The notes beneath the pieces are model-generated. The model was given only the letters and a program-made list of their open reading frames with translations. It had not been told where the DNA came from and made no database searches. The translations under genes and the position numbers were made by a program. 34,638 nucleotides of DNA. Source: Archaeoglobus sp. JdFR-27. GTDB taxonomy: Archaea; Halobacteriota; Archaeoglobi; Archaeoglobales; Archaeoglobaceae. The DNA lies in contig MTMO01000054.1 in NCBI GenBank assembly GCA_002011235.1, forward strand, positions 1 through 34,638, given 5' to 3'. Positions 1-34,638 of this stretch are shown piece by piece. The stretch's first letter is position 1. Every line of letters starts with the position of its first letter.

Positions 1-237
1 GGACATGGAGTACCTTTCGATAAGATATGGGAGAGGGTTGAGGACATCGAATCGGCTTACAGTAGTGAAAAGAATCTCAGTAGGATTATAGACAAGTACG
101 GAGTCGATTACGTTTATCTCGGCCTTGACGAGTATCTTGCCTCGAAGAACTCCTCTAAAGTCTTGATTAACTCGCCGAGATTGCTACCGGTGTTTGAGAA
201 AGGTGGTATTATGATTTACAAGGTGGTAAGGAAATAG
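1..237 (+). CDS. C-terminal end of a probable polytopic membrane protein (glycosyltransferase-like), cut by the window edge
   Basis: The open frame enters from the left edge and ends at TAG 235-237, leaving 78 residues. The piece reads as a soluble C-terminal tail. It has a GHGVPFDKIWERV segment, then KYGVDYVYLGLDEY, and closes with PVFEKGGIMIYKVVRK. The pattern of a chain reading kYGVdYVyvG followed by a terminal ggv.iYkv strand is one I associate with archaeal multi-pass membrane glycosyltransferase-like proteins (DUF2298 or PMT-like groups). No membrane segment is inside the window, so the family call is inference only. Nothing downstream suggests co-transcription: the next gene has its own TATA-like box. 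Confidence 0.45.
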   Translation, partial: GHGVPFDKIWERVEDIESAYSSEKNLSRIIDKYGVDYVYLGLDEYLASKNSSKVLINSPRLLPVFEKGGIMIYKVVRK

Positions 238-290
238 AAATTTGATGGTGATATTCAATTTTTTAATTTTCAAAACTCGAGACCCTAAAA

Positions 291-298
291 TTAAATAT
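291..298 (+). promoter_or_regulatory. TATA-like box for the LOG-like gene
   Basis: TTAAATAT is centred about 24 nt before ATG 319, with no Shine-Dalgarno in between. This fits an archaeal promoter giving a leaderless transcript. Inference from spacing only. Confidence 0.4.
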
Positions 299-318
299 TT
301 TCCCAAAAATTACTATTT

Positions 319-756
319 ATGAAACAGATCGGTGTCATTGGAAGTGCGTACTGTGGAGAGGAGCTTTACAACACCGCCTACAAAGTTGGTCAGCTTCTCG
401 CGAAGAAGAGGTATATTTTAATTAACGGCGGTCTGGGAGGTGTTATGGAGGCTAGCGCGAAAGGTGCTAGGGATGCAGGTGGTTTTGTAATAGGGGTTAT
501 CCCTTTCGCCTCAAGAAAGGGGGCAAACAGATACTGCAATGCTGTGATAGCAACAAACATGGGACATGCGAGAAACATGATAATCGTGCATTCCAGTGAT
601 GCTATAATCGCGATAGGTGGGGGATACGGTACGATTTCGGAAATGGCCATAGCCTTGAAAGAAGGAAAGAAGGTTGTAGCAATATCCCCTGAGATTAGGC
701 TCCCTAGGCTAATCGCTGTGGATACACCAGAAAAAGCGGTTGAAATGGTTGAATGA
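319..756 (+). CDS. LOG-like / TIGR00725-type Rossmann protein
   Basis: This 145-residue protein matches the small TIGR00725 branch of the lysine decarboxylase-like (LOG) superfamily. The N-terminus MKQIGVIGSAYC is a nucleotide-binding beta strand and loop. Residues 37-43 (GGLGGVM) and the GGGYGTISEM segment near residue 100 correspond to the two conserved LOG motifs, the second being a variant of PGGxGTxxE. An Arg/Asn pair (ARNMIIVHSSDAIIAIGG) precedes the second motif, as in the family. LOG enzymes are phosphoribohydrolases on nucleoside monophosphates. The archaeal TIGR00725 proteins have no settled role, so function is not assigned. The start follows a TATA box at leaderless spacing. It stands alone, 167 bp before the next gene. 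Confidence 0.85.
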   Translation: MKQIGVIGSAYCGEELYNTAYKVGQLLAKKRYILINGGLGGVMEASAKGARDAGGFVIGVIPFASRKGANRYCNAVIATNMGHARNMIIVHSSDAIIAIGGGYGTISEMAIALKEGKKVVAISPEIRLPRLIAVDTPEKAVEMVE

Positions 757-894
757 TGCAGTCTTGAGTAATTTTGGAAATTTGGAATTATTCAAACAAT
801 TCTACAAAATTCTACAGAATAATTTGATGACCAAAAACCCATCTACCAACAAATCATCCTTCAAACCACTCAAAAATCAAAAACAAACAAAGAA

Positions 895-904
895 CTTTTT
901 AACT
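895..904 (+). promoter_or_regulatory. TATA-like box for the phosphopantothenate synthetase operon
   Basis: CTTTTTAACT is centred about 25 nt before ATG 924, and there is no purine-rich SD between them. It probably drives leaderless transcription of the three-gene unit ending with aspS. Confidence 0.45.
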
Positions 905-923
905 CCACAGCAAAAAGTCGGAC

Positions 924-1685
924 ATGAGTCATGTTCCTAAGGAGCATCCTAGATATCTCTCACTGCTGTACAGAGAGAGAATAGCTGAAGGTGTGAGGAA
1001 AGGAATAACCGCTGTTGAGGGCATAGCGGCTCATGGAAGAGGCGAGACCTTTGATTATATACTCGGAGAAAAAACCCATGACTTTGCTTTTGAGGCTGAG
1101 AGGGCTGCAGTAGCTTTAATGTTACTTTCAAAACATCCAGTTATATCTGTCAATGGTAATGTTGCAGCCTTAATCCCTGAGGAGATTGTAAAACTTTCAG
1201 AGGCTCTTAACGCTATTCTTGAAGTCAACATATTCCACTTTAGCGAGGAAAGGGTGAGAAAGATTAAAGAGGAGATAGAAGCTCACGGAGGTAGAATTCT
1301 AGCGGATATGGATGCAACATTAGAAGGACTGAAGAGTGCTAGGAGGCTGGTCAGCAGCAAAGGGATTTTTATCGCTGACACAGTCTTAGTCCCGCTTGAG
1401 GATGGAGACAGATGTGAGATTTTGAGAATGAACGGAAAAAAGGTTATAACCATTGATTTAAACCCCCTGTCACGCACCTCAAGAATGGCGGACATAACGA
1501 TAGTTGATAACCTTGTTAGAGCAGTTCCCAACATGATCGAGCTTGCTGAAGAATTGAAGAGCTATCCTGAAAGAGATTTGAAGGAAATTCTGTCAAATTA
1601 TGACAACAAAAAGATACTTTCTGCATCCATAGAAAGAATAAGGGACTGCCTTACCGAAATGGCAGAAAAAGTTAAGGAGGAGTAA
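924..1685 (+). CDS. 4-phosphopantoate--beta-alanine ligase (archaeal phosphopantothenate synthetase)
   Basis: Joins 4-phosphopantoate to beta-alanine with ATP to make 4'-phosphopantothenate in archaeal coenzyme A synthesis, where archaea use pantoate kinase plus this enzyme instead of PanC/CoaA. The 253-residue protein carries the family blocks almost intact: HPRYLSLLYRERIAEGV at the start, AAHGRGETFDYILGE near residue 37, HPVISVNGNVAALIPEE near 70, VLVPLEDGDRCEILRMNGK near 155, and IDLNPLSRTSRMADITIVDN near 177. Length is normal for the family. The ATG sits about 25 nt after a TATA-like box without an SD, so a leaderless start is likely. It is followed after 4 nt by hisD. Confidence 0.95.
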   Translation: MSHVPKEHPRYLSLLYRERIAEGVRKGITAVEGIAAHGRGETFDYILGEKTHDFAFEAERAAVALMLLSKHPVISVNGNVAALIPEEIVKLSEALNAILEVNIFHFSEERVRKIKEEIEAHGGRILADMDATLEGLKSARRLVSSKGIFIADTVLVPLEDGDRCEILRMNGKKVITIDLNPLSRTSRMADITIVDNLVRAVPNMIELAEELKSYPERDLKEILSNYDNKKILSASIERIRDCLTEMAEKVKEE

Positions 1686-1689
1686 AATA

Positions 1690-2922
1690 ATGATCGTAAA
1701 TCCTGATTTCCTTCTTAAGCTGGAAAGAAGAAAATCTTTAGAGGATGTTTTTCCCGTTGTAAAAGAGATAATTGAAAAAGTAAAAAAAGAGGGTGATAAA
1801 GCCCTACTCGAGTTCAGCGAAAAATTCGATGTAAAACCTGAGTACATTAAAGTGCCTGAAGAAGAGTTTGACAGAGCCTACGATGTCATAGACGATTCTT
1901 TAATTGATGCGTTGGAAATAGCAAAGGAGAACATCTCCAACTTCCACGGCATAACCTCTGTCGAAAGAGACATCCGAATAGATTTCGATGACATGATCCT
2001 CGGCAAAAAATACGTACCTTTTGAATCTGTTGGCATATACATTCCCGGAGGTAGGGCAAGCTACCCATCAACAGCTCTGATGGCCGGTTTGCCTGCAAAA
2101 ATAGCGGGAGTTCGCAAAATGGTAGCATGTACACCACCAAACAGCTCTGGGAGGGTTAATGAGCTGACGCTTGTTGCATGCGACCTCGCTGGCTACGATG
2201 AGGTCTATGCTGTTGGTGGAGCCCAAGCGATAGCTGCGATGGCTTATGGAACTGAAACCATCAGAAAAGTTGAGTTCATTGCTGGTCCAGGGAACAGATA
2301 TGTGACTGCTGCTAAGCTTCTCTTGCAGAACGAAATCAGGATAGATATGCCCGCAGGCCCATCAGAAATCTTGGTTATCGCCGATGAGACGGCAAATCTT
2401 CGATTTATATGCCTTGATGTTGTCGCTCAGCTTGAACACGATCCATCAGCTCTTGCAATCGTTTTTGTTACAAAAGAATGGATGGCTGATGAGATCGAAT
2501 CCTATGTTAACGAATTGATTGGAAAAAATAAGAATTTCTTTATATGTGTCGCCGAAGTTGATGATGCAATCAATTTGGCAAACACAATAGCTCCTGAACA
2601 CCTTTCCATGGTTTTTGATGGGGCAGAAAATCGATTGGATGATATAAAAAATGCCGGATCGGTCTTCATAGGAGAATATTCAGCGGTTGCTGCTGGAGAT
2701 TATGCTTCAGGCACCAACCACATCCTTCCAACATCCGGTTATGCAAAGATGTATTCTGGCTTGAGTGTTGAAACATTTTTAAAGCATATCACCTACCAAA
2801 AAATCGAGGAAGCTGGATTGAAAAGGATTGGCGATGCGATAATCAAGCTTGCTGAAGCTGAAGGCTTAACTTACCATAAAAAATCTGTGGAGGAGAGACT
2901 GAAATGGATGCAGGAGAGATGA
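1690..2922 (+). CDS. hisD: histidinol dehydrogenase
   Basis: Catalyses the last two oxidations of histidine synthesis, L-histidinol to L-histidine, using NAD+ and a zinc ion. The 410-residue length is slightly short of bacterial HisD but usual for archaea. The zinc and catalytic residues are visible: Q247 and H250 in DVVAQLEHDPSA, E303 and H304 in IAPEHLSM, D337 in AAGDYASGTNHILPTSG and H366 near the C-terminus. The NAD/substrate region GPGNRYVTAAK (about 199-209) and the PAGPSEILVIAD block are intact. An excellent SD (GGAGGAG) lies just before ATG 1690. The 3' end overlaps aspS by 19 nt. No other his gene is nearby, so the pathway is dispersed on this genome. Confidence 0.97.
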   Translation: MIVNPDFLLKLERRKSLEDVFPVVKEIIEKVKKEGDKALLEFSEKFDVKPEYIKVPEEEFDRAYDVIDDSLIDALEIAKENISNFHGITSVERDIRIDFDDMILGKKYVPFESVGIYIPGGRASYPSTALMAGLPAKIAGVRKMVACTPPNSSGRVNELTLVACDLAGYDEVYAVGGAQAIAAMAYGTETIRKVEFIAGPGNRYVTAAKLLLQNEIRIDMPAGPSEILVIADETANLRFICLDVVAQLEHDPSALAIVFVTKEWMADEIESYVNELIGKNKNFFICVAEVDDAINLANTIAPEHLSMVFDGAENRLDDIKNAGSVFIGEYSAVAAGDYASGTNHILPTSGYAKMYSGLSVETFLKHITYQKIEEAGLKRIGDAIIKLAEAEGLTYHKKSVEERLKWMQER

Positions 2923-4226
2923 GTGAGAGTGAAGTAGTTAGAAAGTACACATCTGAAATAGGCGAAGAAGAAGCGGGGAAGCAAGTATTACTCTACGGCT
3001 GGATCCATGAGCTGAGAGATTTGGGTGGAGTGGTTTTCGCTTTGCTTCGAGACAGGGAGGGAATGATCCAGCTTACATGCCCGAAGAAAAGATCACCCGA
3101 TATAATCAAGAAGCTCAGAAAAACCAGGAGAGAGAGCGTTGTTAAGGTTATTGGAGAGGTAAAAAAAGAGTCAAAAGCACCTGGAGGGTTCGAAGTACTC
3201 CCAGACTACTTTGAAGTGCTGAACGAAGCTGATGCTCCCCTACCATTAGATGTTGTGGAGAAGGTTCCTGCCGAGCTGGATACTAGGCTGGATGCAAGGT
3301 TCCTTGATCTGAGAAAGCCGAGAGTTCAGGCGATTTTCAGAGTGAGGCATCAGATGATGCAGAGCGTCAGAGACTTCCTCAGCGAGGAGGGTTTCATCGA
3401 AGTAAACACACCAAAAATCGTTTCAACAGCAACTGAAGGTGGGACAGAGCTTTTCCCCATCAGCTATTTTGAGAGAGAGGCCTTCCTGAACCAGAGTCCC
3501 CAGCTTTATAAGCAAGTTTTAATGGGGGCGGGGCTGGAAAAGGTCTTTGAAATCGGTCCGATATTTAGAGCTGAAGAGCACAATACGGTGAGACATCTGA
3601 ACGAGGCAATCTCCATTGATATCGAACAGAGCTTCACAGACCACGAAGGTGTCATGAAAGTTCTGGAAAGACTCGTGCAGAGAGTATATGAGGATATTTC
3701 AGAAAAATGCACCAAATACCTCGACTGGATCGGAGTTGACATCCAAATACCAGAGCTTCCATTCCCAAGGATAACATATGATGAGGCGGTAAAGATCGTG
3801 AAGAATAAGGGCGAGGAGATTTCATGGGGTGAGGACTTTTCTACCCCTGCTCTCAAAGCTCTCTCCGAAAACATCGAAGGCCATTACTATATCGTGGACT
3901 GGCCAACAGAGATAAAGCCTTTCTATGCGATGCCCTACGAAAACGAACCAGAAATTAGCAAGACTTTCGATCTCATGGCAGGTAGCCTTGAGCTTGCAAG
4001 CGGAGCCCAGAGAGTCCACCTTTATGACTTGCTTGTTAGAAAGATCAGTGAGAAAGGTATGAACCCAGAGAGTTTTGAGTTCTACCTTAACGCATTTAGA
4101 TATGGTATGCCACCCCATGCCGGATGGGGTTTAGGAGCTGACAGGCTTATCATGTCGATCCTAAACCTCAAAAATATCAGAGAGGCAGTCATATTTCCGA
4201 GAGACAGAACAAGGCTTACACCTTGA
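2904..4226 (+). CDS. aspS: aspartyl-tRNA synthetase, archaeal type
   Basis: Class II synthetase of 440 residues, charging tRNA-Asp. An N-terminal OB-fold anticodon domain (GWIHELRDLGGVVFALLRD, about 32-50) is followed by the catalytic core: motif 1 around EVNTPKIVSTATEGGTELF, motif 2 in FRAEEHNTVRHLNEA, and motif 3 in GWGLGADRLIMSILNLKNIREAVIFPRD at the C-terminus. There is no bacterial GAD insertion, so it is the archaeal/eukaryal form. ATG 2904 is chosen because GGAGGAG at 2889-2895 stands 8 nt upstream. ATG 2919, which overlaps the hisD stop as ATGA, is the alternative, but its SD would be only 2 nt away. The OB fold has His at a position linked with non-discriminating AspRS, so it may also charge tRNA-Asn. 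Confidence 0.97.
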   Translation: MDAGEMSESEVVRKYTSEIGEEEAGKQVLLYGWIHELRDLGGVVFALLRDREGMIQLTCPKKRSPDIIKKLRKTRRESVVKVIGEVKKESKAPGGFEVLPDYFEVLNEADAPLPLDVVEKVPAELDTRLDARFLDLRKPRVQAIFRVRHQMMQSVRDFLSEEGFIEVNTPKIVSTATEGGTELFPISYFEREAFLNQSPQLYKQVLMGAGLEKVFEIGPIFRAEEHNTVRHLNEAISIDIEQSFTDHEGVMKVLERLVQRVYEDISEKCTKYLDWIGVDIQIPELPFPRITYDEAVKIVKNKGEEISWGEDFSTPALKALSENIEGHYYIVDWPTEIKPFYAMPYENEPEISKTFDLMAGSLELASGAQRVHLYDLLVRKISEKGMNPESFEFYLNAFRYGMPPHAGWGLGADRLIMSILNLKNIREAVIFPRDRTRLTP

Positions 4227-4289
4227 AAGAATGAAGCTGATACCAACATATTTAACTATTTAATTTAAGGATACCATAATGTTTCCATA

Positions 4290-4297
4290 TTTTTTTT
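4290..4297 (+). terminator. T-run terminator after aspS
   Basis: A run of eight T residues lies about 64 nt after the aspS stop, followed by a TATA-bearing region for the next operon. Archaeal intrinsic termination uses such T-rich stretches without needing a hairpin. Inference. Confidence 0.4.
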
Positions 4298-4371
4298 AAG
4301 CGAATTTCAATCGTTCAGTCCTTTGATTTAGAAAACTTTATAGGGAATTAAAGGCAGATTTAAGGGAAAAT

Positions 4372-4380
4372 TTTATAAAT
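4372..4380 (+). promoter_or_regulatory. TATA-like box for the smc operon
   Basis: TTTATAAAT, preceded by an A-rich stretch like a BRE, is centred about 28 nt before ATG 4404, with no SD between. It is the best TATA match in the gap after aspS. Confidence 0.5.
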
Positions 4381-4403
4381 GAGTTGTTTCAATTTTTTAT
4401 TGG

Positions 4404-4778
4404 ATGGTGGAAAGTGACATACTGGTTGAACGGCTTGAAAAAAAATTGATTGAAAAAGATAAAGAGATTGCGGAGTTGAAAAGGATGCTATCTGCAAAAG
4501 AGTCTGAGATAGAGGAGATAAAAAAGAATGTTGCAGAAAAAGTAAGGTCGGAACTTGCTTCAGAATTGGAGAAGATCAAGGAGTTAGAATCCAAAATAAT
4601 AGAGCTCAATAAAATCGTAGAGAGTCTCACCTCCGAGATCCTATATCTCAAAGCGGAATTGAAGAAACCTGAGACGAAATTTGAGATCAGTGAACCGAGA
4701 AGAGAGGAGAAGAGAAGGGAGAAAATAAAGGGAGCGGGTGATGAGGAGGGCGAGGAGGACATCATAGTTTGTGATTGA
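4404..4778 (+). CDS. small coiled-coil protein preceding smc
   Basis: A 124-residue protein. Residues about 5-88 form one long heptad-rich coiled coil (LVERLEKKLIEKDKEIAEL and onward), followed by a charged Arg/Lys/Glu-rich linker and an acidic tail ending EEDIIVCD. I do not recognise a named family. There is no signal peptide or membrane segment, so it is cytoplasmic. It is the first gene of the smc-scpA-scpB cluster and ends 42 nt before smc, so a role with the SMC complex is plausible but unproven. The start lies 28 nt after a TATA-like box with no SD. A shadow frame on the other strand is Ser-rich and looks non-coding. Confidence 0.7.
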   Translation: MVESDILVERLEKKLIEKDKEIAELKRMLSAKESEIEEIKKNVAEKVRSELASELEKIKELESKIIELNKIVESLTSEILYLKAELKKPETKFEISEPRREEKRREKIKGAGDEEGEEDIIVCD

Positions 4779-4785
4779 TTGAACT

Positions 4786-4817
4786 AAATTAAAACACCAA
4801 ATTAAACACAAATTAAA
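4786..4817 (+). repeat. three copies of AAATTAAA between the coiled-coil gene and smc
   Basis: AAATTAAA occurs at 4786-4793, 4799-4806 and 4810-4817, with start spacings of 13 and 11 bp. The array fills the 42-bp gap between the upstream stop and smc ATG 4821. Each copy could serve as a weak TATA box, so it may be a promoter for smc or only A/T-rich slippage. Confidence 0.6.
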
Positions 4818-4820
4818 ATC

Positions 4821-7800
4821 ATGCATATTAAAAAAATAATAGTAAAAAATTTCAAATCATTCAATAAAAGGGTTGAAATTCCACTTTTCAAGGGATTTAC
4901 TGTTATCAGCGGCCCAAACGGTAGCGGAAAATCAAATATTGTCGATGCGATTCTTTTCTGTCTCGGTTTAACCCCCTCAACAAGGCTTCTCAGGGCTGAT
5001 AGACTAACAGACCTGATTCACACAGGAAACGGAAACTTCAACGAAGCAGAGGTGAGCGTTATATTTGACAACTCCGAAGGAATTCTCAAAGGTGAAAAGG
5101 AGATAAAGATCACCCGAAAGATAAAAAGAACAGAGAAGGGTTATTACAGCTACAACTACATCAATGGCAAAGCGTCAAGCCTTTCAGAGATTCAAAAGTT
5201 GATTTCAAGTGCTGGAATCTATAGCGATGCTTATAACGTTGTAATGCAGGGAGATGTGACGAGAATTGCTGAGATGACTCCTTTTCAGAGAAGAAAAATA
5301 ATCGATGACATCTCAGGAATCTCGGAGTTTGACGAAAAGAAGGAGAAAGCTTTAGAGGAACTTGAAGTTGTCAGAGAGAACATCGAACGAATAAATACGA
5401 TTCTTGTGGAGGTAAATCACCAGCTCGAGCAGCTCGAAGCTGATAGACAGGAAGCTTTGAGATACAAAGGTCTTCTAGAGGAAAAGGAGAAATTTAACAG
5501 GTATTTGAAAATAAACAAGTATCTGAACCTCCTGAACAAAAAGAAGAGAATAGAGTACGAAATTTCAAGACTTGAAAGGGAAAAGGATGGAATTTTGAAG
5601 GAAATAATTGAGTTAAACTCGAGAATTAACGAGCTTAATTCAAAGGCCGACGAGATATCTGCCCAAATTTACGAGCTTGCGGATGAGAACTACAAGGCCA
5701 TCCAAACAGAGATAATTGAGTTAACCTCGGAAAGGGAAGGCCTGAAGAGATCAAAAGAACTCAGAGCTCAGGAGATTGGCGAGTTCGAAAACGAGAAAAC
5801 AAAACTTCTCGTCTCAATTTCCAAATTTAAAGAGGAGTTGAATAGTATAGAGGAGGAAATCCAGAAGTTTTCAATTCAGCAAATCAGCATCCAAGAAGTA
5901 CTTGACGATCTTGAAGCAAAGAAGAGCCTTATCGAGCTGAAGCTGAGCGAAATGGGGGCTGCACATTCCAACCTAAAGGATGAGCTCCTCTCCAAGAGAG
6001 AGGAACTCGATCTGCTGAAGGAGAGACGATCTGAGAAGGTGAACGAGAGGGACAGATCACTTGAGGTGATCAGAAGAATCGGAATGGAGCTGGAAGACCT
6101 CGAGAAGGAGAAAGATGGAATTAATCGGGAGATAGAAAGATCACTACAAGAACTCGTTAAATTAAAGAAGAAGAGTTCCGAAGTAGAGAGAGAGCTTGAG
6201 AGCAGAATAAAGAAGAGGAACGAGATAGATGATAGGATTTTTTCAATCAGAAATGAGCTTTCAAAAACCGAAGAGGAGATTAAATCCCTTGAAGTTGAAG
6301 TCTCAAAGATTAAAGCCCAACTCTCAGTCCTTGAATCGAGCTTTTCCAAAGCGGTTGAGCTGATCCTCGAAGCAAGAAAGAGAAAGGCGTTGCCGGGCGT
6401 ATATGGCACAGTCTCACAGCTCTGCGAGGTTAGCGAGGAATTCGTTGTTGCTTTGGAGATCGCCGCTGCTAACGCTTTGCAGTTCATCGTGGTCGAGAAT
6501 GAGGACGATGCGGTGAGATGCATAAAGTATTTGAAGAAGATAGACGGAGGAAGGGCTACCTTCATCCCGATGAACAAGATAAAGAAGAACTTTGGAAAGC
6601 TCGATTTGGACAAATCCATTTTGAAGGAGAAAGGAGTTATCAATTATGCTGTAAACCTCATCAAATGCGATAGGAAGTTCAGACCCGTTTTCAACTTCAT
6701 CTATCGCGATACCCTCGTTGTCGAAAACATAGACGTGGCAAAGAAGCTGATGGATGGTCGAAGGATTGTAACCCTAGAGGGTGATCTTATAGAGAGATCA
6801 GGAACGCTTACAGGAGGAAGCTTGGATAGAAAAAGAGGAATACTCGCTACAAAAGAGCTCTTCGAGAAGCAAAATAGGATAGACGAGGAGATTACGATTC
6901 TGAAAAGCAAGAAGACGGAGATAATGGGTAGCCTTAGGAGCGCAGAAGAGCTGAAGAGGATCGTTCAGTCAGAGATCGAGTCAATCAACAAAGAGTATTC
7001 TGATTTGAGGAATAGAATATCCCTCCTCGAGTCCAAAATCGAGTCATATAAGTCAAGACTTGGAGAGATCGACAACAGGATCGAGGAGAAAATCAAAGAG
7101 AGGCAGGAGATCTACGCTAAAATAACAGAAACCGAGGATGAAATTAAGGAAATCGAAGATAAAATTAGAGAGACAAGTAGCGAAATCTCGAAGCTTGAGA
7201 AGAAGCTGAGAGGTAGCGAGATTCCAAAGCTCACGGAAGAGCTTGAGAGACTCAAGGACGAGATTTCCAGAAACAAAGAGGCCTTACTGATAGTCCAGAA
7301 GAACCTTGAGAATGCTGAACTGAGGAAACAGCAAACGGTCAGCTCTATCTATGAGAAGGAAATACAGATTTCGGAGATTGAGGAGAGGAGAAAGGAGATT
7401 GAGGAGAAGATAAGAGAAGAGGAAGCTGCTTTTGAGGAGATTGGTAAAAGGCTTGAAGAGTTGAGAGAAGAAGAAAAAAAGGTTGGTGAATCGGTTAAAG
7501 GTTTGAGAGAAGAAAGAAACAAGCTTTTATCCGAGATAAGAGAGCTTGAGAGTCAAAGGGATGAGAAAAGGTTTGAGGTTAAATCGATAGAGGAGAAAAT
7601 CAAGGCAAGAAACGAGACCCTCGAGATAACGCTGGAACAGATCGAGGAGAGTAAAGTGGAATTCGATGCAAGCGAGAAGATCCCTCCAAATGATGAGATA
7701 GTCAGAAAACTTGACGAGATCGAAGCTGAACTTGCCAAATTCGGCGATGTTAACCTCAAAGCGATTCAGGATTACGAGGAGGTTAAGGCAAGAAAAGACG

Positions 7801-8333
7801 AGCTGATGGAGAAAAAGCTCGTTCTCGAAAAGGAGAGAGAGGGTATTCTGGAGAGAATCGAGAGGTACGAGGGGATGAAGAGAGATGCATTCTTCGAAGC
7901 TTTCAATTCAATAAACACGAATTTCAAAGAGATAATCTCAAGGCTTACCGATGGTGAGGGAGAACTCTACCTTGACAGCATTGAAGATCCTTTCAACAGC
8001 GGTCTCCACATTAAATTGAAGATTAGAGATAAGCCTCTCCAGAAAATAGAGTCTATGAGTGGTGGAGAGAAAAGCCTTGTTGCTTTATCACTCATATTCG
8101 CAATTCAAAAGTATCGACCAGCCCCATTCTATGCATTCGATGAGATAGACATGTTCTTGGATGGGATAAATGTCGAAAAGGTTGCAAGCCTTATAAGTGA
8201 GAGATCAAAAGAGGCGCAGTTCATAGTCGTTTCTTTAAGAAAACCAACCCTTGAAAAGGCCGATTCGATAATCGGAGTTACCCTTGCGAAAGATAACTCT
8301 TCAACCGTTACTGGAATAAAGATGAAAGCCTAG
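4821..8333 (+). CDS. smc: chromosome segregation/condensation ATPase SMC
   Basis: Core ATPase of the archaeal SMC-ScpAB condensin, which folds and segregates the chromosome. The 1170 residues show the full architecture: N-terminal head with Walker A GPNGSGKSN near residue 32, a long coiled coil from about 165 to 500, a hinge domain around 515-650 (LPGVYGTVSQLCEVSEEFVVALE onward, with glycines in TLTGGSLD just after), the returning coiled coil to about 1000, and the C-terminal head. The latter has the ABC signature ESMSGGEKSLVALSLIFA and Walker B FYAFDEIDMFLDGIN. Length and domain order are normal and no key residue is missing. ATG 4821 has no SD and follows the AAATTAAA array. scpA follows 13 nt after the stop. 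Confidence 0.98.
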   Translation: MHIKKIIVKNFKSFNKRVEIPLFKGFTVISGPNGSGKSNIVDAILFCLGLTPSTRLLRADRLTDLIHTGNGNFNEAEVSVIFDNSEGILKGEKEIKITRKIKRTEKGYYSYNYINGKASSLSEIQKLISSAGIYSDAYNVVMQGDVTRIAEMTPFQRRKIIDDISGISEFDEKKEKALEELEVVRENIERINTILVEVNHQLEQLEADRQEALRYKGLLEEKEKFNRYLKINKYLNLLNKKKRIEYEISRLEREKDGILKEIIELNSRINELNSKADEISAQIYELADENYKAIQTEIIELTSEREGLKRSKELRAQEIGEFENEKTKLLVSISKFKEELNSIEEEIQKFSIQQISIQEVLDDLEAKKSLIELKLSEMGAAHSNLKDELLSKREELDLLKERRSEKVNERDRSLEVIRRIGMELEDLEKEKDGINREIERSLQELVKLKKKSSEVERELESRIKKRNEIDDRIFSIRNELSKTEEEIKSLEVEVSKIKAQLSVLESSFSKAVELILEARKRKALPGVYGTVSQLCEVSEEFVVALEIAAANALQFIVVENEDDAVRCIKYLKKIDGGRATFIPMNKIKKNFGKLDLDKSILKEKGVINYAVNLIKCDRKFRPVFNFIYRDTLVVENIDVAKKLMDGRRIVTLEGDLIERSGTLTGGSLDRKRGILATKELFEKQNRIDEEITILKSKKTEIMGSLRSAEELKRIVQSEIESINKEYSDLRNRISLLESKIESYKSRLGEIDNRIEEKIKERQEIYAKITETEDEIKEIEDKIRETSSEISKLEKKLRGSEIPKLTEELERLKDEISRNKEALLIVQKNLENAELRKQQTVSSIYEKEIQISEIEERRKEIEEKIREEEAAFEEIGKRLEELREEEKKVGESVKGLREERNKLLSEIRELESQRDEKRFEVKSIEEKIKARNETLEITLEQIEESKVEFDASEKIPPNDEIVRKLDEIEAELAKFGDVNLKAIQDYEEVKARKDELMEKKLVLEKEREGILERIERYEGMKRDAFFEAFNSINTNFKEIISRLTDGEGELYLDSIEDPFNSGLHIKLKIRDKPLQKIESMSGGEKSLVALSLIFAIQKYRPAPFYAFDEIDMFLDGINVEKVASLISERSKEAQFIVVSLRKPTLEKADSIIGVTLAKDNSSTVTGIKMKA

Positions 8334-8346
8334 CGGTAGTGATAGG

Positions 8347-9081
8347 ATGGATGAGACCTTAAAGGATCTCGAAGACCCTGTCGAGATGCTCGTTGAAATG
8401 GCAAAAAAGGGAGAGATAGATCCCTGGAACATAGATGTAGTTGATGTTGCCGCAAGATTTCTTGAAAGGCTTGAGAGAGCCCAGAAACTTGATTTAAGGA
8501 TATCAGGCAGAGTCTTACTTTATGCAGCCATTTTAATCAGAATGAAAGCTGAGATTCTAAGTCAGGAGGCTTCAAGAGTTAGGAGGGAGGAGCCTGAGAT
8601 AATTCCCGACGAGATTGACTTTGGAGAGTTCTTTGAGACCGAATTTGAGCTAAGTATAAGAGATTCTGATGGAATCAAGGAAACGGGAGATGAGCTAATA
8701 GACAGCCTGATTTCAGTGCAAAGAAAAACAACAAGGAGGTTTACCACGCTAAAAGATCTTATCAGAGAGCTTCAAATGGCTGAAAATGTGGAAAAAAGAA
8801 GAAGAATTAGGAAAAAAGTTGAAAGGGAGGAAGCAATAAAGCAAACCCTTGAAACTCCCCATGAAGAGGATATCGAGGATATTCTGATAAGGGTTGAGAA
8901 TGAATTATTAAAGCTTTTCAGACGGAAAGAACCGCTTTATTTCTCTGAAGTTGTAAGAGGTAAAGAAAAGGAGAAGCTCACCTACTATCTGTCAATCCTT
9001 CATCTTGCCTTTAGGAAGATCTTAGAGGTTAGACAGGAGAGGCTTTACGACACTGACATAGAATTAAGACTTTACAGGTGA
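8347..9081 (+). CDS. scpA: segregation and condensation protein A (kleisin)
   Basis: Kleisin subunit that bridges the two SMC heads and binds ScpB. The 244-residue protein starts with the typical block DPVEMLVEMAKKGEIDPWNIDVVDVAARFLERL and continues with LDLRISGRVLLYAAILIRMKAEIL, the N-terminal helical domain that contacts the SMC neck. The middle is acidic and variable. The C-terminal part (about 190-244) contains a winged-helix-like segment, LYFSEVVRG through LHLAFRKILEVRQERLYDTDIELRLYR, expected to bind the SMC head. It lies 13 nt after smc and 4 nt before scpB, so the three are certainly one operon. Confidence 0.95.
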   Translation: MDETLKDLEDPVEMLVEMAKKGEIDPWNIDVVDVAARFLERLERAQKLDLRISGRVLLYAAILIRMKAEILSQEASRVRREEPEIIPDEIDFGEFFETEFELSIRDSDGIKETGDELIDSLISVQRKTTRRFTTLKDLIRELQMAENVEKRRRIRKKVEREEAIKQTLETPHEEDIEDILIRVENELLKLFRRKEPLYFSEVVRGKEKEKLTYYLSILHLAFRKILEVRQERLYDTDIELRLYR

Positions 9082-9085
9082 GATA

Positions 9086-9631
9086 ATGGATCCAGAAGGA
9101 ATGGATCCAAAAAAAATTGTTGAGGCCGTTCTCTTTTCATCTCCAGATCCCCTTTCAATCACCAAGATCTCAAAAATTACGAAAATCGACTCAGGAGTCG
9201 TTGAAAGAGCTATTAAAGACCTTATTGAAGAGTACAATACAAGAGATAGCTCAATTGAGATTCTTGAACTGGGAAAGAGGTATCTAATGAGGGTAAAACC
9301 TGACTACTTTTCCTATATTGAAAAATTTGCTGAAAAAGATATGGATAGGGGCACACAAAGAACTCTTGCAGTTATAGCCCTCAAACAACCGATTCTGCTT
9401 TCAAAACTTGCAAAAATCAGAGGAAACAAGTGTTACGGGCATGTAAAGCATCTTGAGGAATTAGGATTGATAAGAAGTGAAAAAAAGGGTAGAAGTAGGC
9501 TACTAACAACAACGAGACACTTTGCCAAATACTTTGGATTGAAATCGAGTGACCCAGAAGAGATCAGAGAAATACTCGGCAAGAGGGTAAAATCCAGGGA
9601 CCCAAGTTTGAAAAGCTTCCTTGATGTTTGA
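9086..9631 (+). CDS. scpB: segregation and condensation protein B
   Basis: Dimeric winged-helix partner of ScpA in the SMC complex. The 181 residues contain two winged-helix units: KKIVEAVLFSSPDPLSITKISKITKID near the start, and TQRTLAVIALKQPILLSKLAKIRG, then KHLEELGLIRSEKKGRSRLLTTTRHFAKYFGL near the end, the classical ScpB pattern. ATG 9086 is preferred because GGTGA of the scpA end serves as its SD. An in-frame ATG at 9101 is possible, since ATGGATCCA occurs at both sites, but the AGAAGGA before it leaves no spacer. It is the third gene of the smc operon. Confidence 0.93.
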   Translation: MDPEGMDPKKIVEAVLFSSPDPLSITKISKITKIDSGVVERAIKDLIEEYNTRDSSIEILELGKRYLMRVKPDYFSYIEKFAEKDMDRGTQRTLAVIALKQPILLSKLAKIRGNKCYGHVKHLEELGLIRSEKKGRSRLLTTTRHFAKYFGLKSSDPEEIREILGKRVKSRDPSLKSFLDV

Positions 9632-9675
9632 TAAGAGTGAATCCGTTAGTTTAATTGAATAGAAAACCTAAAAAG

Positions 9676-9684
9676 ATTTTTAAC
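9676..9684 (+). promoter_or_regulatory. TATA-like box for the gene at 9707
   Basis: ATTTTTAAC is centred 27 nt before ATG 9707 and no SD intervenes, so this gene probably has its own leaderless transcript although it follows scpB closely. Confidence 0.45.
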
Positions 9685-9706
9685 ATCCTCATGAAAGTTG
9701 AATTCC

Positions 9707-10477
9707 ATGGGGAAAGATGATCCAAAAGATATTTCCTCAATCCTTTCACAACTGCCAAAGCTCATAGACAATGAGGTAGTGTCAGAGAAGGAGATAGAAG
9801 CAAAGCTTTTAAGAGCCGTTCTGAGAAATTTGGAGGTCAAGTCAGAGGTCAATATCTCAAATCTTCCTGAGTTTTCAACCCTGTTAGAAGAGGTGAAAGA
9901 GAGCCTTTTTGAGATTCCCCTTTCAATCACTTCTCCCCACTTTTCAGAGAAACTCGAATTGGGTGGTGTGGTCTTCTGCCATCTTCACACGTGTAAACCA
10001 GATGTAGAAAAGATGAATAGAGCTTATAGCAATTATCTAAAGGCAAAGGAGTTTCTGGATGTCTTACCAAAACTAAAAGAGATTACAGATAGATTTTTCT
10101 CAAATTATTCTGTCAAAGATGGTGTTATAAGGGAATATGGAGGAAAACAAAAAGCATGGGTCTTTTTCACGACTATGGATGACCTTTTTGAGGATTTGGA
10201 TTTCCATCTCAACCTCGCAAGCACGCTGAATGGAAGATATTGTGTAGTTGTCCCTACTGAAAAAAGCCTAAAAAACTTCATAAAATTTTTCAGAGAACAT
10301 TCAGAAAAAGCAAAGAGAGCGGGCCTTCGCATATGGGTCGCCGACCCCAAAAAAGGTACAATCGATCCTTTCATAGGTTATCCCAAGGATCTCAGCCTGA
10401 TAAAAAACTTCAATAATCCTAAGATTGCTTCTATAATATCCTCCTATTGGAGAATTGAGGTAAAAGAACTTGATTGA
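9707..10477 (+). CDS. unrecognised cytoplasmic protein downstream of scpB
   Basis: A 256-residue protein that I cannot assign to a family. There is no signal peptide or membrane segment. The N-terminal third (to about 75) is helical and acidic. Then a FCHLHTCKPDVEK motif appears near residue 95, and the second half has an alternating strand/helix pattern (KAWVFFTTMDDLFEDL, RYCVVVPTEKSLKNFIKFF, RAGLRIWVADPKKGTIDPFIGYPKDL) suggestive of an alpha/beta domain. ATG 9707 is chosen over TTG 9698 because the TATA-like box is 27 nt upstream of it. It follows the smc operon on the same strand by 75 nt, a weak hint of a link. The stop is followed after 1 nt by a tandem TTTATTATAA repeat. Confidence 0.75.
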   Translation: MGKDDPKDISSILSQLPKLIDNEVVSEKEIEAKLLRAVLRNLEVKSEVNISNLPEFSTLLEEVKESLFEIPLSITSPHFSEKLELGGVVFCHLHTCKPDVEKMNRAYSNYLKAKEFLDVLPKLKEITDRFFSNYSVKDGVIREYGGKQKAWVFFTTMDDLFEDLDFHLNLASTLNGRYCVVVPTEKSLKNFIKFFREHSEKAKRAGLRIWVADPKKGTIDPFIGYPKDLSLIKNFNNPKIASIISSYWRIEVKELD

Positions 10478-10478
10478 G

Positions 10479-10514
10479 TTTATTATAATTTATTATAAAC
10501 TTGTAAATTTACAA
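10479..10514. repeat. tandem TTTATTATAA x2 plus a 14-bp palindrome in a convergent gap
   Basis: Two perfect copies of TTTATTATAA occupy 10479-10488 and 10489-10498, directly after the stop of the plus-strand gene. TTGTAAATTTACAA, a perfect 14-bp palindrome, follows at 10501-10514. The two flanking genes converge here, so a termination or insulating role is plausible. Confidence 0.65.
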
Positions 10515-10551
10515 AATCCTTAGAACCATCTAATCAATTTAACTACCAGAA

Positions 10552-11181
10552 CTATCTGATCCTCCTACCCCTTACAAAATCGTAGATCCTTCTTGCCTGT
10601 TTTTCCCCGATTCCATCAACTTTCATGAGCTCTGAAATCGGAGCATTGATGACTCTTTGAATGTTTCCAAGCTTTTCCAGTAGCCTCCTCGCTTTTTCTT
10701 CTCCAATCCCAGGGATGGCTGTCAGCATCGCAATGCTATCATCAACCTTAGCTTTCCTTAACCTCGGAGCAGTCCTAAGCCTTCCTTCTTCAAGCTGACG
10801 ATTCAAAGATTTGAGGACCAAACAGAAGTCTTCATCGCTTTCTACCTGAACGGGTATAACCCTTTGGCCGGTTTTGAGGGATATACTTAGAATGCTTCCG
10901 ATAAATGCATCCTTTTTTATCCTCGAAAAATCTGGCCTGCCGATTATGCAAAGAAACGAGAGCTGGTAAGACTTGGAAAGGTTGTGAATCTGATTAAAAA
11001 ATCTTCCATCAGCGATCGAGGAAACATAATCGCTTGCACTTTTTCTTTCTACAGCCACAACATAGCCCTGGTGATGGATCAAGTAGTCTGCTAACTCGAG
11101 TCGCTTCCTCACCACTTTCAAGCCTAGAGAGGTAAGCATTTCAATTATCCTTTGTGGTTCTCTATCATCAGCAAAGATCAT
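10552..11181 (-). CDS. short XPF/Mus81-type ERCC4 endonuclease with tandem HhH
   Basis: Structure-specific endonuclease for branched DNA (flaps, forks). The 209-residue protein has the nuclease core with ADDRE (D5 D6 R7 E8), D32 in LADYLI, and the signature VERKSASDYVSSI with E45 R46 K47 and D51. After a linker, a tandem helix-hairpin-helix domain fills about 140-205 (MLTAIPGIGEEKARRLLEKLG and LMKVDGIGEKQARRIYDFV). There is no N-terminal SF2 helicase, so it is the short form rather than the fused Hef of many euryarchaea. No PCNA-binding motif is evident at the C-terminus (RGRRIR). It follows rlmE by 9 nt on the minus strand and is the last gene of that operon. Confidence 0.93.
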   Translation of the reverse strand: MIFADDREPQRIIEMLTSLGLKVVRKRLELADYLIHHQGYVVAVERKSASDYVSSIADGRFFNQIHNLSKSYQLSFLCIIGRPDFSRIKKDAFIGSILSISLKTGQRVIPVQVESDEDFCLVLKSLNRQLEEGRLRTAPRLRKAKVDDSIAMLTAIPGIGEEKARRLLEKLGNIQRVINAPISELMKVDGIGEKQARRIYDFVRGRRIR

Positions 11182-11190
11182 AAAATTAAC

Positions 11191-11793
11191 CTACCTCTGA
11201 TCATCCTTTCTAAATCCTTTTCCAATAAAATAAACTTCCGAACTCCTTTTTCTAGAAGCTTGTGGGGAATGGAATTTTTTAAACCTGAATTTGGGTGCAA
11301 CTTCTCGGTAAAATGATTCGATTTCTTCCCCTTGAAAAACCTTAACGAGAAAATTCCCTCCTCTCCTCAGAAATAACTTTGCAAATTCGAAAGAGGCTTT
11401 TGCCAGATCTATAGACAACAAATGATCTATCGTCCACTTTCCTGTTAGTTTAGGCGAGGCATCGCTTATAACAGCATCAAATTCGATTTTGAGATCCCTT
11501 ACCGCTTTAATGGTTTCTTCTTTGGTAATATCTCCCCTGATGATCGTAACGCCATCCATTGGAGGCATTGGATTTATGTCAATTGCAACAACCTCTGCTC
11601 CGAGTTCAGTTGCAACCTGGCTCCATCCACCAGGAGAAGCTCCTAAATCGAGAACTTTGTAACCGCTTTTGATGAGGTTGAACTTCTTGTTGATTTGGAT
11701 GAGCTTAAAAGCTGCCCTGCTTCGATAACCTTTTTCCTTAGCTTTCCAATAGTAGTAATCCTGTCTATCCCGTGTCCGTCTGGGTTTCGCCAT
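11191..11793 (-). CDS. rlmE: 23S rRNA (uridine-2'-O-)methyltransferase, FtsJ/RrmJ family
   Basis: SAM-dependent 2'-O-methyltransferase acting on large-subunit rRNA. Of 200 residues, the N-terminus DRQDYYYWKAKEKGYRSRAAFKL is the family hallmark, and the SAM loop VLDLGASPGGWSQV spans about 47-60. The K-D-K-E catalytic tetrad is complete: K30, D111 (VISDASPKLTG), K151 (FLVKVFQG) and E186 (SSEVYFIG). There is no C-terminal TRAM domain, which some archaeal homologues carry. It starts 2 nt after the YjbQ-family stop and ends 9 nt before the XPF-type gene, so it belongs to the same minus-strand operon. Confidence 0.95.
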   Translation of the reverse strand: MAKPRRTRDRQDYYYWKAKEKGYRSRAAFKLIQINKKFNLIKSGYKVLDLGASPGGWSQVATELGAEVVAIDINPMPPMDGVTIIRGDITKEETIKAVRDLKIEFDAVISDASPKLTGKWTIDHLLSIDLAKASFEFAKLFLRRGGNFLVKVFQGEEIESFYREVAPKFRFKKFHSPQASRKRSSEVYFIGKGFRKDDQR

Positions 11794-11795
11794 GA

Positions 11796-12191
11796 CTATG
11801 TTGCTATAACTTTTACAACTATTCTTCGATTGCTTCTTGGCCCATCAAGCTCGATAAAAAGTACCCTCTGCCATGTACCCAGATCTAATCTTCCATTGGA
11901 TACCGGCACTACAACGCTGTTCCCTAATAAAATCGCCCTAATGTGGGAGTCTGCGTTATCATCCATTATATCATGCTTGTAACCCGCCCCTCTCGGCACC
12001 AATCTGCACATCACATCTTCAATATCTTCCATCAGCCCCCGTTCTCCTTCGTTTATCGTTATAGCAGTTGTTGTATGGCGGGTATAGATAATCGCCAGAC
12101 CATCTCTAACCCCAGTTTTCCTCACTTCTTCCTGGACCTTATCCGTTATGTCGATTATTTCCGTTCTTTTTGAAGTTCTCAATTCAAGCAT
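11796..12191 (-). CDS. YjbQ / UPF0047 family protein
   Basis: A 131-residue single-domain protein of the YjbQ (UPF0047) family, for which a side thiamine-phosphate synthase activity has been reported. The physiological role in archaea is not settled. The signature YTRHTTTAITINEGERGLMEDI (about residues 36-57) and the second metal-site block YKHDIMDDNADSHIRAILLG are both present, as is the closing strand QRVLFIELDGPRSNRRIVV. The histidines in the HTT, KHD and SHI contexts are the expected metal ligands. ATG 12191 is preferred over an upstream in-frame TTG at 12197, since TTTTTTTAA sits about 26 nt upstream. An 11-bp repeat array lies just beyond that promoter. Confidence 0.9.
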   Translation of the reverse strand: MLELRTSKRTEIIDITDKVQEEVRKTGVRDGLAIIYTRHTTTAITINEGERGLMEDIEDVMCRLVPRGAGYKHDIMDDNADSHIRAILLGNSVVVPVSNGRLDLGTWQRVLFIELDGPRSNRRIVVKVIAT

Positions 12192-12224
12192 AATCAAAAT
12201 TCGGATTCAAATTAAAAAAACTTT

Positions 12225-12268
12225 ACATAAATCAGACATAACATAAACCCTACATAAACTTTACATAA
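12225..12268. repeat. five ACATAA copies, mostly 11 bp apart, across the Clp1/YjbQ junction
   Basis: ACATAA begins at 12225, 12236, 12241, 12252 and 12263, giving spacings of 11, 5, 11 and 11 bp. The last copies overlap the final codons of the kinase gene, whose stop is at 12250-12252. On the minus strand the unit reads TTATGT and sits just upstream of the TTTTTTTAA promoter of the YjbQ gene, where an activator or repressor would bind. Confidence 0.65.
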
Positions 12269-13464
12269 CACTCCCTAAAATCATCGTCTAGTCTGAAATC
12301 CCCAAACTCAATTCGTAAGACTTTTTCTTTTACAGAGGTAAGGACTTTTATCATACCATTGTAATTAACCTCCTTGATTGTCCCAAAACCGAGATATCTG
12401 TCTGAATACAAGCCCACTAAAAGACCGATTAATTCCTCTTCTGGAATGATAAATAAATCTTCAACACCGTAAATTTCCTTTAACGTCTTGAGAACCCCCC
12501 TACTTATCTCCGGATGGTTTTTAACGAAAATGTTTAAAAAATCATCCCCTTTTTCAGCATATATCACCTCACCAAAAATGTCGTTGAGAACCGCAAGATC
12601 TTCTTTGCCAAGGGTTTTTCCCTTAAAAATCTTCCAACTCTTCGATCTCAGCTTTTTAGTATCCAGTTCAATTTCTCTTGCATCAGAAAGGAGTTCAGCA
12701 TACCTCCTACTTCTGAAATTCATCCTTACGTTTCTGCTCCTTTTAGCCGCAGCAAAAGGCTCAACTTTCAAAACCTCTATATCAATAAAATCAAGGAAAG
12801 ATGGGTTCTCAAACGCAAGTACGGCATCGGGTTCGAGGATGTTCAGCTTAGCGAGCTTGTATTCCTGGGCTTTTCTACCCCTAACCCACCCCGTTGAATC
12901 TATGATTATCGTTTCAGCATTTTCCTTGATCCTTTGCAACTTCTTTCTGAGGTCGAAGACCGCATTCAGGCAGCGAGCTTCCCTCCCACCTGGAGAAATC
13001 GTTCCAACGAATTCTCCGTCAGCCATCCTTATCTCTGAAATCGACACAACTTTATCATCTGAGATGCCAATACCCATTGCTCCGGGGTGAGCTATGCTCG
13101 ACTGCCCGATATCAAGATCTATCAAAATTTTTTTGCCTTCGATTAGGTTGTTCAGATAGGTGGCAAGGCTGCTTTTCCCCGAATCGGAAGACCCATAGAT
13201 GAAAAAACTTTTGAATTCATGGGCCCTATCAAGAACTTTTTTCCAAGAATCAGGAATCGTGCTCCCTTTAACAGGAATATAGAACGTTTCATCACTAAGA
13301 AAAAGAGTTGAATCTTCCTCGAAATAAACTGGGAAAGCCTTATCTTCAGGAATCTGAATTTCTTTGATTTCACAACCAAAGACGCTTGCTTTTCCCTCAA
13401 CTTTAATAACAGAGGGACCTTTGACGATAACGGTTGTGTCCTTTTTATCGCTGAAGGAGATCAT
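12250..13464 (-). CDS. polynucleotide 5'-hydroxyl kinase, Clp1/Grc3 type
   Basis: ATP-dependent kinase phosphorylating 5'-OH ends of RNA or DNA, with a probable role in RNA processing or repair. Walker A is GSSDSGKSSL near residues 91-100, followed by KILIDLDIGQSSIAHPGAMGIG, the Clp1/Grc3 block that holds the nucleic-acid end. The lid-type segment IIIDSTGWVRGRKAQEYKLAKL is near 185-205. A beta-rich N-terminal domain (1-85) and a C-terminal domain with a YLGFGTIKEVNYNGMIKVLT strand complete the 404 residues. ATG 13464 lies about 27 nt after a TTTTTATTC promoter. GTG 13467 would add one residue. It is the first gene of the minus-strand unit with YjbQ, rlmE and the XPF-type nuclease. Confidence 0.88.
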   Translation of the reverse strand: MISFSDKKDTTVIVKGPSVIKVEGKASVFGCEIKEIQIPEDKAFPVYFEEDSTLFLSDETFYIPVKGSTIPDSWKKVLDRAHEFKSFFIYGSSDSGKSSLATYLNNLIEGKKILIDLDIGQSSIAHPGAMGIGISDDKVVSISEIRMADGEFVGTISPGGREARCLNAVFDLRKKLQRIKENAETIIIDSTGWVRGRKAQEYKLAKLNILEPDAVLAFENPSFLDFIDIEVLKVEPFAAAKRSRNVRMNFRSRRYAELLSDAREIELDTKKLRSKSWKIFKGKTLGKEDLAVLNDIFGEVIYAEKGDDFLNIFVKNHPEISRGVLKTLKEIYGVEDLFIIPEEELIGLLVGLYSDRYLGFGTIKEVNYNGMIKVLTSVKEKVLRIEFGDFRLDDDFRECYVKFM

Positions 13465-13540
13465 CACAAAAATTAAAAAGACTCAGAATAAAAACATATT
13501 TGAATAATTCGATGCTATTAATGCTCTTGTTACCCCAACT

Positions 13541-14476
13541 TCATCCTTTGGTATTCGTACCATTCGCGGTATTGTTTGTGGTGTTTTCCACAGGTTTTAT
13601 CTCGATCATCCTCATTTCCGGTTCAAGCTGCATCAGCTTTGTAAGATTCGTATCTCCCATCACAGCCATACTAAGCCCATCTTTGAAGTTTTTGAATCTG
13701 TAGTAAGCTGTTTCGTTTGACTTTATAAAAAAGCCATTTTTCGTGAAGTTCATTAGGACGACTTTCTCATAGTAAGTTCCGTTTGATGTGTTATTTATTC
13801 TGTAGGCTGCAAGATAGAAGTCAAAGAAACCTGATGCATTACCTTGTACAAGCTGTTTTACCGCATTACCTTTGAACATTATTATTAAGTTGTAATCTCC
13901 CTTAGGCATTCTTCCAGTAAAATTCTCAACTTCCGATGCGAGGCTTTTTCCCTTTCCTGAAATCGTATCCAAAGTTCTAACAACAATACCGGTTGTTCCG
14001 AAAAGGAAGGGACTTGTTTGATCCACCAAAGAAATCCCCTTATTCGATTTTATTTTGTAGCCATTGTAAACATCCTCTGACTCATGAGTGAAAAAGACCT
14101 TCGTTTTGTTAACGTCAATTAGATAAAGAAGCTCAGGAAATACTCCTGAGTAACTGGAGACCATGAATCTGCTGATTCCCTGGCTAAAACGGAGGTTGGA
14201 GAAGAACTCTGAATCCATATTATTCGTGACTATCCTTTTTAAAATATCAGAGAGTTCTGGGTTTGAGTTCGCAAAATTCACATACACTACCTGATCTGCT
14301 CCTGAAGGTATCTTTGATATCAGCCCCTGAAAGCCTTCTGGGAAGTTAAACTCAACCTCCCTTTGATGGGTAGTTTGGGTCCGTTTTGCGGCATAAGTTA
14401 GAACTGAACCGATCATTATGAGCGCAAGAAGGATAGCAAGCAATCTTGCTCCTTTAGACTCCATTTTACGGGCCAT
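13541..14476 (-). CDS. membrane-anchored, sequon-rich surface protein of unknown function
   Basis: 311 residues that I do not recognise. A single hydrophobic segment at about 11-30 (ARLLAILLALIMIGSVLTYAA), preceded by basic residues, is an uncleaved anchor or signal peptide, so the rest should face outside the membrane. The outside part contains about ten N-X-S/T sequons (NKT, NFT, NAS, NTS, NGT, NET, NLT, NTT among them), and the last 20 residues are Asn/Thr-rich, as in archaeal S-layer-associated glycoproteins. There are no Cys residues and no metal motif. It lies 73 nt upstream of the Clp1-like gene on the same strand. ATG 14476 has no clear SD. Confidence 0.7.
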   Translation of the reverse strand: MARKMESKGARLLAILLALIMIGSVLTYAAKRTQTTHQREVEFNFPEGFQGLISKIPSGADQVVYVNFANSNPELSDILKRIVTNNMDSEFFSNLRFSQGISRFMVSSYSGVFPELLYLIDVNKTKVFFTHESEDVYNGYKIKSNKGISLVDQTSPFLFGTTGIVVRTLDTISGKGKSLASEVENFTGRMPKGDYNLIIMFKGNAVKQLVQGNASGFFDFYLAAYRINNTSNGTYYEKVVLMNFTKNGFFIKSNETAYYRFKNFKDGLSMAVMGDTNLTKLMQLEPEMRMIEIKPVENTTNNTANGTNTKG

Positions 14477-14580
14477 GATCTATGTCGAAGCATCGGGAAG
14501 ATAAATCTTTTTGAGAAATTTAGTTTGAAGTTGTATGAGAGGAAAGTCAAGGACAGTAAAATATAGAAAAATTAAAAAAT

Positions 14581-14805
14581 CTAAAGCATGCTGCTTTCAC
14601 TCAACAAACCTTTATACCTTTCATCGAGCATCTTATTGAGCTCATCAAAAATTATCTTAATGCTTCCAAGATCCAAACCGAGCTCGGAAGCAACGTCATT
14701 CGCCTTTCTCAAATCCAAAAACGTTATTCCTTCTTTTGATACTCGATCATCGATTAGTTTTTTTATGTATTTGACGATCTTTTCTTCGTCTGACTCCGAG
14801 CCCAT
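14581..14805 (-). CDS. small helical protein, possible winged-helix, unknown function
   Basis: A 74-residue acidic protein, mostly helical. KIVKYIKKLIDDRVSKEGITFLDLRKANDVASELGLDLGSIKIIFDELNKML has the look of a compact helix-turn-helix unit, but no family is recognised. On the minus strand, TTATTTAA about 30 nt upstream of ATG 14805 gives a leaderless promoter. A plus-strand frame over the same bases is Ser/Leu-rich and judged non-coding. It is divergent from the ferredoxin gene, with about 130 bp of purine-rich DNA between. Confidence 0.6.
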   Translation of the reverse strand: MGSESDEEKIVKYIKKLIDDRVSKEGITFLDLRKANDVASELGLDLGSIKIIFDELNKMLDERYKGLLSESSML

Positions 14806-14902
14806 AATATAAATTGATTTTGAAGGTTAAATAATTATCTAAAAGAGTGAAGGAGAAATGTGAAATAAGGAAAAGAGAAAGAAAATGAAAAATATGGAAA
14901 AG

Positions 14903-14910
14903 ATTTTTAA
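14903..14910 (+). promoter_or_regulatory. TATA-like box for the ferredoxin gene
   Basis: ATTTTTAA is centred 27 nt before ATG 14934 and no SD precedes that ATG. This supports a leaderless start there rather than at the out-of-frame ATGs at 14912 and 14930. Confidence 0.45.
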
Positions 14911-14933
14911 CATGAATTCTTGGAACCAAATGC

Positions 14934-15104
14934 ATGCCAGCGGTTGTTGATGGAGAGCTTTGCGATGGTTGTGGAATTTGTGTCGAAGAGTGTCCCATGG
15001 GCGCCATAGAGCTGAACGACAAAGCTGTGGTCGATGAAGAGATTTGTACTGAATGCGGAACTTGCATAGACGTTTGTCCGAAGGATGCGATAGTTCTTGA
15101 ATAA
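14934..15104 (+). CDS. 2[4Fe-4S] ferredoxin, 56 residues
   Basis: A short gene encoding a clostridial-type 8-Cys ferredoxin, a soluble low-potential electron carrier in the cytoplasm. The cluster ligands are C10, C13, C16 and C20 (CDGCGICVEECP), and C38, C41, C44 and C48 (CTECGTCIDVCP), with the symmetrical MGAIEL and KDAIVL strands after each. The MPAVVDGELC start is normal for the family, and the stop TAA is at 15102-15104. It has its own TATA-like box and no operon partner. The next gene is 172 bp away. Confidence 0.93.
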   Translation: MPAVVDGELCDGCGICVEECPMGAIELNDKAVVDEEICTECGTCIDVCPKDAIVLE

Positions 15105-15276
15105 TTTCTCGGATGTCCAGCTTAATTTCACTCTGGTTTCATCTCAATTTCAGACCAATCTTAAATTATATATTTCATAAGTTCAAAATTGAGTCCAGGT
15201 TGAGGAAAATTGAGAAAAATTGAATTAAGATTAGAATAGGATTAGATTAAGATCTTTAAAGGGCAGAGGGGTATGT

Positions 15277-15912
15277 ATGGGATGGATACTTAGGATAAAG
15301 AAAAGATTTGGCTTTCTTTTCAAGTGGATATTTAAAAAAGACAAGATGAGAATAGGCATTTACGGCCCTCCAAACGCCGGCAAAACAACACTTGCTAACC
15401 GCATTTTACGAGATTGGACCGGCGATATAATGGGTTCTGCCAGCGATGTTCCCCATGAAACCAGGAGGGCTAGGCTTAGAGAAGGTGTAAAAATAGAGGT
15501 GGATGGAAAATCTTTAACGATAGATATCGTCGACACCCCAGGACTGGCGACTAAGATTGATTTCCAAGACTTCCTAAGATATGGAATGGATGAGGAGGAG
15601 GCGAAAAGAAGGGCTAAAGAGGCCACTGAAGGAGTCATTGAAGCGATAAAGTGGTTAGATGATTTAGATGGAGTTTTACTGGTTATGGATTCTGCCGAGG
15701 ACCCATTCACCCAGATTAACGTCACGATAGTTGGAAACATCGAGGCTCGTGGCTTGCCTTTGCTTATCGCCGCAAACAAAATAGATCTGCCAAACGCCTC
15801 TCCGGCAAGGATCAAATCCGCCTTCCCACAGCATCCGGTGGTGCCAATTTCCGCATTGAAGGGGTTGAATGTGGACAATCTCTACAAAATGCTCGCAGAA
15901 AAGTTCGGATAA
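15277..15912 (+). CDS. arvA: Era-like small GTPase, ArvA/OapA type
   Basis: A 211-residue TRAFAC GTPase: G1 GPPNAGKT at 30-37, a switch I threonine near T62 (HETRRARL), G3 DTPG at 86-89, G4 NKID at 167-170 and G5 SAL at 192-194. It is followed at once by the OapB and OapC family genes. In haloarchaea the corresponding trio is known as ArvA/B/C, where the GTPase drives extracellular vesicle formation. The same function here is inference from family and synteny. Before the G domain is a basic-hydrophobic stretch (WILRIKKRFGFLFKWIFKK, 3-21) that could lie on a membrane. ATG 15277 has GAGGGG 4 nt upstream. M24 would be the start if the stretch is not translated. Confidence 0.9.
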   Translation: MGWILRIKKRFGFLFKWIFKKDKMRIGIYGPPNAGKTTLANRILRDWTGDIMGSASDVPHETRRARLREGVKIEVDGKSLTIDIVDTPGLATKIDFQDFLRYGMDEEEAKRRAKEATEGVIEAIKWLDDLDGVLLVMDSAEDPFTQINVTIVGNIEARGLPLLIAANKIDLPNASPARIKSAFPQHPVVPISALKGLNVDNLYKMLAEKFG

Positions 15913-15926
15913 ACAAGGTGGTAAAG

Positions 15927-16280
15927 ATGGAAGGTGTCCAGCTCAACCTTATCTCAAAGGATAGACTTGACAGAATGGCTACGATGGAGAAGCTCAAGAT
16001 GATTCTGGATGAGGTTAAGGATGGCAAGATAGTTGTTCTTGAATCCGGTTTAACTCCCGAGGAGGAGGCAAAACTTATCGAGATGACCATGTTGGAAATA
16101 GACCACGAGAACTTTGTCGGAATAGAGGTTGAAACTTATCCAAAAAAAGTTGTAAAGTCTTTCTTCAAGAGATTTTTCGGGGGAAAAGAAGGTAAACTAA
16201 TGCTCATAGGCCCAGCAAACCGTTTAAAGACGATCGAAAAACATGAAGATCAGATCAGAGCACTTGTCCAGTTTGGATAG
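15927..16280 (+). CDS. arvB: OapB/ArvB family protein (DUF2073)
   Basis: A 117-residue alpha/beta protein of the former DUF2073 family, always found with the Era-like GTPase and the zinc-ribbon OapC protein. Recognisable segments are VQLNLISKDRLDRMATMEKLKMILDEV at the start, GKIVVLESGLTPEEEAKLIEMTMLEID in the middle and GKLMLIGPANRLKTIEKHEDQIRALVQFG at the end. No catalytic motif is visible, and a basic hydrophobic patch (KKVVKSFFKRFFGGK) might contact a membrane or partner. ATG 15927 is preferred over GTG 15918 because AAGGTGGT lies just before it. It starts 14 nt after the GTPase stop. Confidence 0.88.
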   Translation: MEGVQLNLISKDRLDRMATMEKLKMILDEVKDGKIVVLESGLTPEEEAKLIEMTMLEIDHENFVGIEVETYPKKVVKSFFKRFFGGKEGKLMLIGPANRLKTIEKHEDQIRALVQFG

Positions 16281-16307
16281 TTGCTGTTATCCTAAAAAGT
16301 GATTTTT

Positions 16308-16673
16308 ATGCCCCATCGATGCACCAAATGTGGCAAGGAATATCCTGACGGAGACATGCGAATACTGAAAGGCTGCGAATGCGGGAACAACAAATTCCTC
16401 TACGTTCCTAAGGCTAAGGTTGAAGCCGGAGTTGCCGAGGAAGTCGAGGGAAAGATTGAGATCGAAGAGCCAGTAAAAAGGATAGAGAAGCAGCTCACAG
16501 ACATGGGAATTGCCAGTATAAAAATAATAGCCCCTGGAAAGTATGAGTTAAACCTCGACAGACTCTTTACCTCAGATGAGATAATTATTGCCCTTCAAGA
16601 AGATGGGAAGTACGTTATTCATCTCCCTTCCCTTCTTAAAAAAGGTAAAAAGGCAAAGAAAAGGAAATCCTAA
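16308..16673 (+). CDS. arvC: OapC/ArvC family zinc-ribbon protein
   Basis: 121 residues beginning MPHRCTKCGKEYPDGDMRILKGCECG. C5, C8, C23 and C25 form an N-terminal zinc ribbon, with the C-X-C second knuckle replacing the usual CPxCG. After a variable linker rich in Glu and Val, the C-terminal domain has LDRLFTSDEIIIALQEDGKYVIHLPSLLKK, then a basic tail (GKKAKKRKS). The family is tied to the Era-like GTPase in euryarchaea, where it may be an adaptor or effector. ATG 16308 is used because family members start right at the ribbon. The upstream in-frame GTG 16299 overlaps the AAAGTGAT SD. Last gene of the trio. Confidence 0.88.
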   Translation: MPHRCTKCGKEYPDGDMRILKGCECGNNKFLYVPKAKVEAGVAEEVEGKIEIEEPVKRIEKQLTDMGIASIKIIAPGKYELNLDRLFTSDEIIIALQEDGKYVIHLPSLLKKGKKAKKRKS

Positions 16674-16747
16674 TAGTTTTCTAATTCAGAAGTTTAAATT
16701 CAAAACAATACAAAACAATTAGTAAGATTGAAGATTTAGTGGATAGA

Positions 16748-17134
16748 TTAGTAGATAATAGCCTCCAAATCCACAACTTTTGCGATTTCTAGAAAATCTT
16801 TATCTCTTGTAGCAATTTTCTCAGCACCGTTAGCGATTGCTATTCCAGCGATCAATAAACCCATATCATTTGCACTACTACCTATCGCTCGAAGCTTTGC
16901 TGCTATACTACTTGATTCTTCGGCTGCTCTCCAATCATAAGATAGTAAAGGAATATCAGAAAAGAACTTTTTGAAAAATTTTTCTTCCTTTTTTGTTTTT
17001 CTGATTTTGATCCCTGTCATTATTTCGTGATATGAAACAACAGTTGTAGCAATTTCTTCTCCTTCTATGACTCTCTTAGCTTTTCCTTCCCCTCTAAAAT
17101 AATCGATGAGAAAACTTGTATCAAGAATGATCAT
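16748..17134 (-). CDS. vapC: VapC-type PIN-domain ribonuclease toxin
   Basis: A 128-residue PIN nuclease, the toxin half of a type II toxin-antitoxin pair, expected to cleave tRNA or rRNA in a metal-dependent way. The acidic active site is complete: D5 (MIILDTSFLIDYF), E37 (SYHEIMTG), D90 (SSANDMGLLIAGIA) and D111/D113 (IATRDKDFLEIAKV). Length and motif spacing are normal. ATG 17134 overlaps the vapB stop as ATGA, so the two are translationally coupled. Nothing suggests inactivation. Confidence 0.93.
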   Translation of the reverse strand: MIILDTSFLIDYFRGEGKAKRVIEGEEIATTVVSYHEIMTGIKIRKTKKEEKFFKKFFSDIPLLSYDWRAAEESSSIAAKLRAIGSSANDMGLLIAGIAIANGAEKIATRDKDFLEIAKVVDLEAIIY

Positions 17135-17343
17135 ACTCTAAACCTCGCTGAAGCTCTGAATTTTCTTGAGTACTCTTCTATCTCGTCTAACACATCACTA
17201 TCTTTTAAACAACCAAAATATCTATCCATGTTAAAATCTTTACCCTTAATCAGCCTTTTTATAACATCGCTGAAGCTTTCATTTTCTCCCTTTAGCTTAA
17301 CCAATTCCTCGTAAATCTCATCCTTTATTGAAATCGTTTTCAT
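17131..17343 (-). CDS. vapB: VapB antitoxin, DUF217 type
   Basis: A 70-residue antitoxin. The N-terminal ribbon-helix-helix-like DNA-binding part is MKTISIKDEIYEELVKLKGENESFSDVIKRLIKGK, the pattern of the archaeal VapB/DUF217 family. The C-terminal basic tail (EEYSRKFRASARFRV) would wrap the VapC active site. It overlaps vapC by 4 nt. Such antitoxins bind their own promoter. The upstream stretch at 17344-17360 contains ATTAATGCAT with an ATGCAT palindrome, a possible operator half-site. Confidence 0.9.
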   Translation of the reverse strand: MKTISIKDEIYEELVKLKGENESFSDVIKRLIKGKDFNMDRYFGCLKDSDVLDEIEEYSRKFRASARFRV

Positions 17344-17405
17344 GTATTAATGCATGATAAAATGAAATTTAACCCTTACGGTGAAACATCGCATAATCAT
17401 TTCTT

Positions 17406-17440
17406 TTAAAATGTTACTTAAATGTTAATTAAAATGTTAA
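17406..17440. repeat. three near-identical TTAAAATGTTAA units at the methyltransferase stop
   Basis: Copies lie at 17406-17416 (TTAAAATGTTA), 17418-17428 (TTAAATGTTAA) and 17429-17440 (TTAAAATGTTAA), about one per 11-12 bp. The last copy contains the stop codon of the minus-strand methyltransferase (17437-17439). The rest is in the gap before vapB on the same strand. Confidence 0.65.
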
Positions 17441-18246
17441 TTAATCGGTTTCCTTGCTACGATAGTTGCATATCTGCCAGCTTGCCTCGATTGTAAGAAT
17501 TCCACCAAGGAAAAAGAGCACCTTTTAAGGAGGGATCGAATCTCTGAAATCTCGAAAGTTCTCAGCTTATGTGTCTCTTCGAAAAGGTCTATGAGTTCTC
17601 TACCCCTGTAAATGATGCATTTAAACGGCAATGTGAGAAACCTTGTCTCCGGATTAAACTTGGGGAGAGATACTCTAATAGACTTTAAACCATCCTTTTC
17701 TCCTTCCAAGACACTTGGTTTAACCCCATGCTTCTTGAAAAATTCGAAGCTGGGAAAGTCGAATATAAATAAGCCTCCATCCCGAAGGTTGTTGAAGGTG
17801 TTTCTAAAAAAGCTCTCAACTTCACCATCTTTATGTAAATAGCCAAGAGTGCCAAAAAGGCAGGTTACCACATCAAAAGGTTTGGGCGATTTGAAGGAGC
17901 TGGCATCAGCAAGTAATATGTTGACATTAACTCCCACATTTTTGGCTTTCTCTCTAGCAAGTTCAACCATAACTTCCGATTTATCTATCCCCCAAACTTC
18001 GTACCCTTTCTTGGAAAAATAGATCAGAAGGTCGCCGGTGCCGCATCCTACATCCAGTATCGTTTCAAACTTTCCAAGGAATTTTTTAGCTGCATTTTCT
18101 ACATACTTTGCATTTTCCTCTGTATTGAAAGAGCTGTAGATTAGATCGTAATATCTACCATATTTTTTATAGAGATCCACACGCATGCCACCTGAATATT
18201 TGTTTGCTTGATTCGAAACTTCTTTCCATATTGAGCTTTTTTCCAT
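17437..18246 (-). CDS. class I SAM-dependent methyltransferase
   Basis: A 269-residue small-molecule-type methyltransferase of the UbiE/Methyltransf_11-25 kind; the substrate is unknown. The SAM fold shows motif I ILDVGCGTGDLLIYFSKKG (about 58-76), motif II EVWGIDKSEVMVELAREKA, motif III NVNILLADASSFKSPKPFDVVTCLFGTLGYL, and the post-I block NLRDGGLFIFDFPSFEFFKKHG. A C-terminal beta-rich part (VSLPKFNPETRFLTLPFKCIIYRG) is common in enzymes that act on small metabolites or lipids. ATG 18246 follows a possible operator (TAGTATACTA palindrome, 18276-18285). It precedes vapBC on the same strand but is separated by the repeat array. Confidence 0.88.
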   Translation of the reverse strand: MEKSSIWKEVSNQANKYSGGMRVDLYKKYGRYYDLIYSSFNTEENAKYVENAAKKFLGKFETILDVGCGTGDLLIYFSKKGYEVWGIDKSEVMVELAREKAKNVGVNVNILLADASSFKSPKPFDVVTCLFGTLGYLHKDGEVESFFRNTFNNLRDGGLFIFDFPSFEFFKKHGVKPSVLEGEKDGLKSIRVSLPKFNPETRFLTLPFKCIIYRGRELIDLFEETHKLRTFEISEIRSLLKRCSFSLVEFLQSRQAGRYATIVARKPIN

Positions 18247-18296
18247 AAAAGGTTAGTGATTTGAAATTCATATAGTATACTAATATTTAATAATAA

Positions 18297-18503
18297 TTAA
18301 TCAATCCTGATCTTCACACCATTAATCGAGTATTCCTTGTTCCAGTTCACTATCCACTCATTGGGATCGATTACTATCTTCTCCGGTTCTCTTTCAACAT
18401 TGAAAGTTACTAAAGTTTTTTTATTGACTCCATCCACCCATACCCTTTCAACAGAAACCTCTATCGGTGTTATAACTTCTATTTCCACTGGCATTTCCAT
18501 CAT
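18297..18503 (-). CDS. 68-residue protein resembling the C-terminal beta domain of M1-like peptidases
   Basis: A short beta-rich protein: MPVEIEVITPIEVSVERVWVDG, then TLVTFNVEREPEKIVIDPNEWIVNW. The order of a strand pair, the WVDG turn, then F.V...P.KIVIDPnEWI resembles the last beta-domain of archaeal M1 aminopeptidase-like proteins, without any catalytic part. An in-frame stop lies directly before ATG 18503, so it is not an obvious continuation of a larger frame. A TATA-like TTTTTAATA about 27 nt upstream suggests it is expressed leaderlessly. It may be a free-standing domain or a remnant. The family link is tentative. Confidence 0.55.
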   Translation of the reverse strand: MMEMPVEIEVITPIEVSVERVWVDGVNKKTLVTFNVEREPEKIVIDPNEWIVNWNKEYSINGVKIRID

Positions 18504-18966
18504 TTAGATATAGAACTTTCCTATTAAAAATTTTAAACAAATATTGTTAGTAATTCACGCCTTGGTTATGCTAATTTTTGATTATAGCTTAATTACAAAC
18601 TGATCGAATTAACCATCCAACCTAGTTCCTAAAATCTCTTTTACGAATTTTTCCCACATCTTGCAGTTCTTCTATAACTATCTCCAATACTTTTAAATTG
18701 TCAACCTTTGCGTAACCGTGAACGAGAATGTTTCTGAATCTTGCTATATCTCGATATCAATATTCTCAAAGTGATCCCCCTTTTAAAAATGAACCGTAGA
18801 GATAGGAGGCTATGATCTTACGATTTGAAAATACCTCTTTGGCAAATGTCTCTATTTCTTCAAGCTTTCGTCGTTAAATTTTTCTCCCTTTTATAAATTA
18901 TGTCCCGATATCAATATGTTCATAATCGTATTTGTATGCTTCCTGCAAAAAACAAAAATAAACCTA
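18504..18966. other. 463-bp region without an intact gene, holding a decayed toxin-antitoxin locus
   Basis: No intact frame of reasonable quality crosses this stretch. It contains the HepT/MNT remnant (18622-18873), and two similar copies of a sequence with the core CGATATCAATAT at 18745-18767 and 18898-18921 (about 19 of 23 bases alike). On the minus strand these read as ENIDIEI and EHIDIGT, perhaps because both derive from an MNT active-site region. The promoter of the 68-residue gene is at the left end. Confidence 0.6.
18622..18873 (-). pseudogene. fused remnant of an MNT antitoxin and a HepT (HEPN) toxin
   Basis: Minus-strand translation gives a run starting RRKLEEIETFAKEVF and reaching IIASYLYGSFLKG, the start of a minimal nucleotidyltransferase (MNT). 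A run of five G then shifts the frame. With one G fewer it continues DHFENIDIEI, giving the GS-X10-DXE active site of the MntA family. Directly after this comes ARFRNILVHGYAKVD, with the R-X4-6-H motif of HEPN toxins (RNILVH), and then LKVLEIVIEELQDV to a stop at 18624-18622. So the first half of the antitoxin is joined to the last third of the toxin. No start codon, a frameshift and an internal deletion mark it as dead. Confidence 0.72.
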
Positions 18967-19305
18967 TCAAAACCACACCGTATCATTCTCTTTCCAGTTA
19001 TACTTAAAGACAAGAATCTTAAGTGGATTTTCAGATCCGTTCACAACCCAGTGAATCATTTTAGGTTTGCAAAGGAAGATATCTCCTTTTTCAGCCGCGT
19101 ATTCATTTTCACCCAAACCGAGTTTCGCTTTCCCATCGACGATGTAGAAAACCTCTGTCTGTTCTTTATGATAGTGCTTTTTTACCTCAGCCTTTGGTTT
19201 TATCTCCACGATTTGAACGAAGGAGTCTTCAGCGATCGTGAAAACCTTCTTTGTTCTGTAGCCCTCCTTTTCGACCCATGGTGAGCTTTCGAAATCGAAC
19301 TTCAT
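18967..19305 (-). CDS. small single-domain cupin
   Basis: A 112-residue cupin barrel. The metal-binding motif 1 is HYHKEQTEVFYIVDGKAKLGLG with H44, H46 and E51. Motif 2 is GDIFLCKPKMIHWVVNG with H85, so a full 3-His/1-Glu site is present. The family includes sugar-phosphate isomerases and sensor-like proteins, and sequence does not decide among them. WKENDTVWF is the C-terminus. ATG 19305 lies close to nothing on the upstream side, with the repeat protein 87 nt away on the same strand. A long plus-strand frame over it is its shadow. Confidence 0.85.
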   Translation of the reverse strand: MKFDFESSPWVEKEGYRTKKVFTIAEDSFVQIVEIKPKAEVKKHYHKEQTEVFYIVDGKAKLGLGENEYAAEKGDIFLCKPKMIHWVVNGSENPLKILVFKYNWKENDTVWF

Positions 19306-19392
19306 GGAGATTTCTTGATTGCAATGTATTTAACTTATTCACTTATTCATTTCTTTACGCTTTTTAATTAAAACTTCCATTATATCGACCTC

Positions 19393-20061
19393 TCAGGCCA
19401 GCATAAACTGAATTGCAAAGTTGCTGCCATTGAATCTGATGCATCTTTTTCCCCTTACAAAATCCATCGTCTCCTCCCACTCCACAGGGGGGACTTTTAC
19501 ACCAGCACTACCTTTTTTATCCGCAGCAATTAGGGCTTTCTTTAAAGCAGGATACGTCTGAAGCTCATTTTCTGTAACTTTAACGCATTCAGGGATCACA
19601 ACCTTTTTCATATGCACGGAGCAGTCCACAAAGACGATGAAGTAGTCTCCTCCAAACTCCAAAACGTTTCCCTTCTCCTCAATCAATCTCTTGACTTTTT
19701 CGAACTCCTCCAGCGAAACTTTTAAGAGATGTTTCCCGGTCACTCTCTTTTCGTTTCCATTCTCTTTATTCTTTTCAATCTCTTTCTCAATCTCTCTCAC
19801 ATCATTCATCAGTTTCACCAAAGTTGGGCAGCACCTCAGCTCTTCTTCACTTACCACAGCATAATTTGCTGGCTTCTCTCTCAGAAGTTCAACGCTTATA
19901 AGCTCGACTGGCCAAACCTTAAAGTAGTCCTCCTTTATTTTAACATAAAAGAACGGATCGCCTGGTTTTGTGTATTCTGAGGCTATCTTTTCAAATTCCA
20001 GCATCTCAGCTGAAGAGATCTCAGCATTTATCGTGTTTTGACTCAGATTTATCCCCCTCAA
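19393..20061 (-). CDS. repeat protein of unknown family, probably 5'-shifted
   Basis: The 222 residues from TTG 20061 contain an internally repeated unit of about 80-100 residues: ISSAEMLEFEKIASEY...DYFKVW...VVSEEELRCCPTLVKLM, then VSLEEFEKVKRLIEEKG...DYFIVFVD...KVTENELQTYPALKKAL, then the start of a third, VPPVEWEETMDFVRGKRCIRF. The unit is not one I recognise. Coding sense continues upstream of 20061 in the same frame (KYIHISKLELPEYPEYY, VNLTERIDEFPSL), matching the end of the unit, but no ATG or GTG is found before a TAG at about 20213. An ATG at 20174, overlapping the upstream stop as TAATG, is off by one frame. A frameshift near the 5' end is therefore likely. Confidence 0.65.
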   Translation of the reverse strand: MRGINLSQNTINAEISSAEMLEFEKIASEYTKPGDPFFYVKIKEDYFKVWPVELISVELLREKPANYAVVSEEELRCCPTLVKLMNDVREIEKEIEKNKENGNEKRVTGKHLLKVSLEEFEKVKRLIEEKGNVLEFGGDYFIVFVDCSVHMKKVVIPECVKVTENELQTYPALKKALIAADKKGSAGVKVPPVEWEETMDFVRGKRCIRFNGSNFAIQFMLA

Positions 20062-20173
20062 AGAGGGAAACTCATCGATTCTCTCTGTGAGGTTAACGTA
20101 GTATTCGGGGTATTCTGGGAGTTCAAGCTTGCTGATATGAATGTACTTTGCGTTGTAATGCTGATATGCTGCA

Positions 20174-20635
20174 TTAACCCAGAAAAGCCATGAACACGAG
20201 AGAAGACACTAATATCGTTAGCGAGACTATCCCTGCCACAGTAACGTTTTCTGATTTTCTAAATTTCGAGAGAACGATGATGAGGAGCATAAAAAATGGC
20301 AGGATTATAAAAGTTAAAAACGGATCAAGGAGAACGAGTCTGGAGAAGCCCAGAAACAACAAAAAGAAAAGCACCACATAAATTGCTGCAGCCTTCAAAA
20401 TCACAGTAAAAGATTTCGTTAAAAAATAAAATGCTAATGTTATTAAAATCAAACCGAAAGCCAAGGCCGCATAGAATTGCATCGGCCCTTCCAGCCTGAA
20501 AAAATTCGGGAGGATGAAGATACTTACAGGAGGAGAAATCATGCCGATGATGAGGAACAAAACGTATGCTCTCCAGCTTCTGAGTTTTTCAATGATCATT
20601 GTATTTTTCATGATGAATTTATACCATCTTATCAT
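20174..20635 (-). CDS. small membrane protein with about five TM segments, unknown function
   Basis: 153 residues, most of them hydrophobic. Five likely transmembrane helices: AYVLFLIIGMISPPVSIFIL, FYAALAFGLILITLAFYFL, ILKAAAIYVVLFFLLFLGF, LTFIILPFFMLLIIVL and VTVAGIVSLTILVSSLVFM. No conserved charged or metal motif is seen in them. The start is uncertain: ATG 20635, 20611 and 20599 are in frame, and a GGTATAAATTC TATA-like sequence at about 20617-20625 lies inside the longest version, favouring 20599 for a leaderless message. The stop overlaps an ATG (TAATG) that would couple to the repeat protein. Confidence 0.65.
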   Translation of the reverse strand: MIRWYKFIMKNTMIIEKLRSWRAYVLFLIIGMISPPVSIFILPNFFRLEGPMQFYAALAFGLILITLAFYFLTKSFTVILKAAAIYVVLFFLLFLGFSRLVLLDPFLTFIILPFFMLLIIVLSKFRKSENVTVAGIVSLTILVSSLVFMAFLG

Positions 20636-20823
20636 TTTAAATTTTGTGAGTCTTCAACTTTAAACTTAAAACCTATCAACTTTGAATTTAATTTCTTAAC
20701 TTTAATTTTTGTTTTAATTTTTGTGATACTATCATTTCCAAAACTGAGAAATTTCGAAAAACCCATGTAAAACGAATAACCCGACTCTGAAACGTCTGCC
20801 ATGTCGTAATTGCCTAATCCTAC

Positions 20824-21618
20824 CTAAATTCTACGTTCCACGATCTCTCTCAATTTTTTAAGATTCCCCATGCTGTAAACTCTGTCCTCCACTGCATAAA
20901 CCCCAATCTCGGATGAAGAAAAGGAATTGAGAATTGGGGAGAGGAACGAGAACGTTGTGATCACATCAGAACCCGTGACCATGGGTGAGAAGGCTGGAAG
21001 TACTATCAGCTCTTTCTCCACCCCCAACTCTACTTTTTTGCTCCTGAGAAAGCACGGATATGTATAGGATGCATAACCGGAGCGGATCCTTATCGAAGGA
21101 TGTTCATGACCGATTATCAACTTCTCTGCCTCGATAGCTTCGTGACCATGAGCAATTGTCCAATCTTTCAGCTGAATGCTCTTTTCCAGCTTTATACCAT
21201 ATTTTGCCAGAATCGCAGCCAGATAGTTGTCATGATTTCCTCTGACGACACTAAGCTCTCCGAACTCCTGTACACTTTCAACGAAGTATCTGACATCATC
21301 CCACTCGTAAGGCATATTCTGACTGAATTCATGCTTCATATCCCCATTTACGATCAACCTATCAATTTCATAAGATTTAAAGATGTCCTCAACCGACTCG
21401 ACGATCTCTCTGATTTGCAATCTTGGAACTGAGCCTGGCATTGACTGCTCTATACCTAGATGGAGATCGGATATTATTGCTGTATCCTCGATAATAATGA
21501 CTTTTTCCGGAGTGAGGAGTAGATCTCCGGTTTTGACCGATTTTTTGAGTGATGTTTTGACTGATGTTTTAACCAATGCAGAATCAGAATTATTCTCAAG
21601 CATCAAATCCAACCCCAT
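20824..21618 (-). CDS. calcineurin-like metallophosphoesterase linked to Lhr
   Basis: 264-residue metallophosphoesterase with the five motifs in order: ISDLHLG (D51, H53), GDMKH (92-96), GNHDN (127-131), HGH (157-159) and GHEHP (170-174). This set coordinates two metal ions. The family partner in archaea and in bacterial clusters is the Lhr helicase, and this gene is directly downstream of lhr on the same strand, so a nuclease or phosphatase acting on Lhr-processed nucleic acid is a reasonable inference. Residues 14-30 are a low-complexity Ser/Val/Lys/Thr stretch (VKTSVKTSLKKSVKTG) built from a short tandem DNA repeat. A 3-copy repeat array precedes its promoter region. Confidence 0.9.
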   Translation of the reverse strand: MGLDLMLENNSDSALVKTSVKTSLKKSVKTGDLLLTPEKVIIIEDTAIISDLHLGIEQSMPGSVPRLQIREIVESVEDIFKSYEIDRLIVNGDMKHEFSQNMPYEWDDVRYFVESVQEFGELSVVRGNHDNYLAAILAKYGIKLEKSIQLKDWTIAHGHEAIEAEKLIIGHEHPSIRIRSGYASYTYPCFLRSKKVELGVEKELIVLPAFSPMVTGSDVITTFSFLSPILNSFSSSEIGVYAVEDRVYSMGNLKKLREIVERRI

Positions 21619-21660
21619 TTTTCTAATACCCCATTTTTCCGATTATCCACCTCATTTTAA

Positions 21661-21696
21661 TAGTTTACATATAGTTTACATACCTTAGTTTACATA
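21661..21696. repeat. three perfect TAGTTTACATA copies between lhr and the metallophosphoesterase
   Basis: The 11-mer occurs at 21661-21671, 21672-21682 and 21686-21696, the third offset by 3 bp. It begins right beyond the lhr stop (21701-21703) and abuts a TATTAAAA box for the downstream gene. On the minus strand it reads TATGTAAACTA, close to the TTATGT unit of the array at 12225-12268. Confidence 0.75.
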
Positions 21697-21700
21697 CCAA

Positions 21701-24343
21701 TTATTGTTCATACTTTTCAACACCGTAATCCTGAACTTCAGCTCTCAACTCGATGAGGCGGGTGATCTTCTCATAAAGGCTCCGAATGATTTTCTTTCTG
21801 TCCTCCATCAAAACAACGTCCTCCTCTCCAAGCACGAATATGTTCAAAGCAAAGGGGCTTGGATATGGAATTCTCGCTATCTTTATTTCCATGTTCTCGA
21901 GTCTTCTGAGAAAATCCATTGCATTATCGAGATCCATAGAATCTTCCATTATCTCCCTGTACGTTTCCTTCAAAACGGGGAAGTCGTTTCCAAAATTTTT
22001 CTTGATGAGTCTGAGCAAGGAGTCTGCGTTAAGCTGCTGTCTCCAAACGCTCTTCTCCCTCCCCAGATAATTTCTCAGAACCATCAGAGACCTCACAGCA
22101 ACATGCCTGAACCTCCTTCTAAGTATTTCGGTCCTGTCCAACGCTCTAATAAGGTGTTCAACGAAGTTCTCGGGCCTAAGGAGGTCCAAAATTTCCTCTT
22201 TTGTAAGTTTCTTTCTGTAAGGAAGCTTGAGAAGGAAACCGTTATCGTTTACAGCGATTTTAACGCTGCAGTTCTTCATCATTCCCGCACGAAAGCCAAC
22301 AACCCTCGATATTGCGCTGTTCGCCCTCCTACCAATCAAGGAGTGGAAAACATAGCATTCGCTTCCATCATCTTGGAAATTCTCGATCAGAAATCTCTTA
22401 TCAGTAGGAATGTAGCTGAAGAGGTTCTGCTCTCTGAAATACCTCACTATAGCCTCGGCAGAACTCCTTTCAAGATTATAGTTCTTTTTCAACCACCATA
22501 CAGCATCCTCAAACTCCAAAAGCTCAGAATTCAGGATCTGCTCCATCTCTCCTCTGAACTGCTGAATTCTAAGAGCTAGATCGTAGCTCAGAGGAAGTTG
22601 CTCGGAAAACCAACTCGGAACTGTAGGCTTCTCCCCTTCGACCTCCTCGACTATTATGTTCATACCCCTCGAACGGATGAACTTGAATGTCCTTCCTGCC
22701 AAAACGAAAATGTCTCCTCTAACAAGCCTCTCAGCGAACTCCTCCTCAATCTTGCCTACCCTCTTTCCCTCCGTTGTTATAACTTTAATCGCAACCTCAT
22801 CCGGAATCGTTCCAACGTTAAGATAGTAAATCGGCCTGAGTAACTTTCCCCTTCTCCCGAAAGTTCCTTCTTCTTCATCAAACCAAATTTTACCATAAAC
22901 CCTTTTTTTCTCAAAATCTGAGTGTCCGGCTAGATATCTGAGCACAGAAAGGAACTCTTCTTTAGTAAGATTTCTGTACGGATAGCTGCTCCGGATCAGC
23001 TTTAAAGCCTTATCGACCGTCCACTTTTTCTCTATCGCCATTCCAACAATATGTTGGCAGAGAACATCGAGGGGTTTCTGTGGAATTTTTATCTTATCAA
23101 GCCTTCTGTTCAATGCCTCATTCGTTAAAACCGTGCACTCAACGAGGTCATCCTGGTCTACAACCACAACCCTCCCAACAGAGACCTCATGGAGCTTGTG
23201 TCCACTTCTTCCTATCCTCTGCAAAGCCCGATTAATGCTCTTGGGTGAGCCAAGCAAGACAACTAAGTCTATATAGCCTATGTCAATTCCCAACTCCAGG
23301 CTTGTCGATGAAACAACACACCTCAGCTCTCCATTCTTAAGCTCGTCCTCAACCTCAAGCCTAACATTTCTCGCAAGAGAGGAATGATGGGCTTTGATAG
23401 GAAAATCCTTTCCCAATCTTTTTCTGAGGTTATAGACAACTCTTTCTGTCGCACTTCTTGTGTTCGTAAATATCAGGGTTGTTTTTGAGGATCTGATCAG
23501 ATCTACGAGCGTTTCATATAGCTTTTCACTTATGCTTTCAGAACTCTCCCTGAAAAAGTCTTCAACCGGTGAAATAACTTTAATATCGATGGGTTTTGAG
23601 AAGCTGACATCAGCTATTATGCAATCCCTCTCTTTTCCATTCTCGTATCCAACAAGAAACTTCGCAACCTCTTTTAGCGGATGTATCGTTGCTGATAGGC
23701 CTATTCTCACCATTTTTCCTTCTTGAATTCGCTGAAGTCTTTCAATTGATAGTGAGAGATGCGTACCCCGTTTGTTCTCCGCAACTGCATGAATCTCATC
23801 AACGATAAGGAATCTGATCTTCGTTAGCGATCGGGAGAGTTTGGGACTTACAAGGATTATGGAGAGGGTTTCGGGAGTTGTTATGAAGATATGTGGTGGC
23901 TTTCTTGTCTGCATTTGCCTTTCTTTCTGCTCAGTATCTCCCGTTCTGACTCCAATTCTTATGGGTTGAAGTTCAATTCCTTTTCTCTCAGCCAGTTCAT
24001 ATATCTCTGCTAGCGGTTCTTGTAGATTCTTCCGGATATCGTTGTTCAAAGCTTTAAGAGGAGAAACGTATAGCGTGTAAACTCTATCTTCAAGCTCGTT
24101 TTTCGATGCAAGTTCTATAAGCATGTTGATAGTAGCAAGGAAGGCTGCAAGGGTCTTTCCGCTACCAGTTGGAGATGATATAAGGATGTTATTTCCATTG
24201 AACGCCTCATAAATCGCATATTTCTGGGGAGGAGTAAATGAGGTGAACTTTCCTTTAAACCACTCCCTCACAATGGGATGAAGGAGATTTTCAATTTCTG
24301 AATCCTTATATTCCTTTCCCTGAACGATACCATTCTGACTCAT
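21701..24343 (-). CDS. lhr: Lhr-type ATP-dependent helicase (Lhr-core)
   Basis: SF2 DNA/RNA helicase of 880 residues, a 3'-5' translocase in archaeal DNA repair. RecA1 has Walker A SSPTGSGKTLAAF (56-68), VDEIHAVAENKRG near 180 as motif II and IGLSATIHP as motif III. RecA2 has TLIFTNTRSATERVVYNLR, ARNVRLEVEDELKNGELRCVVSSTSLELGIDIG and the motif VI block ALQRIGRSGHKLHEV. The rest is the winged-helix and Lhr-specific domain that forms the core (about 450-860, including PYRKKLTKEEILDLLRPENFVEHLIRAL). It lacks the C-terminal extension of long bacterial Lhr, as archaeal Lhr-core does. ATG 24343 lies 88 nt after the upstream RCK-DHH gene on the same strand. Confidence 0.96.
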   Translation of the reverse strand: MSQNGIVQGKEYKDSEIENLLHPIVREWFKGKFTSFTPPQKYAIYEAFNGNNILISSPTGSGKTLAAFLATINMLIELASKNELEDRVYTLYVSPLKALNNDIRKNLQEPLAEIYELAERKGIELQPIRIGVRTGDTEQKERQMQTRKPPHIFITTPETLSIILVSPKLSRSLTKIRFLIVDEIHAVAENKRGTHLSLSIERLQRIQEGKMVRIGLSATIHPLKEVAKFLVGYENGKERDCIIADVSFSKPIDIKVISPVEDFFRESSESISEKLYETLVDLIRSSKTTLIFTNTRSATERVVYNLRKRLGKDFPIKAHHSSLARNVRLEVEDELKNGELRCVVSSTSLELGIDIGYIDLVVLLGSPKSINRALQRIGRSGHKLHEVSVGRVVVVDQDDLVECTVLTNEALNRRLDKIKIPQKPLDVLCQHIVGMAIEKKWTVDKALKLIRSSYPYRNLTKEEFLSVLRYLAGHSDFEKKRVYGKIWFDEEEGTFGRRGKLLRPIYYLNVGTIPDEVAIKVITTEGKRVGKIEEEFAERLVRGDIFVLAGRTFKFIRSRGMNIIVEEVEGEKPTVPSWFSEQLPLSYDLALRIQQFRGEMEQILNSELLEFEDAVWWLKKNYNLERSSAEAIVRYFREQNLFSYIPTDKRFLIENFQDDGSECYVFHSLIGRRANSAISRVVGFRAGMMKNCSVKIAVNDNGFLLKLPYRKKLTKEEILDLLRPENFVEHLIRALDRTEILRRRFRHVAVRSLMVLRNYLGREKSVWRQQLNADSLLRLIKKNFGNDFPVLKETYREIMEDSMDLDNAMDFLRRLENMEIKIARIPYPSPFALNIFVLGEEDVVLMEDRKKIIRSLYEKITRLIELRAEVQDYGVEKYEQ

Positions 24344-24431
24344 CTGAGAAATAAAGTTGTGAAAGCTTGTTTATATGGATTTTTGTCGATTGAATTTTGG
24401 TAAAATATACGGAAAGAAATTCTCACTCAAA

Positions 24432-25919
24432 CTATTCTGCTACCCCTTCAATCCCCAGTGCATTCAGGAAACGTTTTCTAACAGCCTCTCTGATAAGCTT
24501 GCTCAAAACTTCCTTCTCGGAGATCTCTCCAAAGATACCCAGTGGAATCTGCCCACCGGCCGCATGAGCATGGCCACCCGCACTTCCAACATCACCGAAA
24601 GCCCTTCTCAGGATCTCACCTATATTAAGCCTTACATCGTTGTTTCTGGCTGAAAGATGTACAATATCCTTAACGACACCAAAAACTAGAACTGTAGAGA
24701 TCCCCTCAAGCTTCAAAAGATAATCAGCAGCCTGTGTTATTGCATCCTTCTCATTAATAAAGCCTGCGAAGGATATGAGCACAGGTGGATAAACTTCCCT
24801 GTTCTTTATTGCAGTCCCAAGGACATCTAGGGTTTCATATGATAGTGCTGGACCCTCCATCTTTTCGATCAGGTCATGATCGACGTATGGGTAAAGGATG
24901 GCAGCTGCAGAAAAGTCCTGAGTTCTTGCATTTCTTTTGAATTCATCAGTTTCACTCTTTATTCCAAAGAAAAGGGCTGTGGCGAGAGTTCTGCTTGGAA
25001 CCATATTCAGTTCAATCATATAGTTGGTCATTATCGTGGCCGTGGAGCCAACGTTGTCTCTTATATCTACAAATTCAGCCTCAACATTTTCTGCCGGATG
25101 GTGATCTATCACAATGTTCAGCCGGATATCTTCAGGGATAGAATTATTCACACCTTTGGCTGAAGAGTCTACAAGGGCAAACTTCTTGTATTCCTTTAAA
25201 TCGATCTCATTTGCCTTAACTATCTCGATGTTGAGCAGGTTAACCATCGCCTTATTCTCCTGATGGGATATCTCCCCGTAATAAACGATGTCGGCCTCAA
25301 TCCCCATGTTCTTCGCAATCTCTTTAAGAGCCATTGCTGAAGAAAGGGCATCTGGATCAGGGTTATCATGGGTGAAAATGGCAAGTTTGCCATCCTTCAT
25401 GCTACTCAGAACTTCTTTGAACTTTCTAATCCTTCGAAGGGTTTCGATCCTGTTGAGAGTTTCGATTACCATCTTCGTCATAGCAGAAGAGGGAGTTATT
25501 ACCGCATCAGCTCCAAGTGATTCAAGTTCTTCCTTTTCTTTGGTACCAGACGCCCTAGCAATGATGAAAACCGATCTGGAGACGGATCTAATTAGCTTGA
25601 TTGCTTTCCTGTTAATGTCAAAGCTTGGAAGGAGAAGGAATACAACAGAGATCTTGTTATAATCAAAGGAGAGGAGGAAATCCTTATCTGAGATATCACC
25701 CAAAATCGCGTTAAAATCTTGATCTTTTAAAACTTCAATTTTTTCAGTAGAAGAGTCGACTGCTAAAACCTTTTTACCTTCCTTAGCGAGCTCTTTTAGC
25801 ACGTTAAATCCAAAGCTTCCACAGCCAATCAGCAGATACTCGAACTCCCCGTTATCGATCGCTTCTTCTTCGGAACTTGCTTCCGAATCAGACTCAGATT
25901 CAACGTTAACTTGACTCAT
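24432..25919 (-). CDS. RCK_N-DHH-DHHA1 phosphoesterase, candidate c-di-AMP or oligonucleotide phosphodiesterase
   Basis: 495 residues in three parts. After an acidic N-terminus (1-22) comes a Rossmann RCK_N/TrkA-N domain with LLIGCGSFGFNVLKELAKEG (GCGSFG, 32-37), which binds a nucleotide. Next is a DHH phosphoesterase core: FTHDNPDPDALSSAMALKEIA (H184, D188, D190), LVDSS (D251) and IDHHP (D272, H273, H274). The DHHA1 domain ends with GSAGGHAHAAGGQIPLG near 455-465. All metal-site residues are present. RCK_N-DHH-DHHA1 proteins are a known archaeal group proposed as c-di-AMP phosphodiesterases, but the substrate is not proven by sequence. It is upstream of lhr and divergent from mazG. Confidence 0.92.
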   Translation of the reverse strand: MSQVNVESESDSEASSEEEAIDNGEFEYLLIGCGSFGFNVLKELAKEGKKVLAVDSSTEKIEVLKDQDFNAILGDISDKDFLLSFDYNKISVVFLLLPSFDINRKAIKLIRSVSRSVFIIARASGTKEKEELESLGADAVITPSSAMTKMVIETLNRIETLRRIRKFKEVLSSMKDGKLAIFTHDNPDPDALSSAMALKEIAKNMGIEADIVYYGEISHQENKAMVNLLNIEIVKANEIDLKEYKKFALVDSSAKGVNNSIPEDIRLNIVIDHHPAENVEAEFVDIRDNVGSTATIMTNYMIELNMVPSRTLATALFFGIKSETDEFKRNARTQDFSAAAILYPYVDHDLIEKMEGPALSYETLDVLGTAIKNREVYPPVLISFAGFINEKDAITQAADYLLKLEGISTVLVFGVVKDIVHLSARNNDVRLNIGEILRRAFGDVGSAGGHAHAAGGQIPLGIFGEISEKEVLSKLIREAVRKRFLNALGIEGVAE

Positions 25920-25973
25920 TACAACCGATTTTAAACCAGCAAGATATTTAAAATTATCCTGATTACCTATTTT

Positions 25974-26249
25974 ATGGAGTTAGAGGAGATAAGACTAAAA
26001 ATAAGGGAGAAATACCTGGAAACCGACAGAAACTCAGGGCCGCTCTTCCTTCTTGCCGTTCTTATGGAGGAGGTCGGAGAGGTTGCTGAGGCGGTCAGAA
26101 AAGGGGAAAGAGATGGTATAAGGGAGGAATTAAGCGATGTCTTGTTCATGGTAATCAGCCTCTCCAATCTTTTTGAGGTTGACATCGAGAAAAGACTAGT
26201 AGAAAAATATATAAAAGGAGATCCGAGTACCCAGTGGGATTTACCTTAA
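25974..26249 (+). CDS. MazG-like nucleotide pyrophosphohydrolase
   Basis: A 91-residue single MazG domain that hydrolyses (d)NTPs to NMPs and PPi for house-cleaning. The metal motif is ALAVLMEEVGEVAEAVRKGERDG (more exactly LLAVLMEEVGEVAEAV, the EExxE signature), followed by IREELSDVLFMVISLSNLF with the ExxD partner. It ends DPSTQWDLP. This is a small one-domain form, as found throughout archaea. ATG 25974 starts 54 nt from the divergent RCK-DHH gene, and TATTTAAAA lies about 27 nt upstream. It converges with the PurM-fold gene, 13 nt away. Confidence 0.9.
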   Translation: MELEEIRLKIREKYLETDRNSGPLFLLAVLMEEVGEVAEAVRKGERDGIREELSDVLFMVISLSNLFEVDIEKRLVEKYIKGDPSTQWDLP

Positions 26250-26262
26250 ATCTTTACTCTGT

Positions 26263-27588
26263 TTATTTATCCCTGTTCTTTATCCTCTCAATAACCCTCA
26301 ATTTCTTTTCAATTGCAGCCTTCGCTGCAAGATCCACTTTTTCTCTCATCTCTTCAAAATCAGGTGGTGTTGTCTCTCCAACAACCTTCTTGAGAGGTGT
26401 GTAGGCAGACTCTCTAAATCTCGGTTTGAGGAGTTCTTTCTTACCATCCTTGATGAAGTAAGCTCCCTCTCCTTCTTCAACCCAGCCGGCCTCAACTACT
26501 TTTACGCCAACCTTCCTTATCGCTTTTTTAACCGCTTTAGAAATATCAGGTGGGGCTATGACCATCAGAGAGTCTATCGAAACTCCCATGAAATCGATCT
26601 CAAGCTCTTCCAGCATTTTAAGAATCTTAGGGTTCACAGCTCTCCTCGTTTCCTCATAGTCGAAGACTAAAGCCTTACCGGACACGGATGAGATCTCTTC
26701 GGCGTCACCCCTTATCCCACCATTTGTCACGTCGCTCATAGAATGAATCCTCCCAACGATATTTTCAGAGAAAAGAGCCTCACATGAAAGAAGGAAATCG
26801 ATGTTAAGGGTTTCATCGATAAGTTCGTGTATTCCGTAGAAGATTGCGGTTGTAACGATCGTTCCACCTCCGGCACCCTCTGTAAGGAGTATCACGTCTC
26901 CCTCCTTTGCGTTCTTCCTTGGGGTTATCTGCTCAGACACGCCAACACAGCCAACACCACCTGTCATTCTTTCACCAATTACCATATCCCCTCCGATTCT
27001 CAGCGTGCTCCCGCTGACTAAAGGGACTCCGATAAGGTCACAAACAGCCGTTATCCCGGCTATGTGATCGAAGATCTTCGCCACATCCCCATCATCGGCA
27101 ACATGGATATCAGAGAAGACTGCTACTGGCTTTGCCCCCATAACATAAACATCCCTCATCGCAGCCCTCGTAACGTGAAAGCCAGCAACGAATGGATACT
27201 CGCTAAGCCTCGAATGAATGCCATCGATTGCAACGGAGATATAGAAGTTTTTATACTTCACAACGCCAGCATCATCGAGATCCTTTGTAGATAGAACAGC
27301 ATTGCTCTCCCCTATTACTTCTGCAATTTTCCTGTGAACGTAAAAATCCCCCCTACCTCTAGAACCAACACCGAACTCTCCCATGCTAATTCCCGATGAG
27401 TGGTAATCCAGAACCGGATGGGATTTTGACGTTGCATTTTTAACTTCCAGAATAACAGCCTCTGCCCACCTTTCAGCCCTCTGATAGTCCCACCCTTTGA
27501 TCTCAATAATCCTCTCTGCAAGCAATCTCTTCACTTCTCTTTCATCCATTCGAGAAATCATTCTCCTTGCAAATCCTTCGAGGTCCAT
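26263..27588 (-). CDS. PurM/SelD/HypE/ThiL-fold ATP-dependent enzyme, AIR-synthase related
   Basis: 441 residues belonging to the AIR synthase superfamily, whose members use ATP to activate a C=O/phosphate group. The glycine-rich N-terminal part is HSSGISMGEFGVGSRGRGDFYVHRKIAEV. LDDAGVV and VAIDGIHSRLSEYPFVAG carry the conserved Asp pair of the metal/ATP site, and DVYVMGAKPVAVFSDIHVADDG the next strand. IGERMTGGVGCVGV and LLTEGAGGGTIVTTAIFYG are in the middle, with SMSDVTNGGIRGDAEEIS in the C-terminal domain. No Cys or Sec catalytic residue typical of SelD occurs at the N-terminus, so the substrate is open. It may be an archaeal sulfur or cofactor enzyme. A TATA-like box at about 27626-27640 precedes it. 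Confidence 0.85.
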   Translation of the reverse strand: MDLEGFARRMISRMDEREVKRLLAERIIEIKGWDYQRAERWAEAVILEVKNATSKSHPVLDYHSSGISMGEFGVGSRGRGDFYVHRKIAEVIGESNAVLSTKDLDDAGVVKYKNFYISVAIDGIHSRLSEYPFVAGFHVTRAAMRDVYVMGAKPVAVFSDIHVADDGDVAKIFDHIAGITAVCDLIGVPLVSGSTLRIGGDMVIGERMTGGVGCVGVSEQITPRKNAKEGDVILLTEGAGGGTIVTTAIFYGIHELIDETLNIDFLLSCEALFSENIVGRIHSMSDVTNGGIRGDAEEISSVSGKALVFDYEETRRAVNPKILKMLEELEIDFMGVSIDSLMVIAPPDISKAVKKAIRKVGVKVVEAGWVEEGEGAYFIKDGKKELLKPRFRESAYTPLKKVVGETTPPDFEEMREKVDLAAKAAIEKKLRVIERIKNRDK

Positions 27589-27764
27589 TCAGCCCACCGA
27601 AATTTGTAATCGCTCTCGGTTTAAAAAAGGTTTTAAACGACAATTTGTTAAACTTCCACCATTAATGCAAAACACTGGATCTAAAAAGAAAAACTTAAAA
27701 AACAAGGAAACTGAAAACAAAAAAGCGGGTTCAGATTGATACAGTTGTAAGAGTTGCAAGTATT

Positions 27765-27774
27765 CTTTAAAAAG
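27765..27774 (+). promoter_or_regulatory. TATA-like box for the first redox operon
   Basis: CTTTAAAAAG is centred about 26 nt before 27795. This position is either a leaderless TTG start or the transcription start of a 30-nt leader that contains the GGGTGAT SD for TTG 27825. Confidence 0.45.
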
Positions 27775-27824
27775 CAGAAAAGGGTTAAGAGAACTTGTGG
27801 TTCAAAAACTTTAAGGGTGATAAT

Positions 27825-29027
27825 TTGAAGAAAATAGAGCTTGCCTCAAGTGTGATATTGATCTTAATAATATTGATAGGTGCTTTAGGAATCTACCAAA
27901 TGCACGCAAAACCAATTACACCTATCGAACCTTTCGAGTCTTCTATTAGTATTCCCTGGAGGTTGCTCGTAGCAGTATACGTGTTCTTCGTTGTCTCAAC
28001 CACTGGCCTATGCATTGTAGCCTCTTTGGGTGAGGTCTTTGGCTTCTCAAAACTTGAACCGATTGTTAAAGAGGGCTTGTTGATGGCTCTAGTTACAATA
28101 CTCGTCGGCCTACTAACAATCGGCTTAGAAATAGAACAGGTAACCCGAGGCTACTACGCAATGATTGGGCATGTCAATCCTAAAAGTGTTATGTTTTGGA
28201 TGATTATGTTCTATGTTCTATACGTTGTTTTCCTAGTCATTGAGATGTGGTTCTATTTCTATGACGACTTTCTCAGGCAAAAGGAAAGCAAAGGGTTAAA
28301 GGGTTGGATCGCAAGAATTCTTACGATCCCGAAAGCAACTGAAACGAAGGATTTCGCCAGAGTAATAGGCTTCGTAACTGTATTCACAGCTATAGTTGCA
28401 CATAGCAATCTTGGCGCCCTTTTCGCGGTGAACTACCTTCCCTTCTGGCATGGTCCCCTTTTGCCGATATATTTCATTCTCTCAGCAATTGTTTCCGGAG
28501 CGGCACTAACCGTTATCGGTGCATACCTTACAGATCGCATTAGAGGTATGAGGATTGAAGAAAAGAGATACGAGGCAATTCAAATGCTAAGAGTGATTCT
28601 GGGATTTTCTATCGTTGTAACAATATTTTTCACCGTATGGAAATTTATTATAAAAGCATATCCAAATTCCACATTTCTCTCTAGGGAAGCAGTAGAAGTA
28701 TACCTTACGGGTGATTTTGCGTTTAATTTTTGGGTAATGGAGGTTTTCATCGGACTTCTGATTCCCCTGGCTCTTCTAGCGATCCCACGAACCGGAAGAA
28801 AGGTCGAAGGTGTTTTTTTAGCTTCCCTACTAACGATAATCGGAATATTTTTCCTCAGAATAGATCTCGTCATGGGTGGGCTTGCGATTAAGCTTATCTC
28901 CGGGATTACTTTTCCATCCCTCGTTTTCCATCCCTTTGAGGTTATGGCTACAGCCGGTTTCATCGCTTTGTCGATTCTCCTTTATTACATCGGCTACAAG
29001 CTTCTCCCAATGGAGGTGGAAGAATGA
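27825..29027 (+). CDS. NrfD/PsrC-family menaquinol-interacting membrane subunit (DsrP/HmcC-like)
   Basis: About 400 residues and eight to ten transmembrane helices, starting with ELASSVILILIILIGALGIYQ. This is the polytopic quinone-site subunit that pairs with a four-cluster ferredoxin in Psr, Nrf, Hmc, Hme and Dsr complexes. Segments such as RLLVAVYVFFVVSTTGLCIVASLGEV and SVMFWMIMFYVLYVVFLVIEMWFYFYDDF are NrfD-like. It should oxidise or reduce menaquinone near the outer face. TTG 27825 is chosen because GGGTGAT lies 3 nt upstream. TTG 27795 is in frame, gives ten more residues, and fits the TATA box. The stop overlaps the ferredoxin gene as ATGA, so the two are coupled. Confidence 0.88.
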   Translation: MKKIELASSVILILIILIGALGIYQMHAKPITPIEPFESSISIPWRLLVAVYVFFVVSTTGLCIVASLGEVFGFSKLEPIVKEGLLMALVTILVGLLTIGLEIEQVTRGYYAMIGHVNPKSVMFWMIMFYVLYVVFLVIEMWFYFYDDFLRQKESKGLKGWIARILTIPKATETKDFARVIGFVTVFTAIVAHSNLGALFAVNYLPFWHGPLLPIYFILSAIVSGAALTVIGAYLTDRIRGMRIEEKRYEAIQMLRVILGFSIVVTIFFTVWKFIIKAYPNSTFLSREAVEVYLTGDFAFNFWVMEVFIGLLIPLALLAIPRTGRKVEGVFLASLLTIIGIFFLRIDLVMGGLAIKLISGITFPSLVFHPFEVMATAGFIALSILLYYIGYKLLPMEVEE

Positions 29028-29761
29028 AAAGAAGAAACTTTCTCAAGCTAATCGCGGGATTGTTACCCTTTGCAGCACTTACAAAGGCTCTAGAAAACTC
29101 TGAAGATACTGAAAAAAGCTATGTTATGGTTGTTGATGTTAACAAATGTATCGGATGTGGTAAATGTGTTACAGCATGCAAGATTGAAAACGACATTCCA
29201 ATGGATCTCCCAATTTCCAGAACATGGATAGAAGGGTATTCAGTTAGTGAAAAGATACCCGTTTCAGAGTCCGAGATTAGAAAGCTTGTAATGAATACTT
29301 CTAAGAATCCATTCCTAGATAATTTGATCAAAACTTCTAAAAGATATAAAACCTTTTACGTGCCAAAACTATGCAATCATTGCGCGAATGCACCATGTGT
29401 TACTGTATGTCCCGTCTTCGCAAGGTTCTACACGAAGGATGGTGTTGTACTTGTTGACAAAGAGACTTGCATCGGATGTAAATACTGCATAGTCGCATGT
29501 CCATACGGGGCTACTTTCCTTCATCCTGAAGAGAAGGTCACGGACAAGTGCACCTTCTGCTATCACAGAATAAAGAGGGGTTTGCAGCCCGCATGTGTCC
29601 TTGCTTGTCCAACTGCTGCGAGAGTATTTGGAGACATAAATGATGAGAACGGCGAGGTAAGCAGGCTTGTAAGGGAGAACAGAGTAAGTGTGCTCAAGCC
29701 AGAGGAAGGGACGTTTCCAAGGGTGCTCTATATAGGTCTTGACTCATACGTGGTGGAGTGA
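29024..29761 (+). CDS. Tat-exported four-[4Fe-4S] ferredoxin subunit (DsrO/HmeA/HmcB-like)
   Basis: 245 residues with a Tat leader (MKRRNFLKLIAGLLPFAAL, RRNFLK motif), so folded with its clusters and placed outside the membrane. Cluster ligands come in four sets: C42-C45-C48-C52, C117-C120-C125-C129, C149-C152-C155-C159 and C176-C179-C191-C195 (CTFCYHRIKRGLQPACVLACP). This is the NrfC/PsrB/DsrO arrangement. It passes electrons between the NrfD quinone site and an external haem partner. It starts inside the NrfD stop (ATGA) and ends 4 nt before the tetrahaem cytochrome gene. Residues 62-115 are an insertion between clusters 1 and 2. Confidence 0.92.
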   Translation: MKRRNFLKLIAGLLPFAALTKALENSEDTEKSYVMVVDVNKCIGCGKCVTACKIENDIPMDLPISRTWIEGYSVSEKIPVSESEIRKLVMNTSKNPFLDNLIKTSKRYKTFYVPKLCNHCANAPCVTVCPVFARFYTKDGVVLVDKETCIGCKYCIVACPYGATFLHPEEKVTDKCTFCYHRIKRGLQPACVLACPTAARVFGDINDENGEVSRLVRENRVSVLKPEEGTFPRVLYIGLDSYVVE

Positions 29762-29765
29762 TTAG

Positions 29766-30179
29766 ATGAGGGGGAAGGTTATAGTGTTCGGGCTGATATT
29801 CGCAGCAGCGATTTACCTATTGCTTTTCGCATACGTCTTCGGGTTTTCACCCATCGTTACAAAAGAGAGTCAATCCAAGTGGGTTGATATCGAGCTTTCA
29901 AAGGAGCCGAAGTTTTCCGATACAGGAATTTGCAAAGAATGTCATTACAAACTCTACATTGGCATGAAAAATCACTCCACAGTCAACTGCGAAGCGTGTC
30001 ATGGGCCAGGCATTGAGCACACGATAAAGAGATCCAAAGACACGATTGAGATAAACAGAAGCAGGGATGCTTGCCTTAGATGTCACTTAGATATCGAAGG
30101 AAGGAATGTCATAGAAGTTGTAAACGAAACACACCACTCTGGCATCCTGTGTGTTGTCTGCCACAACCCACACGAGTAG
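29766..30179 (+). CDS. membrane-anchored tetrahaem cytochrome c
   Basis: 137 residues. An N-terminal transmembrane anchor (VIVFGLIFAAAIYLLLFAYVFG, about 5-26) is followed by a domain outside the membrane with four CXXCH sites: CKECH 56-60, CEACH 75-79, CLRCH 103-107 and CVVCH 129-133. The extra histidines in KNHSTVNCEACH, IEHTIK and ETHHSGILC are candidate distal ligands, giving bis-His haems. In gene order it takes the place of DsrJ (HmeE), which has three haems. The extra haem and the context of NrfD and ferredoxin point to a Hmc/Nrf-like electron relay. A strong SD (GGTGGAGTGAT) precedes ATG 29766. Confidence 0.93.
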   Translation: MRGKVIVFGLIFAAAIYLLLFAYVFGFSPIVTKESQSKWVDIELSKEPKFSDTGICKECHYKLYIGMKNHSTVNCEACHGPGIEHTIKRSKDTIEINRSRDACLRCHLDIEGRNVIEVVNETHHSGILCVVCHNPHE

Positions 30180-30328
30180 GACTAGAATTCTGAATATCCA
30201 TAAATATTCGCAAAATCGAAAATATCCCCTAAAAATTCCAATAAACGGGGTGAAATAACTTTGAAAATGGAGAAAATCCGAAATGTTAATATAAGGAGGG
30301 CATGTTTGACTGAATGGAGGGTCATCCT

Positions 30329-30736
30329 ATGGATAACCGAATAATCATCCTTCTGACTTTGTTTATAACCTTGAGCATTATAGGGTGTGTTCAAGAGAAA
30401 GGTGAAGTTAATGAAGTTAAAGTGGTTAAAGAGGTTAAAGAAGGTTTAATTGAATTTGAAGAGATAAAAGATTGCCAGTGTCACACTCAGGCTTACAAGT
30501 ACAAATCCCACGTTAACGGGTTAAAGTACTGCCTGACCTGCCACAAGATAGAAAAGCATCCCAGAGGAAACTGGAGTGAGGGCTATTCCTATAAAGACTT
30601 TATAAAATGCTCCAAATGCCATGAAACCAGCCTCCTGAGGGTCCACATGCCAGAGCACACATGCGTTGAATGCCATGGCGATGCCAAAACCATTCACCAG
30701 AAATTCGAAAGCAAGTTTCTGGAGGGAGAGAAATGA
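30329..30736 (+). CDS. multihaem cytochrome c lipoprotein with one contracted CXCH site
   Basis: 135 residues. ATG 30329 is chosen over 30314 because GGAGGG is the SD. The signal is DNRIIILLTLFITLSIIGC, with a lipobox LSIIGC and lipidation at C20, so the protein is tethered to the outer face. A Val/Lys/Glu spacer (about 22-45) follows. Haem sites are CLTCH 68-72, CSKCH 94-98 and CVECH 112-116, all regular. The first site reads DCQCHTQAYKYKSH: CQCH at 49-52, one residue short of CXXCH. The neighbouring pentahaem protein has CEECHTNAYKYPKH at the same place. Three or four haems are therefore expected. It lies 149 nt after the tetrahaem gene, with a possible internal promoter (TTAATATAA, 30286-30294). 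Confidence 0.88.
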   Translation: MDNRIIILLTLFITLSIIGCVQEKGEVNEVKVVKEVKEGLIEFEEIKDCQCHTQAYKYKSHVNGLKYCLTCHKIEKHPRGNWSEGYSYKDFIKCSKCHETSLLRVHMPEHTCVECHGDAKTIHQKFESKFLEGEK

Positions 30737-31152
30737 GGAAGATAATTCCGATGATCATTTTTATTCTGTTGATTTTCGTGATCTCAAGCACAATAAATGC
30801 TGAAAACGAAGTTAGCACCCTTGATTTCAATCTTTCCTGTGAGGAATGTCATACTAATGCCTATAAGTATCCGAAACACCTCGAGGGTTACAGTTACTGC
30901 AAGAAATGTCATGGAAACGATGTCCATCCGATTCATTCCATAGATTGCAAAACATGTCATCAAAACGAGCCTCTAACTCCCTTCTGCCATGGAGCCGATC
31001 CAGATGTTGTCGTCCCAACGTCAAACGGTTTGATTTGCAAGACGTGTCATCAAAGTAATCTCGTTGAGGTTCATGAATCCAACTGTCAGCTATGCCATCA
31101 GAACGTTAATGAGATTCATAAGGAAGCGGATGTCGTCGGAGGTGTTGAGTGA
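30733..31152 (+). CDS. secreted pentahaem cytochrome c
   Basis: 139 residues. The ATG 30733 start overlaps the lipoprotein stop as ATGA, with GGAGGGAG before it. The N-terminal signal peptide is RKIIPMIIFILLIFVISSTINA, probably cleaved after NA. There are five regular haem sites: CEECH 36-40, CKKCH 56-60, CKTCH 72-76, CKTCH 102-106 and CQLCH 118-122. A further TPFCHG near 83 has only one Cys and would be a single-Cys site if used. Extra His in DVHPIHSID and VEVHESN may act as distal ligands. The C.CHT.AYKYxxH block and following YCxxCH match the lipoprotein gene upstream, so the two are tandem paralogues. It precedes the b-HdrD fusion. Confidence 0.92.
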   Translation: MRKIIPMIIFILLIFVISSTINAENEVSTLDFNLSCEECHTNAYKYPKHLEGYSYCKKCHGNDVHPIHSIDCKTCHQNEPLTPFCHGADPDVVVPTSNGLICKTCHQSNLVEVHESNCQLCHQNVNEIHKEADVVGGVE

Positions 31153-33110
31153 TGTTTGAGATCATATACTTCATCATGCTTTTGATTTCCTTAGGAGTTT
31201 TTTCATACGGCATCTGGCAGAAATGGAAGTTCATCAACATAGGAATACATGGTGAGCCGAGAACCAAAGATCCTTGGAGAAGATTCTGGTTTGTGGTGAG
31301 AGATGGTCTGATTCTGGTAAGGTTGTATTTAAGGGAATCAAAGATGGGAGTTTCCCATTTCCTGTTCCTTTGGGGTGTAATTGTTATCCTCCTCAACATC
31401 CTGATTTTCACCATCTCGTTCGCTTTCCCGGATCTTTTTAGGATAGCTTACCCGTTCTTAAAGTCATCGATGACTGTCGCTGGAGTGATGATAATAGTCG
31501 GACTTGGTATTGCAGCGATTAACAGATATCTGATCAAACCGAGTAGATTTACCAGAAAGTACGAATTCGCATGGGATGATGATCCGGTTCTCATCATCTT
31601 CATTCTTGCAGCGATCTTTGGAATAATACTAAAAGAGTTCGTGAGGTTCAGCGATTTTAATACAACTTCTCTCCCCTACATTCTCTGGTTTCTCCATACA
31701 ATCTTCATCCTCGTTTTTATAGCCCTGATCCCATACACAAAGCTTCTGCACATTTTCATAGCACCAATAAACATATTCACAAAAAGCGAGAGGTTGCCAG
31801 GAATCATGAGGGAGCCACCAAGCGAAGGCTACATGGGTGCAATAACCCCGGCCGATCTCACGAGAAGAGATTTGCTTGCAAGCCTGGCATGCATGCGATG
31901 CGGGAGATGTCAAGATCTCTGCCCGGCAACGAATTCAGGTGCAACGCTCAATCCGATGTTCCTAATGCAGAACATAAGAAGGCTTGAAAAAGTCTTAAAA
32001 GGAGAAAATGAGAGGCCTGAAGGAGTTGAAAACCAAGAAACTCAAGGAAGTCAAGAAGGTCAAGAGGATCAAGAAGGCCAAACCAAAAATCCAGAGGATA
32101 TACTCCTTCTCGACACGGTTATGGACATGGAAGGTGTGTGGGCATGCACTACATGCAGAGCGTGCATGGAGATGTGTCCAGTCTACATAGAACAAATGGA
32201 AATCCTTGGAGAGATGAGAAGGGGAATAATAGAGAGTGCAGAAGCTCCACCTGACATAAGAGACTTCCTGACGAACATACAAAAGCAGAAGAACCCATGG
32301 GGTGAGGCTAAGTTCAAGAGAGATCAGTGGAAGAAGGGGATTGAGTTTGAGATCCCAGTAGCGAAGGAAGCGGAATTTGAATGGCTCTGGTATGTTGGCT
32401 GTGCCCACAGCTTTGATAACAGAAACAAACCTATTACCCAAAAAATAGCTAAGATCTTCGCAGATATCGGAGTTAACTATGCTATTCTTGGTAGAGAGGA
32501 AGGCTGCTGTGGAAACGATGTCAGGAGGGTTGGAGAGGAAGGACTATTCCAGATTCTTAGAGATGAGACCATCCAGACCTTTGAGAAATACGGCGTGGAA
32601 AAAATTATCGCAACATCTCCACACTGCTTCAACACGTTCAAAAACGAATACGAGGGCTTTGATGTGAAATTCATCCTGGAGGTTATCTTGGATGCAATTA
32701 AATCTGGAAAACTCGAACTTAAAAATCCGATTAATAAGAGAGTCACATTCCATGATCCGTGCTATCTCGGGAGGTACAACGAGATGTACGATTTGCCAAG
32801 AGAGATCCTTAAATCGATCCCGGGAATTGAGCTCGTTGAGATGCCAAGGAACAGGGAAAGGAGTTTTTGCTGTGGAGCCGGAGGGGGAAACCTCGTTAGA
32901 GAGTATCCAGGCGAAGATAGACCGAACAATATCAGAGCGAGGGAGGCTGCATCGACGAACGCTGAAATTCTGGCTGTTGCATGCCCATTCTGTATGATAA
33001 TGCTGGAAGACGGTGTAAAAACCGAGAAGTTAGATGAGAAGATTCAAGTTCTGGATGTAATAGAATTAGTCTGGGAATCTGCTTATGGTGAAAGTGAGAA
33101 ACCTTTATAA
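31152..33110 (+). CDS. cytochrome b / HdrD-type fusion: membrane haem-b domain joined to a two-CCG iron-sulfur reductase
   Basis: 652 residues fusing DsrM- and DsrK-like functions. The N-terminal NarI-type part (1-210) has five transmembrane segments with haem ligands H69, H182 and H200. The cytoplasmic part has two ferredoxin clusters: C247-C250-C253-C257, and C332-C335-C338-C342. Two CCG domains follow: C417, C452-C453, C492, where the last pair is SPHC rather than CXXC; and C537, C573-C574, C611-C614, complete. The full second CCG domain is the likely disulfide-active 4Fe-4S site, as in heterodisulfide reductase HdrD and DsrK. A Gln/Glu-rich insert (about 284-313) separates the two ferredoxin motifs. 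GGAGGTG precedes ATG 31152, which overlaps the pentahaem stop by one base. Confidence 0.93.
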   Translation: MFEIIYFIMLLISLGVFSYGIWQKWKFINIGIHGEPRTKDPWRRFWFVVRDGLILVRLYLRESKMGVSHFLFLWGVIVILLNILIFTISFAFPDLFRIAYPFLKSSMTVAGVMIIVGLGIAAINRYLIKPSRFTRKYEFAWDDDPVLIIFILAAIFGIILKEFVRFSDFNTTSLPYILWFLHTIFILVFIALIPYTKLLHIFIAPINIFTKSERLPGIMREPPSEGYMGAITPADLTRRDLLASLACMRCGRCQDLCPATNSGATLNPMFLMQNIRRLEKVLKGENERPEGVENQETQGSQEGQEDQEGQTKNPEDILLLDTVMDMEGVWACTTCRACMEMCPVYIEQMEILGEMRRGIIESAEAPPDIRDFLTNIQKQKNPWGEAKFKRDQWKKGIEFEIPVAKEAEFEWLWYVGCAHSFDNRNKPITQKIAKIFADIGVNYAILGREEGCCGNDVRRVGEEGLFQILRDETIQTFEKYGVEKIIATSPHCFNTFKNEYEGFDVKFILEVILDAIKSGKLELKNPINKRVTFHDPCYLGRYNEMYDLPREILKSIPGIELVEMPRNRERSFCCGAGGGNLVREYPGEDRPNNIRAREAASTNAEILAVACPFCMIMLEDGVKTEKLDEKIQVLDVIELVWESAYGESEKPL

Positions 33111-33370
33111 TCCTAATTATTTATAGAGAGTCCTCGGATCATATCTTAGCCAAAACCTCTGCAACACTTTCTTCTCCCTAAAGAGAGAGTCATTTACATT
33201 TTTTATTACGACGAAAGACTTTTTTGTATCCTTATTTCTTCTGTCAATTGAGTCAGTGGCGGTTGCATTTGTGTTTTCCTTTTTTGTTATTTGGCGCCAA
33301 CTATTTGGCAGTGTCAAAAAATTAAAAATAAGTTAACTTTTGATTATGTAATAATTAAAAATCAATATTT

Positions 33371-33402
33371 AACTCTGTTAATTGAAATAAACACTGTTAA
33401 TT
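33371..33402 (+). repeat. direct repeat of CTGTTAATT, 19 bp apart, upstream of a TATA box
   Basis: CTGTTAATT occurs at 33375-33383 and 33394-33402, with extended agreement as AACTCTGTTAATT and AACACTGTTAATT. It lies about 18-45 nt upstream of the TATATAG box, where archaeal activators and repressors bind. Regulator unknown. Confidence 0.6.
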
Positions 33403-33419
33403 AAGATATTTAGAAAATG

Positions 33420-33427
33420 TTATATAG
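33420..33427 (+). promoter_or_regulatory. TATA-like box for the second redox unit
   Basis: TTATATAG would place the transcription start near 33449, leaving a leader of about 29 nt with AGAGGTG before ATG 33478. So this promoter is SD-led, unlike the leaderless ones elsewhere. Confidence 0.5.
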
Positions 33428-33477
33428 ATTACAAACTGAGTACATAACATTAAAATGCTAAGAGAGGTGCGCTGGAG

Positions 33478-34392
33478 ATGTTGTGGTTGCAAATATTGGT
33501 TTATATTTCGGTCGGAATTTTTGTTATCTTGATTTTAGCAAAAATCATCAAGTATTCAACTATGCCCCTGCACCTGAGATGGGAACTTTATCCAGTTCCA
33601 CATGAAAAGTTCAAAGCCGAACACGGAGGTAGCTATTACGAGGAGTCTGAATGGTGGAAAAAGCCAAGGGAGACGAGTCTTGTTGGAGAGCTGAAGGAGA
33701 TGCTGCTAGAAATGCTCTTCCTCAAGAAGGTCTTCGAATACAAAAGGCGGCTATGGTACCTGACATTCCCATTCCACATGGGCATCTACTTAATACTTTT
33801 GTGGTTTGCACTGCTTTTTATAGCCTCGATATCTGTGAGCTTGGACAGATTGATATCCATAATTGGAGGTCTGGGAATAGTTCTCCTAGCTTTTGGCAGT
33901 ATCAGCCTGCTATTCAAAAGGCTATTTGACAAAAGCTTGAGAACGTACAGCACTCTGGCAGACTACTTCAACCTGATATTCATTCTCGCAGTGACAGTCA
34001 GTGGTATTCTTTCATGGAGAGTTGATGCAAATTTCACAACCGCGAAAATGTTTATGGCCTCGCTGATAACTTTTTCAGCCCCCCCAATTCTTTCACCAAT
34101 TGCAGTAATTCACACAACGCTACTCTCACTCCTCGTCGCCTACATTCCAACTTCAAGAATGACACACTTTATTGCAAAGTACTTCACGTATCACAAGATA
34201 CTTTGGGAAGATATCCCCAATATCGCTGGTTCACCGATTAGAGAGAAAATCAAGGAGGTGTTGGCCTACAGGGTTACCTGGTCTGCACCACATATAAGGC
34301 AAGGATTGACCTGGGCTGAAGAGGCCATGGAGATAGAACCGGTCATAGAGGTCAGAGCAAAACTTACAGATGAGAGAAAGAAGGGTAGATAG
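33478..34392 (+). CDS. dsrM: DsrM/HmeC-type membrane cytochrome b subunit
   Basis: 304 residues. The opening MPLHLRWELYPVPHEKFKAEHGGSYYEESEWWKKPRETSLVGELKEM and RRLWYLTFPFHMGIYLILLW are the DsrM/HmeC signature. Further transmembrane helices follow (ISIIGGLGIVLLAFGSISLLF, YFNLIFILAVTVSGILSW, ILSPIAVIHTTLLSLLVAYIP), with H in PFHMGIY, VIHTTLL and TSRMTHFIAKYFTYHKILW as haem-b ligands. It takes electrons from menaquinol and hands them to the cytoplasmic DsrK subunit. The C-terminal tail from about residue 245 is soluble and cytoplasmic. It is the first gene of a second unit, with its own promoter, and the next gene fits DsrK. Confidence 0.93.
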   Translation: MLWLQILVYISVGIFVILILAKIIKYSTMPLHLRWELYPVPHEKFKAEHGGSYYEESEWWKKPRETSLVGELKEMLLEMLFLKKVFEYKRRLWYLTFPFHMGIYLILLWFALLFIASISVSLDRLISIIGGLGIVLLAFGSISLLFKRLFDKSLRTYSTLADYFNLIFILAVTVSGILSWRVDANFTTAKMFMASLITFSAPPILSPIAVIHTTLLSLLVAYIPTSRMTHFIAKYFTYHKILWEDIPNIAGSPIREKIKEVLAYRVTWSAPHIRQGLTWAEEAMEIEPVIEVRAKLTDERKKGR

Positions 34393-34405
34393 GGGTGCCA
34401 AATCG

Positions 34406-34638
34406 ATGGATTACTACAAGTTTAATTTTATTTCTCCAGAGGATTTTTCGATTATAGATAAGCAGATTGTAAAAGTTAAGTCAAAAGATCTTATTCCGTT
34501 GCAATACTGTGATGAACCTGAATTCACAAACTCCTACCCAGAATGGATTGAGAAGTACGCTACAGAATTGGATGGATTCATAGCGATAGATGAACCTTGG
34601 AAACCAAAAAACAAGGAAGAAGAGGAGGCTTTGGTGAG
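34406..34638 (+). CDS. N-terminal part of a probable DsrK/HmeD (HdrD-like) subunit, cut by the window edge
   Basis: The open frame from ATG 34406, with GGGGTG 8 nt upstream, runs off the right edge after 77 complete codons. It begins MDYYKFNFISPEDFSIIDKQ and includes YPEWIEKYATELDGFIAIDEPWKPKNKEEEEAL. There is no signal or membrane segment, so it is cytoplasmic. The Fe-S and CCG motifs that would identify DsrK lie beyond the edge. The call rests on position directly after DsrM and on the general DsrK layout of a charged N-terminus leading to a Trp-Lys-Pro-rich linker. Confidence 0.55.
   Translation, partial: MDYYKFNFISPEDFSIIDKQIVKVKSKDLIPLQYCDEPEFTNSYPEWIEKYATELDGFIAIDEPWKPKNKEEEEALV

Follow-up and report, generated by a model that had tools for sequence, protein, structure and literature searches.

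Six genes on the plus strand, overlapping or closely spaced, occupy positions 27825–33110 of the window, the whole 34,638-nt stretch of DNA analysed here (Table 1). All the parts named in the sequence-only reading are present, from the NrfD subunit to the cytochrome b fusion, with the b and CCG parts joined in a single gene and with two further cytochromes c, one of them lipid-anchored by its lipobox SIIGC.

Table 1. Genes of the redox module, with block membership and basis of assignment
Feature	Position	Strand	Basis
NrfD/PsrC-type integral membrane subunit, 400 aa, block A	27825..29027	+	PF03916
Tat-exported ferredoxin, four [4Fe-4S] clusters, block A	29024..29761	+	Fer4_11 and others; 16 Cys
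Membrane-anchored tetrahaem cytochrome c (c4), block A	29766..30179	+	4 CXXCH, N-terminal TM helix
Lipoprotein tetrahaem cytochrome (cLip), block B	30329..30736	+	CQCH + 3 CXXCH; lipobox
Pentahaem cytochrome (c5), signal peptide, block B	30733..31152	+	5 CXXCH
Cytochrome b–2[4Fe-4S]–2xCCG fusion, EtfD-like, SPHC type, block B	31149..33110	+	EtfD match, ligands, tree

The six genes are two separable blocks, A (NrfD–ferredoxin–tetrahaem) and B (lipoprotein cytochrome–pentahaem–fusion), and the widest spacing in the cluster, between c4 and cLip (134 bp here, 16–82 bp in relatives with the complete cluster), falls exactly at their junction. The order of all six genes is kept in five further genomes, with one such contig beginning within c4, and the grouping is thus not due to chance. 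Among the 17 genomes with block B, the two blocks adjoin in six, all Archaeoglobaceae, and lie apart in 11; block A is present in 17/17 genomes with block B and in 1/40 without it, counts that are phylogenetically non-independent, as ten of the 17 genomes belong to one genus and six are explained by linkage. The separate occurrence of the blocks in 11 genomes could mean that they are independent operons, block A being an NrfBCD-like quinol:cytochrome c arm and block B a flavoprotein–menaquinone oxidoreductase with its own cytochromes, mere neighbours that share the quinone pool alone. This would agree with one genome (G055) that has block A without B, next to deca- and dodecahaem genes, and with another (G011) that carries an additional, unlinked copy of block A; yet block B is never found without A, and the joined order is retained across three genera, so that we consider mere adjacency unlikely. 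Block-A cousins elsewhere in the order adjoin 8-, 10- and 12-haem cytochromes, as is expected for a quinol:cytochrome c arm.

An ordinary DsrMKJOP/Hme operon lies intact on another contig of the same genome (L115), which rules out that the module is that operon; a comparison of gene neighbourhoods found most relatives to be without the module. The earlier proposal of a composite menaquinone-type redox module distinct from Hme/DsrMKJOP is supported. A DsrM/DsrK-like gene pair at 33478–34636 was rejected as part of the module: a 367-bp gap precedes it, none of the other modules read has it alongside, and the DsrM-like member is missing from the other genomes of the genus. The NrfD gene starts with TTG, preceded by a GGTGA-like ribosome site, and its product is recognized by PF03916 (147.7 bits) and matched in the PDB to 6f0k_C (‘Polysulphide reductase NrfD’, E 1.5e-6). 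It remains under every NCBIfam equivalog cut-off (best match NrfD, 62 bits vs cut-off 347.6), and its score is not DsrP-specific. The ferredoxin, with the Tat motif KRRNFLK, likewise falls below cut-off for TtrB (205.6 bits), DsrO (181.7; cut-off 200) and NrfC (163.2; cut-off 377.6). In c4, the four CXXCH motifs and four additional histidines are invariant among 17 sequences.

The open reading frame of cLip is listed from 30314, with 30329 as the likelier start. Numbered from 30314 and compared across 16 homologues, cLip has a nearly invariant lipobox Cys25, and C54, Q55, C56 and H57 are invariant in 16/16, as are the three CXXCH motifs together with H66, H82, H111 and H128. The CQCH motif fits an atypical CX1CH haem site and is a conserved candidate for haem binding in which just one residue separates the cysteines. 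The earlier figure of up to 13 haems c is reached when this motif is counted (12 CXXCH plus one CXCH), whereas CXXCH motifs alone fall short of it. A search of the open-access literature for CXCH haem sites returned nothing relevant, and we claim no priority for a CX1CH site. In c5, the five CXXCH motifs, five more histidines and a lone C85–H86 are all invariant in 16 homologues. AlphaFold models of cLip (pLDDT 56) and c5 (pLDDT 53) were of low confidence and left unused; in the PDB, hits to ACE2 for cLip and to zinc fingers for c5 were discarded as composition artefacts.

Among solved structures, the sole close relative of the fusion is EtfD from M. smegmatis (PDB 9ojn, E 1.7e-77), the mycobacterial ETF:menaquinone oxidoreductase (EMO) for which the cluster ligands have been described (PMC13083937). 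Both proteins join a five-TM cytochrome b to two [4Fe-4S] clusters and two CCG domains, and the haem-b pair His70/His201 and the FeS cysteine ligands of the fusion match those of EtfD. The ligand set of the second EtfD cluster, D2, comprising DPC, CC, CPxC and the His from PHC (PMC13083937), is found completely in the fusion, and SPHC with its capping histidine occurs in all Archaeoglobi fusions. The linear-cluster ligands of D1 (C, C, CxxC) are not retained: the fusion has C, CC, SxHC as compared to C, CT/N/S, CxHC in EtfD, so keeping CC and losing the first Cys of CXXC; CC, like SPHC, is present in all Archaeoglobi fusions. The ETF-linked homologues FadF and DgcB are also without D1 ligands, a loss that they tolerate. 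The fusion lies closer to EtfD than to HdrB/D, and the earlier label ‘HdrD-type’ is not supported; the protein looks like an electron wire fed by a flavoprotein and not like an enzyme that splits disulfides, which calls into question the disulfide-reductase assignment published for methanogenic relatives.

The opposing view takes the fusion as a true HdrDE-type enzyme that oxidizes menaquinol at the membrane and reduces a disulfide in the cytoplasm. The substrate would be CoM-S-S-CoB in the methanogenic Archaeoglobi and, in sulfate reducers, DsrC or a different thiol carrier; block A and the cytochromes would supply or withdraw electrons on the DsrMKJOP pattern. Such an assignment is published for AF0755 and for the fused HdrDE of Methanomixophus/Methanoglobus. 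Transcript data are in keeping with a reductive role: expression of the fused ‘hdrDE’ is high in methylotrophic Ca. Methanoglobus, and AF0755 is co-induced with the Vht hydrogenase in A. fulgidus. The CC of D1 is Hdr-like, not EtfD-like. However, CAGC is common to all HdrD and TfrB examined (5/5 methanogen HdrDs beside an HdrE-sized gene, which also have DPCH, and 20/20 TfrBs), and at this first CCG site, CxGC in HdrD, the fusion has SPHC, including the histidine that renders D2 of EtfD non-catalytic. Moreover, sulfate reducers and iron reducers without McrA have the same protein (75–79% identity in the cytoplasmic part), and the methanogenic genomes G051–G053 have other HdrDs with CAGC intact. 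Soluble relatives of SPHC or SPHA type adjoin EtfAB in three genomes (L157, L216, L214) and an FAD_binding_4 oxidase at two loci (L215, L222); CAGC-type HdrDs have FAD_binding_4 neighbours too, so the SPHC type is not alone in adjoining a flavoprotein. The cytoplasmic disulfide or thiol chemistry suggested earlier is disfavoured because EtfD is the closest relative, SPHC takes the place of CAGC and SPHC-type relatives stand beside EtfAB; the transcript data still favour it, and we rate the HdrDE-type enzyme as rather improbable.

We propose, at about even chances, that the module is a transmembrane redox complex linked to menaquinone, or else two complexes in tight coupling, composed of an EtfD-type wire, an NrfBCD-like arm and a 13-haem chain. 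On the cytoplasmic side, the b–FeS subunit would connect menaquinone near the single haem b to a soluble flavoprotein, for which EtfAB or a similar FAD protein is the likeliest choice. Outside, NrfD, the exported ferredoxin and the anchored tetrahaem cytochrome would exchange electrons between menaquinol and an external chain in which three bis-His cytochromes c carry 13 haems, one of them apparently bound via CX1CH. The circuit would span from cytoplasmic flavoprotein to external cytochromes, and electrons could run through it one way or the other. As regards the flavoprotein, etfAB is absent from every module locus read, and two module genomes (G052, G047) yielded no ETF-alpha. EtfA, unlinked to the module, is carried by 47/57 genomes of the order, and its co-occurrence was set aside as unspecific. 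The AMP-binding acyl-CoA synthetase genes by five module loci were not accepted as proof of an ETF link through β-oxidation, the other neighbours being unrelated (ABC transporter, helicase, HisG). Alternatively, H2, formate or partner cells might reduce c5/cLip, from which electrons would pass via haem b into the cytoplasm by an Hmc/Tmc-type inward route. The part list resembles Hmc/Tmc; however, just one pair of haem-b ligands is evident, which in EtfD lies close to the cytoplasmic clusters, and a direct path from cytochrome c to haem b across the membrane is therefore unlikely without quinone, which leaves the inward route quite improbable.

As regards Fe(III), suggested earlier as a possible external acceptor or donor, five of the module genomes are McrA-positive methanogens, and genome analysis of the methanogenic group reported no genes for Fe(III), nitrate or thiosulfate reduction (PMC7380581). 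In a wider and rather improbable interpretation, an EtfD-type flavoprotein:menaquinone wire, an NrfBCD-like arm and a 13-haem external chain including the conserved CX1CH site would be permanent partners in a respiratory complex not previously described, the ‘fused HdrDE’ of methanogenic Archaeoglobi would be the same non-disulfide wire, and the real CoM-S-S-CoB reductase would be a soluble CAGC-type HdrD. If the interpretation is true, the route of electrons to the final methane-forming step in Archaeoglobi changes, the CAGC-type HdrDs become the better heterodisulfide reductase candidates, and a residue test of CxGC against [CS]PHC would sort many ‘HdrD’ annotations.

Compared with known systems, the module shares NrfD, exported ferredoxin, cytochrome c, cytochrome b and CCG protein with DsrMKJOP/Hme and Hmc, but its b and CCG parts are fused and belong to a different subfamily, its cytochromes c number three, and the canonical Hme is encoded separately in this genome. 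The separate DsrM and DsrK subunits of DsrMKJOP/Hme are not found here: the fusion reaches 63.8 bits with the DsrK equivalog (cut-off 400), and HmeD is distant from it in the tree. Scores against the Hmc equivalogs are far under their cut-offs (HmcB 104/420, HmcC 44/550 and HmcF 46/750 bits). The three parts of block A recur in NrfBCD of cytochrome c nitrite reductase and in kindred NrfD–ferredoxin–cytochrome arms, but block A has no adjacent nitrite reductase and misses all equivalog cut-offs. The AF0755-type ‘fused HdrDE’ is the direct homologue of the fusion (56–59% identity overall, ~78% in the cytoplasmic part); AF0755 of A. fulgidus is a solo form without the cytochromes c, and Ca. Methanoglobus has the module form. 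Relative to EtfD, the operon adds two cytochromes c and the NrfD arm to what would be an ETF-linked wire.

The module is a real, conserved arrangement. Domain and ORF analysis found its six genes as the sequence-only reading had described them, ordered here as block A (NrfD, exported ferredoxin, tetrahaem cytochrome c4) and block B (lipoprotein cytochrome cLip, pentahaem cytochrome c5, cytochrome b-CCG fusion). We take the window genome to belong to the same order as A. fulgidus, Geoglobus and Ferroglobus. Of 57 genomes of this order, 17 have close relatives of c5 (E below 1e-42), and in the loci read c5 always lies between cLip, upstream of it, and a fusion gene directly downstream. NrfD has close relatives (at least 40% identity) in 18, the same 17 and the sister-family genome G055; ferredoxin and c4 follow it in every locus inspected. 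Blocks A and B adjoin in six genomes from three genera (G000, G003, G006, G012, G021 and G011, whose contig begins within c4) and apart in eleven (G032, G045-G054). The separation is not an assembly effect, since G051 and G052 carry both blocks on one contig, about 64 kb and 16 kb apart, respectively. For the co-occurrence of the blocks, a 2x2 table ignoring kinship gives p = 1.3e-13, which overstates the evidence because 10 of the 17 genomes represent one genus and 6 are explained by linkage. Solid support comes from the joining conserved in three genera, together with retention of both blocks in 10/10 genomes of the genus in which they are unlinked. Outside Archaeoglobaceae, 246 genomes sampled from the phylum yielded no cLip, and we found no published description of this conserved arrangement.

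Coordinates of module gene starts and of related features
Feature	Locus	Position	Strand	Remark
NrfD start	window	27825	+	likelier start, as in the sequence-only reading
cLip start	window	30329	+	most likely start, ATG, preceded by GGAGGGTCAT
c5 start	window	30733	+	most likely start
DsrM-like cytochrome b (NarI/DsrM family), then start of DsrK-like gene	window	33478-34636		runs to contig end
Extra HdrD-like protein and second cLip-like/c5-like pair	L035	3649-5639		directly upstream of six-gene module, one genome
Octahaem protein (510 aa, PF13447), tetrahaem, ferredoxin, NrfD	L114 (G000:C41:9000-24537)	9871-13778	-	one operon
Relative of block A next to deca- and dodecahaem cytochromes	L137 (G055:C1:161000-180900)	8521-13146	-	sister family
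CAGC-type soluble HdrD beside FAD_binding_4 protein	L219	2781-3947	-	methanogenic Archaeoglobi
CAGC-type soluble HdrD beside FAD_binding_4 protein	L223	2639-3805	+	methanogenic Archaeoglobi
CAGC-type soluble HdrD beside FAD_binding_4 protein	L228	1727-2971	+	methanogenic Archaeoglobi

The window is the entire contig C34 of a 2.36-Mb genome in 67 contigs. DsrA lies on contig C25 and is adjoined by a complete canonical ferredoxin-NrfD-DsrM-DsrK-trihaem operon (L115); the window module is thus not the genome's Hme/Dsr operon. NrfD, ferredoxin and fusion fall into broad Pfam and NCBIfam families only, reaching none of the curated NCBIfam equivalog cut-offs for Nrf, Ttr, Hmc, Qrc, DsrMKJOP, Hdr or Tmc. 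The DsrM-like gene near the contig end has no match in the other five genomes of the genus.

Across homologues, c4 and c5 have as many invariant histidines outside their haem motifs (four and five) as motifs, and the four of cLip match four motifs only with CQCH counted. This CQCH is invariant in 16/16 cLip proteins; of the 77 distinct ORFs in the loci examined that have three or more CXXCH, 17 contain CXCH, and all 17 are cLip. The two proteins cLip and c5 are paralogues, and c5 has CXXCH at the CQCH position. There is thus good sequence evidence for CQCH as a candidate haem site whose two cysteines are separated by a single residue. All c5 proteins have an invariant lone Cys-His (LCH/FCH), C85-H86, which might bind a haem through its one cysteine or act as a ligand.

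By homology, the fusion would hold one haem b near the cytoplasmic clusters with an adjacent menaquinone site. As electrons are unlikely to pass straight from haem b to the external haems, menaquinone would be the natural link to NrfD. Block A has the NrfBCD arrangement of NrfD, exported ferredoxin and small cytochrome, and its cousins in the order adjoin 8-, 10- and 12-haem cytochromes. The simplest circuit would run flavoprotein - FeS - haem b - menaquinone - NrfD - ferredoxin - c4 - cLip/c5, the direction of flow depending on the end partner. The module is present in sulfate reducers, in methanogens (five genomes with McrA) and in G048, an Archaeoglobaceae genome of 1.2 Mb and 99% completeness in which searches detected neither DsrA nor McrA; the module is thus not tied to sulfate reduction or methanogenesis. 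G048 carries both blocks and ETF. Elsewhere, the L114 operon looks like a quinol-fed octahaem reductase and has near counterparts in Geoglobus (L147) and Ferroglobus (L150), and L137 has a second, diverged c4-ferredoxin-NrfD set close by.

The sequence-only reading had suggested that the module could be linked to cytoplasmic disulfide or thiol chemistry. In the literature, the A. fulgidus homologue AF0755 is named a fused HdrDE that is induced together with Vht hydrogenase (PMC3949148), and CoM-S-S-CoB reduction is ascribed to HdrDE, membrane-bound in Methanomixophus and fused in Methanoglobus (PMC7380581, PMC10945360). The fused gene is highly expressed in Methanoglobus, which is real evidence for this disulfide view. 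LMO2, named in PMC7380581, corresponds to our locus L046; it has one fusion (one per genome), which is the block B SPHC protein, and four other HdrDs. The related M. hypatiae has one fused hdrDE, four hdrD and a fused hdrD/mvhD (PMC10945360). G053, which from its identical locus layout we infer to be the same genome as LMO2, encodes two soluble HdrDs whose C[AP]GC is intact (L219, L220). The CAGC-type HdrDs of L219, L223 and L228 are candidates for the true heterodisulfide reductase.

A tree of 46 CCG proteins, built by a quick method, groups every SPHC protein in a single clade (SH-aLRT 99) that excludes HmeD and the CPGC/CAGC types; within this clade the module fusions make up a subclade (84). 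Soluble relatives of SPHC or SPHA type are directly adjoined by EtfAB in G015 (L157), G076 (L216) and G062 (L214); in L215 and L222 the neighbour is an FAD_binding_4 oxidase. CPHC and SPHC types coexist, as G055 encodes a canonical CPHC EtfD next to EtfA and a separate SPHC fusion elsewhere; the two may have different electron donors. In A. profundus/A. veneficus-type genomes (L152-L155), EtfAB is joined to an HdrD-like protein without the D1 CXXC and the D2 CPxC. Module fusions and solo AF0755-type proteins are 76-78% identical in the cytoplasmic part and 39-40% in the membrane part, the latter being 62-76% identical within each group. This suggests that the two groups share a cytoplasmic partner and differ in the membrane or outer one, which would fit the added cytochromes.

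Judged by sequence, the fusion is EtfD-like. M. smegmatis EtfD (9ojn, E 1.7e-77) is the sole significant solved relative of the full protein in a PDB search; for the CCG part alone, EtfD gives E 6e-67 compared to about 1e-4 for methanogen HdrB. Fusion His70/His201, conserved in all groups examined, are counterparts of the EtfD haem-b ligands His78/His241 (PMC13083937). EtfD cluster D2 is bound by DPC, CC, CPxC and the His from PHC, which according to the authors renders it non-catalytic (PMC13083937), and all these ligands are found in the window fusion. At D1 the proteins differ, with C, C[T/N/S], CPHC in EtfD and C, CC, SPHC in all Archaeoglobi fusions. The challenge to a disulfide role of the fused 'HdrDE' of Archaeoglobi is testable and the most useful outcome of this analysis. 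CAGC is present in 5/5 methanogen HdrDs with an HdrE-sized gene (242-264 aa; Nitrate_red_gam domain in one of two scanned) encoded upstream, and in 20/20 best matches to NF004898 for TfrB, the CoM/CoB thiol:fumarate reductase subunit, whereas the window fusion has SPHC.
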